A stretch of 64,000 nt of DNA from the NCBI GenBank assembly GCA_004369045.1, contig ML213518.1, positions 192,286-256,285 of the forward strand, given 5' to 3'. Source of the stretch: Heliocybe sulcata. Lineage: Eukaryota; Basidiomycota; Agaricomycetes; Gloeophyllales; Gloeophyllaceae. Below the pieces are notes generated by a model. It saw only the letters and a list, made by a program, of their open reading frames with translations. It ran no database searches and was not told the DNA's origin. Of this stretch, positions 1 through 64,000 are shown piece by piece. A program made the position numbers and the translations under genes. The first letter of the stretch is position 1, and each line of letters opens with the position of its first letter.

Positions 1-1977
1 TACTAAAGTAGTGTATATGACTTCACCACAGTTGTGGTAAATTATATATAAAGACTAGTGACCACTAGTGTTTACCGGGGATTCTGGATGCTTTGTTCAA
101 CTGTTATGGGTGGTCACTAATACTGACACTTAACTAGTAACACAGCAGTAGTACTTCGGACGGCACACGAGGCTGCTAAAACAGGGACGGAAATAAAGAC
201 AGACACACTAATAGCGGCACTTCTCTGTTGCAAACACTCTTGATGAAGTCAGAAGATGATAGAGGCCACCTTTGTCATAGAAACACTTATTGTAGGACTG
301 AGATGTAAATGGTGAAGATAACTTGATTCCTACAAACACAAGCAGCTGCCCTATATACCAAGTCCGTCAATTGTACTACTGTCCTCTCCTAATTGCCCGC
401 AATGCTCCCTATGTGGTGCGTTTCCATCACTAGCTCTCAAATGTGTCATCTCCTGCTCATACCTCAGTCCTTTGTCCAGTCCCAATACACGACCCTGAGC
501 CTATCCCTAAGTGGCTCCTGCTGCTCCTGCTATATCAAGGATAAGCCGTATGGCAACCTTGCTTGTGCCTGCTGACTACAGCCATTGCTGATGGCATTGG
601 GAAATGTGCATCTGATAGTGAGATATGCCGGACTCAGCATTAGCAGCATCAACTGTGCTGGTGGCCAGTGCACCATGTGCCAGACAGCCACGAGTGCCTC
701 AGCCTTCCGAGACTCCTGCCTAGATTTGCTCCGCTGAACCATGGGCCATACAGTCTCAACCACTCCTTTACACACTGAATTTCCATTGATCTCTGGTCAT
801 TGAAGTAAGGGTTAAAAAATGGTTTTTTTGTGACTAGATAATCCACATATGTACTATGTATGTTTACACAAAATTTGAGCCCGAAATATCATAAACTTGT
901 TGTGATAGAAATCAAAAGTTTTGGATGGACCATTCGCATGAACACACATCCTTTACACAGCCATGTCACAGGCGTGACATGCTGATTTTTCATCACCTTC
1001 TGCCCCACCCAACTCATTTTGATCTTCTAAACTGACTTGTAGAAGTTTTGCAAGATACAGATGTCTTAGCAAACACATTTCTAAGAGTGGCGGTGGTCAG
1101 TTTCTTCTGAGCATTGTGGGTGTCTCAGGCATCACATGGCTTGCACCTGCCTTATTCGGATGACTTGCTGCCACAGTGGCCCACCATTGACCATATTTTG
1201 GCCATAACTCAATGGGTGTTGCCCGGTTCAATGGCTTTCTATATCGAAAATAATGCTGAGAATGGTACTCATATAATGCAGGTATAAGTGAGCCACCAAT
1301 TTCTCATGTACCTTAGCTAGGCTTCTCTCAAGTTTTTTTGTTTGGTCTGGGTCTTGCATTGATAAGGCTATCACTTCCAAACTACAGATTCAAACTGGAT
1401 ACAATGTCTTGTATATAGTGCACAGGTATTGTATATATATGATCAGAAAAAATCCGGGCATCAAAGCTTACAGGGAAGTAATGGGAGTGAAGTGTGTAAA
1501 TGAGTAGTTGTGTATAAAGGAGCGGTTGATGACTGTACAGTTGCCAGGAATGACAGCGACTGCCAAGTTGATGATGAGTCAGCCGGCCAGGTGTGCCAGA
1601 GCGACCAGTCATTTGGCAGTGGCCAGACATTCATATGAGCTAATCACCATTAGTCATCGGCCCGCCAGACTTCCTGTGGCAGTGTCAGCTGAGAAGGACG
1701 GCAATTCAACTGAATATGGCCCAGGTGGCAACACTGATGCGTCCTCACTGACATTGAATGGAAGTGTTGTCATCCCAGAATAGTGTAGTTGGCGCATAGA
1801 GTCCAGTTAGCCACTGGTGCCGAGAATAGCAAGAGACTGCCACAAGAAGATACCAGGAATAGAGTGGCATATCCGAGAATAGCACAGAAGCTCAGGGAAG
1901 TGCAGAAGTCCCACTAAACACAATCTCTGGGGCCAGGAATGCGGTGGAGCATATCAACGTGATGCAGCCACTCAGCA
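1..1977. other. AT-rich non-coding stretch, no gene seen
   Basis: No open reading frame here resembles a known protein and none shows a convincing splice structure. The first ~50 bases (TACTAAAGTAGTG..., then a CACAGTTGTGGTAAA core) recur in diverged form near 17,985-18,036 and 14,925-14,975, so the window opens inside a dispersed repeat. The rest is moderately AT-rich and looks like old, unassignable transposon debris. Confidence 0.6.
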
Positions 1978-2078
1978 TTTTGCACTTGTTGAAGGGTCCC
2001 TTAACCTGTTCCTCTTTGGAACTCCCTTCAACAATGTGTAGCCTTGCCAGCTCACTGGTTGTTAAGGTAGCCCTTACA
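1978..2078 (+). repeat. Ty3/gypsy LTR fragment
   Basis: About 100 bases match the 3' part of the LTR family seen complete at 15,801-16,066, ending in the same AGCCCTTACA terminus. The 5' part is absent. It is a truncated fossil LTR with no attached coding region that I can recognise. Confidence 0.8.
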
Positions 2079-2408
2079 GACAAGTGGTTCAACTTCTTAT
2101 TCCATCGGAAGCAGCAATTTTCAGACAGCAGCGGTCCTGATGCTTCAGGGATTGAGTCTCAGCATGGCAGCCAGAGTGAGTGGGCTGGGGCCTCAGATGC
2201 AGGTGAACACAAAGGCAATGATGATGAAGGGCACTTGAGGCTTCGTCAGCAGGCATATCAGAAGAAGAAGAAGTCAAATGTTTACACAACCCATGTACCT
2301 GCGCACCTCTCCAAGACTGTAAATCACACCTCTCATTTGATTCTTGGTCTAATATTCTTTCCTAGGCAACAGCATTCTTCGATGAGCTGAGAGATGCCAT
2401 GACAGAGA
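2079..2408. other. Non-coding spacer between LTR fragments
   Basis: The stretch has an A-rich GAAGAAGAAGAAG run near 2,260 and no recognisable gene. It is probably transposon debris between the gypsy LTR scrap and the inverted copia LTR arm. Confidence 0.5.
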
Positions 2409-2540
2409 TATCAAGCTGGGAAGCCTGGAGGTCTCAAACAGTGCACAGGGAAGCCTGAGTCAAGCTCTATTAAGTTGAATAGATACATGACATGCAAGAG
2501 ACATACCTGAGTCAAGCTCTATTAAGTTGAATGAAGAAGA
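2409..2540 (-). repeat. Inverted copy of the copia LTR end (left arm)
   Basis: Roughly 130 bases starting TATCAAGCTGGGAAGCC are the reverse complement of 2,792-2,926, giving a long, nearly perfect inverted repeat around a ~250-base centre. The arm contains the motif GAGTCAAGCTCTATTAAG twice. The right arm ends exactly where a copia primer-binding site begins, so this arm is best read as the end of a second copia LTR in the opposite orientation. A MITE with long terminal repeats is the alternative. Confidence 0.7.
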
Positions 2541-2597
2541 TATCGGCATTCATGCCTACGAGGTCAGCAATACTCAAGACTAGCGCAAAACAAAATG

Positions 2598-2669
2598 TGC
2601 TCTTGCCCGGGATTGAACCTGCAGCATCCAGGCTGCAGGTAGGTGCTCTTACCACTACACCATTCGACT
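2598..2669 (-). pseudogene. Degenerate tRNA-like sequence
   Basis: On the minus strand there is a good RNA polymerase III A box (TGGTGTAGTGG, 2,652-2,662) and B box (GGTTCAATCCC, 2,609-2,619) at tRNA-like spacing. The acceptor halves do not pair. The anticodon region is replaced by a strong inverted repeat (CCTGCAGC...GCTGCAGG). I read it as a tRNA pseudogene or the head of a tRNA-derived SINE, not a working tRNA gene. A tentative fold would put AGC (Ala) at the anticodon, with low trust. Confidence 0.5.
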
Positions 2670-2734
2670 GTTGCTTACCTCTTTGACTTAGACCTCTTAG
2701 CTACTCTTTCTTTCTCACATTCCTATTTTGTCTA

Positions 2735-2926
2735 TACAGTTCCAAGCCACTTCCCACGCTCTGCAAAGAGAGAAAACGGCGCTGAGTCAAGCTCTCTTCT
2801 TCATCCAACTTAATAGAGCTTGACTCAGGTATGTCTTTTGCATGTCATGTATTTATCCAACTTAATAGAGCTTGACTCAGGCTTCCCTGTGCGCTGTTTG
2901 AGACCTCCAGGCTTCCCAGCTTGATA
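2735..2926 (+). repeat. Ty1/copia 5' LTR, 3' portion
   Basis: This stretch matches the LTR-like tail of the minus-strand copia fragment at 15,076-15,560. It ends at 2,926 immediately before a sequence complementary to the anticodon loop of initiator tRNA-Met. The left limit of the LTR is not clear, and no second copy is found beyond the 3' end of the coding region near 7,800. Confidence 0.65.
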
Positions 2927-5900
2927 GGTTATGAGCCCAACGCTTTAGGACTCTCAAATCGCACTTTTAGCCCATCATCTGCGCTCTAGAGGTACATCCA
3001 ACCTCATCTGGACCCATCCATCCTCCATCCATCTCCAATTCGACTTTTCACACCTTCTAGCAGTCCATCCAGACTGCAGAACGTCGAACTCGGTCTTCTA
3101 TCACTGTTCTACGCTTTTTCGCTGCGCGATTTCGCCTAGGAACGCTTCTGGATGCCCCAGGACCGTTTTCCGAGCCTCTACTCCCCTGCTTTCGCTCCAA
3201 CTCGTCTCTCTGAGCTCCTAGCACTCCTTGCTGCACTCTACGCTCATCCTACACTCCTATCGCTCCCATCGACGCCCCATCGTTCTACATCGCCCTACGT
3301 TGTTCCGTCGTCATGTCTACCACGAAGCGAACGTTCCCTGACCTCGGGGAGCGCAACTACGGCGCCTGGGCTAACAACATGGAGGCCTTCCTGAAGACTT
3401 AACCCCAGCGCTGCGCCATTGCCCGCTGACACGACCAACGTCACCCCGGAGGAGCGTAAGGAGATTAGGGACTGGGAGAAGTGCAAGGCGCAGGCGGCGG
3501 GGCATATATGGTTGGCGATTGAGGATGCGCAAAAGGTGCATGTGAAGGAGGTGAAGGACAAGCCGGACTTGATGTGGCAGCGGTTGCGGGACGTGCACGT
3601 CCAGCAGAAACCAGGTGCGCGCTTCAACACCTATGACTCGCTCCTCAGCCTTCACAAGGAGGAAGGGGAGACCCTCGTCGCTCTTGCTGCTCGCGGGGAC
3701 AAGGCGCTGCAGGATATCAAGGCCCTGCGCCCTGCTACCTTCACCATCGACCAACTCGACGACGACCTCGCTGCCATGGCTCTCATCCGCACTCTTCCCT
3801 CCGAGTACAGCAGCTTCGTCTCCTCCCTGCTCCTCCTCGACTCCCTCGACCGCACCAAGCTTCACGCCGCGTTCCAGAACGAGGAATCCCAGCGCACCAC
3901 CCGCAACGTCGACACTACGCTCGCTATGCGTGCTGTCGCTGCTACTAGCTCTAGCTCGTCTTCGGGCGTACGTTGCACGTTCTGTGACTACGAGGGGCAT
4001 CTGGAGGCCAACTGCAAGTTCAAGGAGAACGCAGCCAAGGCGCAGAAGGTCAAGAGGGCTGAGCGTCGCCAGGATCGCCGTGGAGGCAAGAGGAAGGCTC
4101 AGGGCGCGAACGAGGTGTCCGAGGACATTGGCGAGTCTGCTAACGTCGCCGAGTATGCTGGCAAAGCAAGTGTCGCCCTCTCTACTGCTGAGCGCTCCTC
4201 CTGGCTCTCGTCTCCGGCAGCGGCTAACTGGAACACGGATACAGGTGCTACTTCACACATGATGCCTCACCGTCACTGATTTATCTCCTACTCGCCCCAC
4301 ATCGTCCCAGTCCGTCTCACTAATCATTCGATCATCTACTCTGCTGGGATGGGGTCTGTGATGTTCGAGCCGGTCATTAGAGGGTCAAAGGCGGCAGCTG
4401 TACTACTACACGATGTCCTTCATGTTCCTCAGCTTGGGTCCAATCTACTATCTGTTTACCATCTTACCAAGGCCAAGGGCTATCGATGCGAGATCCAGGG
4501 CGCTTCTGCCGCGTTCTACATCAACAACAAGCTGGTCTTCACCGCGTCTGTCAATGACCGCAACACCGGGTACTTGGATGGCCGTACTCTGGTCGGCACA
4601 TCGCATGACGCTTCGCTAGCGGACGCTGCGCCGCTCGACTTAGCGCTTTGGCACCGTCGTTTATCTCATGTGAACTACGACTACATCCAGCGTATGAAAG
4701 ATAAGCAGCTTGTCCAAGGCCTCACCATTTGCTCTTCTGCCGCTCCAGACCCCATCTGCGAACCATGCATTGCTGGTAAGCAGCACCGTCACGACGTCCC
4801 ACAGCACGCCACATGCCCTTCCTCTCCGCTCGACCTTGTCGTCTCTGATCTCAAAGGTCCACTGCCTACCGCCTCGTACGAGGGTTTCCGCTACTGGATC
4901 ACCTTTATCGACGCTCATACGCGCTACTGGACTGTCGCGTTTCTGCGGGAGAAGAGCGATGCCTTTGCTGCCTTCAAAGTCTTCAAGGCGCAGGTTGAGA
5001 ATGAGCAGGGAGCAAAGATCAAGTGCACTATGGATGATAAGGGTGGCGAGTATGTGGGATGTGAGTGGGATGAGTTCTGCCGCAAGGAGGGGATTGTGCG
5101 CAAACACACTGAGACGGACGAGCCGTATCAGAACGGTATTGCAGAGCGCGCTAACCAGACAATTCAGGCAGCCGTGACTGCGATGCTCTTCGAGGCAAAG
5201 CTCCCTGCATCATTCTGGTCTGTTGCCATGTGCTGCTTTGTTCACGTCGAGAACTGCGTTCCTCACGCAACACTCTCTGGTGGTTTTTCCTACTCACTCT
5301 GGAAGAAGGCAAGAAGCCGGATGTGTCCTATGTCCATGTCTTCAGCTCTCTGGCCTATGTCCTCATATGCAAGACGCAGCACAAGCGCTTCAACCTCACA
5401 CGCGCAAGTGTATCTTTGTTGGCTATGCTGCTCGCACTCACACCTGGGTGTTCTGGGATCCTATGGAGTGCAAGTTCTTCAACAGCTCCAATGCTGTCTT
5501 CGACGAACGCTGCTTCCCTGGCAACCACTGGGCATTAGCCTGTCAGGTGAGCCTGTTGAGTCAGTGGATGTACCCGATCCGGGGGAGATGACGAGCTCCC
5601 TGTGGATGCACGTATCAGGGGGGAGACAACAATGATGACAATGCTCCGTTACCTCCACCTAAACCTTGCACTCCTTCACCAGCACCTGCTCAGCCTCCTG
5701 CACCCCCACAAATCGACCCGGCGCGATCGCCACCTCCTACAAGATGCTCAACACGCTCTATACATCAGCGCGGCTCTTTGAACGAGAGCATGCTCCAACG
5801 CCGCAATGCAGCTCCTCCTGGTACCAGAGTCTCTCCTGCTGTGCCGGACGCTCGTATCAAGTCCGAATCGCCGTCTCCGAATCCCCTCGCGCTCCCAACA

Positions 5901-7810
5901 CCTCCTCCCGCCTCAGTCGAAGAGTTCTTGCCTCCAGACGATTCCGTGGATGAGGACGAGCTCAACATCAGACCTGAGGTGACGGCGACGCCAGCTCAGC
6001 AGCTGCGATGTCTGCGGCACTGGACTACCTTCTGGACGGCCAAACCGTTGAGTACTGGTCTTTAGATGAGGCGCTGAACTTCGCTTTCGAGTCTGTTGTC
6101 CAGAACGCTTGTGAGGGCCGGGAACACGCTGGAGAGCCGCGTACATTCCATGAAGCGATGCAGTGCCCAGAGGAAGAGCGCCAGCAGTGGTTGAAGGCTG
6201 CACAAGACAAGATCCAGTCTCTAGTCGAGAACGGGGTGTTTGAGCTCGTCGAGTGCCCTCCTGGCCGCAAGGCTATTGGCAGCCGCTGGGTGTTTCGCGT
6301 CAAGCGCAACGCGGACGGATCCATCAAGCGCTACAAGGGGCGACTGGTTGCGAAGGGCTTCTCACAGCGTCCTGGTTTTGACTACAACGAGACGTTTGCT
6401 CCTACGCCCAAATGGGTCTCGCTGCGGACTACATTGGCACTGGCTGCTCTGGAGGATTTGGAACTTGAGAGGATCGATATCTCGACCGCGTATCTGAATG
6501 GTACGCTGGAGGAGGACGTCTACATGAAGCAGCCGGAGGGTTTTGAGGAGAAAGGACCAGAGTGGGTCTGGAAGCTGCATAACTCGCTGTACGGACTGAA
6601 GCAGGCTGGGCGTCGCTCGCACGAGGTCTTGACCAAGAAGCTGGGCTTCACTCGACTCACCTGCGAGCACAGTGTCTGGGTCTATCGCAAGGACAATGCA
6701 CGTATCATTGTTCCTGTCTTTGTCGACGATATGACCATTGCCGCTAAGTCTAAGGCTGCCATCCAGCAGGTCAAGGACGATCTCCGGCAACACTTCAAGC
6801 TCCGTGACCTTGGTGCAACCTCTTGGCTTCTAGGTGTCGAGATTACTCGTGACCGCTCTGCGCGCTCCCTTTCCATCTCCCAGCGCTAGTACATCCTCGA
6901 CGTCCTACAGCGCTTCAACATGGCTGACTGCGACTCGCTGTCAACGCCTATGGACCCTGGTCTCAAGTTGAGCGTTTCCATGGCTCCTCAGACCAAGGCC
7001 GAGGTTGAGGAGATGCGGTCTGTGCCGTACATCAATGCTGTTGGTGCCCTTGCCTACCTGTCTGTTGCTACGCGTCCAGACATCGCCTATACTGTTGGAG
7101 TCTTAGCGCACTTCAGCAAGAACCCCGGCAAGTGTCACTGGAAGGTGGTGAAGCACCTCTTTCACTATCTGAAGGGGACTGTCAACTACAAGCTTACCTA
7201 TGCTCCCTCATCGTCAACTGCTCTTTTCACCACCTTCACGGATGCTGATCATGCTGGCAACCCGGACAACGGTCGCTCTACTAGCGGCTATGTTGTCAAG
7301 ATGGGCACTGGTGCTATCTCCTGGTCTAGCCGACTTCAGTCGATCGTGACGCTGTCCACCACTGAGGCTGAATACGTTGCCGCTGTCTCTGCTGCTCAGG
7401 AGATTCTCTGGCTTCGCAACTTCCTGGAAGAACTCAGCTACCCCACTTCTGGTCCTTCTATCCTCCACATCGACAACCAGTGGGTGCTACAAGTCGCCAA
7501 GAACCCGGAACACCACAGACACATGAAGCACTTGGACTTGTGGTTCTACTGGCTGCGCGATGAGGTTGTGTGTGGGCGGATCAGGCTGGCACATCTTAGG
7601 ATGGATGTGATGCTGGCGGATGTGATGATGAATGGTCTGGTGAAGGGGAAGGCCCCTGAGCTGTCTTACATATGCAGCACACCTGACTGGAACACTACAA
7701 CCACCACAAATCACCTGATTGCAAGGAACAGCCATGCAATTCAGGATCAGCCAGAGATTTGGGTCAAGATGACCTCCCCATTGCAGTTTGCTATTTTTAG
7801 AACATGGTAA
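2927..7810 (+). mobile_element. Ty1/copia retrotransposon, broken fossil
   Basis: Parts appear in copia order. A primer-binding site at 2,927-2,938 (GGTTATGAGCCC) matches the half-tRNA initiator-Met primer that copia elements use. Gag runs over about 3,310-4,280 with a CX2CX4HX4C zinc knuckle and ends in the protease motif DTGATSH. Integrase lies at about 4,350-5,640 with a GAG-pre-integrase segment. Reverse transcriptase is at about 6,010-6,890 with FVDDM. RNase H is at about 6,920-7,700 with TEAEYVA. The 3' LTR is not seen. The order IN before RT/RNase H defines copia against gypsy. The element is a fossil with about three or four breaks. Its codons are still well preserved, so it is not very old. 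Confidence 0.9.
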
Positions 7811-8277
7811 ACAGGTGTACACAAAGCCAACCATGGCCCCACCAATTTTTGCAGATTTTCCCCGATTCTTCCTGATTTTTTGGCAGTACCACAACCTATT
7901 TTACCTGTTTTGGGTAACCATTCCCACACTAGACCCCCCCAGAACAGGTCACTTTTTGTTTTTGGATTTTTTCCAATTTTTTCCTGATTTTCTAGCAGCC
8001 CCACAGGCTTTTCTACCAGTTTGGGGCGTATGTTCCCACTCAAACCCACCCCATCTGTCTCCTGGCTATTTTGGGAATATGTTTTCTCCATATTGGAGCT
8101 TCCATAATACCCTTATGTCTGGCTGGTCCACGGCAGGACCACCAAGGATCATCTTCATTAGGCTACAACAGCATTGTGATGTCTGTGGCTCTCCCTGCAC
8201 AGCCACAGAAAGCATATTATAATACAGCTGTAGGATATATCCCTATATCACAAAAGCGCTACAGCATGGCCTCATAG
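7811..8277. other. T-rich non-coding stretch with an internal duplication
   Basis: Two diverged copies of a ~70-base T-rich unit (around 7,855-7,925 and 7,970-8,045, both containing CCTGATTTT followed by GGCAG/AGCAG and a TTCCCAC-like end) lie between the copia 3' end and the minus-strand gypsy remnant. No gene is seen. Confidence 0.5.
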
Positions 8278-10380
8278 GCAAGGGGTTGAACTCAGGTTCC
8301 TCGTCCTCCTCATTCTCAACATGGACCTTGGGTGCTGGTCCTGACTGCAGAGCCAGCTTGCGCTTCTGATCAAGGCGACGAGCAGCGAGGCGGAACTTCC
8401 TCTCCTGCTGTACCTCCAGTCTGCATGCCTGGCAACGAGCGGGGCAGCACATCATGGCAACCTTGCCAGTCGGCCAGTCCACGTCTGGGTTGTGCTCACA
8501 GAGCCAGCCATGCCTGAGAACAATATTGTGCTTCCCAAGCCTGGTCCCTGCAAGGTTGATACACTCCATATGGTCATGGTAGCGGAGGACTGTGTTGACA
8601 ATCTCCTCGATTGAACCGGCCTTGTTTGGGGTACTGTCCATGTTGAACACAGGTAATGGCTGGAGCAGCTTGCGAGTGGGCAGACCCTGTTCGCAAACGT
8701 AGGCTGGACTGATGTACCCAGTACTAGTCACACCGCTGTCAATCAGAGCATTGGTCGAAACAACCTTCGCCATCTGCGTAGACTCTAGCTCCACCTTGAT
8801 GCTGGTAGAACATGGTCTGGGGATAGCAGAGATGACATACTTGCGTGGAAGCTTACGCTCCCAATGTGGTAGCAGGTGGTACAGAATGAGCTTCGGTTGA
8901 ACAACCAGGGATGGAGGTGCAAGAGTGGAGGCAACTATCTCAGGAGCGAGTTCTGCCGAAGGGGACTCGAGGGAATCAGAGACCTCTTTGACAGGGAGCA
9001 AGGTGAAGCAGTTGGCGGATGAAAGAGCTGGGTGAGGAGTTATGACAACTGCAGGTGCTGGCAGTGGTTCCGCAACCAGGGTAGGCTCAGGAGAGGTCTG
9101 GTCCGCAACTGTGGAGCTGAAAACCTCGCTCTCGCAAATGCTTCGAGCATAACACTTCGCTGCTGAGATCCACCCTTTGAGGTCCGAGTCAGAAGGGCAG
9201 CCCAATGAGGTGGCTAGCAGGGTCTCGATATCTCGGTGAAGACTGCGGCAGAAGTTCAGGACACTCATGGATGCAAGTCCTGGATCCGAGGAGCGCAACT
9301 GGGCAAGGCGGAGCAACCGACAGAACAAGTCAATATACTCCTCAACTGAAGATGAACCCTGGTAGTAATGAGTGCCTACCAAGGTTAAGGCAGCATCTGC
9401 ACATTCATAGGGGGAAATGAACTTGCATGCAAACTCAGCTTCAAAGCCAGCCCAGTCCTCAAAGTAGGGGTTGCCAGTCTCACGCTCGACCTCATAGAGG
9501 TTCATCACAAAGTCCGCAGCTCGCCCAAACTTAAAGAAGCCAAGTGCCCATTGGATTCTTGTCTGGTTGTCAGAGAAATGACTGGGGTTGGTGCAAACGA
9601 GATTCCAGAAGTGCTGAGCATGCTCCCGCTTCCCATCAAAATCTGGGGGATTAGGGAAGTGTGGAGGTGCAAATGGGGAAGGATTTCCAAGACCAGAAGG
9701 AGGAGAACATGGAGTGCCAGAGCAGCTAACCCACTCTGGGATCCATTGTCCCTCAACATCAGAAGTGGATGGAAGGGAAGGTGTGGGGGGGGCGGGGGGG
9801 GGGCAATGGGTGTATGGGTAATGTCACCAGGGTGCGGGGAGACTGGATCACTAACAGAAAAGTAGGGTGTATTTGCACCAGAAGCCAGACCAGAGACCAA
9901 CAACAACTAATCCAACTTCTCTCTCACACCAACTTCCTCGGCAGCAATCACAGAGCTGCAAGCCTCCAACTGTTCAAGCCTAGCTAGGATACTGGAGGTG
10001 GTCACAGTGTCCATAGTTGGCACAGGGAGTGGGTAGAGAGGCCGTATGCTTCTGCATAAAGGAGGGGACTATATGATCTAACTAGAAGGGCCACTGGGTC
10101 TTGACTACCTGTAGCGAAGGAACGCTGACAGCTAGATGCCAGTAGCAGCCTCTAAGCATGGAATAAAGTCCAGTCCTTCAAAGAGAAATGTGTTCCTGCT
10201 GTAAGGGCTACCTTAACAACCAGTGAGCTGGCAAGGCTGCACGTTGTTGAAGGGAGTTCCAAAGAGGAACAGGTTAAGGGACCCTTCAACAAGTGCAAAA
10301 CAGAAGTGGCCACTCTGCGTGACACATGACGTCACGTCACGGTGGCTGGAAGCGAAGGTGGCTGAAGGTGAGCCCTTACA
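8278..10380 (-). mobile_element. Ty3/gypsy remnant: LTR, gag and protease
   Basis: Reading on the minus strand from 10,380 there is an LTR, then a gag-like region (about 9,900-9,000), then a retropepsin-like segment (about 8,800-8,430) with a DSG active-site motif and the HGWLCEHNPDVDW block typical of gypsy gag-pol. RT, RNase H and integrase are missing. A homologous remnant lies on the plus strand at 15,801-17,866. It is a broken fossil with large losses. Confidence 0.8.
10200..10380 (-). repeat. Gypsy LTR, short variant (181 bases)
   Basis: The ends are TGTAAGGGCT and AGCCCTTACA, a TG...CA LTR with 10-base inverted termini. The sequence just inside the element (from 10,199 downward) matches the sequence just inside the LTR at 16,067, which fixes this as the 5' LTR of the minus-strand gypsy remnant. 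It lacks the ~85-base internal unit present in the 266-267-base copies. Confidence 0.85.
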
Positions 10381-10699
10381 CATTTGCCGCACAAGGACTG
10401 ACGTGAGGAACAAATGGCTCAGACTTCTGTCCAGCCAAGCTAAGAGCAACACACGAGATGCCATGCGCTGAGCACGCATCTCCCATGCATGGTTTATTTT
10501 CTGCATGCTCAGTGCACTCTCGCCTTTCTCCTGGTTACACGTCACTCGCCAGCTTGGCACTTCACGTTTGTCTTTGTTCATAGTTCTCTGAGCTTTCCAA
10601 ATAGTCTACGACTCCTTCGGCCTTAATTCTCGCTTATTGTGCTTATTTATCGACCCCGGCTCCTGTTATCGGAATGACTCAGCAATCTCCCAAACCGAA

Positions 10700-13600
10700 G
10701 CACAAGTCACTGAACATGCAGGCTTGAAAGGCCTGGGTCTCTAGTCTCAGCCTTTCCCAGAAGAAGGAGGAGAATGGTATGAGGAATCAAGCTAATGAGA
10801 TAAAACAGTCTATCCGTGTTGTGGCCACCTGAAGGCCTGGTGCCGATGCAGGTGCCAATACGCAGGAGACTGTGGCGGAGTTGGACTGGCTCTCTAGCGT
10901 GTCCTCTGACACATTGCTTATCAGTATTCTGGAAGAAGATATCCCGGTGGACACGCCATCTCTGCCAAGGACTCCGCCTCCCCCACCCGGGGGACACATG
11001 AGTTTCTTGCCGAGGGCCTGGGTGAAGCGCATTCTGGGGTCTCCGGGAGATGAACCGGTCCCACTGAGCAAGAGAAAGCAGACCTTGCGCTCAATGGCTG
11101 GTGAGGTGTTGGTGAGACCAGGTCAGTCTCTGCAGCTCTCGGGCTTCCATGACAAGCTTTACAACCTTGCTGACCACAACATCTATCTCCCAATCACGGC
11201 ATTCACCCTCAAGTCCCTCACGAAGTTCATGGAGGCCGGCAGCACCATGAAGAAGGTAAAGTTGGAGTCTAAGGTCCGCGTAGTTGACCTCTTTTGGCTG
11301 CCGGATGAGAGGTACATGGAGATATGGGAGTGGTGCCAGGGCCGCGACAACTTCCTTTGCTTTGCAGCGGGTGACGACTCGTATATCAAACACTGGTTCA
11401 AGCACTTCCAGTGGTTCTTGGACTTGGAGGATTTCGAAGACAACTGGGTGACTATTCGAGAAACTGATGTCCTTCTTCAGAAGCGGTACCATGCACAGCC
11501 TTTTGAGTTTGAGCCAGCCTTCTGCCACATGAAGTACTTGGAAGTTCTCATGAAGTCAGGCTCGAAGTCTGGCGCTGACTCCCGGTCCGAGGTTGATATG
11601 AAGGTGGCGGAGGCAAGCGCACTGCTTTTGCAAGCTAAGTCTTTGTTCAACAATCTGCAGTCAAAATTTGTCCAAGGTTCCTCGTCTGGCAGATCTCGAG
11701 GTGGTTTCGGCGGCCAGGGACACGGTCTCGGGGCTCCCTTTCAACCAGGCAATGGGGGCGGCCCTTCGGCGCCCGTCTGCCTCGTCTGTGCAAGGAAGAG
11801 ACATATGGTTCCCAGGTGTTCGTTCAACAGGTTCACGGTGATGCGGCCGATCAGGGTTTAGCTCTCCGAAAACATGTTTTGGGGTCGTTTCGTGATTGTG
11901 GCGACGTTGCGACTCTATTGCGCATATGCTCCCCACTGACAGCACCTTGGAAGGTGAGCAATGACTCTACTGGTGACCCCGAGTATTCACTCTGGCAGCG
12001 AACTTGCGACTCTATTCCCCGCAGCATGGCGACACTCTCTCTATTCAGCGGGACTCACTTCAAAACAATATATTCTAGTCTCAGAGGCTATTCTTGGACT
12101 CGGCCACAACAACGCATAGGCTCCGACAGCTGGTGCTTTCTGATTGAGTCACCAGCAGCTCAGCACAACACAGCCCGGTCGGTTCCAAGGAGTCTAGGCC
12201 CTCGAGTCATTCTAGATCGACCATCCCACTCAATGTCCTGCCTGTTGTTCCCATCATCGCCTCCGCCGCCCATCGGGGTGCATGCTCAGGGCGCCCATAC
12301 GCATCAACTCACCACCTCCATCATCGGTTTCCAGCTCCCTCCACGCGACACATCACTCGCCTGACCCACTTCCTCTTTCGGCACTACCGCACCCCTCTTC
12401 AGCAACTACGCCCGCCACTCAAGTTACTGTGGCATCACCACATCAACGCAAGGTCTTGTACGGTGTGGCGTGAGGACAAGACTTGTCGTGCATTTCAAGC
12501 TAGGCTACGAGCGTACTCATGCAGGCACTGCGCCGCGAGGAGACAATAGGATTGGTAGGAGAGTTAGGTACAGGGCGGTTGGGGTGATGCACGCCTTGTG
12601 GACGAGCACGCAGCGCAGGAGATGGCTTGCGGAAGTTGGTTTTCTCTTCATGTGTGACTGTGAGTAGTGTAGTGACAATGTTTGTACTTAATCTCTTTCT
12701 CTTTGTCTTGGAAATACAAGTTATCTTCACCCTTCATATCTCATTCTCGGCAACCAGAGTTTCCTCCAGAGTATAAGGTTTTCGTCTGCCTTCCAACTTC
12801 ACCCAGAGTTTGTGTGAACCTTCCAACAGTGCGCGCGTCAAGTGAGCCCTTCAGTTCGAGTTTTTCCTAAGTTCGGCCTCATGCACATCTGTTTCGTTAA
12901 TCACATTCGAGTTCCCTCGAGTTTTAGAGTTATGCACAGCGCACCGACGGCATTGTATGCATGCCTCGATCGCATTGCACAGGTGACCCCGAATCCACTC
13001 CCTCTGAGACCGTGCGACAAGTGTGTGCTCCGTGACAGCCCGAGAAGTTATCCTTAGAAGCGCGCACTGAGTGCGTTAGAATCGCATCGTCAAGCGGAGT
13101 ACGATACAAGTGTCTCCTGAAGTGAGCGTATCGAACTGAGACTGCCACACGACCGCAACTGGTCTGTGCCAAACTACCTTTAGCCCCACCTATATGTCTT
13201 ACCCTACCCTATCCCTCCGAACATTTATCATACCCTTCGTTACCCCGGACCTTGCAGCCATCTAGCACCAAGGGTTTGGTGCTACGCTTTGTGGTTGTTG
13301 TCTCCCCTTTAGGTCTGTGCGGGTTTTGTTGAGTGTTAGTGCCTTTCAGCGGACAACTGTCAGGTCTATGCGGAAGGCCGCAATGGCTCCCTGTTCGTCA
13401 GAGGTCAGGAGGATGAGATCTGTTGGCACTGGAATGCCCTCGGAGATAGAGCTCACTGAAACCACAGCGCAGGAGACAGGAGGAGGCATATCTGCTCCTT
13501 CTGTGGCCAGTCCGGCCACAATGCATTCAAGTTCTCCTGCAGGGCAGACCCCAACAAGTGATCCGGTTTCCTCACCCTGCTCTGCCTGTCGCTCTTCATC

Positions 13601-14110
13601 TTGCACTTCCCATCTTGATACTTCATGCTGCTCTTGCATTGCCAATAGAATTTGTATGCCTTATAACCCGGAGGCTTTCAACAAGTCCCTTCTCGAACAC
13701 AATCTCTCTGCCCAGCATTCCTGTATTCCTGAAAAGCTTAAGAACGGTTTCCCTATGGGGCGACTTCTCGCGACCCTTATCGTCTACAGTAATTTTCGAT
13801 AATCATCCATCTTGCAAGCAATATGCCGACTACATCGATGAGCATCTTTTGGAAGAGGAGGCAGCAGGCCGCATGTCGGGCCCTTTCTCGAAGGAGGAGG
13901 TTGAACACATTCTCGGCCCTTTTCAGTGCTCCCCACTCACAGTCCCGGAGCAGCCGCAGGGTCCTGGTGAACCCTGTAAGCTAAGACTGCAGGAATCTGT
14001 CAAAAGGTACTCGCGACCATCCATTGACGGATGACCACATTAACACCGATGACTTTCCGACCTGCTTCGGTTCGGCCCATGAGGTTGCAGAAATCGTGAG
14101 TACCTATTCT
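10700..14110 (+). mobile_element. DIRS-like (tyrosine-recombinase class) retroelement fossil: gag and start of RT
   Basis: A gag-like protein covers about 10,870-11,860, with a predicted CX2CX4HX4C knuckle near its end (CLVC...H...C). A second coding stretch at about 13,560-14,110 resembles the region just upstream of and into the reverse transcriptase of DIRS/Ngaro-like elements of agaricomycetes: AGRMSGPFS followed by TDDFPT and EVAEIV blocks. The RT core, RNase H and recombinase are not present, and the 11,870-13,300 interval has no clear coding. The family assignment rests on remembered motifs, so DIRS against another non-LTR-bounded retroelement is not settled. It is a fossil with several breaks and a large 3' loss. 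Confidence 0.55.
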
Positions 14111-14119
14111 TTTCTGCTT

Positions 14120-14345
14120 GGGTCGCCCGTCACCCGTGGCAGCATACACACCAGGGTTGCCCTTCGCCCGTGTGGTGTTCCCTTTGTCCCGGGTTGCTCT
14201 TTGCCCGTGTGACTTTTGATCAACCCGGGTCGCCCTTCACCTGTGCAGTTTGGTTTTTGCCTGCCCAGATGCTCTTCATTTGCATGGCTATGGGCGCTCT
14301 TCGGCACGGGTTGCTCTTCACCCTCTTTCTTCACCTTGCTGATGC
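14120..14345. repeat. Degenerate minisatellite
   Basis: A short phrase close to CGGGTTGCTCTTTGCCCGTG recurs at least five times with substitutions and spacing changes (near 14,123, 14,155, 14,190, 14,226 and 14,307). No coding interpretation is convincing. Confidence 0.55.
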
Positions 14346-14469
14346 TCCTGCTCTTCAGGTCAGCACAGCAGAACTCAGACTCAACTTTGCGCGATGTTTG
14401 AGTTCTGTTTTCTTGCCTCTGACTGTTTCCTTTCCTCTCGTCCCAAGCACACTTAGCTTGGCAGTATAA

Positions 14470-15075
14470 CTGGTCCAGAAGTTTATATAAATGTAACACT
14501 AAAGTATATAATCCTATACAAATTGACAAGTAGAGCATACAAATCTGGTATAATGCAGACCAGGTCCTCTATAAATTCACCAGCAAACTGCATACATCCA
14601 GTATAAATGGTCCACAAGATTATATAAATGGGGCACTGTTAGCATACAATCTTATAGAACCTCACAGCAAAGGATATAAATCCAGTATAACCCAGCTGCC
14701 AGGTCTTACAAGTGCCATATACATGCCCTGAGCCCTGGTGTAAATCTAATATAATTGCAGTGCAGTCCTATACATACCCTATATAATCAGCCCTCCACCA
14801 TATACAATGGATATATAAGTTATATATAGTCTGACTCAATTATATATAACCCCAATATGGATTGACCCCCTCTTGTGGTCCTAGTATACCAGTATAAAGG
14901 AACTGCAAGGCATGTCATATAAGGACTACTACTGTAGTGCAGAAAGTTTCACCAGAATTGTAGTAATTTATAGTAATTTATCTATAGAAGTTAGTGCCCA
15001 CTAGTGTGTGGTGAACATGAGGTCACCATCTGGACCTCCCAAGAGCACCTTTCAAAGCATGAAGAAAGCATGTCC
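14470..15075. repeat. TA-rich dispersed repeat
   Basis: The stretch is dense in TATAAA, TATATA and CCAGTATAA phrases with no reading frame. Its right part (about 14,925-15,005) carries a diverged version of the repeat at window positions 1-60, including the CCACTAGTGT core. A sister stretch occurs at 17,867-18,040. Confidence 0.6.
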
Positions 15076-15800
15076 TATCAAGCTGGGAAGCCTGGATGTC
15101 TCAAACAGCACACAGGGAAGCCTGAGTCAAGCTCTATTAAGTTGGATAAATACATGACATGCAAAAGACATACCTGAGTCAAGCTCTTGTAAGGGCTACC
15201 TTAACAACCAGTGAGCTGGCTTGGCTGCACGTTGTTGAAGGGAGTTCCAAAGCAAATATATACACTCATGAGCACTAGATACATCCACTACTAATATCTA
15301 AGGGCTCACCTGCATGTTGTTGAAGGGAGTTCCAAAGAGGAACAGGTTAAAGAACCCTTCAACAAGCGCAAAACAGAAAGTGGCCGCACCGCGTGACACG
15401 TGACGTCACGTCACGGTGGCTGAAAGCGAAGGTGGCTGAAGGGGAGCCCTTACAGCTCTATTAAGTTAGATAAAGAAGAGAGCTTGACTCAGTGCTGTTC
15501 TCGCTCTTTGCAGAGTGTGGGAAGTGGCTTGGAACTGTATAGAAGAAACACATACAACCTTGTTGTGCAGCCTGTAGAACTGCAAGTCCAAGTGCTTCAT
15601 GTGTCTGTGGTGTTCTGGGTTCTTGGCAACTTGTAGTGCCAATTGGTTGTCAATGTGGAGCATGGAAGGCCCAGAAGCAGGGTAGCCAAGTTCCTCAAGG
15701 AAATCGCACAGCCAGAGGATCTCCTGAGCAGCAGAGACAGTGGCAACATACTCAGCCTCAGTAGTGGACAGCATCACAATGGACTGAAGTCGACTAGACC
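15076..15800 (-). mobile_element. Copia 3' fragment (RNase H end plus LTR), split by a gypsy LTR
   Basis: The minus strand from 15,800 encodes the C-terminal RNase H region of the same copia family as 2,927-7,810 (shared LSTTEAEYVA and HRHMKHLDL blocks), followed by the copia LTR ending near 15,076. The LTR part is interrupted by the 267-base gypsy LTR at 15,188-15,454. The upstream side is cut at 15,800 by another gypsy LTR. It is a broken fossil. Confidence 0.8.
15188..15454 (-). repeat. Gypsy solo LTR with 5-base target duplication
   Basis: The LTR has TGTAAGGGCT...AGCCCTTACA ends and is flanked by the direct repeat GCTCT (15,183-15,187 and 15,455-15,459). The uninterrupted copia LTR at this point reads AAGCTCTATTAAG, so both the insertion and the duplication are directly visible. 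No internal region is present. Confidence 0.9.
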
Positions 15801-16066
15801 TGTAAGGGCTCCCCTTCAGCCACCTTTGCTTTCAGCCACCTTGACATGACATCATGTGTCACACAGAGTGGCCACTTGTGTTTTGCACTTGTTGAAGGGT
15901 CCCTTAACCTGTTCCTCTTTGGAACTCCCTTCAACAATGTGCTGGTAAGCCCTTAGATATCATTAGTGGATGTATCTAGTGCTTATGAGTATATATATTT
16001 GCTTTGGAACTCCCTTCAATAACATGCAGCCTTGCCAGCTCACTGGTTGTTAAGGTAGCCCTTACA
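15801..16066 (+). repeat. Gypsy 5' LTR, long variant
   Basis: This LTR carries an extra ~85-base unit that repeats the TTTGGAACTCCCTTCAA phrase, as does the solo LTR at 15,188-15,454 and unlike the copy at 10,200-10,380. It begins directly inside the copia RNase H fragment. Confidence 0.85.
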
Positions 16067-17866
16067 GCAGGAACAGGTTTCTCTTTGAAGGACTGGACTT
16101 GATTCCATACTTAGAGGCTGCTACTGGTATCTGGCTGTCAGCATTCCTTTGCTACATGTAGTCAAGACCCAGTGGCCCCTCAGTTGGATCAAATAGTCCC
16201 CTCCTTTGTGCAGAAGCATACGGCCCCTCTACCCATTCCCTGGGCCAACTATGGATGCTGGGACCACCTCCAGTATCCTAGCTAGGCTTAAACAGCTAGA
16301 GGCTCGCAGCTCTGCCACTGCCATCAAGGAAGTTGTTGTGAGAGAGAAGTTGGATCAGGTGTTGCTGTTGGTCTCTGGTCTGGCTTCTGGTGCAAATACC
16401 CCCTACTTTTCCGTTAGTGATCCAGTCCCCCGGCACCCTGGTGACCTTTCCTGTGCACCCATTACACCCCCCACACCTTCCCATCCAACTGCTTTCAACA
16501 TTGAGGGAAAATGGATCCCAGAGTGGGTTAGCCGCTCTGGCACTCCGTGGTCTCCTTGCTCCAGTCCTGGAAACCCTTCACCATTTGCACCTCCACGGTT
16601 CCCTAATCCCCCTGACTTTGACAGGAAGCGGGAGCATGCTCGGCACTTCTGGAATCTCATCTGCACCAATCCCAGTCATTTCCCCAATGACCAGATGAGG
16701 ATCCGATGGGCACTTGGCTTCTTCAAGTCTGGGCGAGCTGCAGACTTTGTGACGAACCTCTATGAGGTTGAGTGTGAGAATGGCAGCCCCTACTTTGAAG
16801 ACTGGGCCGGGTTCGAGGCTGAGTTCACCCACAAGTTCTTCTTGCCCTACAAGCACACAAATGTGGCCTTAACCTTGGTTGGCACCGAATACTATCAGGG
16901 TTCGTCTCTGGTTGAGGAGTACATTGACTCCTTCTGTTGCTTGCTCTGCCTCACTCAGCTGCACTTTTCAGATCCAGGACTGATGTCCCCGAATATCCTG
17001 AATTTCTGTCACAGCCTCAACCCAGATATCAAGACCCGCTAGCCACTTCCTTAGGCTGTCCTTCCGACTCGGACCTCGAAGGATGGATCTCGGCAGCTAA
17101 GCACTATGCTTGAAGCATTTGTGAGAGCGAGGTCTTCAGGTCAATGGTTGCAGAGCAGGCCCCTCCTGAGCCTGCCCTGGTTGTGAAACCATTGCCAACA
17201 CCCATGGTTGTTGTAACCCCTCCTCTTGCTCTTCTATCCACTAACTGCTTCACCTCGCTCCCTGTTGAAGAGGTCTCCAATCCCTCAGAGCCTCCTCCAG
17301 CAGAACCCACCTCTGAGGAAGTTGCTGGCATGCTCGCGCCTCCACCCCTGGTCCCTCAACAGAAGCTCACTGCATACTGCCTACTACTGCATTGGGAGCA
17401 TAAGCTTCCATGCAAGTACATCGTCTCTGCTATCCCCAGACCATGTTCTACCAGCATCAAGGTGGAGCTAGAGTCTACACAGATGGCAAAGGTTGTTTTG
17501 ACCGATGCTCTGATCGACAGTGGTGTGCCTAGTGCTGGGTACATCAGTCTGGTGTATGTTTGTGAACAGGGTTTGCCCACTCACAAGTTGCTATGGCCAA
17601 TCCCAGTGTTCAACGTGGATGGTAGTCTAAATGATGCTGGTTCTATTGAGGAGATTGTGGACATGGTCCTCTGCTACTGTGATCATACAGAGTGTATCAA
17701 CCTCGCGGTGACCAGACTTGGGAAACACAACATCATCCTCGGGCATGGCTGGCTCTGTGAGCACAACCTGGATGTGGACTGGCTGACTGGCAAGGTTGCC
17801 ATGACATGCTGCCCTGCTCATTGCCAGGTATGCAGACTGGAGGTACAGCCACTAGTGGGCCCTTAA
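15801..17866 (+). mobile_element. Ty3/gypsy remnant: 5' LTR, gag, protease
   Basis: The 5' LTR is at 15,801-16,066 (266 bases, TGTAAGGGCT...CCCTTACA). A gag-like region follows at about 16,250-17,040 and a retropepsin-like region with a DSG motif at about 17,140-17,860. It is the plus-strand sister of the remnant at 8,278-10,380. RT and integrase are absent; homology stops at about 17,860 and TA-rich repeat follows. It is a fossil with at least one internal break and a large 3' loss. Confidence 0.8.
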
Positions 17867-18040
17867 CCATATACAGTCAATATATACATCCTGTATAATC
17901 CTGGCTCAATCATGTATAAGCATACCATAATGTGGTCAAATTATATCCAGTATAATGCAACTACAACCATAAACATATATGGAGTACTAAAGTGGTGCAT
18001 ATGAGTTTACCATAGTTGTGGTAAAATGTGTATATTTTTA
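17867..18040. repeat. TA-rich dispersed repeat, second copy
   Basis: Repeated TATACA, GTATAA and CCAGTATAA phrases end in a near copy of the window's first 50 bases (TACTAAAGTGGTGCATATGA... at 17,985). It is related to 14,470-15,075. Confidence 0.6.
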
Positions 18041-18699
18041 GGGCCCACGACTCTCTGGCCTCGGCATTCGTTGCTGTCACCTTCACTGACATGAGGTCAT
18101 GAGGTTCATCACCTTTGCCTTCGCCGACATGATGTCTGCACATCCAGCAAGCAGTCTTCGGCTGCTCCCCATCTCACCCTTACTTCCAGCCTCTCTGGTC
18201 TCGGTGGGACGACAGTACAACCCTGTACAGAGGCCCTCGGCAGTGTCTGCTCTTCTCATTAAGATGTCAAGTTTAGTTGGTGTGAACTGTTTGCTTCTGG
18301 CGAGCAGTATTCAGCTGTTCCCGATTTTGCCGACATTTAAGTTGCTTGGGAGCACAATGACACCCGGTCTGGCTCGAGTATTGTCTATTCTGGATGGATG
18401 GTGGGTGTTGCAGACATGGTAGGAGTTGTGAGCAGGTCAAGTGAGTGATCAGTCCTGTTGTCGGCATTGCAGGCTGCTCATGCCCCCATGCTCTCTGCTT
18501 CAAGCACCTGACATATACACACTGCTGAGGATCATATACACCACATGGTGACATCAAGAGTGGACTTTTCATTTCATGTATTCTGTATTTAACTTCTACA
18601 GATACAGTGTGTGCTTGTAGTGTACATTCGTACTGCAGTGAAGACTACCAATGCTGACCTGTGTATGCTAGTGATCGGTAGGTGGTCTTAGATTAAATC
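18041..18699. other. Non-coding stretch before the Crypton
   Basis: No recognisable gene, tandem repeat or RNA is seen. It may contain the left end of the Crypton, whose border I could not fix. Confidence 0.4.
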
Positions 18700-21110
18700 G
18701 GGACTATTTCGCTGGGCAGATGGGCACTGCATTGAGCCCTGGTGTGACTCCCTCTCCCCTTCGTCTGTGGCTAAAGCAAAGCCTGCACGAAAGAACTCCA
18801 GCATCCGGAAGACGATATTGATGCCTTCTGCAAGCCTTGCAGAGCTGCAAGCACTCGGCAAGCAAAAGACCAGTCAGTATCTGCATGCCCGGAATACAAC
18901 TGTCAAGCACCAGCAGCAAGTTGTGAATGCACGTAAATGGTTCGCCAGCTTCTCCACTCAGCAAGAGCAGGCTGGCAGCAATAATACGGCTTTCCAGCCA
19001 GGGGACGGAGAGCTGGGCCTAGCAGAGAAGTCAGCATTACTCGACCCTGCATATCGCACTGCTCTAGAAGGCCACTCAGTCAAGGCTACGCCAGCCATGA
19101 TCTCGATGTATCTCATCCATAAATGTTTTGAACAAGATTTGGGCAATTCAACAGCCATGCAGATCCATGCAGCTCTGCTTCATGAATATGATCAGCTGTG
19201 AGTTCTATTGAATATGTATGTCATTAATGATATCAGGCTCACAAAGTATTGGCAATAGTGATGGGGGCACATACTGGGGGTGGTGGTTGTATAATGAGGC
19301 ACAATGAAAGTGGACCGGGAACCCTGTCCACTCCGCAGTTGTAGAAGACATGATGCAGTCCATCAAACATAAGCACGGGATCAATGGAGGGGAGAGAAAG
19401 CACTCACACACGATGTCTAGGGAGTGCATGGAGACGTTGTATGAGTGGTCAATGACCCAGCTTGCCCTGGAGAAGCTGTGGCATCTGCCCAAGAATCCTA
19501 AGCATGCAGAGACAAAGGCTATCTATTTATGGTTCCTGGCAAGATCTTCCCTGAGCTTTGTCATATGAACCAGGTCCGTACTAGTTCTGAGAGCATCCTC
19601 TTCACTGATGAGCAATGGACTGACCATGGGAACAGGAACTGCAAAAGTACCCAGCTGCAGTATAAACATTTTAAATTCAATGATGAACGGCAAAAAGGCG
19701 GCACACTCCTTGATCCACCGTATTTTGAGGTCAATCTCAAGAACCGGGAGAATTGGCAATGCAAGCAGGATAAAAATCAAGCTCTATGTGATGCGTTGAA
19801 ATGGATTCCACGAGCGTCGTGCTGGTACCCAGCATTGATTACTTTGGACAGGACATAACTATAAACACCTGCAATCGACATGTATGCCCACATTCTTGAT
19901 TGGTTTGACTACTATGAGGTGTTGCTTGCGTGCCAGCTGCAACCTGACGACTATGTCTTTCCATTCATTGGACTGGACTGTAAAGTGCATCCCCATCACG
20001 CTTTGATGTCAGATTTGGTGCAGAAGGAGCTCAATGATTTTGCGGCACAGGCTGGTCTTCGCGGCGCAGGATACTTCATAACACACTGCTTTCGGAGTGG
20101 AGGAGCCCAGTATAGGTTTATGTTTGCACCTGTCGGAGAGCGATGGCTGCTTTCTGTTGTCCGATGGTGAGGAGGCTGGGCGGAGAAAGAGCATGTAAGC
20201 TGATCATCAACCGGAGCAATCTTAATGATCTGACAGAATTCTATCACAGCATGACACACTTATCAGATATCTACTTGATGAACTCTATAATTATGAGGAG
20301 GACCACTCCGATGCGCTATGTCTGATCTCCCAGGAAGCTGATCAGTTGCTGATGGGCGAGGCTGTGCTTATGCGTGCAGCATCTGTTGCTGACTTTCACC
20401 AGCTTATGACCTGCATTGACGAGAAGAATCAGATGCTTGTCCGGCAAGTTCAGGTCATGCACAACAGTCACCCTCCGGCTGCTATTTCATACCTCGCAGC
20501 ACTTCCAGCTGCCCCTCCTGTCCTGCCGGACTATCCTCCAGTCTCTATTGACAACATGGAAACTTCCAGACATGAAGCACTTTTCTCATGACTGCTAAAC
20601 TTCCATTTCCCGCCCACCGCATTGATATCGGCCCCGCAATTCACACCTCACCATCCACCGGCTGCGCCATCTGTCCCATCACGCAAGAATCCAGCATGGA
20701 TTATTCCCAAGATACCAACTGGATCCAGCGGTTGGGTGCTTGTTCTTCGTGACTGGGAGAATGCCAATTCTTCACGGTCCCTCTCAGTGCCCTTGTGAGA
20801 CTGGACTGAAGAGCAGATAAAGCAGGGCGGGGCTGTCGTGTATGGTCAGCGTGAGACCATTGCAACGGAATTCATTCATATGTGAGTATTATTATAGTTA
20901 GTGTCTTGATTGGGATGCTGATTGCTGTGACAGTTACCGTCATGATGAAGCAAAATTTAAGGCCGACTACCCGGAACATACAGCTGGTATAACTGCCCTC
21001 CTCGATGCCATTCGGAAGGCAAAGGGCAGGCGCGGTGAGCTGAAGCTGCGTCGCAGTAAGAACAGGTCACCGGAGGAATGCGCGCAACGTTACGCTGGCT
21101 TGTGATGCAG
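18700..21110 (+). mobile_element. Crypton DNA transposon (tyrosine recombinase), decayed
   Basis: An intron-split recombinase gene can be followed in pieces. An N-terminal SAM-like region lies at 18,767-19,200. A middle part lies at about 19,345-19,800. The catalytic block at 19,880-20,203 contains HCFRSGG (the HxxR motif of tyrosine recombinases) and RWWGGWAE. A GT-AG intron at 20,204-20,258 leads to an exon starting DTLIRYLLDELYNYEEDHSDAL. The tail (about 20,690-21,103) contains an LRDWE block and a basic end like the GCR1_C DNA-binding domain found in Cryptons. In-frame stops in the tail (near 20,796) that no obvious intron removes suggest a decayed copy. Cryptons move as circular DNA by recombination and leave only very short target repeats, so I could not fix the ends. 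Confidence 0.75.
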
Positions 21111-21827
21111 GGTGCCCAGGACATGAGTCTTGCAGGGGATATTACTATAAAGATCTAATGCATATCTTATTCCAGTCTAAATTCTACTGTAGTGGTCCAT
21201 AGGTACTGTGTAATCCGATGGCATGTGGGGTGGAATCAAGTGCAGCAAGTGAAAAGAATGATGCAGAGAAGATAGTAATAGTGATGAGCAAGACATACAC
21301 GCAGGCACACAGCATTCTCTCCCTCAACATCTATCCACCTTCCTCCTTTGTCCAAGTGTCTTCCTGGGCTTTAAGTCTGCTATGCATGGAGTGGTGTGTG
21401 CTGCACGGAGAGCGAAGAGCATCGGAAGAAGTGACAAAATCATCGAAGTCGGTCACCAGTTGCACTAAGTCCAGCAGCCGAACCAGTTGGGGCGATCAAG
21501 CGCATCAGCAAACTGGGACAAGGCCAGTACAGTGAGGGACGGCGGGTGGCCCAAACCGATCGAGAACGACGGCACAAACGCAGCATGTCGACAATTGCAC
21601 AGCTTTGATGCCCGGGCACAAAGCTGGGCATCTAGCCGGCAGTTTCCGCCCCACGCGAGATGTGGTGTGGATTGCCGTGATTGGAGAGACCGTGAGAGCT
21701 CTCCCTTAATTCCCTCAGGATAAGTAATATGTGCATAATATAGTATTTCTGTGATGTGACCAACCCATCGCTACGATGACGCAATGCCGACGGGCGGCGA
21801 TCCGAAATCGCTGACAGTCCAAGTATG
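21111..21827. other. Transition from repeats to host genes
   Basis: No gene is seen. GC content rises here, and the stretch marks the right edge of the transposon nest. Confidence 0.4.
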
Positions 21828-21862
21828 GTGTCCAATTTCGCGCCACCCGCGAAATTGGACAC
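21828..21862. repeat. Perfect 15-base inverted repeat (hairpin)
   Basis: GTGTCCAATTTCGCG at 21,828-21,842 and its exact reverse complement at 21,848-21,862 are separated by five bases. It lies about 110 bases past the stop codon of the aldo/keto reductase gene, so it may sit in that transcript's 3' end or mark a small mobile-element terminus. Confidence 0.8.
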
Positions 21863-21972
21863 GTCCTTTGCCCGCCGTGTTATGAGCTAATCGACAGAAA
21901 CAAAACTGTATACATTTTTCATTCTACTTTAACAAGTTCTACAATGTATCGCCATCATAACTTTCACCACAC

Positions 21973-23367
21973 TTACACCTCGGAAGGCCTGATAGGCGCG
22001 ACCGGCTTCAGCTTGTCGAAGTTGGCGGCATTCGCCATGATCGCCGTCGGTGCTGACCCATTGCCCTGTGAGACAAAGAAAGTGTCATCAGTGCTATGTC
22101 GCAAACCCAAAAGAACACGCGAGACGCAAACTGAACACGACAAGCAAGCAAACACTCACAATGAACCAGCCAGGGAACCCAATCTCGAAGGGCAGGATGC
22201 TATCGAGGTACGCGATCTGCTCGTCGGAAAGGCTGATGTCGAGGGCCGTAATGTTATCCATGAGGTGTTCGACCTTGCGCCCGCCGATGATAGGGAAGAC
22301 GTAGGGTGTCTTGTGCATCAGGTACGCAATGGCGACTACTGGATGTGAGTATCGAACTCGGAACTCGCAGGAGATGCGCACTGACCGGCCGTGATGCTCT
22401 TGACTCCGACCTCCCCGGCGACCTTCTCGAGGGCATTGGACATCTTCTTCTCATTCTCATTCCGCTCCCAGTCCTCACCAAAAAGCCTACGCCCTTTCTC
22501 GCCCGTCTTCTTGCGCTTCTCCTCCTCCTCGTCGGTCCTCAGCTTCCCGGCGGCGAGCACGTTCCACGGGGCAAGGGCCATTCCCCACTGCCTCGCCATG
22601 GGGATAATCTCGCGCTCAAAATCACGTGCCATGACGTTCCATGCGCCCTGGTAGATACAGAACGGCGTCTTCTTTGCGTCGCGAGCGTACTGATTCGCCT
22701 GGGCAACGACCCACGCAGGAGAGTCGGAGATGCCGAGGTAGAGGACCTTGCCCTGAGTGACGAGGGTGTGGAGGCCGTCCATGACCTCCTCGATGGAGGT
22801 CTCCCAGTCCCACCAGTGGAGGTAGAGGATGTCGATATAGGAGGTGCGGAGCTTTGCGAGGGAGGCGTTGACGGAGACGACCATGGACTTGACGTTGTTG
22901 CCGGTGTAGTTGGCTTTGATGGCGACAGCGTCGTTGCCACGCTTGAAGTTGGTCGTGTACTAGAAGCGGTTGAGTGCATATATGAGGTATTGTTGGTGGA
23001 CTATATACCTTGGTCGCGATGACGAGCTGGTCGCGGATACCGCGCTTCTCAGCCCACTCGCCGATAAACGCCTCGGAAGTTTCGTCCTGACTGAGAGCGA
23101 CTGAGCTTGACATGACAGAGTTGGTGTATAGGTTACTCACTAATTGTTTGCGGTATCGATAAAGTTGCCTCCGGCGTCGTAGAAGGCGTCGAGAAGCTTG
23201 AAGGAAGACTCCTTGTCCATGGCACCCATACCATACTCGGCCCACTTGTCGCCGATGCTCATGGCGCCGAGTTGGAGGGGCGAGACATGGACACCGGCGA
23301 GCCTGGAGAGCTGACGGTAGCGGCCGAGCTTTGTTGGGGGCGGAGGGGCAGGGGCGAAGATGGACAT
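21973..23367 (-). CDS. Aldo/keto reductase (aryl-alcohol dehydrogenase type)
   Basis: This is an NADPH-dependent aldehyde/ketone reductase of the AKR superfamily, closest in look to fungal AAD/norsolorinic-acid-reductase-like proteins; it is presumably cytosolic. Five exons (23367-23141, 23090-23009, 22959-22386, 22338-22160, 22065-21973) join in phase to 384 residues, the usual family length. The catalytic tetrad is visible: Asp and Tyr in IDTANNY (the Tyr codon is split by intron 1), Lys in VIATKY, and His in YLHWWDW. A C-terminal PIIGGRK cofactor-binding segment is present. The start is the ATG before SIFAPAP, which gives the normal short N-terminus. It is divergent from EFL1, 244 bases apart. 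The true substrate cannot be read from sequence; white-rot relatives act on aryl aldehydes. Confidence 0.9.
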
Positions 23368-23611
23368 GGTAGCAGGTGAGATGAGCAGTGGACATGGCGG
23401 GGGTATATATACCCGGGAGGTATGACGCGTTCCGATGTGAAGAGAAGGCGGGTGCCGGCGACGCGTCGACGCGGCGGTGTTGGGTAAGCAGCTGAGCACT
23501 CATTCTCGAACGAAGGTGGCTGAAATATGACCCGAATCTTATCTTATCAGTCGCGGTACCGGTATTTTCCACGACGGGCGATGCGCAGAGTCAGCAAAGT
23601 GCATCTCCTCA
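23368..23611. promoter_or_regulatory. Shared divergent promoter with tandem GATA sites
   Basis: The 244-base gap between two divergent start codons contains GATAAGATAAG on the minus strand (23,538-23,548), two abutting GATA-factor sites. In fungi such pairs are typical of nitrogen (AreA/Nit2-like) or light/iron GATA regulators. Which of the two genes responds is unknown. Confidence 0.5.
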
Positions 23612-26600
23612 ATGTCGACATCTCGAGCGCAAGATGTTCGCTGCGTCACCTGCTGCGGCCATGTCGACCACGGAAAGACGACAGTCATGGACGCACTTTT
23701 GGCTGCTAACAACATCATCTCACAAAGGATGGCCGGAAAGCTGCGCTATCTGGACAGTCGCGAGGACGAGCAGGAGCGAGGTATTACAATGGAGAGCAGC
23801 GCCGTATCTCTCAAGTTCCAGGTCGGAGGTACGCGCCATTACTTGCTGGTCGAACTCCTTATAGAGCGTGCTAGGAAGCTCTCCGAGAACGTATATAATC
23901 AACATGATTGACACGCCCGGACATGTCGACTTTTCTAGCGAAGTGTCCACTGCATCTCGTCTCGTCGACGGCGCTCTCGTGCTGGTCGATGCCGTAGAAG
24001 GTGTCTGCACGCAGGTGCGCATACCCATTACCCATCCGTACACCCGTTCCTAACATGGACATAGACTATTGCTGTATTGCGGCAAGCTTGGCTCGACCGC
24101 CTCAAGCCTGTCCTCGTCATCAACAAACTCGACCGCCTCATCACCGAGCTACGTCTCGCTCCGGTAGAGGCCTATCATCACCTCTCTCAGCTCATCGAAC
24201 AGGTCAACGCCGTCATGGGCGGCTTCTTCGCCTCCGAGCGCATGGACGACGACCTCCGCTGGCATCAGGAGCGCGAGCGCCGTCTCGCCTCCAAGAAAGA
24301 AGCAAACGCCGAAGAGGCCGACGCGCTCGTGAACGAACAGGACGAGGCCTTTCAGGAAAAAGACGACGAAGACATTTATTTTGCGCCCGAGCGCGGCAAC
24401 GTGATATTTGCGTCCGCAATCGATGGATGGGGCTTCCGTGTGGGCAAGTTTGCGCAGGTGTATGCGGCAAAGCTCGGGATCAAGGAGGCGAATCTGCGCA
24501 GGGTGCTCTGGGGCGATTTCTACCTCGACCCGAAGACGAAAAGAGTGATCAGCCATAAACATCTGAAGGGCAGAGCGCTCAAGCCTCTCTTTGTGCAGTT
24601 TGTACTGGAAAATCTGTGGTCGGTGTACGACGCCGTGCAGCTAAACCCGTAAGGCTGGGCTACTTCCTCTTATATTGTAACTGAAGGAAATCTGCAGGAA
24701 CCCCGACAAGGTCAACAAAATCATCGCATCTCTCAACCTGAAAATCCCGCCCCGTGACCTCAAATCCAAAGACGCTCGCGCCCTCCTCTCCCAAATCATG
24801 TCTCAGTGGCTCCCGCTCTCCACCAGCACGATCCAAGCCGTCATTGACATCGTCCCGCCACCCTCCGTTTCCCAGCGCGAGCGCATCCCAAAAATGCTCT
24901 ACCCCGACCTGCACGAGTCCACCATCAGCCCCAAAAATAAACTGGAAGAGGGACTGTACGCGTGCGATAGCAGCGAGGACGCTGAGGTGATTGCGTATGT
25001 GAGCAAGATGTTCGTGGTGCCGAGTAGGGAGATGCCGGAAAGGAAGGAGAGGAAGCTTGGTGCAGAGGAGATGAGGACCAGAGCGAGAGAGGTGCGGGAG
25101 AGGAGGGAGAGGGAGGCTAATGGGGCTGTTGCTGATACCTCCAAGGAAGAGAAAGTAGAGAGAGAGACGCCTAAGGAGGAGCAGGAGGAACCCAAGGCAC
25201 CCGAGGATGCAGACGAAGACGCGGAGACCATCCTCGGCTTCGCGCGCCTTTTCTCCGGGACCCTGCGTATTGGCGGCTCCCTGCGCTGCGTGCTACCAAA
25301 GTACAACAACGCCCTCCCGGCGTCGCACCCGCGCAATCGGAAGCAGGTGGTGGAGGCGAGCGTGGAGGGGCTGTACCTGATTATGGGGAGGGAGCTGGTG
25401 CCCGTTGAGAGCGTGCAGGCCGGGAACGTGTTTGCTGTAAGGGGCCTGCAGGGGAGGGTGGTGAGGAGTGCGACGCTGTGTGCTCCGGGACAAGGGCAGG
25501 CAGACGAGGGCCTAGTGAATCTGGGCGGGGTGTACCAGAACGCAAGTCGATGTCCCTTTGTACCAACTATAGACTTGACTTGGTTTTTCGTTACAGGCGG
25601 CGCCGATTGTTAGGATAGCGGTGGAGCCTGTCTCACCTGCAGACATGCCGAAGCTGGTTCGCGGGCTGAAGCTGCTGAACCAGGCGGACCCGTGTGTGGA
25701 GACGTTCCAGCAGCAGACGGGGGAGCATGTTATCCTCGGCGCGGGAGAACTGCATCTGGAGGTGCGTGACTCTGGGCTCTGGGATTAGGGTGCTCATCGT
25801 ACTATAGAGATGCCTGCGCGACCTTCGTGATCGTTTCGCAGGCGTGGCGATTCACGGGTCGGCGCCTATCGTGCCCTTCCGAGAGACTGCTGTTAAAGGA
25901 ACAGGTGGGCCTAGTGTACCAGCATCAAACGATGGAAGACTAACTACCCCAGATATGCCCCCGCCAAAATTCGCGCCCGCACGGCGAGGGACGATCAAAG
26001 CCGCGAGCATCCACAATCTCGTCAAATTCACCATCCGCGCTGCTCCACTTCCAAAACCACTGCACGACTTTATCCTGGATAACCTGTCAATTCTGAAGCG
26101 CATCCAGCGCGAGCGGAAGTCGGATACGGACGGTGATGACGAGGAGGACGAGGAGGTGGGGCTGCAGGACGAGATCTACAGGACGCCGACTGTGAAGCCT
26201 GAGAGGTTCTGGGAGGGCATGCGGGAGGTGTGCGAGGAGGTAGGTGGGGAGTGGAGAGGGATGGATGAGTGGATATGGGCGTTTGGGCCGCAAGGGGCCG
26301 GAGGGTGTGTATTGGTGGATGTCAGAAAGGCAGCCAGTGCGAACGCGAATTCGTGTGTCCTCGTTTAATCTCTCGTTCTTGATTTGGGCTGATGGATATT
26401 TGGAGGTTACGGAGGCGGATGGAGAGGTTGAACGCCGGAGAGGAGAAGGAGGCGCAGAGTGCGCAGGAGCAGGCGTTGAGGGATTTGGAGGGGCACGTCG
26501 AGACTGGATTCCAGCTGGCGACGTTCCAGGGCCCGCTGTGTGCGGAGCCTGTGGAAGGCCTTGCGTACTTCCTCGAGAGCTTCGAGGTGGATGAGAATGG

Positions 26601-27343
26601 GATTGAAGAGGAGAAACGTGAGTAGCTGTTCATATGCTCTGTAACTTAGTCTGATGTGTTTCGTGTTTGCAGAGCGCAATACCATCGCGCAAGTGACTGG
26701 TTCGCTCATATCGTCTGTGAGAGAAGCGTGCAGGAATGGGCTGCTGGACTGGTCGCCGCGATTGATGCTGGCTATGTATACTTGTGACATTCAAGCCTCT
26801 AGTGCGTTTCAAATTACTTCTACATTGACGCAATCAATTGATGATGATCCGCAGCGGAGGTTTTGGGAAAAGTGTATGGCGTGGTGGCGCGCCGACGAGG
26901 TCGGATTGTTTCGGAGGAGATGAAGGAGGGCACTACGTTCTTTAGTATCAGAGCGTTGTTACCGGTCGTTGAGAGTTTTGGATTTGCTGATGGTGCGCAA
27001 TTTGGCCTCGAAATCTCCCTGTGACGGACAGATACTAATACAATTTTCAGATATTCGGAAGCGCACTTCGGGAGCGGCCAGTCCGCAGCTAATCTTCAGC
27101 GGGTGAGTCGCTATTCGTCGCACCGGTCGAATTGAGTGCTGATAGCGTCAAAGGTACGAATTGCTGGATCAGGATCCATTCTGGGTGCCAACCACGGAAG
27201 AAGAATTAGAGGACCTCGGTGACAAGGCTGATCGATCGAATGTTGCAAAGGCGTATATGGATGCGGTGCGGGAACGCAAGGGGATGTTCGTCGACCGTAA
27301 GATTGTCGAGTTCGCGGAGAAACAAAGGACTCTGAAGCGGTAA
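23612..27343 (+). CDS. EFL1: EFL1/Ria1, elongation-factor-2-like GTPase of 60S ribosome maturation
   Basis: In the known pathway, EFL1 works with the SBDS/Sdo1 protein in the cytoplasm to eject the anti-association factor eIF6/Tif6 from new 60S subunits. Visible G motifs are GHVDHGKTT, the family-specific [19 protein letters not shown] switch I, DTPGHVDF and NKLD. An acidic, Lys/Glu-rich insert follows (about 25,020-25,220), then the EF2-like domain with [10 protein letters not shown], and the closing [16 protein letters not shown] block specific to EFL1. Exons I can fix: 23612-23828, 23875-24014, 24065-24648, 24698-25541, 25597-25761, and one from 25808; later ones end near 26615, 26801, 26992, 27102 and at 27343. 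The intron 25542-25596 is GC-AG. One exon border near 26,350-26,420 is unresolved. The N-terminus before GHVDHGKTT could start elsewhere. Confidence 0.93.
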
Positions 27344-27607
27344 CAACGTTGTATTCGCTGGTCTAACCTTGTATTGTATGTTCCTTATTTGCAATAGTGT
27401 CTAAGTAGCCGTGCCGAATAGCAGCTATAGAGCGAGTGGCAGCCGGAGGCATTTCATTTGCGTCTCGACTGTTGATTATGTAAGCAGATTGTAGCGAAGG
27501 ATAGGCGGACGCTTCCTCCATCATCAAACTCGGCTTCCCGCCGCTGCTGTCCCTCTTCTTCGATATCGACCTCGTCGCCGCCCCATCAAACCACAGCCAG
27601 CACATTC

Positions 27608-30600
27608 ATGGCGGCGCTGGCAACTGCAGCCTACTCTGGCGGTCTGCCTCCTCACATCTCCGGCTCGGCTGCTAGCAATGTCGCTCGCCGCTCTCAGCAG
27701 CCCTCTGCGGAGGAAGAATCGTTTATCACGACATTCTTCTGTAGGGCGCTGTACGACTACGAGGCGCAGGATGCGTCAGCTCTCTCTTTTCGCCGCAACG
27801 ACATCATTGAGGTCCTCACAAGACTCGACTCTGGCTGGTGGGATGGGCTGCTTGGCGAAGAACGGGGCTGGTTTCCTTCAAACTATGTGACTATTATCAC
27901 CGATCAAGAGGCTGAAGCAGCGCTGGGTACTTCAGAGGCACCTCGTTCTCAGACTGGCCCCATGTCCGATGAGGCTCCCGACTCTGTCCTGGATATGGCA
28001 AGCAGCCTTTCCAGGGGGCAGCCAGAGTCCGAAAGCGAATGGCTGGAGGGGGATATGGACTTTTCGAGTGGTCGGGACGCTATGAACGAGCTTGCATCTT
28101 CGGCTATGGAGGGAGGTACGCAGTCGAGCGATTTCTGGGTGCCGGAAGTTACTCCTGATGGTCAAGTGCGTATTCGCCTATGGTGACGGCAAGTAATTAC
28201 CTCACGCTTTGGATTGACCAGATCTACTATGTGAACACTCAAACAGGTGAACATTCGCGAGATTTGCCTCCTGAACATGGCGAGAGCGCGCCTTCTGCGG
28301 GTGTGACGACCCTTGCGTCTCCTTCCAGCTCGCGCTCGGGAACAAGCAACGGGCCTACACACCCTGTAGCCGCAGGCGCCGTTCCACGCACTATTAGCAA
28401 AGGTCAGGCTGAGCCCGCTCGTCCGGCCGGGTTTGGGTTGGCGAAGCGGACTGGGACGCCAGAACCATGGGTGAGGCGACTGGCCGACGATGGTTTGTCA
28501 TATTATTATTACAACAAACAGACCGGTCAGTGGCAGTGGACCCTTCCCAACTCGGACTCTGGCGCGAGCGACGATGAATTGGCCCGCGAACTGGGCTACG
28601 ACGACACTCCGGGGAACCGAGACACCATCGTAGCCTCCACCCGGATCAGGTCAGAGTCTGCTGTATCGCGACCGCGGGGTCGTGGTGATCGTGCAAGTAT
28701 ATATTCGGATGACTCGGATGTGCAGCCACGGGAGCGCGAACGGTCACTGACATCCAGCACGCAGCGGTCAGTATCTACCAATGGTTACTCGAGTACGAAC
28801 GGTCACAATGCACGTTCTCTGGAACATAAAAGTATAGCGGAGTTGACTTCCGCGGAGCGGCTTGCTCAAGACCTGCAGCAGGCGCTCGAACCATACCCTC
28901 CAGAATCTGTCACGGACCTATCTACCATTGCGCGCGAGGCGATTGCCGCTGTAACAGACAGCATACGGCCAGACGGCATGACACGCCGTCGAGAACAGGA
29001 TGATGTCCTGGATCGACGCATCCTCAATGTTGTCCTCGCCATCCGCAACCTCCTCTATATCTCATCACCTCCATCCAGTCACATCCCTGCTACCGCCCTG
29101 CCGCCTCATGCTCGTGACTACAAGTTCAATCCCACTGCTCAGGGCTTGCAGGGCCATCTAAAGCCTGCGCAACGCAAGGTCACAGCCACTCTCTCGAAGC
29201 TCGTCCTTTCTGCTCGTGCGATGCAGTACGACTCTGGTTCATCGAACAGTGAGACGCCTAACCGTATTGAAGCGGATGCTGCCGAGTTGGAACGCGCCAT
29301 CGTCTCCTTTGTGCTGGAGGTACAGAAGTATCATAACCAAATGACTCCTGAAGAGCGTCGAGCGAAACTTCCATCCAAGCGGCTGCATGGTGTTTACTCG
29401 ACGTCGAACATAGGCCTTGGGTTGCCCGGTGCTGGTGCAGGCGGTCATTGGAAAGGCTTCGGATTCGTGCAATCTGGTGGCAATGAGAGGGCTCCATCGA
29501 AGGTGCTCTCGTCAGACGTCGTCGCCGATGCTCAGGAACTCCAGTTGCGAGTTAATGAGCAAATCAGACACCTGATGGTCAGTGTCAGCCAATTCGCGAC
29601 CTCTCCTGGTAAGCAATCTTTTCAGGAGCGTTCGCTTTTGTACCATGGTATTGATTCGTCGCAGCAGCAGTAGACGCGATTGCATCCGGAAGTCAGGCTG
29701 TTGTGACGGATTTGACAGGCTTCCTAACTCATGTTGGCGATATCTCCATAAAGCGTCATGTAGACGTGTATGGCATTTTCCGTAGCTCTGCTATCCCTCC
29801 ACAAGAGGATGCGTACCTGCAGGCTGCTGATAAAGGTCGTCTACTTCTTCGTACGCTCGAGGCAGCGGCTCAGGCGCTTCATGACGATGGCGCCATGCTC
29901 TTTGCGTCGTCACAGGGCATGTCTCTACAGCTGAACTCACTGGACCTGGATGAGCTTGCCAGCTTGGCGACATCTCTCAAGTCTAACTCGGTCATAGTCA
30001 CGGAGTCTCTTGAAACACTGTTGGTTGTTGGTCAGGATCAAGCGGAGCTCGCTGGTCCTGACTATCATCAAACTATCGATGCCGGTATACCTCGCCTCGG
30101 TACCGTAGAATCTGCATACAGCAGTGACATCAACTCCCTGTCCGACTCCTTCCTCGACTCTGAGGCGGACGACATTGTAGACACTGAGCTTGCATTCAGT
30201 AAACCTCGAGCTCGTCTCAACACAAATCCGGATTCGATGTACAGTAAAGCGTCTTCTGCTTCTGGGCGGACTTTGGGCACGACGGAAAGCTACACCTCTA
30301 GCAGCAATATGTCGATCGCTCCGACATGGTCCGCTCAGGAACCTTCAATCGATACTCTGGTCGGGTCTGCTTCGCCGAGAGTATCGATGTCCGCTATGGA
30401 GGACGATACCAACTCGATATTCGATGATGATGGCGAGTCCTTCTCCTACAGTTTCTCATCGGCTACTGACGAACTTGGTTAGTCGGCATGCCAAGTAAAT
30501 CTCCTGCACGTAGCAATAAGCTCGCCAAGCTCCTTGGCGATGAAGTCCCGAGAGGTGTGGCGGAGAAGATGAACGCAAGTGCGAAACCTTGGTACTTGCG

Positions 30601-32222
30601 GCCAACGTACGACGCGAACGAGATCCTGATCGAACCGGATGGCACTGTTCGTGCGGGAACGGTTCAGCAGCTTGTACAACGGCTGACTGCCCATGAGCAT
30701 GGGGGTGAGTTTGTGCTGTTGCGCGATAGATGATAGACTGAAGGCACGTGGCCGTGACCTAGACCCCAACTTCAACAAAATATTCCTGTTGACGTACAAG
30801 TCTTTCACTACTTTGGATGAGCTGTTTGAGCTGCTTGTACAGCGGTTCTGGATCCAGCCTCCAGAGGAGCTGAATGCCCGTGAGCGGGAGGACTGGGTAA
30901 AGCACAAGCAGAACATCATCCGAGCACGGTAGGCAGTCTACTGTATCTGTTTTGTGACGTCACTAACGCGTATCGTCACAGGGTACTGAATACGTTCAAA
31001 TCCATGATCACTGAAGAAGGCTTCTTGGAGAAAGAAGATTTGTACATTCTCGAACGGATCAAGGCGTTTGTATCCGACCCTCGAGTTGTCCAGTACTCTG
31101 GCGCCAAACAGCTTTTGATCAACATTGAGCGTATTGTAAGTGGCTGGCACTGCGCTTGGTGCTTGATTCTCACTAGTGCTTGCAGCAACGGGGCGGCGAA
31201 CCGGTCAAGATGATGAGCGGCTTCTCTCAGTCGCCTCCTCAGCCGATTGTGCCCAAGTCGAATAAGAAGCTCAAGTTCCTCGACATCGACGCCCTGGAGC
31301 TTGCAAGGCAGTTGACGATCCTTGAGAGCAAGATGTTTATGAAGATCAAGGCGACGGAGTGTCTTCAGCGGTCGAAGATGTCTGGGCAGCACAATGACAG
31401 TATATCCGAGTTTATTCAGACTTTTAATAGGGTAAGTGGGTGTACTTGCGGGAAATGGCCTGATTATGATGTACTGTAATCTTTCATCAGATAGCGAACT
31501 GGGTCAAGGACGCTGTACTGGCAAAGGAGGACTCTCGGAAGCGGGCTAACACAGTGAAGCATTTCATCAATACAGCGGATGTGAGTGAGGGTATGTCCGT
31601 TTCCTGCATGGAATCCTAACCTCCCTCCCACAGCGTTGCAGAACACTGCATAATTTCTCCAGCATGGCGGCGATCATCTCTGGGCTGAATGCGTCTCCCA
31701 TTATCCGGCTCAAGCGGACGTGGGAGCAGGTTGGGCAGCGATTCATGAACCAGTTGCAGAGTTGCCATATCAATACGGATAAAAATTACGCAGCGTACCG
31801 TGCAACACTGGCGAAAGTGACTCCGCCTTGTGTGCCATTCTTTGGTGCGTCCCTTCCGTAGCTATGTCTCCACGGTCTAATCGTGAAATTGTCCTAATCG
31901 TGAAATTGTCATAGGTATCTACCTGACCGACTTGACCTTCATCGGTGACGGCAACGCCGATATTCTCAACGGCAACCTCGTGAACTTCCGCAAGCGCCAG
32001 CGGGTGGCCGAGGTGATCCAGGAAATCAAGCGGTGGCAGTCGTTCCCGTACAACTTCCAGCCGGTGCCGGTGATCCTCGCGTTTGTGGAGGAGAATTTGA
32101 ACGTGTTCAACACGCCGCTTGATTATGATGAGCAGTTCTGGCAGTTGAGTCTGGAGAGGGAGCCGAGGGAGAGGGAGGACGAGAAGATGGCGAGGTTGTT
32201 GCAGGAGAGCGGGTTCCTGTGA
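27608..32222 (+). CDS. Cdc25-type Ras guanine-nucleotide exchange factor with SH3 and WW-like modules
   Basis: The protein should load Ras with GTP at the plasma membrane, upstream of adenylate cyclase/PKA or MAPK signalling. Domain order is an SH3 domain near residues 43-100 (ALYDYEAQD...GWWDGLL...GWFPSNYV), a WW-like segment with its second Trp missing (WVPEV...IYYVNTQTG), a complete WW-like segment (WVRRLADDG...YYYYNKQTGQWQWTLP), a long Ser-rich linker, RasGEF_N (near 30,600-31,130), and the catalytic Cdc25 homology domain ending at LLQESGFL. Clear introns include 28,166-28,221, one at 29,610-29,672, and several between 30,700 and 31,915. A short intron near 30,440-30,490 is needed to keep frame, but I could not fix it. 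The start ATG at 27,608 gives a normal lead into the SH3. Confidence 0.9.
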
Positions 32223-32544
32223 TCGCGCGACCTTTGCATGAGTGGGTGCTGGATCTTTCTGTCATTTTTATTGGTCGTTGGGATTGGAGTGTAGTACTAT
32301 TCGGTGGAGAGGTGAAGAATTCATTATAATTCATTGTATAATTAGTATGCTATGCAGGCGGACTATGCAGGATGCATGCTGTTGTTTCACATTCTGTCGT
32401 TTACTCGGTAGTCTACTCTCGTTGTCTGCCTCGCGTCGGCTGGCCGCCCGAGGACAACCATTGCTATATGTACGTTGGAGATACCATATAATGGATTCAT
32501 TATTTTGCTCGATAAATGACGCGAGTGGTCTGTGGGTAGGCGAC
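32223..32544. other. Intergenic region RasGEF to HIT gene
   Basis: It holds the 3' end of the RasGEF transcript and the promoter of the HIT gene. No other feature is seen. Confidence 0.5.
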
Positions 32545-33188
32545 ATGACGTCCTTCATCATCCGCGACCACGTCTCGCGCCCCGCGCCGCCCTCCTGGCA
32601 GCCCGACGCCCACTCGGACTGCCCGTTCTGCCGCATTGTAGCGGGAGACTCACCCGCGTTTAGAGTGTATGAGACGGAGCGGGTGGTGGCGTTTCTGGAT
32701 ATATTGCCGTTGAGGCCGGGGCATACGCTGGTGGTGCCGAAGAGGCACACGGCGAGGGTGAGCGAGTTGGCGGGGGAGGATGCGGCGGCGGTGGGGGAGG
32801 CTGTGAGCAGGGTTGCGGGGGCGCTTGTGAAAGGTGAGTGTTCAATTTGTGGATTGGGAGAAGAGGGGCTGATGAGGGGAAGCGATGGGGAATACGGCGT
32901 TGAATGTGGTGTGTAATCAGGAGTATGCGCAGGCGGTGCATCATGTTAGTTGGCCCGTCGTTGCATGCCTGACCGTCTTTTTCTGATATGCGTACGTAGG
33001 TCCACTACCACGTCATCCCGGCGCCTACGTTTGATTCTGCGACCAAGGTGTCGCCGCCGATGAATGAGACGGGGACGGGGAGGGTGTTGAGTCAGGGGGA
33101 GATGCACAGGAAGGAGTTTGAGAATAGGAGTGAGCTCGATGAGGAGGAGGGGGAGGAGCTGGCGAGGAGGATCCGGGCGCAGTTGTGA
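32545..33188 (+). CDS. HIT-family nucleotide hydrolase
   Basis: Histidine-triad proteins hydrolyse nucleotide phosphoramidates or dinucleoside polyphosphates. Three exons (32545-32833, 32883-32944, 33000-33188) join in phase to 179 residues. The N-terminal CPFCRIVAGD zinc-type motif and the catalytic triad motif HVHYHV (His-x-His-x-His, split by intron 2 after HH) are both present, as is the conserved PLRPGHTLVVPKRH block. The long basic/acidic C-terminal tail is typical of the fungal Hnt1-like branch. The gene is tandem to and just 144 bases upstream of the histone-fold gene. The exact substrate class (Hint against Fhit) is not decided here. Confidence 0.9.
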
Positions 33189-33332
33189 GTGGAAGGGTCA
33201 ATGGATGGCCGTACTCCAGCGCCATGTATACTTGACATGTACTCGTGGCTGAAAGGGCCAGACGCGTCTGTGGCGCTGCTCGATCGCGACTCGTTCTCAT
33301 TTGCCGTCGACGCGTCTGCCATCCACTTCACC

Positions 33333-34117
33333 ATGAGCTCAGCAGATATCGACGAGACTCAACAGACTGTCGACGGCGTATCTCTCGACATGGAAGAAAC
33401 GCAGACTCAGACGCAAGACGGAACGCTGCCGGAAGGGGAATCTGTTTCTACTACGCAGACTCCCGTGGACGGAGCAGACCAGGGGACATCAACGAAGAAG
33501 AGAGAGAAGAAAGCTCCGGCTGTGTATACTAGGACGATTGGAACGTCGCCTCTGCCTATAGCGAGGGTGCAGAAGATACTAAAGGCGGATGAGGTGTGGT
33601 CTTAATATCAGTCTCACACGGGGGCATTGAATTTAGTATGAGCGGAAACTGCAGGAGCTCATTATGGTGCAGAGGGAAGCCGTGCTGGCGATTGCGATTG
33701 CGACAGAGCAGTTTGTGAAGCGATTGATGGAGGCCGTTCAGAGGGTCGCGCAGAGGGAGCGGAGGACAACGGTGCAGCAGCGGGATATGCGTACGTCTGT
33801 TTCGCTCATCATAGTCTCCTCTTTCCAATCTCTTCTTTTAGTTTCCGTGGTCCGGAGAGCAGACGAATTTGTGTTCCTGGACGGTAGGGCATTCACGTCG
33901 CCTGCTAGCCCGACTCAACTTATGTCCTCCAGAGATCATGCAGACTGTTGTACCGAGTGAGCCACCAGCCAAACGGAAACCCAAGGCGTTGGAGAAGGCT
34001 GGTGAACAAGCGACAACGCTGCTGGATCAATTCGTGGTGAATGCGCGGCAGGACGAGGAGGGGCCAGGAGACGTGTTTGTGAATGAAGATGGGACGATGA
34101 CATTACTGGATAGTTGA
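33333..34117 (+). CDS. Histone-fold protein of the Dpb3/CHRAC type
   Basis: Four exons (33333-33593, 33655-33790, 33842-33883, 33933-34117) give 207 residues in consistent phase. A CBF/NF-Y-type histone fold spans roughly residues 72-150: PIARVQKILKADE, then ELIMVQREAVLAIAIATEQFVKRL, then TVQQRDMLSVVRRADEFVFLDE. Proteins of this type pair with a second histone-fold partner in DNA polymerase epsilon (Dpb3) or chromatin-accessibility complexes (CHRAC15/Dls1). The N-terminus is acidic and Gln/Thr-rich, and the C-terminus is acidic. An upstream in-frame ATG at 33,189 directly abuts the previous gene's stop, so the ATG at 33,333 is preferred. It could also be an NC2/Hap5-like subunit, but it lacks the Hap5 signature. 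Confidence 0.8.
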
Positions 34118-34307
34118 CTTGACCGTACGCGGACTGTATATATCGCTGTTATTCAGAGACTTTGTGGCACGCGGGCCGGGACCGAGCGAGATCCAAGCGA
34201 GATCTGCTGATTAGGCGCTCGAGTCGCGACTTTCCTGCCACTTGCCCGCGTCCTCTCTCCTCTTCTCCACATCATCCGTGCCACACAACACACAACCACA
34301 CTTCAAA

Positions 34308-35995
34308 ATGAATACCCAGCCGACAGAGGGAATGAACGAGGACCAACTGCGCGACCTCATACAGGGCCCGGGAGACATCGAGTGGAGGTGCGTCGCCGCC
34401 ATGCCACAGCTAATCGTGTGCGATTGCTCACGTACCGCGCAGATACGAGATGCGGCGCGAGTGCCAGCAGATCCTGCCCGGCCTGCTCCTGGGGCCGTTC
34501 CAAGTCTCGAAGAACCTCGAAGTGCTGCAGTCCATGGGAGTCACGCACATGTACGCTATCCTTCATGTCCTCCGCCTTCCACTTGCTCTTCCTCCATGCC
34601 ACCCCTATAAAACCTCATTCTACTCCTCTCTGCTCCTCTTCTTCTTCTCGACATACTCACGTGCCACGCACAGTGTATGCATCCGCGACGCGAAAGAAGC
34701 CTTCTCCGTCAAGCCCCGCTTCCCAGACCACTTCCAGTACCTCACACTCGACGTCGAAGACAGCGAGGAGCAGAATCTCATTCGACTGTTTCCTGGGCAC
34801 GTTCTCCCGTATCTCGTACCGTGCCACACGACTAACACCGCCCCACGCCATCCAGGGCGCGGCAATTCATCGACCAGGCAATCGCACAAGGCGGGCGCGT
34901 GCTCGTGCACTGCAACGGTGCGCCCTCTTCTCTTCCTCCCTCTTACATCTCTGATTCGGCGTCGTGGGTCGCAGGTGGCATCTCGCTCTCGCCCGCCTTC
35001 GTCGTCATGTTCGTAATGCAACACTACCGGCTCTCGTGGGAGGACGCCCTGCACTATGTCCAGAATCGGCGGTACTGCATCAGCCCGAACGGGGGTTTTC
35101 TGACACAGATCAAGGTGAGTCCCCTTGGCATGTGTGGCGCGCGAAGGAGACCACTAACCCTCGGGCAGGAGTACGAGTCGATATACAAGGCGACGCACGC
35201 GGTGGCGGCGTACCCGCAGCAGCAGCAGCAGCGCGTGGTGTCGAGACGGAAACGGGAGGACGACGAAGAGGAGGACGAGCCGAGGTGGGTGATGCGTTGT
35301 TTGGTGTTTCTCCCCTTGGCTTCCGTCTCATCTCTACGTTTCTTCTCTTTCACGGTTTTGTTTGTGCCGTGCGCTTTTTCGATTCCGATTCCGATTTCGA
35401 CCCTATCGCCCTGTCGTTCCAATGATCACGTGCCACCGTCCCCTTTCAATGCCCATCTCACTCCGTACTCCCAATCTACCACATCGCTTCCAATATCTCC
35501 CGTCCCAGCGCCTCCCGCGTTCGCAGTGCCGCTCCCCCCAGCTCCCCATCCCCACCCCCTTCTACCCCCTCTCCGCTCCCCTCTCCTCCTCCCGACCTCT
35601 CTTCCCTTCGCACCCTTCCCCCCCCTCCCCCTCCCCGCCCCAGTTTTTATCGTTCTTCCCGTCGTCGCGGTTCATCCCCGGTTCACTGGTCTACTAGTTC
35701 TTCGCCTCCACCTTCCCCCACCCTCCCACCTTCCACTCCTCCTCCGTCCTCCCCCATTGATGCAGCTTCTATTCCCCTTCCTCCTTCCCCTTCTCCCTCT
35801 ACTGACAATTAACGCCTTCCCTCCTTCTCCACTCCTAATCTTTCACTTTTTCCCCCTTCTCATCCCTCCCATTCAACAACTTCCTTCCTCTGGTTCGCTT
35901 CATCTTACGTGCTCACACGAACTTCCAGATACGAGGCCAAACGGCCGACCCTCTCGGACTCAACAGGCAACCCGGAAGACGCCATGCAGACGTGA
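34308..35995 (+). CDS. STYX-like dual-specificity pseudophosphatase
   Basis: Seven exons (34308-34387, 34443-34550, 34674-34796, 34856-34917, 34975-35114, 35169-35284, 35929-35995) join to 231 residues with every phase consistent. The fold is that of a DUSP/STYX protein: ILPGLLLGPFQVSKN, THIVCIRD, the signature loop HCNGGISLS, then NRRYCISPN and FLTQIKEYE. In the active loop (HCX5R in enzymes) the Cys is kept but the Arg is replaced by Leu, which should cripple phosphate binding. Animal STYX loses the Cys instead. The protein is therefore probably a phosphotyrosine-signalling adaptor. Intron 3 (34797-34855) appears to be GC-AG. The last intron is 644 bases long and pyrimidine-rich, far above the local norm. 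The C-terminus carries a Gln run and an acidic/basic patch. Confidence 0.85.
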
Positions 35996-36202
35996 ACCAT
36001 GGCCTCCCGTTCCTTTCTGTTCTCTCGCGTTGTGTTCATGATGTTTTCGAAATCGTATCATATACATTTATTTATAATCAATCATCGTGCTTGTTTAACT
36101 CGCGAAATATGGCAGTGCATGGGTGACGTTGATGTCGGTGTCTTTTGAGATTTGATCAAGGATCTAATCTCGATCGTTTGTCTAACTTTTCCTCCAACTG
36201 CC

Positions 36203-36851
36203 ATGGCCTACCAATTCACCACCACAGCCGACATCGACTCCGAATCGCCCTGGGACGAGAGCCCGTCCGACTCGAAGCACAATGAAGACGCGCAGTGGAC
36301 CAGGCTCGAGAACGAATTCACCACTGTCCGTCTCACCTACCCATCCTCCATTCGCGTCTCACCTCTCCCCACAGGCAGGCTACCGCGAGGGCATCACCGC
36401 CGGCAAAGAGGCCGCCCTGCAACAAGGCTTCGACGCCGGCTTCGCCCACATCGTCCCCCTCGGCCGCTCCATCGGGATGCTCCGCGGCCTCTCCTCCGCC
36501 CTCCTCGCCTTCCTCGCCGACCAGCCGGAGCTGCTCGACGAAGCCAAGGCCATCTCGACCCAGCTCGCGCGTATCAGGTTCTCGGATGTGAACCCGCGGG
36601 ACGAGGAGGCGGAGCAGCATGCGTTGGAGCACCTCGCAGATGGGGAGGACGGGGTGGAGACAGAGATGCAGGGCGGGGAGGGCGGTGCGGAGAGGAGGGG
36701 GATGGAGGCGCTGGAGGATATGATGGCGGGTATGGGCGGGGGTGGAGACAGTGCTGGGAGGCCGACGGTGGAGGATGTGGCGAGGTTGAGGGAGCGGTTG
36801 GAGAGGCTGGCCAGGGGCATGGGCTTGGATGGGGCGGTGGATATGAGTTGA
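36203..36851 (+). CDS. YAE1: Yae1, adaptor for Fe-S cluster loading of ABCE1/Rli1
   Basis: Two exons (36203-36325, 36375-36851) give 199 residues. The Yae1/Lto1 deca-GX3 motif is clear at residues ~43-65: GYREGITAGKEAALQQGFDAG. In yeast, Yae1 with Lto1 links the cytosolic iron-sulfur targeting complex to the ribosome-recycling ATPase Rli1/ABCE1. The N-terminus is acidic and the C-terminus is Gly- and Glu-rich. The start ATG gives the expected short leader with a DAQW motif typical of the family. Confidence 0.88.
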
Positions 36852-37336
36852 TGGTGTTATTGGTGGAGGAGTGGATTTGGAGGAGATGTCCGCCGTGGTG
36901 GAATTCTTTGTGAGTCCTTTCCACTCTCCACACAAGAATTGTGTTTAATCCCAAATAGCGTATGGCTACCCGAACGCAAGGGCAAGACAGGATCAGAAGA
37001 AGCACAGCCATCAAGGCTCACACCGTTGCGTGTACGTGTTTGTTAACGTCTATACCCAGTGCGACTCATGACGCGTCTTGTCTTAGCGTTGACAGGAGGG
37101 AAGAATAGCACAGGAGAAGACCTCCAGGGACATCGATACGGAGCAGCCGAACTATGTTGTATAATGACGACTAGGAATGCAGCAATGTCTCCCCCGAGTC
37201 CACCGTAGCTATATCACCCGCACGGAGAGAATAGGGATATGCATTGCCTAGCGAGATATTGTACATGCACATTATCAGCTCCATTCATCTTCTCGCAACA
37301 CTCGCCTTCCTCAAGCTACGTTCCTGCCATCCCCCC
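36852..37336. other. Convergent intergenic region YAE1/ZNG1
   Basis: It is flanked by two 3' ends. No gene, repeat or RNA is recognised. Confidence 0.5.
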
Positions 37337-38968
37337 TCACCCACCCGCAACCGCGGCCAAACTCTTCCTCACATCCTCACCCAGCCCCTTCCCAATAAAC
37401 ACCAACTTGCCCACCTCGCCCTGCCCCACCCCCTCACCCTCTTCCACCTCCGCAATATCATATATACTCCGCACGCCCTGCAGCACGTACGTCTTGCCTG
37501 CCGTGGTTTTGAACATGCCTTTGCACCTGAGGACCTCCAGCGATGAGTGCGCCTGGGAGGAGGGGAGCGTGCCCTCCCAGAGCACCGTGCGTATCCACTC
37601 GTCCAGCTTCTCGAACCGCTCGGGGGACAGCGGCGGCACAGGCACCTGCAAGCTCGAGATCCCGCGCACTTCATAGTGCGTCGGGCCTGCATGGTCATGC
37701 TCGTGCTCGCACCCGTCGTCATGCTCGTGCGCGTGGTGATCAGGAGCGGACACGCGCGAGGCATACGCGTCGATGCCCACGATCTTGCCCAGGTCCACCT
37801 CGGCTCTGACGGTGCGGTGTACTGTCACAGCCGGGTTCACTTTGCGTATGAGGGCTTCGGTTTCGGAGAGGAGAGAGGGAGACGCGAGGTCGGATTTGTT
37901 GAGGAGAACGACGTCGGCCGAGGCGACTTGTCTAGTATACGACAGTCGCACTCGGGTCAAGAAGCGGGGGAGAATGGATGCAGAGGAAAACGTACCGTAG
38001 GCTTTCGCCGACACCGTCGACGGCTTCGTCTTCTAGCATTTGCTAGCGTGACATGAGTTGAAAGACAGCAGAGGGTGAGAGGTCGGCGATGTACCTTGCG
38101 ACCAAACACGGCGTCCACGACACACACCACCCCATCGAGCTTGATATCCCTCCCCAACCCCGCCGCGTACTCCTCATTCTGCCAAAATATCGATGCTATC
38201 GGTCCTATTCATCTCCTCAGCCTGCAGTTCACCCAATAACCACGACATGTCCACGCACCTGGATCCGCAAGGCCAGTAGTCTCCAGCAAGATATAATCAA
38301 ACGCGCCCTTCTTCTGCATGAGCTTCTCGATGGCGGCGACGCCCACGTCTTTGATGCTGCAGCAGAGACAGCCGTTCGCGAGCTCGAGGACTTCTTCGGA
38401 GCCGAGGTCTGAGGTGGAGTCGTCGGGGGAGGAGACGTTGATTGTGCGCGCTAAGAGAAGGATTGGTGTCGGTAAATGACGTAGGAGAAGAACGAGGACG
38501 GGTGGTCGTGGGCACTTACATACATTCGATGTCCTACACGAAGAGAGGGTTATTAGGAATGAAGGGGAAACGGGGAGAGTCTGCGTACTGCAGTGTCTCC
38601 GAACTCGTTCATGATGACTGCTATACGGTACCCGTGCCGTTCTGTCAGGATACGTCTGTATGGGAGCTTAGCATGGCTGCTAGCAAGGAAACATAGAAAA
38701 GGCGGACCTAACGAGCGTGGATTTGCCCGCTCCCAAAAAGCCGCATATTATCGTCAAGGGAACGCCGCCTTTCTCGGTGGTTGGTTCTTCATTTAGGGCT
38801 GATGTCTCGACTAGGGCACTGCAGGTCATGTCAGCTGCTGCAAGAGAGGTAGCGACGGGGGACGTACGGTACATCTTCGTCTATGTCGACGAGGACGCTG
38901 CGTTGACTGTGTTAATATCGTCGAGTCTGCTTCGGCGACATAGCTCACGGAATATCGTCTTCTTCCAT
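37337..38968 (-). CDS. ZNG1: ZNG1/CBWD-type COG0523 GTPase zinc metallochaperone
   Basis: ZNG1-type proteins use GTP to deliver zinc to methionine aminopeptidase. Nine exons join in phase to 396 residues, matching the family length: 38968-38949, 38906-38868, 38818-38708, 38655-38589, a 10-base exon 38533-38524, 38450-38259, 38204-38095, 38042-37996, 37931-37337. Seen in order: an N-terminal acidic/VPALVE segment, Walker A ([10 protein letters not shown]), the [11 protein letters not shown] switch, the metal-binding CXCC motif (GCLCC), ETTGLADP, the NKSDL guanine-specificity motif, a His-rich stretch (HHAHEHDD...HEHDH), and the CobW C-terminal domain. The extreme micro-exon is needed to keep the conserved GDTADIE sequence. 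Divergent from HUT1. Confidence 0.92.
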
Positions 38969-39192
38969 GACTTGGATAAAGAATGTTTCGGATAACGGTT
39001 ATTGCTGTACAAACGATCGACAAGTCAAAGCAAAACAAAGCAGCTAAGCGGAATCATCCGGGCCGCTTTCCAGCTTGGCCACGTCGCGATCACGTGCAGC
39101 CACGTCGATCGTAAATTGGCAAGGAATTGCCACATCCACTCTCTTGCCACATCTCTCTTGCCACAAGTAGCCAGAATCCGTCTAGACAAACC
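38969..39192. promoter_or_regulatory. Divergent promoter ZNG1/HUT1 with ACGT-core sites
   Basis: Within ~30 bases lie CCACGTCG (39,079-39,086), CACGTG (39,091-39,096) and CCACGTCG (39,100-39,107). ACGT cores are bound by bZIP or bHLH factors. Because HUT1 serves the ER, an unfolded-protein-response (Hac1-like) role is possible but is only inferred. Confidence 0.4.
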
Positions 39193-40679
39193 ATGTCTCT
39201 AATAAGGCAGGTACCTGACAAAATTATTGTGGTTCTAATACGTTGATGATTGCAATAACTCCTGTAGGCTGGTAGTCTGCGTTTCCGGCGTGTACGCCAT
39301 GTTTCTGGTGCGTCTCGCTAACGATTGGGTGATAAATTCAATTCCTCACCGTGGTTTACAATAAAAGCTATGGGCCATAGCACAGGAACGGCGTACGTTT
39401 GCTCAGATCCATTCAAGCGAAAATACACTAATCCCGCTTGTCCGTACAACTAGTTTCCGTTCCGTTCCGCGCGACCATCCCTCCACACTCTTCCGACAAG
39501 TTTCACTTCCCCATCTTTATGGGAACATGTCAGAGCATCCTGTCGTCCCTATCTGCGCTAGTATATCTTCTTGTACGCCGACCTCCGACGTCTGCGATAT
39601 CATTAAGCCAACTGCTCGGGCTCGAGCCGCCTTCGCATGGCAAGGCGAATGGAACCGCTGGACCTAGCTCCAACGGCGATAGCAAGATGAATGGAGCAGC
39701 GCCCACTCCCCACTCTGCTCCCTCCCGACCACTGCTCACCTCCCTCCTCCACCTTTCCCTCCTCTCCACCTTCGCAGCGCCCTTCGGCTTCGCCTCCCTC
39801 TCCCACATCTCCTACCCCTTCCTCGTCCTCGCAAAGTCCTGCAAGCTCGTCCCCGTCATGCTCATGAACGTCCTCGTCTACCGCCGCCGCTTTGCCCGCT
39901 ACAAGTACTTCGTCGTCGCCCTCGTCACCTCCGGCATCGCTCTCTTCATGCACTTTGGCGACAAGTCCAAGTCGCATGGTAAGTCAAAGAGCGCGGACGC
40001 GGATGCCGGGAAGAAGCCTCTTCTCGGTCTCGTGTATCTCTTGATTAACCTGATCCTGGACGGATTGACGAACTCAACGCAAGACCACATCTTCTCCCAG
40101 CACCGCCATCTGACTGGTCAACAGATGATGTTTTGGATGAACGCCTTCGGGACCTTGATATCCACCCTCTTGGCTGTCCTTCCGCTTCCGTATATACCCG
40201 TCATTCACCCCTCCCATGGCTCGCACGGCGAATTCCAGGAAGCAGTAGCATTCTTGAGGACACACGAGGGAGCCGCGAAGGCACTGCTAGGCTTTGCAAT
40301 GACCGGTGCCGTCGGTCAGCTCTTTATTTTCGAAACGCTAGCGCATTTCGGCAGCCTCACGCTCGTGTACGTCTCCATGTTGATCTGTCTTCTCCTTCAT
40401 CCGGTACTCATACTTCGGCTTCCTAGCACCATAACGCTTACTCGCAAGCTCTTTACGATGCTCCTCTCCGTCGTGGTCTACAATCATACCCTAACTCCAG
40501 GCCAGTGGCTCGGCGCCGCCGTGGTGTTTGCTGGCATCTGCTTAGAGGCCTACGTCAAGCGGAGAGGTGCGTACTCGATATTGATGGTTGCTAGTGTTTC
40601 CATTGACTGGGATTGCGCAGAGGTCCATGCGAAACGTATCATCCAGGAGAAGGAGAAGGCGGATATCAAGCAGCTTTAG
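39193..40679 (+). CDS. HUT1: HUT1/SLC35B1 nucleotide-sugar (ER ATP/UDP-Gal type) transporter
   Basis: This is a multi-span ER membrane transporter of the UAA family. Fungal Hut1 was described as a UDP-galactose transporter homologue, and animal SLC35B1 exchanges ATP/ADP at the ER. Five exons (39193-39206, 39268-39307, 39368-39392, 39454-40566, 40621-40679) give 416 residues. Motifs include CVSGVYAMFL, the FMGTCQSILSSLSALVYL block, AKSCKLVPVM, DGLTNSTQD, and a Lys-rich C-terminal tail consistent with ER retention. The first intron (39207-39267) appears to be GC-AG. The three short 5' exons are inferred because the conserved N-terminal helix would otherwise be missing. About 9-10 hydrophobic segments are visible. 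Confidence 0.88.
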
Positions 40680-40930
40680 ACCGCCAATTTCAGGATGATA
40701 TCCCGTAAAGCTGTACGCCTCTGCCAACTCGGCATGTCTTTGGATATAAATACTGAGAATTGGACAACACAGACGGACGATACAAGACTGCCATATGTAA
40801 CCTATTCTGCTTGGGGTAATCTTATAGAGCACGCCTCTCCTGCGAAGTCCTAGAACCCTCGCGATCTCTAATCTCAAGTTTCAGTCTTGCATACGCAACG
40901 AGGACCAGATGCACTTACCGGTCCCACGGC

Positions 40931-43900
40931 TCACTGTGACTGATTGCGTATCTCTTCGAAGCGCTTTACAACAGTACGGATGTTCGGGCGGAGAGCAGGG
41001 TCACGGGCCCAGCAGGTTTCCATGAAACTCCACACGTCGTTGGGGATCTTGAGTCCTCCTTGTGGTCTCGGTGGGCTTCTGCCCAAGTATACTTCCGACA
41101 AAATGTGGTCATTCAATGTTGTCCCCGTGAACGGTCGCTCGCCAGAGTAGACCTGAAGTATCGCATGCCCTAATCATCAATAGTCCATGCACCCGTACTC
41201 CATACATACCTCCAAGCAGACACGAGCAAATGAGTAGACATCAGCTAGGGCTGCGATGTCAACGCCGGACAGAACAGTTTCGTAATCGGTGAAAAGTATT
41301 TCAGGTGCCGTGTACCGGGCACTACGAGACCACTCCGGCCAGAGCCCGTGTGCACAATGGCACCTACCAAAACCCCCGATCCTTGCGTGCCCGCTGTCAT
41401 CGATCAATATGTTCGACTGCCCATGTTCGTTATGGTAGTGAAAAGCAATAGCCGGCATGCCACGTACCGGCTTTAGATTTCCATGCGCAATACCCAGCCA
41501 GTGGAGATAGGCAAGCCCTCGTGCAACTGGATACAACCCAGTCAACATGCAGTTACGTACAAGGTCAGTAGAGTGTATTCGCTAAGTTATATAACCAGGA
41601 TCGCTCCAAGCCAATCAGCGGATAGAAATGGTCGAAGATTCCTTTCCTGGGCGTTCCTTAATACTGGTTATATAACCTAGCAAATACACTCTAGTCTGAG
41701 CATATCGCTTACCAGCCTACTGACAACCGCGCTCGAGCGGTTCGTGTCAAGATAATCGTTGATGGTGCCGTTGGCCATCCACGGCGACAGAAATACTCCG
41801 ATTACAGTGGAAGTTGCTTTATCCTCAACAAGGAAGGGAATGATATTTGCATGATCTGTTTGAGACCATAAGTGCACTGCATGTGCTGCAATCTGGTTTA
41901 TGTAAAGAACAAGGTCAATGCGTGAGGTTATTTCCATTCAGTCCGAATACCTTCTTGTCCCGAGGGAGGCACTGTAGTTTCACGGCGACCTGCATCAGCT
42001 GGCCATCGTCGCAGCGCACGGTGCTCCGGTAAATAGGCCCGGTCTCGCCTTTCGTTGCATGGGCAGTAGGCAATTCATATTCGCAACGCCGTAGATCTAG
42101 AGTGCGAGAAGAGCTGTCCCTTCCTAAGTCCCCAGGTATACTGGAGAAAAATATATCAGGTGCGGGTGAGCCTGCGAGCCATCGAGCGAAGAACTATTCA
42201 TGCAATGAAATGATCAGTATCATCCATCGGATACAGCGTGTCCATGGTTATACTCACACTTTTAGGCAGGAATCTACGACGAGTTCTCAAGAGTTGGTGC
42301 AACGCACTGAAAGGCAGGTTGCAGCCACACTCGAACTCGGACGTAAACGTTTCCTGGTCAATCCTACGAAAATCTAGGGAGAGCAAGTCCATTATATCTT
42401 CCTCGAGATTAGACGATACTGATGGTAAGTCGAATACGGTGGAAAGCCAGCCGAAGACATGTCCAGTATTGGTAATGAATTTGTCTTTCGTCTGCTGATC
42501 CACCAGCCCTTGGTTCATCCCGTATTTGATCACCAGTTCCGATAGTTTTTCGTCGACATATCTCTGCATATCGCTAAGCTCACGCAAGGGGGCGCTGCAT
42601 GGTGATACAAAACACTTTGACGGCGCAATAGCGCATAGGCCCTCATAGATACCCTCGGTCGGCCTGGCGGTCAGCAGAACCCTGAAGCCCTGACGCCCGG
42701 CCGGTTTCCGGCGGGAGCAGAGCTGTTGAAGCAGCTCGAGTCCTCCGTGGCATCCGTCTAGTGCATCCAGTACTATGAGAACTGAATGCCTGAACTCACT
42801 GGGATTCAGGTGTCCCAGCGGTTCAGCAATCAGCTTCTCGAATTGGTTATACGGTCCAATGGGAATCTGTCCCTCGAGAGCACTTAGAAGCCGGGGGCGA
42901 AAGGCGGGAAATGTGCGAGCCAGCTCGCAGGCGATAGTGGGGAAGACATGTCGTAGGCTGTTTCGATGTGGGTCCTGCTTTGAAAAGAAGAAACACGCCA
43001 CGGGTACTTCCTCTGCTGCAAGTAGGCTTGCTACAGTGTGGCAGACGGTCGTTTTCCCCGTCCACGCCGTATCGCACATATAACCGATCACGGGATTATT
43101 GAGATCCTCGCTTTTGGCGAATGTCGTGATCTCGTCGATCAAGGCTCTGCGAGTGCCTATGAAACAGCCACGTTCCTGGGACCATCCGTTGTCTACGATA
43201 ACGCGTTCACGAAGTCTCGAGAAACCTGTCGTGACCGTGTCAAATGTCCAATCAGGGTAAGATGTAACGATTAAAATACCTTCTGTCATAGCGTGCAAGT
43301 TGGCTCGCGGTTTGTCGCCAGATTCGGCGCTGACTTCATTCAAATCCCGTGGCGATGCAGCGCGGTTCTCCTCGCATGCACGCCTGAGGAAGAAACGCGA
43401 CAATGCGGCAGTAATGACAGGGCTATGACCGGCATCCAGCGCCAAAGCAAACATGGGATCGGCCGAGGATTCCATGTAGCGAGAGAAAGAAGGATGCATC
43501 ACTTCACCATTGTGAGTCAGAACCGAGCGCAGCGACTGGATAATCATGTCAACTTCCTCTTGATTTCTGTCTAGGATGACGGCTATCGCTTTGAGTCCTA
43601 TCTGATAGCGCCTTCCATAGATGATGAATGCGAGGACCTCTATGAAGATGCATTGCAGACTGGGTTCTTCCAAGCTTTCGAAGGCAGAACTGAGGATAAA
43701 CCTATACATATTACGGAGGCCCTTCTCCGGATCAAGGTCATTACTGCCGCTCCCAGCCAATTCAGCCAGGAGGCGCAGGTTCTTGTCAAGGTAGAAGGTC
43801 TTGGATCTCAGCAGGAACTCGCACGCGGTCGAAGCCCAGATGAAAAGACAGCCAGCATTAAGGGCGATCTGCATCCTGGTGTAGGAATCTGGCCAAGGTT

Positions 43901-45632
43901 GCTCCTTCCCATGTTGGCACGCTATTTCCAGGAACTTCCTGTCAAAATAGGTCTGAATGTCCGAGGAATCGCGCAAAATCGAGGCCTTCCCTAAGAGCGA
44001 CCGGGAGATTTCAGGGTACCGAGCTAGACCAACATCGAGGCCACTGACTGGCCTTGTTGTTATCACGAATCGAAGATGCCCTCGCAACGTGGCCTCCGCA
44101 TCCTGCAGTTTTTTCAATAGCTCCGGTCCCTTGTCACACTCATCGAGTGCATCGAGTAGTACCAGTGACAGCCGCTTGGCAGGCATGGAAATCGTCAGCG
44201 GCTTCAGAAGAAGCTCCTCCAACTGATTCTCCGGATGAGGGATGCCCTTCTCAAGGCATTTGCTGAGGGCTATCCGGTAGGCAGGAAGTAAGTTCGCTAG
44301 CTGACGAGCAAGGGTCGTAAAGACGTTCTCAAGGGAGCTGCGTTTTGGATCATCACGCGAGAAGAAAAAGCATGCTCCAAGTAGTTCTTCTTCCGACAGC
44401 CTGTTAGCGAGTGTATGCGAGACGGTGGTCTTGCCCACGCCAGCCATATCGCACAAGTAGCCGATTGGAGGAAGATCGCGGTCGGTACTGGTGGCGAACT
44501 CAAGGAGATTGTTGACCAGAACTTCGCGGGTGCCATCGAGACATGTTCGCTCCCTGGACCAGTTGGCCTCGGGGACGACATGAACAGCATCCAGCTTAGC
44601 AAGGCCTGACAGAACCGCATGGTGAGGTCAGACTACAAAGAAAGTCTATGACGCGGCATACGTTGTTCGGTAACTACGAGATTGATGTTCCTCTTCATGT
44701 CCGCCACGAGGCTCATCTCGTTGAAGACACCCAGCCTCAGTGATGCGTTATGCGATGAAGAGAGGCTGAACATATCCTTACCAGGAGTAGGCTCGTCACA
44801 TGGTCAAGCATGTCGTCCATTGCCATCCGAAGAGTCTTGGTCGATGCATGTCGCGCGGCACGGTCGAGCACATTGCGCTCCTGCTCTAGCTCTACGAGCC
44901 TTTGTAGGTCCCTAAATGCCGGCTTCGCACTTAACTGACACATGACGAGCTAAGCGCTGACATAACAGACTGGCGCAAGTCGAGGTTGTCCTCATTATAT
45001 ATGCTTTGGAATTCCGCGTCGTACTTGTGTAGAAGGTGCAACCAGTCACGTGTTTTCGCTTTCAATCGTTCCAGCTCGTCCGCGTTGTCTCGGACATCCT
45101 GGCATCGCGGGTCGATATCTGTGAGAAGCCACTAGCTGGCGAGACGCACCTGGACTATCTCGATGCCCTTCCCCAGGAGGCCTCCTATAGTTTTGAGGTA
45201 AGGAAAGTGCTCCAGACATTCCGCCACGTCCATCAGCACCGAGACTCCCAGCCCTACAGATGATAGTAGGTTGTTCACGGCAGAGGATTCCTCCTTTGGC
45301 GCTAGACTGCACACCGAAGGACTGCCGATTCGGGTATGGGAAGATAAATCGGCGTTGTTCTGCGCATCCTTCATGCAGAAGACGTTGATCAGATAATGTT
45401 TGCGAGGCAGCATAGTAGAGCACCTCACCTTTTCCGAGCTCGGCGTTGGACCTGCAGCGTCGATAGTGGATGAGCGACCAGGAGCGGGAGAGCGCCGCCG
45501 TAAAAATGCGGATTTGAGCCAGTTCTTGACCACAGATGACGGCTCAGGTGCAGGACACGCTGGACGCGACGAAGAAGGCGAAGCCTTGCCCTTGCCATTC
45601 GACGCTCTGGCTCTGGACTTGAATCGATGCAT
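40931..45632 (-). CDS. NACHT-NACHT-pseudokinase STAND protein (NLR-like)
   Basis: One gene in my reading, 1,322 residues in 11 exons with all phases consistent: 45632-45429, 45359-45150, 45098-44967, 44922-44782, 44692-44662, 44605-42258, 42193-41951, 41892-41721, 41526-41468, 41416-41210, 41152-40931. Exons 4-5 are the least sure. An N-terminal helical region (to ~residue 240) is followed by NACHT 1 (P-loop MAGVGKTT near 292, Walker B LLDALDEC), NACHT 2 (P-loop TAWTGKTT near 750, Walker B VLDALDGC lacking the acidic residue), then from ~1,022 a TKL-type kinase fold. The kinase part keeps the beta-3 Lys (VAVKL), APE, and CWARDPALRP, but has HGN for HRD and GFG for DFG. STAND proteins act as signal-gated oligomerising switches, often in self/non-self recognition. 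No ligand-sensing repeats are present. A MITE lies in the intron at 41,527-41,720. Confidence 0.78.
41571..41691. mobile_element. Small Tc1/mariner-like MITE in an intron
   Basis: A 121-base element has ~31-base terminal inverted repeats (GAGTGTATTCGCTAAGTTAT... and its complement), is flanked by TA dinucleotides (41,569-41,570 and 41,692-41,693), and has no coding capacity. It lies in the NACHT-pseudokinase gene; removing it with one TA leaves a 71-base intron, normal for this genome. Confidence 0.75.
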
Positions 45633-47217
45633 CGTGCCCTCCGCTATTGGAGAGGAAGTGCAGTATACTGGACAACGGGCAGCAAGGAGTAGTTGCTAGA
45701 CAGCGTGTCGAGCGGAAGACTGTTGCTCCGAAAGCACTGAAGACACAGGATCGATGAGACACGAGGCTGATGACTATACAGCCTTTCTCACCGGAACATG
45801 ATCATAAAGCGGCCGGGGCGCCCACAAACACCATTCTGGGTTCACCAGCATGGGAAGGGAGCACCGGGTTGCCAGGCTTCTTGCTGACCTCGAGGCAAAG
45901 TACTCCTGGCCGAACACGCACTGAGCATGTGTTGAATTGGGGTCTTGTGGGTCGCAAGGCCAGGGTACACCGCGGAGCACATTCAGGAAGTCATACACGG
46001 CGGGCATGGTCGAAAGCTGACTGCCCTGTATCGCTGACGTGTGGCCGAGTCAGTCTCGGAACATATATAGTTGATAGCACTGACGTGTTATAGCACCTTT
46101 CCCAGCCTGGCCATCACTTTCGTGGAGCTACCTTCGCTAGCGTCGATAACGCATAAGTCATCCTGCCATAGTACACCGAGAGCTCAGGCTGGCATTCCAG
46201 TGCATGGCGAGTCTGCTGTATAGCGATACGGGGTAGTTTATCCTGCCATAGTACATTACTGACATCCTCGAGGAACGTCCGACTCACCGAGAGCTCAGGC
46301 CCGCACACCAGTGTATGGGGACCTTGAATGGAAATACATGAGTAGAGCTACGCTGCGCCTTTCTATCTTCGAGATGTGTGACCTTTGAACACGACAACTA
46401 GCCACAAACGCAGGAATGTCTGTGAGTTACTCAGATCAAGGTTTATAGAACGTAGCACTCACCCTACTGACGTCTATCCCTATCACACACCGTTCGATGT
46501 CTCCGCCTTTACCCATCACTGAAGAGACGCAGCTGACCATCCAAGGCCCAGATCCGGCATAATACAATGCGTTTTACAGCGGACTAAGGGGCATCCAGCT
46601 TCTTGGGTGGCTGTCCAGTTTGAGTCACCCGGAAACTGCATACCTCTCAGTCCCGTGTTCGCCAACTGAGCTGAGATATCTGAGGCCGAGCTCATATTGA
46701 ACACAGAGACCTTTCAGGTCATTCAGGAGCAGCGGTGTCCAAGAGCATGGCAGTGAGAAGGTTAGCAACAAGCCACCTGATAACGACGGGCACAGATCAG
46801 GAGAACGAGAGAAATGATATCTCATATGACTTGCAGAAGAACCGCAAATATGCTGGTAGCCGTCCTCTGTTCGCTCTTTATGACGGCAGAAAGAGAACGC
46901 AGCGCTAACTGATAACCAGCAAGAAGAGCGGGCGCCCCGTCCTGAACGCCAGTTAATTCTGAGGCCCAAGATGTCCTCTATTGCGAGAAATGGGAAGTCA
47001 CGGCTAAATCGCGCAGATGAAGCATGAAGCGGGCGGGCAAGATATTGCTCTGGCTGGGTGGAATAGCATTCAGAGTGGGACACTAAGACCGAGACGCGTT
47101 GTTTGTATTTATTGACGTGTCTAATCCTTTAGCGCTGGCCCAGCCACAACTCGGTCGACGCGCATAAGTATCGGAGACGCCCTTCTCCGTTCGCGACACA
47201 GCCCAGATCAGACAGTA
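45633..47217. other. Gene-poor interval
   Basis: No protein here is recognisable. A reading frame of 152 codons on the minus strand (46,625-47,083) has no family resemblance and no good start context. At 46,158-46,318 there is an imperfect direct repeat: TCCTGCCATAGTAC occurs at 46,161 and 46,241, and CACCGAGAGCTCAGG follows each at different distance. It may be decayed NLR-associated sequence. Confidence 0.5.
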
Positions 47218-48682
47218 ATGGCCAGGAGAAACCGGACAACCAACACAGAGGGTGAAAAAGAAGCTGTCACTACCAAGCAGCCTCCGACGAATAATACAGG
47301 ACCGAAAGCCTATACTCGAACCGCTGCTGGGACAACCCGTATACGTACGTGGTCAGTGTCCGTCTATACTCGAGTAGCAGGTCTTAATTTTCATGTAGTC
47401 TAAGTCTGGTCGTGCTGCTCACTGCTGTTACCTTTGGCATATGGAGATGGCCATGGCTGGGTATATCAAGGAGCCCTGGCGGTATTGTCGACCAGTCAGA
47501 GAGCTTGTACGATCCTGCGTTTGAAGTGGCCGATCTACCGGGGCGCGGGAAGGGACTGATCGCGATACGGGATATTCAGGTGCGTTTATCAGGCAGTTTT
47601 GGAAAGGCCACGGGCTGATCAAGGGATGGTGCAGCAAGGGGAATTATTGATCAAGGAGAGGCCCGTACTACGGATCCCCCAACAAAGTACGCTCCTCTTC
47701 CTCCTACCACATCCGCGATAACCAACTACTCCAGTCAACACGTCCCCAACCACCTACCTCTCCCAAATCCTCAGCACCCTCCCACCCTCCGACACGCGGT
47801 TTTACAACCTCTCCTTTGTCCACCTCCCACCACACCTGCACCACGACCCGCTCCAAGTTGCACTAGCTATCGTGCAGACGAACGCTGTGTCGGCAGGGCC
47901 AGACCATGTCGGCGTGTTTCCGACGATGGCGAGGTTGAACCATGCGTGTGCGGGGGCGTTTAACGCGGTGTATAGTTGGCGGGAGGGTGAGGGGGTGTTG
48001 GTCGTGCATGCACTAAAGGGGATTAGCAAGGGCCAGGTGGGCAGAACATCTGGATCCTCTGGGTACAGCGACGATTAACTGACGAAACAGGAATTACTAA
48101 CTACGTACACCGACTCGAAACGGAAACGGGATGACCGAAGGTAACTACCCCACACTATCATTCCTTATGCCGTTAACATGCCGCCCTTGCTCCAGGAACT
48201 ACCTTCTATCCCAATACGCGTTCAACTGCACTTGCGCTGTATGCTCCCTCCCTCCATCAGAGTCCGCGGCCTCTGACCAACGGCTGGAGACCATGGCTTC
48301 CTTGTACCAACAATTCGCCAGCTGGGGTACGGGCGCAATAGACGGCCGGGAAGCCGCGGACATTGCCAGGGCGATATGGAATCTAGGCGATGAAGAGGGC
48401 TACTGGAGCGAGCGGGGAAGACTGGCTGGGGATGTAGTGTGGGTCGCCGCGGCACACTCGGAGTGAGTCTAAAGTCCTAGGTTACCGGACCGTTTTCATT
48501 ATCGGGTTATTAGCATCAGCGCGATGAGAGAATGGGCCGAGCTGGCGGTGAGGTGGTATGGATATGAGCTAGGCAGAGACAGCGAGCAGGTGAGGGAGAT
48601 GGAGGAAGTGGTGAGCAGGCCGGAGAAGCACCGAGGGTGGGGTACGCGGACGGAGATGGCGATTGGGGATCGGGAGATCTGA
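47218..48682 (+). CDS. SET-domain protein with an N-terminal membrane anchor
   Basis: Seven exons (47218-47351, 47399-47579, 47635-47686, 47735-48036, 48091-48140, 48196-48462, 48514-48682) give 384 residues in phase. After a basic N-terminus (~44 residues) comes one hydrophobic segment (LSLVVLLTAVTFGIW), then a SET domain: GRGKGLIAIRDIQQGELLIKERP, the cofactor motif RLNHAC (NHSC in most), and ELLTTYTD with the catalytic-position Tyr. A post-SET-like Cys cluster (FNCTCAVC) follows. SET proteins transfer methyl groups from S-adenosylmethionine to lysines. The form resembles the SMYD-like/SET-TPR fungal group rather than histone H3K4/K36 enzymes. The anchor is unusual and would place it at a membrane. 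The substrate is unknown. Confidence 0.82.
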
Positions 48683-49311
48683 GGCACGATGCTGTGCAGC
48701 CTCTTAGCGGCCGTTCCGTCGGGCGCTGGGTTCATCGACGGGCACTTGTGTACAGTGCAATGCGGAGTCCAGCTACAGGAGACTCAAGCTGCAGTCTGGA
48801 GTGTTTTGTACAGTCTTGAATATTTGAAGGTTCGAGGCCAAGTTCGGCGTTAGGAGGATGATACGGCGTAAGACACATTTGCTGAGCGGCGCCGTCTTCG
48901 GAGGGCTGAGGGAGACCCCGAGTATCCATTGAGCTTGTACTGAAGTCGGCAAGTAGGACGCCTGCTACAAATTGCATGCGTCGTATTCATGAATTTGAAC
49001 ACGATGACAGGCGACCAATATTGTTGCTCTGCGTGGCGTTGTCTTTACTCGACTTGACGGTTCTCGCTAGCCTCCTAAATGCCGCAATGATTTACCAGCG
49101 TCATTTAGACATCGATGGAGTGTCCAGGGGTCTAACTACCTCGGTTTGGTGAGCGGCGCCGAGTTCGGAGATGCTGTGGGAGTGTCCGGGCACGCCACGT
49201 CTTTTGCTATATCTCGACCCATTCCAGTAACATTTCGTTCTCTATCCCCGCATCCTCCCCTCCCCTTCTTACCCTCGTCGTCGTCGCGGTCGCCCGCCGC
49301 CCACGCCAGGC
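48683..49311. other. Intergenic region SET gene to CPR
   Basis: It contains the 3' end of the SET gene and the promoter of the P450 reductase. No other feature is recognised. Confidence 0.5.
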
Positions 49312-51676
49312 ATGGCCATCGCATCCACCTCGGACGTCTTCATTCTCTCCCTCGGTGTTATTCTCGCTGCACTCTATCTATTTAAGGACCAGCTTTTTGC
49401 CCCTGCTAAACCAAAGTCTGTATCTGCACCTGTAGCCAACAAATCCTTCAATGGCTCAGGTAACCCTCGCGACTTTATCGCGAAGATGAAGGATGGGGTA
49501 AGTGCTCATCGGTGCTCAATTTTGACATGGCCTCATCTTGAACCCCTGTACAGAAAAAACGTCTGGTCATCTTCTACGGCTCGCAAACCGGTACTGCTGA
49601 AGAATACGCTATCCGTATTGCCAAGGAGGCCAAGACCAAGTTCGGCCTGACGTCCCTCGTGTGCGATCCCGAAGAGTACGACTTTGACAACCTCGACCAG
49701 GTGCCCGAGGACTGCGCTGTCTTTTTCGTCATGGCCACCTACGGCGAGGGTGAACCCACCGATAACTCTGTCACCCTCATGGAGAACCTCAAGGACTCGT
49801 CTTTCGAGTTCAGCAATGGCGAGCACAAGCTCGAGGGCCTCAAGTACGTTATCTTCGGTCTCGGCAACAGGACGTATGAGCACTTCAACATGATCGCGCG
49901 CGTTGTGGACAAGGAGCTCACGGATATGGGTGCCGTCCGGATCGGCGAGCGGGGTGAGGGCGATGACGACCGGAGCATGGAGGAGGACTACCTCGAGTGG
50001 AAGGACAAGATGTGGGACGAGTTTGCTCGTGTGATGGGTGTCGAGGAAGGTCAGGGCGGTGACACCCCTGACTTTGCTGTCCAAGAGCTCGAATCGCATC
50101 CCCCTGAGAAGGTCTACCTTGGTAAGTCTTCGCTACCTCACGATTACGCGATACTTACCCTGCCCAGGTGAACTCTCCGCCCGCGCACTCACCAAGACGA
50201 AAGGTATTCACGACGCCAAGAACCCGTACCCAGCCCCGATCACGACCGCCAAGGAACTCTTCACCGTCGACGCCGACCGCAACTGCGTGCACCTCGAGCT
50301 CAACATCGAGGGCTCGGGCATCACCTACCAGCATGGCGACCACGTCGGCGTCTGGCCATCCAACCCCGACCTTGAAGTCGACCGCCTCCTCTGCGCACTG
50401 GGTCTCTACCACAGGAAGGATACGATCATCAACATCGAGTCGCTTGACCCCGCGCTCGCCAAGGTCCCCTTCCCCGTCCCCACGACGTACGCTACGGTCC
50501 TCCGCCACTATATCGATATCAGCGCTCTCGTTGGTCGGCAGATGCTCGGTGCTCTGTCCAAATTCGCGCCCACACCTGAATCTAGTGAGATTCTGAAGAC
50601 GTACAACACGAACAAGGAGCTGTACGCCTCGGTTGTCTCCGATGGGTGCTTGAAGCTCGGCGAAGTTCTGCAACTTGCCGCGGGTAACGACATCCACGCT
50701 GTCCCGACGCCGGAGAACACCACTGCCTGGCCTGTCCCTTTTGACATCATCGTCTCGTCCGTCCCGCGTCTGCAACCTCGGTACTACTCGATCTCGTCCT
50801 CCCCCAAGCTGCACCCGAACCATATCCACGTGACGGCCGTCGTGCTGAAGTACGAGTCTGTGCACAATGAGAAGGTCAAGCAGCGCTGGGTGTACGGTGT
50901 CGGGTCCAACTTCCTGCTCAACCTCAAGTATGCGACGGATGGCAACATGCCTGACGCACCGCTGATTGGGGAACCGGGTAAGGGCGAGCCTGCGGTTGTG
51001 TCGCAGCCCAAGTATGCGATTGAGGGCCCGAGGAATGCGTACAAGGAGGAAACTTCTTACAAGGTCCCGATTCACGTTAGACGGTCTACTTTCCGGTTGC
51101 CTACGAACCCGAAGACACCTGTTATTATGATCGGTCCTGGCACTGTACGTGATTCATTCCAAGGCTCTTGTGGTGTATGAGCTGACGGTGTTTTTGCAGG
51201 GTGTTGCCCCTTTCCGCGGTTTTGTCCAAGAGCGTGTCGCCCTCGCCCGGCGCACGATCGAGAAGAATGGAGCCAGCGCGCTGGCCGACTGGGGCAGGCT
51301 CTCGTTGTTCTACGGCTGCCGCAAGTCGACGGAGGACTTTTTGTACAAGGACGAGTGGCCTCAGTACGCGGAGGAGCTGCAGGGCAAGTTTGTGATGCAC
51401 ACCGCGCTCTCGCGCGAGGTGTATAAGCCCGACGGGAGCAAGATCTACGTCCAGGACTTGATCTGGGAGGACCGCGAGCACATTGCGGACGCGATTTTGA
51501 ACGGGAAGGGGTACGTGTATGTGTGTGGTGATGCGAAGAGCATGAGTAAGGCGGTGGAGGAGTGTTTGGCGAAGATTTTGGGCGAGGCGAAGGGGGGGAG
51601 TGCGGAGGTGGAGGGTGCGGCGGAGTTGAAGCTGCTGAAGGAGAGGAGCCGGCTGATGTTGGATGTGTGGAGTTAG
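49312..51676 (+). CDS. NADPH-cytochrome P450 reductase
   Basis: This ER-anchored diflavin enzyme passes electrons from NADPH via FAD and FMN to P450s, squalene monooxygenase and others. Four exons (49312-49497, 49554-50121, 50168-51144, 51200-51676) give 735 residues. An N-terminal anchor (VFILSLGVILAALYLF) is followed by the FMN domain (YGSQTGTAEEYA, ATYGEGEPTDN, GLGNRTYEHFN), the FAD domain (RYYSISSSP), the NADPH domain (GPGTGVAPFRGF, split by intron 3; YGCR; YVCGDAKSM) and the terminal Trp stacking motif DVWS. All key cofactor motifs are intact, so it should be active. It is well conserved and GC-rich in the third codon position like a highly expressed gene. Confidence 0.96.
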
Positions 51677-51957
51677 AGGTGTGCTTTGTCTTGCTGCCTG
51701 TGTTTGCTCTCGGAATCTGCGTGCATACTGGTACATACATACATTAGAGTCGTTGCATCCACGCTCGCTGTCTCGGTTTTCCATTATCTATTTTATTCCA
51801 TTAGGGCTATATAGCTTGGACGACTTGCAATATGAAAGTTGTAGATCACCCTAGGACTTGCTTGGGCCACATTAATGAATGGTGCTCTCGATACATCGGT
51901 CTCGATACATCGGAATGGGACGTCACGCGAATATTTGTGGCTCCGAAGGCCGCCCTC

Positions 51958-53259
51958 ATGCTCTCAAGTCTGCGAGGCTCTCGGCCGCTACGTCGACCTC
52001 TTCTCCATCCTCTCTGTCGTCGACAACTGAACAAATCTGCGATATGCTTACAAGCTGAATCCAGGCCGTCTTCGGCGTCGAGTGCAGCTGAGGATGGGCT
52101 GACTTCTGCCTCCACTTCCACTCCAGTTCGGGACGAAACGGATGTGCTGGGCCAGGCAGAGTCCAGCACCCCACCTCAAAGTGTCGCTGAATCAAGTACT
52201 AGCCGAAACGTATCGACACCAATTGCTAGCGATATTGGTTTGGAGGATCAGACTACAGCGCAAGGTCGACTACGTGTGTGGTCGGAGAACAGAGCGATCA
52301 CGCTTCGAAAGCGTGCAGACGAGTTCACCGCGTCAGCGCTCTTGACTTTTGCCCAGCTGGGTGGGCACCTAAATAAAGTGACTGGCTACGACGAGATTGA
52401 AGTGCTGAAGAGGCGCGTGGCAGAGCAAGGTGCGTTCACCCCACGTCTCTCCATCCTACGCCCCATGGCAGGACAATCCTAACACGATTCAGAGGCCCGC
52501 ATATTCACCGCCCGCCAGCGCGCCAGGGAAGCGAAAAAGGCGCACGAAGAAGCGGTCATCCAGCGCTCCAAATCGCAACGCGAGGTGAACGAGCTGCTCC
52601 AGCGCAAGTCCACCTGGACGGAGCAGGACGTCACGCGCTTCACGACGCTCGTGCGCGAGGACCACTCGTACGAGCAGAACGAGGCGCGGTGCCAGGCCGA
52701 GGCGGCGCTCGCCGAGGAGCAGGTGGAGAGGGAGTTTAGCGAGCTCATGCAGAGCATCCTCGCGCGGTATCACGAGGAGCAGGTGTGGTCCGACAAGATC
52801 CGCAGCGCGTCGACGTACGGGTCGCTCGCCGCCCTGGGGCTCAACTTGCTCGTCTTCGTGCTGGCGATCGTGATTGTTGAGCCGTGGAAGAGGCGGCGGC
52901 TGGCGCAGACGTTCGAGAAGAAGATTGAGGAGATGTCAGTGGAGAACCGGGACATGATCGAGGGTGGGATGAGGGATCTCTCGCGGCATTTCGAGACGCA
53001 GGAGCAGTTCTTGTCGCATATTGCTGCGATGGCGGCTGCTCTGCCCCCTGCCTCCCATTCATCATCTGCTGCCGGGACGAGTGAAGAGAGTGATAAGACG
53101 ATAGACGCGCTGTTGGAGCCTGTCTTGGGTAGTGCTGATGAGGATACCGCTCGGACATCTGCAGGTGCTGACCGGAATACTGTCGTTACTGTTGCAGCGG
53201 CCACAGCCGTCGTAGCTGGTATTGCAGGCTGGGTAGCGCATAGCCTGCTCACAATGTAG
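51958..53259 (+). CDS. MDM33: Mdm33/She9, mitochondrial inner-membrane morphology protein
   Basis: Two exons (51958-52429, 52493-53259) give 412 residues. The N-terminal ~30 residues are Arg-rich and amphipathic (RGSRPLRRPLLHPLCRR), as expected of a mitochondrial presequence. The family core follows: NKVTGYDEIEVLKRRV, AREAKKAHEEAVIQRS, VNELLQRKSTW, RFTTLVREDH, long coiled-coil helices, a transmembrane span (LGLNLLVFVLAIVIV) and a final hydrophobic segment (VVTVAAATAVVAGIAGWVAHSLL). In yeast the protein controls inner-membrane fission and cristae shape. The in-frame ATG at 51,958 is chosen because it starts the presequence. Confidence 0.93.
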
Positions 53260-53449
53260 AACTGAGATTCAATGGTTGTGCTTCACAGCTCGTCATCCCT
53301 GTCACTTGTAGTCAAACATACCTGCCTTGGACGCGCGTGGGCAAGCGCGTTATGAGACGCGCTGATTATATTTAGTCGCGCGTCGCGTCCGACACATCTT
53401 GCCTCCTCCCACTACGAGCTGGTGTTTCGGTGTGCCCCAGCCTTTAGCG

Positions 53450-53786
53450 ATGTCGACCTCTGAAGAGCCCTCATTCTTCGAGAAAGAGCGAGACCGCCTG
53501 GCTGGCGAGATCACAGCGGTAAACGACGTCCTCGAGTTTGATACGGGTCTCCATCTCACACCCTTCGCAGGGGTTCGAAGAACTGCTTTCCTCGAGCAAC
53601 GTGTCCAATCGAAAGCTGGAAGAGATCATCGGGATGACGACCGAATACAAACACATCGCCGAGCTCTGGCAGTCGTTCCAGGAGCTCACGCGGCATCGGC
53701 GGGAGATGGCAGAGCAGGACCGCGAGGCGGAAGGGCCAGGACTGCCGGGCACAGGGGGTCATCGTATCAAAGAGGAAGTACAGTAA
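53450..53786 (+). CDS. DAD1: DASH complex subunit Dad1
   Basis: Two exons (53450-53518, 53571-53786) encode 94 residues. The family core is FFEKERDRLAGEITAGFEELLSS with NVSNRKLEEI and IAELWQSFQEL. Dad1 is a small helical subunit of the ten-protein DASH/Dam1 ring that couples kinetochores to microtubule plus ends in fungi. The C-terminal tail after the core is charged and of low complexity. The gene is convergent with the PKC gene, 212 bases apart. Confidence 0.93.
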
Positions 53787-53998
53787 ATGAAATGCATTTC
53801 TCTTCATAGATAGGGAAGAGAGGGCATGAAGAAATTGTAAGTGGCCATGCATGATACAGTACAAATATCCAGCGCGCGGAAGTGTCTCGAGAGTCTTTGG
53901 AGGTGAAACAAGATAGATCTGGTATCCGGATACAGGACGGACATGCACAAGAGGAGGGGGGATGCAACCAACTACGATACTTAATGAAATGACTATGT

Positions 53999-57915
<3,917 letters not shown>

Positions 57916-58139
57916 AGCTCTACCTGCCGGGCCCGGTGGTGTTGAGGGCAGTCGTGAGCGTTGGCAGAGGGTACGAGGGAGGTCGCAGCAAGCCTGAGCT
58001 GCTTTTGGGAGCAGTGCCGACGGGGACTCCGGCGCAAGGCAGTGGCTGTATGCGTCTGTTTCCAGTACCGCCACCCACCACCACCATCTGCTCATCCGAT
58101 TCTCCTTTGCTCGCTTGGCTCTAACCTGTGACCAAGGCT

Positions 58140-60436
58140 ATGCCGACTGTTTCTTATTGCACGGTTGTCCGCCATGTTGCTGAGAGATTCACGCTCGTTT
58201 TGAATGCCTGCCACCGCCTTGTTGTGAATACTCCTTCCGACGTTATCTATGCGGTTAAAGGTCGCCTTCCCCCGGATCTGGATGTGCAACTGCCGTCATC
58301 AATGGGCTTCCAATTTTTGGGCATTGTCAACGGGTCTCGAATATCGGACGATATCGTCGGACAATCTGCTGTGGTGGCTCATTTTCACCGGTACCTTCGG
58401 ATGGCACGTCGCATTGACCCCTCTCTGGAGAACTCTAATTTCTGGCTAGAATGCAGACGAACTCGGCGTCGATAATCTGTCCGGAATACAATGTGATGAG
58501 GAAGGCGTTCTCCCGAAATGCTGGTATTGGAAACAGCAAGTACCTGCAGGCTCTGACGTACCGTGTCACTTGGCAGTTACTCTTACGACCTCACGACCTC
58601 TACCGATGAACACTCCTTCTTTTACTGTTGCACTGGATTCTATTGAGCTCGTATATAACTGGAAAATATGGGACACGAACAATGGTATGCGAGGAATGAT
58701 GACTGCGGGGACAACTCTAATTCCTGCTGACTGTCAGACTACGTGCTGGACGCTCCGCCTTTCTCTCCACAGCTTCTCTTGCCATACGAAACAGCTCTGG
58801 ACGACGTCATCAAGAAATTTGTCTCTCTGCATCTAGTCTGGTATGCTCCTGCTGCGGCTGTTTAGTGCCATGAACTCAATAGTCCTAGTCGTTATCCCCT
58901 TGTCTTCGGTCCTTGGAGATCGGTCAGTAATACTCGTCTGGTTTCAGCCACCAAGATTGCATGATGGCTTCCTTGGCAGAAACTGGACTCGGAAATGTCC
59001 TTTGTACCTTCCATAGGTCGCTCTCTGTCCAACATGCTCGACCGGTCTCCGAATTCGCGCTTCCAGAGTAAATGCCGTCGTATTCTCAAGGTGCCCAAAA
59101 TGAGTCCTGAGTCTGTAGACATGCTCATAGTCTTGGCAGAAATTGCGAAGACGAGTTCAAGCCATTACAGAAGCGCGAGTGGACAATATGCGCGGACTAC
59201 TAGAGGGATGCGCCTCAGACGACATTCCGGACGCACGGGCCATCGATGAATTGGCTGACGACATGGTACTCTATCGCGCTATGGAGAAGCTGTTCGCCCA
59301 ATGTGTCCAACCTAGCCGTCTCAAGGTCTGAGCGAAATTATTGTCGCACATGCCAGCGCTGATTTCCTCAGACGACAAGCCACCGCCCCTCTCCTGAGGC
59401 AGGCGACATTCTCTCACTTGTACAAGAGACAGCAGAATCTCAGGCCACCACTGTTGAGCTGGGTGCTTACGATCTCCTCTGGGATAATGAGGACGCTACT
59501 ATGCACTCCGAATCTCCTGTCGACCTCGCAGCAGGGGCACCTCACGACGTCGATAACGTCAAAAGCAGGTGGTCTGACGAAGAAGAAGTTTTCAGCTCCC
59601 AAGACAGCTTGCCCCACGAGGAGGCCATGCTTGAGGATGCGGAGCTAGAGGAGGCAAGCCAATACAATGTGGTGCACGGTGGCGACAACGAACTCTGGGA
59701 GGACGACAGCTTTGAGTCGCCAGTCTCTTCACAAGAGTCTAGTGATTCGTCGCAAGGTAGTATCCACATTCTGGACCGCATATGAAGGTCGCACTGCGTC
59801 TTAACGAGGGCGTCGTCAGGTTCTCTATCATCCGACCCGCTTCAAGGTCTCGAGCATGTCTTCGTCCTAGAAGAGACCAGTCTAAGCGACCCAACAGGCA
59901 ACAAGTCTGCCTTCGTCCATACGCCTGCACTCAATATCTCGTTCATCAACGACTGGCTCCCTGGTGGAATTGCCCTGGAAGGACCTGGAAAAGAGACACC
60001 TCCGGAAGGCGTGTTGATGTGTAAAGAGGACCATCAGGAAGGCTCATTGTCGACCCTGTTCCACGTACCTTTTTCTTCGGATGAGCAGCAACGTGCGGAA
60101 ATGATCGGGTTCCCTCACCTGGATCAAGGTTATGCACAAGAGGTCGCGTTTCCGGCACCCCGGTCGGGCTATGGGGAACTCTTTGACGACATCTCTTTCG
60201 ACCACGAGCCTCACGGCCATCAAGAAACGGAACTCGGAATGGCCTGCCCTGGAAATGCCAATTATGAAGGCTACACCGTCCCCGGCAGCCCTGGAATACA
60301 GTCGGCAGTGCGTCTGGCTCGGCGAAATCCAGACTTTCCTGGCAGTCCTCCCGCCTTCATTTCGTGTTTTGCACCAGGTGACCTCGCTATAGATCAGGGG
60401 CTAAACGTAGATGATGACGATGTGCTCGACTTTTGA
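58140..60436 (+). CDS. Unrecognised multi-exon protein, acidic C-terminal half
   Basis: I do not recognise a family. Coding pieces can be followed from the ATG at 58,140 (MPTVSYCTVVRHVAERF) through several short introns: clear GT-AG candidates end at 58,738, and others near 58,880-58,900 and 59,144. The pieces reach a helical segment (RRRVQAITEARVDNMRGLL), a strongly acidic Ser/Glu region (59,500-59,760), and a C-terminal half rich in Pro, Gly and Asp that ends DDDDVLDF at 60,436. The middle exon borders are unsure. There is no signal peptide, no membrane span and no catalytic motif. It is divergent from the PKC gene with about 220 bases between starts. It may be a lineage-specific regulatory protein; that is a guess. 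Confidence 0.5.
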
Positions 60437-60779
60437 CGACGAGCCCTGCGTATGTTTCAGTAGATGGAATACATGCTGCTATCCTGTCATTCCTTTGAAT
60501 TATCCTAGCCTCTATGCTTGACATTGACAAGTGATCGACTCGGAGGCAATCAGTACGCAGTCGGCGTTACGTAATACTTGTACGTCAATAGGAAATTGAA
60601 ACTCCGCTGCTCCGCCTTGAAAGAGGGCGTGCTTGGTCCGTACGTTCCTAAGATACTACTACTCACCTGCGCATATTCCTCTGCAACTGGATCCCTGTCG
60701 TCGCCACCGTTCCCCCCCTCATTCCCCCTCGCGGAGTGCCTTCTCAGCTCCTCCTCCCCATCGATAAATTTGCTGCACA
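60437..60779. other. Intergenic region before Igo1
   Basis: It holds the Igo1 promoter with pyrimidine-rich tracts just before the start codon. Nothing else is recognised. Confidence 0.5.
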
Positions 60780-61504
60780 ATGCATCCTGCTAGGGCCAAG
60801 AAGATCGACATCAGCGTGAGTGCTCTCTTTTCGCCCGTAGTCCGGCCGGTATTAGTATGCCCGACGGGTTTGGGCTGGCATATCGTTAAGCGCCTAATCT
60901 GACAACATGTATCTGTGTAGACGTTGTCGGAGGAGGAGCAGAAGCTCTTCCGGCTGTATGGGAAGCTGCCCACTCATAAGAATGTACTCCAGAAGATGCA
61001 GAAGGTGCGCAGCATCCTGTCTTTGTGGGTCCCTAGCCTCCCTCTGACGCTGGACTCTCCTCCCTGTCCACCCATCGCGTTCACCATCCCCAGGATCGCA
61101 AGTACTTCGACTCTGGTGACTACGCCTTGTCCAAGGCAGGTAAAGCCCCTCAGAACACCGTCGGCACCGCAATCCCTAATCCTGAGAAGTAAGCACCCAT
61201 TTCCCCTCGCCTCCGCCTCGTGTTTCTGACTAAGCGATGTAAATCGGATCCTATCAGTATCCCGCACGCGTCCCCGCCTGTCCACCCCCAGCTCTCCGTA
61301 TCCCCGACCAACACCAATGGCGGCGGCGCGATCAGCCCTGTGAAAGAAAGTACGCTCGCGCAGTCAGTGGAGGACTCTGAGGTCCCGAAGGACGTGCTTG
61401 CGACGGAGGAAGCTGCCGAAGCGATGGAGGAGACGTCCGATGAGGCTCCCCCCAAACCCGAGGCCGCGGAAGAAGCGAAGCCTGTCGACGCAATGGAGGA
61501 GTAG
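60780..61504 (+). CDS. IGO1: Igo1/endosulfine (ENSA/ARPP-19) PP2A inhibitor
   Basis: Four exons (60780-60815, 60921-61004, 61094-61188, 61258-61504) give 153 residues. The invariant site KYFDSGDYALSKAG is present, with the Ser that Greatwall/Rim15 phosphorylates to turn the protein into a PP2A-B55 inhibitor at mitotic entry or quiescence. The upstream helix EEEQKLFRLYGKLP is also conserved. The N-terminus is short and basic, and the C-terminal half is acidic and disordered (Glu/Ala/Pro-rich). The whole central domain is split by two introns, one directly before the phospho-site exon. Confidence 0.93.
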
Positions 61505-61930
61505 ACCCCATCCACACGACGGACCCTCACCCAGTGCATAAACCTCCGTACGTATTGCCTCTCACATGACACGGAGGAATTCGAACTTGCGGCGCGATAC
61601 ATTCATCGATTGCTTACAAGCCTTACTAGTCGAGACCGTGTATGTAAGATGTGTAAGTTTAATGATCGCGGTAGCTCTACGCTGGAGTTTGTATTTTATA
61701 TCGTCTTGTCTTCCTGACAAGGTTTGCCATGCTCTTATGCATATAGCAAGTTGTATGTTGGAGATCAAGAACTCAACAAGACTCTAAGGACCCTCACATG
61801 CGCAGCATTCGTCTTATGTTGACTCCGGAACATCGAGTTGGGTGCACCGCAGAAAGAGAACCCATGACCCTCGTTAAAAAACCCTAATAAATACATATAT
61901 AACAATACGTTGGTAGCACTCAGCCCCGAG
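61505..61930. other. Convergent intergenic region IGO1/lipase
   Basis: It holds two 3' ends facing each other; AT-rich, nothing else recognised. Confidence 0.5.
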
Positions 61931-63174
61931 CTAAGTGCAGTAAATGGTGCCAATGTAGATTCCCTCATATGGTCCCAGGTGGTCGAGGATATCGCCGTCG
62001 AAAATGTTCGGAACAGTCTGAATTGTGCACTGATCGTCAGTCGCGTCGTCATCGCCTGGTTGGTCCTTTGTTAGCAAGTCTGCAGAGAGGGGAGCGGCGA
62101 TAAGCGTACCTGGGCAGGAAACGGCGTCGCCGGGAGAGACGATATGGACCTCGCCGGCGACGTGGCTGAAGCCGAGGAAGCGCCCCGGGACGATGGGGAC
62201 GATGTCTTTCTCGTTGTTGACGCGTTTGAAGTTCGTGATCTACGGCGCATACACTTATCAATAAAGGGAAACAAGGGAGAAGGGGTGGAGATACAGACCT
62301 GTGAGTCGAAGTAAGCGGCCCAGGCGTCGTTGCCCACGCGCGGCGTGCCATAGGTGACGGCCTGGATGGCGACGGAGGCGGGGAGGTTGAGGTGCATGTA
62401 GAGCGAGTCGAGCTCGGCGAGGGCGCCGCCGAGGGAGTGGCCGACCTGTTCGCCGGTCATGTCAGTCTGTTCACTGACTACATAATCATGGGAGACGCAC
62501 GAGGGTGACGCTGCTCGCGCTGTACTGCGCGAGGAGGCGCTTCACCTCCGCGAGGATGAGGGCGGCGGTCTTGGCCTGCTCGTTTGCGAAGCCTTCGTGC
62601 ACCTCGATGTCGCTTGGAAGACCGGGAAAGAGGGTTGGGTCAGGGACGATGGTGGGAATGTCGACGTCGGTGAGGACGGATACCCTGATAAAGTGCGGGT
62701 GTTGATATAATTGGAAAAGTGAGGAGAGGAAGCACGAACAGTTGAGTCGGGTCGGTGCCTTGGTGCGCGACGACGACGGTTTTCTGGGTGGACCAGTAGC
62801 CGACGTAGTCTGGTGAGAAGTTAGCAAGATATATTGTACAAGTGAGGGTGGTGCTTACAGAATTGGGTTTCGTCGCCGTCGCCACCAGTCAAGGTGGCTG
62901 TAAAGTCTGTGACGGCATCGCATGCCTCTGCAGACGAACAAGTCAGGCTGGATAGCTATAACTACAGCGGGGCCAACGTACCACCGCATTGCCAGCCCGT
63001 GACTATGGACGGGTCGCAGTACGCCGCCCGGGCGAACTGGGTGTACGGTGCGAGGGAGGAGAGCTGGGCGGCGGTGAGGGTCGTCACGTCTGCCGCACTG
63101 CGCGCTGCTGGCGCAGGGGCAGCGAGGGCGCCGAGTGCCGGGAGGAGGACCAGGGAGGATAGGAGGGCAAGCAT
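61931..63174 (-). CDS. Secreted class 3 lipase
   Basis: Seven exons (63174-62982, 62927-62859, 62809-62740, 62684-62501, 62445-62299, 62239-62110, 62055-61931) give 305 residues in phase. A signal peptide is evident (MLALLSSLVLLPALGALA), followed by a likely Arg-containing propeptide and the alpha/beta-hydrolase core: VVAHQGTD oxyanion region, GHSLGG nucleophile elbow (Ser), the triad Asp in NNEKDIVP, and the triad His near HVAGEVHIV. Six Cys in the mature part could form disulfides. It should act outside the cell on triacylglycerols or related esters; feruloyl-esterase-like activity occurs in the same fold. An upstream in-frame ATG exists, but it would bury the signal peptide. Confidence 0.92.
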
Positions 63175-63934
63175 CGTAGCAGAAGACGTGTATGCAACTA
63201 CCGTTGGGTGTCCTACCACTTAGAGAGCTCAGGCCGGCGACCAGGAACGTCTCCAGCGTACAGCATCCTCAAGCAGGCCTTTTATAAGAGCTGGCAGTGA
63301 CCCTGATAACGGCGCGCAGTCTAAGCGGCTCAGTTCATTGACAGAATTGACGGACATTGTGTTAATTAGGTCCCTCGGTGATTGGGTACTCATGGATTGC
63401 TGCGCCGTGATTGGGAGATGGACTGATGAGCCTCCACGGGAAGCAAGGGCTGCATGGTCGCGGGCACTCGTGACCTCGAATCATCTTCTGTGAATCTGAG
63501 AAAACGGAGATTAGTGTCGGCAAAGAAGCCCGCTTTAGAGGCGTCTCTGATCCTCGCTGATGCGGGTGATGACAAGGCTCGCGGTTGTGCGGTTGTTTCA
63601 ACGGAGTACATTGTGGACACAGGCCAAGTGACCCCAGCGTCGGCTGTCCATTCGCTTGAGTCGTATCCCCAACAGATATGTGGGAGGGCATATGCGCGCT
63701 AGAGAGATACTGTGTGCCGTTCTCAGGCTGTCGCTGTCGCCCAGAGGTTCCATGCGAGAAGGGCAGTGCTTCAATTGTCGCGGCAGACACAGCAAAGGGC
63801 AGATCAGTCATGGTTGGGAAAGCAAGGTCCCCGCTAAATCATCGGATCTGTGCGGGGAAGTGTGACAGTGACTGCATCTGTGACTGAGCGCGACTGATCG
63901 GGCAACGCGACGCGTCTCATTCACTGCACTCACC
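63175..63934. other. Intergenic region lipase to next gene
   Basis: Divergent promoters; no further gene or repeat is recognised. Confidence 0.5.
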
Positions 63935-64000
63935 ATGGCCGTCGACTTGTCCTCCACCGCGCAAATACGCGAAGGGCTCCTGCAAAAGTTCGAACATAAT
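63935..64000 (+). CDS. Start of a gene running out of the window
   Basis: An ATG in good context (CACCATGGCC) opens a frame reading MAVDLSSTAQIREGLLQKF for 22 codons to the window edge without a stop. Codon use resembles the host genes. Too little is present to name it. Confidence 0.5.
   Translation, partial: MAVDLSSTAQIREGLLQKFEHN

What the first reader, a model, noticed from the sequence alone, without database searches (positions are those of the whole stretch)
40931..45632. Two NACHT modules fused to a C-terminal pseudokinase in one STAND protein
An intron at 42,194-42,257 (GTGAGT...TAG, phase 0) removes the only stop between the second NACHT and the kinase fold, and all ten introns keep phase over 1,322 residues. 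Fungal NLR-like proteins usually have one NACHT or NB-ARC and C-terminal repeats; here a second NACHT and a kinase-like domain take the repeat position. By analogy with integrated decoys in plant NLRs, the kinase fold may be bait or a relay platform. The analogy is inference.
Basis: partly seen in the sequence, partly recalled or inferred. Interest (0 to 1): 0.85.

Follow-up and report, generated by a model that had tools for sequence, protein, structure and literature searches.

The report
Fungal double-NACHT receptor with dead kinase
A fungus, probably mushroom-type, appears to carry one immune-receptor-like gene in which a doubled molecular switch is joined to a kinase that has lost its catalytic residues, where such receptors usually carry repeats; the parts are known, the combination looks unusual, and no transcript has yet been checked.

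Summary
Two NACHT (Pfam NPHP3_N) modules lie in one uninterrupted 809-codon reading frame. A 64-nt phase-0 intron (42,257-42,194) removes the TGA that separates them from a kinase fold; an equally good bridge was found at 0 of 3,235 simulated stops. The kinase is a pseudokinase: HRD Asp is Asn, DFG Asp is Gly, whereas own-genome kinase loci keep them (19 of 20 and 17 of 17 scored, of 25). New points: NACHT1 has nucleotide-binding plus winged-helix parts; NACHT2 groups with it (41% identical), stops before the winged helix and has degenerate Walker motifs, yet stayed open where neutral decay would give about nine stops. A MITE sits in a kinase intron. The N-terminal intron chain is not unique and its helical domain matched no family. 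Of six other strong NACHT loci, four show WD40-like sequence by eye; no kinase was found beside any within the flanks held. C-terminal kinases in fungal NLRs, read as integrated decoys, are published for Sordariales (PMC12258605), so the decoy idea is not new. New variant of a known kind: a tandem-NACHT NLR with a tyrosine-kinase-like pseudokinase as likely sensor or latch. No RNA or orthologue could be examined.

The parts
40931..45632 (-). gene model, 12 exons and 11 introns, 1,307 aa (1,325-1,348 aa if one or both optional introns are retained)
   Evidence: no RNA evidence
44662..45359 (-). N-terminal region after a low-complexity start; residues about 89-250 are mostly predicted helical; no database family found
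   Evidence: no Pfam family above its cut-off, no PDB match; simple propensity, 68% helix; introns 3 and 4 are non-consensus
43280..44605 (-). NACHT1 exon: P-loop GYLCDMAGVGKTT, Walker B LLDALDEC, winged-helix tail ending in HPSFSRYME
   Evidence: profile positions 2-343 of 370
43226..43279 (-). optional intron between the NACHTs, 54 nt, in frame and without stop if retained
42258..43225 (-). NACHT2 exon: P-loop GYMCDTAWTGKTT, Walker B LDALDGC (second acidic residue lost), no winged helix
   Evidence: profile positions 6-233 of 370
42194..42257 (-). phase-0 intron that removes the TGA between NACHT2 and the kinase
40931..42193 (-). pseudokinase exons: VAVK Lys kept, HRD Asp to Asn (HGNLKPSN), DFG Asp to Gly (GGFG), APE kept
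41527..41720 (-). intron 9, preferred borders; alternative 41,712-41,582
41569..41693 (.). MITE-like element in intron 9: 33-nt inverted arms, 91% complementary, 59 nt between them
   Evidence: six other places in the genome, 72-81% identical, one of them partial

Best explanation
It is one gene for a fungal NLR-like STAND protein: helical N-terminal domain, NACHT1 with winged helix, a truncated and degenerate NACHT2, and a C-terminal TKL-type pseudokinase in place of repeats. Most likely mechanism: at rest the NACHT2-pseudokinase half folds back on NACHT1 and holds it closed. The pseudokinase does not phosphorylate; it is the sensor surface. Binding or modification of it (by a foreign effector, a kinase client, or an upstream kinase) releases NACHT1, which exchanges nucleotide and oligomerises, clustering the N-terminal helical domains to trigger cell death or another non-self response. 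Shown here by sequence: the two NACHTs in one frame, the bridging intron, the loss of both catalytic Asp residues, the missing winged helix of NACHT2, and reading-frame constraint on NACHT2. Inferred: single transcript, autoinhibition, sensing, oligomerisation, output.
For: Double NACHT in one 809-codon frame. Bridging intron beyond chance; in the kinase frame the first ATG after the preceding stop lies directly before the VAVK motif, inside the fold, so a stand-alone kinase would need another first exon. NACHT1 and NACHT2 group together, support 100/99, in a tree of 8 NACHTs from this genome and are 41% identical, against 25-32% for NACHT1's six other matches and 23-30% for NACHT2's. NACHT1 spans nucleotide-binding plus winged-helix profile, NACHT2 only the former. 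Zero stops in NACHT2; 0 of 300 neutral simulations to 41% identity had none (mean 9.2, minimum 2), and 0 of 300 to 60% identity (mean 6.2). HRD Asp kept in 19 of 20 scored own-genome kinase loci (5 of 25 not scored), DFG Asp in 17 of 17 (8 of 25 not aligned); some loci overlap; here both are lost. Four of six other strong NACHT loci show WD40-like sequence in that position (by eye). Precedent for C-terminal kinases in fungal NLRs: PMC12258605.
Against: No transcript evidence. Two N-terminal introns break consensus and many alternative chains exist. The N-terminal domain has no detectable match to an effector family: no Pfam family above its cut-off, no PDB match, and a profile comparison with five N-termini of other NACHT genes here scored 4.9, below the ten best of 40 shuffles (12.95-16.59). 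No orthologue could be examined: no other fungal genome is held; a viral and a prokaryote scan with the NACHT frame found none. No ligand or guarded kinase is identified.
Confidence: 0.45

Rival explanations
1. MLKL-like latch. The N-terminal helical domain is a four-helix-bundle executioner and the pseudokinase is its regulatory latch, as in MLKL, with the NACHT pair inserted as oligomerisation engine. An upstream kinase phosphorylates the pseudokinase to release it; no foreign effector is needed.
For: The pseudokinase C-lobe's best PDB sequence match is 6lba (E 1e-13), then RIPK1 (1.4e-13); RIPK4 follows. 6lba is an MLKL structure (PMC10881975 passage), and the aligned chain also reads GFG at the DFG site. 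Two paralogues that keep both Asp residues match mostly tyrosine kinases, with 6lba and the RIPKs not in their best 60. MLKL-like N-termini are common in basidiomycete NLRs (PMC9815663 passages), and some fungal HELL domains are fused to kinase or pseudokinase domains (PMC12881547 passages).
Against: No MLKL, HeLo or Goodbye match of the N-terminus. With the longer kinase queries an EGFR chain ranks first and 6lba second, and no chain named as animal MLKL is among the best 60. A third paralogue with a degenerate catalytic loop also ranks 6lba fourth, so this similarity may only reflect degeneration.
Confidence: 0.22
2. Two neighbouring genes: a double-NACHT gene ending at 42,198 and a separate pseudokinase gene.
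For: A stop codon does end the NACHT frame; the kinase belongs to a family with many other loci here, most of them not near a NACHT match.
Against: No intergenic space; the first in-frame ATG lies inside the kinase fold; consensus phase-0 intron.
Confidence: 0.1
3. A decaying pseudogene: MITE in an intron, non-consensus introns, dead kinase motifs and degenerate NACHT2 are signs of loss.
For: Non-consensus introns 3 and 4, MITE, lost motifs.
Against: No frame break from 44,605 to 40,931 apart from introns; neutral decay would have put about 9 stops into NACHT2. Recent loss is not excluded.
Confidence: 0.13
4. Integrated decoy in the strict sense: the pseudokinase copies a specific host kinase that a mycovirus or microbial effector attacks.
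For: Published proposal for C-terminal CHK-2-like kinases in Sordariales NLRs (PMC12258605).
Against: No close host kinase found in this genome: best-scoring match 35% (exon by exon, best candidates only).
Confidence: 0.1

Closest known systems
Sordariales T-NACHT NLRs with C-terminal PKinase (PMC12258605)
   Same: NACHT NLR with a kinase domain at the C-terminus; proposed sensor or integrated decoy
   Different: those are ascomycete, CHK-2-like and otherwise of canonical tripartite architecture; here the kinase is TKL-type with both catalytic Asp residues lost, no repeats were seen, and the NACHT is doubled
Fungal NACHT-WD40 NLRs (including C17 and C7 loci of this genome)
   Same: NPHP3_N/NACHT core and winged helix with an H-x-S-F motif; helical N-terminus by eye
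   Different: WD40 repeats replaced by a second NACHT and a pseudokinase
MLKL (animal, plant) and fungal HELL-kinase proteins
   Same: C-terminal pseudokinase of RIPK/MLKL flavour, GFG for DFG as in the 6lba chain, helical N-terminal region
   Different: two NACHT modules in between; the four-helix bundle is not shown
Plant NLRs with integrated kinase domains
   Same: kinase fold fused to a nucleotide-binding switch
   Different: NACHT not NB-ARC, no LRR; function untested; plant detail is from PMC12258605 and recall
Agaricomycete-expanded TKL/FslK kinases (PMC3937382, PMC2838846)
   Same: kinase fold family, by PF07714 and own-genome matches; assignment to FslK itself not tested
   Different: FslK members are predicted to be enzymatically active (PMC3937382 passages); the word NACHT does not occur in either main text

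Membership tests
STAND/NLR with NACHT | NACHT nucleotide-binding domain | tested here: met
   two NPHP3_N stretches, E 1.4e-41; PF05729 above its cut-off
STAND/NLR with NACHT | winged-helix part after the nucleotide-binding domain | tested here: met
   NACHT1 yes, NACHT2 no
STAND/NLR with NACHT | C-terminal repeats | tested here: not met
   kinase fold (PF07714) and no repeat family in the C-terminal part; the gene ends at 40,931
STAND/NLR with NACHT | N-terminal effector domain | tested here: inconclusive
   helical by propensity, no family match
STAND/NLR with NACHT | ligand-dependent oligomerisation | not testable with these tools
   needs protein work
HeLo/HELL/BaMLKL four-helix bundle | sequence or fold match | tested here: inconclusive
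MLKL | four-helix bundle joined by a brace to the pseudokinase (recalled) | tested here: not met
   two NACHT modules lie between
TKL protein kinases | PK_Tyr_Ser-Thr fold | tested here: met
   E 2.1e-24 or 3.6e-22 by intron model
TKL protein kinases | catalytic Asp and DFG Asp | tested here: not met
   Asn and Gly; hence pseudokinase
Integrated-decoy NLR | integrated domain closely related to a host target | tested here: not met
   best-scoring own-genome kinase match 35% over 139 residues; weaker short matches up to 53% over 30 residues
Integrated-decoy NLR | binding by a pathogen effector | not testable with these tools
   experiment needed

The most novel reading that the evidence does not exclude
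A single-chain hybrid of an NLR and an MLKL-type necroptosis protein: a helical membrane-active N-terminus, a working NACHT switch, a degenerate NACHT copy that has become a fixed intramolecular partner, and a pseudokinase latch. Sensor, switch and executioner would be one polypeptide, the NACHT-NACHT interface being supplied within the chain.
Probability: 0.15. Interest if true: 0.78.

Novelty: new variant of a known kind. Interest (0 to 1): 0.52.

Why it matters
Fungal NLRs sense mostly unknown ligands; a pseudokinase in the sensor position gives one concrete, testable sensor. The internal NACHT duplication, with one copy lacking the winged helix, offers a natural test of what a second NACHT does in STAND regulation. 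If the N-terminus is a four-helix bundle, the gene would tie NLR and MLKL logic together in one chain.

Tried and rejected
Structure prediction of the 809-aa NACHT frame from a single sequence gave mean pLDDT 37.1 and was not used; no fold search was run. The spliced N-terminus and kinase were not sent to the folding tool because its rule wants proteins read letter for letter from DNA.

N-terminal homology: Pfam at E up to 10 (only sub-threshold matches to unrelated families), PDB at E up to 10 (none), and hhalign against five own-genome N-termini, two of them typed without one exon (score 4.9; the ten best of 40 shuffles 12.95-16.59); all negative. No paralogue of it was found in this genome at E up to 0.1.

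C15 locus (NACHT at C15:372,587-373,060 and a kinase at C15:366,942-367,274, same strand, 5.3 kb apart): looked like a second fusion, but the 2.5 kb stretch fetched between them (C15:368,500-371,000) holds, at 80 codons or more, only frames of 83-89 codons, unrelated by eye; taken as separate genes, a judgement.

NACHT plus kinase in the 69 loci held (most with about 1.5 kb flanks): only loci of this same place hit both. Loci whose kinase lies further off would be missed.

The kinase at window 54,428-55,515 was considered and rejected as a relative: it lies with C1-type cysteine regions and looks like protein kinase C (by eye).

Alternative intron 9 (41,712-41,582) gives a higher PF07714 score (86.6 against 79.3 bits) but would use the MITE's own end as acceptor and code for what follows it; 41,720-41,527 is preferred on length and because the kinase then continues directly. 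This choice is a judgement, and the Pfam score is against it.

Paper searches on NACHT, kinase, pseudokinase, HeLo/MLKL and tandem NACHT in fungi (one search was for 6LBA): none of the listings or passages seen describes this architecture; the library is open-licence only, and most listed papers were not opened.

Reading state of papers: PMC12258605 passages plus sections 14 and 20; PMC12881547 passages plus section 18; PMC9815663, PMC4986451, PMC3937382, PMC10197012, PMC2838846, PMC9950082, PMC10881975 passages only.
Full report
What was checked. The gene runs on the minus strand from ATG 45,632 to the stop at 40,931. Two NACHT modules lie in one open frame of 809 codons, 44,627-42,198, so the double NACHT does not rest on any intron. 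The frame ends at TGA 42,200-42,198. An intron 42,257-42,194 (GTGAGT, branch-like CTGAT starting 24 nt before the end, TAG, phase 0) removes that stop and enters the kinase frame. In simulated sequence of the window's composition, 0 of 3,235 stops could be bridged by an intron of that consensus into 200 open bases; 4 of 3,108 with looser signals. The test was defined after seeing the intron. In the kinase frame the first ATG after the preceding stop lies directly before the VAVK motif, inside the fold.

Limits of the gene model. Models with 9-11 introns and 1,307-1,348 residues are all open. Introns 45,428-45,360 and 43,279-43,226 are optional. Intron 3 (donor GTCTGT) and intron 4 (acceptor GAG) are non-consensus, and a permissive search returned 30,667 open chains for the N-terminal part. 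Codon usage supports the assigned frame over the other two forward frames in 11 of 12 exons, by small margins; exon 1 is ambiguous, and in 3 of 12 exons a reverse frame scored higher (computed with the alternative intron 9).

The two NACHTs. NACHT1 (P-loop AGVGKTT, Walker B LLDALDEC) matches a profile of four own-genome NACHT paralogues over positions 2-343 of 370, winged helix and HPSF motif included; NACHT2 (AWTGKTT, LDALDGC) matches only positions 6-233. They group together with 100/99 support in a tree of eight NACHTs, NACHT2 on a longer branch (1.54 against 0.54; the tree tool warns that the place of long rows is unsure). They are 41% identical, against 25-32% for NACHT1's six other matches in this genome and 23-30% for NACHT2's. 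So the second copy most likely arose by duplication inside this gene's lineage and lost or never had the winged helix. Random neutral evolution of NACHT2 DNA to 41% identity gave on average 9.2 stops, none stop-free in 300 runs; to 60% identity 6.2 stops, none stop-free in 300. The observed copy has none. It has been kept as protein.

The kinase. PF07714 matches at E 2.1e-24 or 3.6e-22, depending on intron 9. The VAVK lysine is kept, the catalytic Asp is Asn (HGNLKPSN), the DFG Asp is Gly. Of 25 own-genome kinase loci held (some overlapping), 20 could be scored at the catalytic loop: 19 have Asp, one Ser; 17 could be aligned at DFG: all 17 have Asp. The best-scoring own-genome match is 35% identical. 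PDB matches of the C-lobe are led by 6lba, closely followed by RIPK1, then an EGFR chain and RIPK4; with longer queries the EGFR chain is first and 6lba second. 6lba is an MLKL structure (PMC10881975 passage; that it is the plant protein is recalled). Two paralogues that keep both Asp residues gave an EGFR chain and mostly tyrosine kinases, with 6lba not among their best 60; a third, degenerate one ranks 6lba fourth, so the MLKL flavour is weak evidence.

The rest of the genome. The window lies in a 31.6 Mb, 51-contig genome. That the organism is an agaricomycete is inference, from the many tyrosine-kinase-like kinases and the NACHT-WD40 genes. Besides this gene, six strong and two weak NPHP3_N loci were found, and PF05729 rings at three further places; the tool calls such counts lower bounds. 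Three of the six strong loci show WD40 repeats, a fourth begins them before a withheld stretch, and two show none within the DNA held (by eye). No held locus elsewhere has NACHT and kinase together. No paralogue of the N-terminal domain was found.

The MITE. Intron 9 holds a 125-bp element with 33-nt inverted arms; besides this copy, six other places in the genome match it at 72-81%, one of them in part. It makes intron 9 long and its borders uncertain.

Literature. C-terminal protein kinase domains in NACHT NLRs, read as candidate integrated decoys, are published for nine Sordariales proteins (PMC12258605, sections 14 and 20). MLKL-like N-termini are a major class in basidiomycete NLRs (PMC9815663 passages). 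Some HELL domains are joined to kinase or pseudokinase domains (PMC12881547 passages). Four phrases for tandem NACHTs gave no paper. The exact combination was not seen, in an open-licence library only.

Reading. One gene for a STAND protein whose working switch is NACHT1, with NACHT2 and a pseudokinase as a C-terminal regulatory half in place of repeats. Sensor or bait is the likeliest role; an MLKL-like latch is the main rival. Both need cDNA first.

Noticed in passing
window 41569-41693: MITE family with 33-nt inverted arms, apparently flanked by TA (by eye); six further places in the genome at 72-81% identity, one of them (C9:533,772-533,900) about 2.2 kb from the best-scoring kinase relative.
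   Followed up: partly
window 54428-57876: Minus-strand gene that looks like protein kinase C (C1-type cysteine regions, C2-like region, AGC-like kinase), by eye; ordinary.
   Followed up: no
window 49542-51676: Plus-strand gene that looks like NADPH-cytochrome P450 reductase, by eye.
   Followed up: no
G000 C17:42,000-114,000 (L013, L011, L014, L015): Four related NACHT genes within about 72 kb, three with WD40 repeats visible, with similar helical N-termini by eye; looks like an NLR cluster.
   Followed up: partly
L042 (C15:365427-368663): A second degenerate tyrosine-kinase-like kinase (HGS for HGD) beside an LRR-like reading frame, about 5.3 kb from a NACHT match on the same strand.
   Followed up: partly
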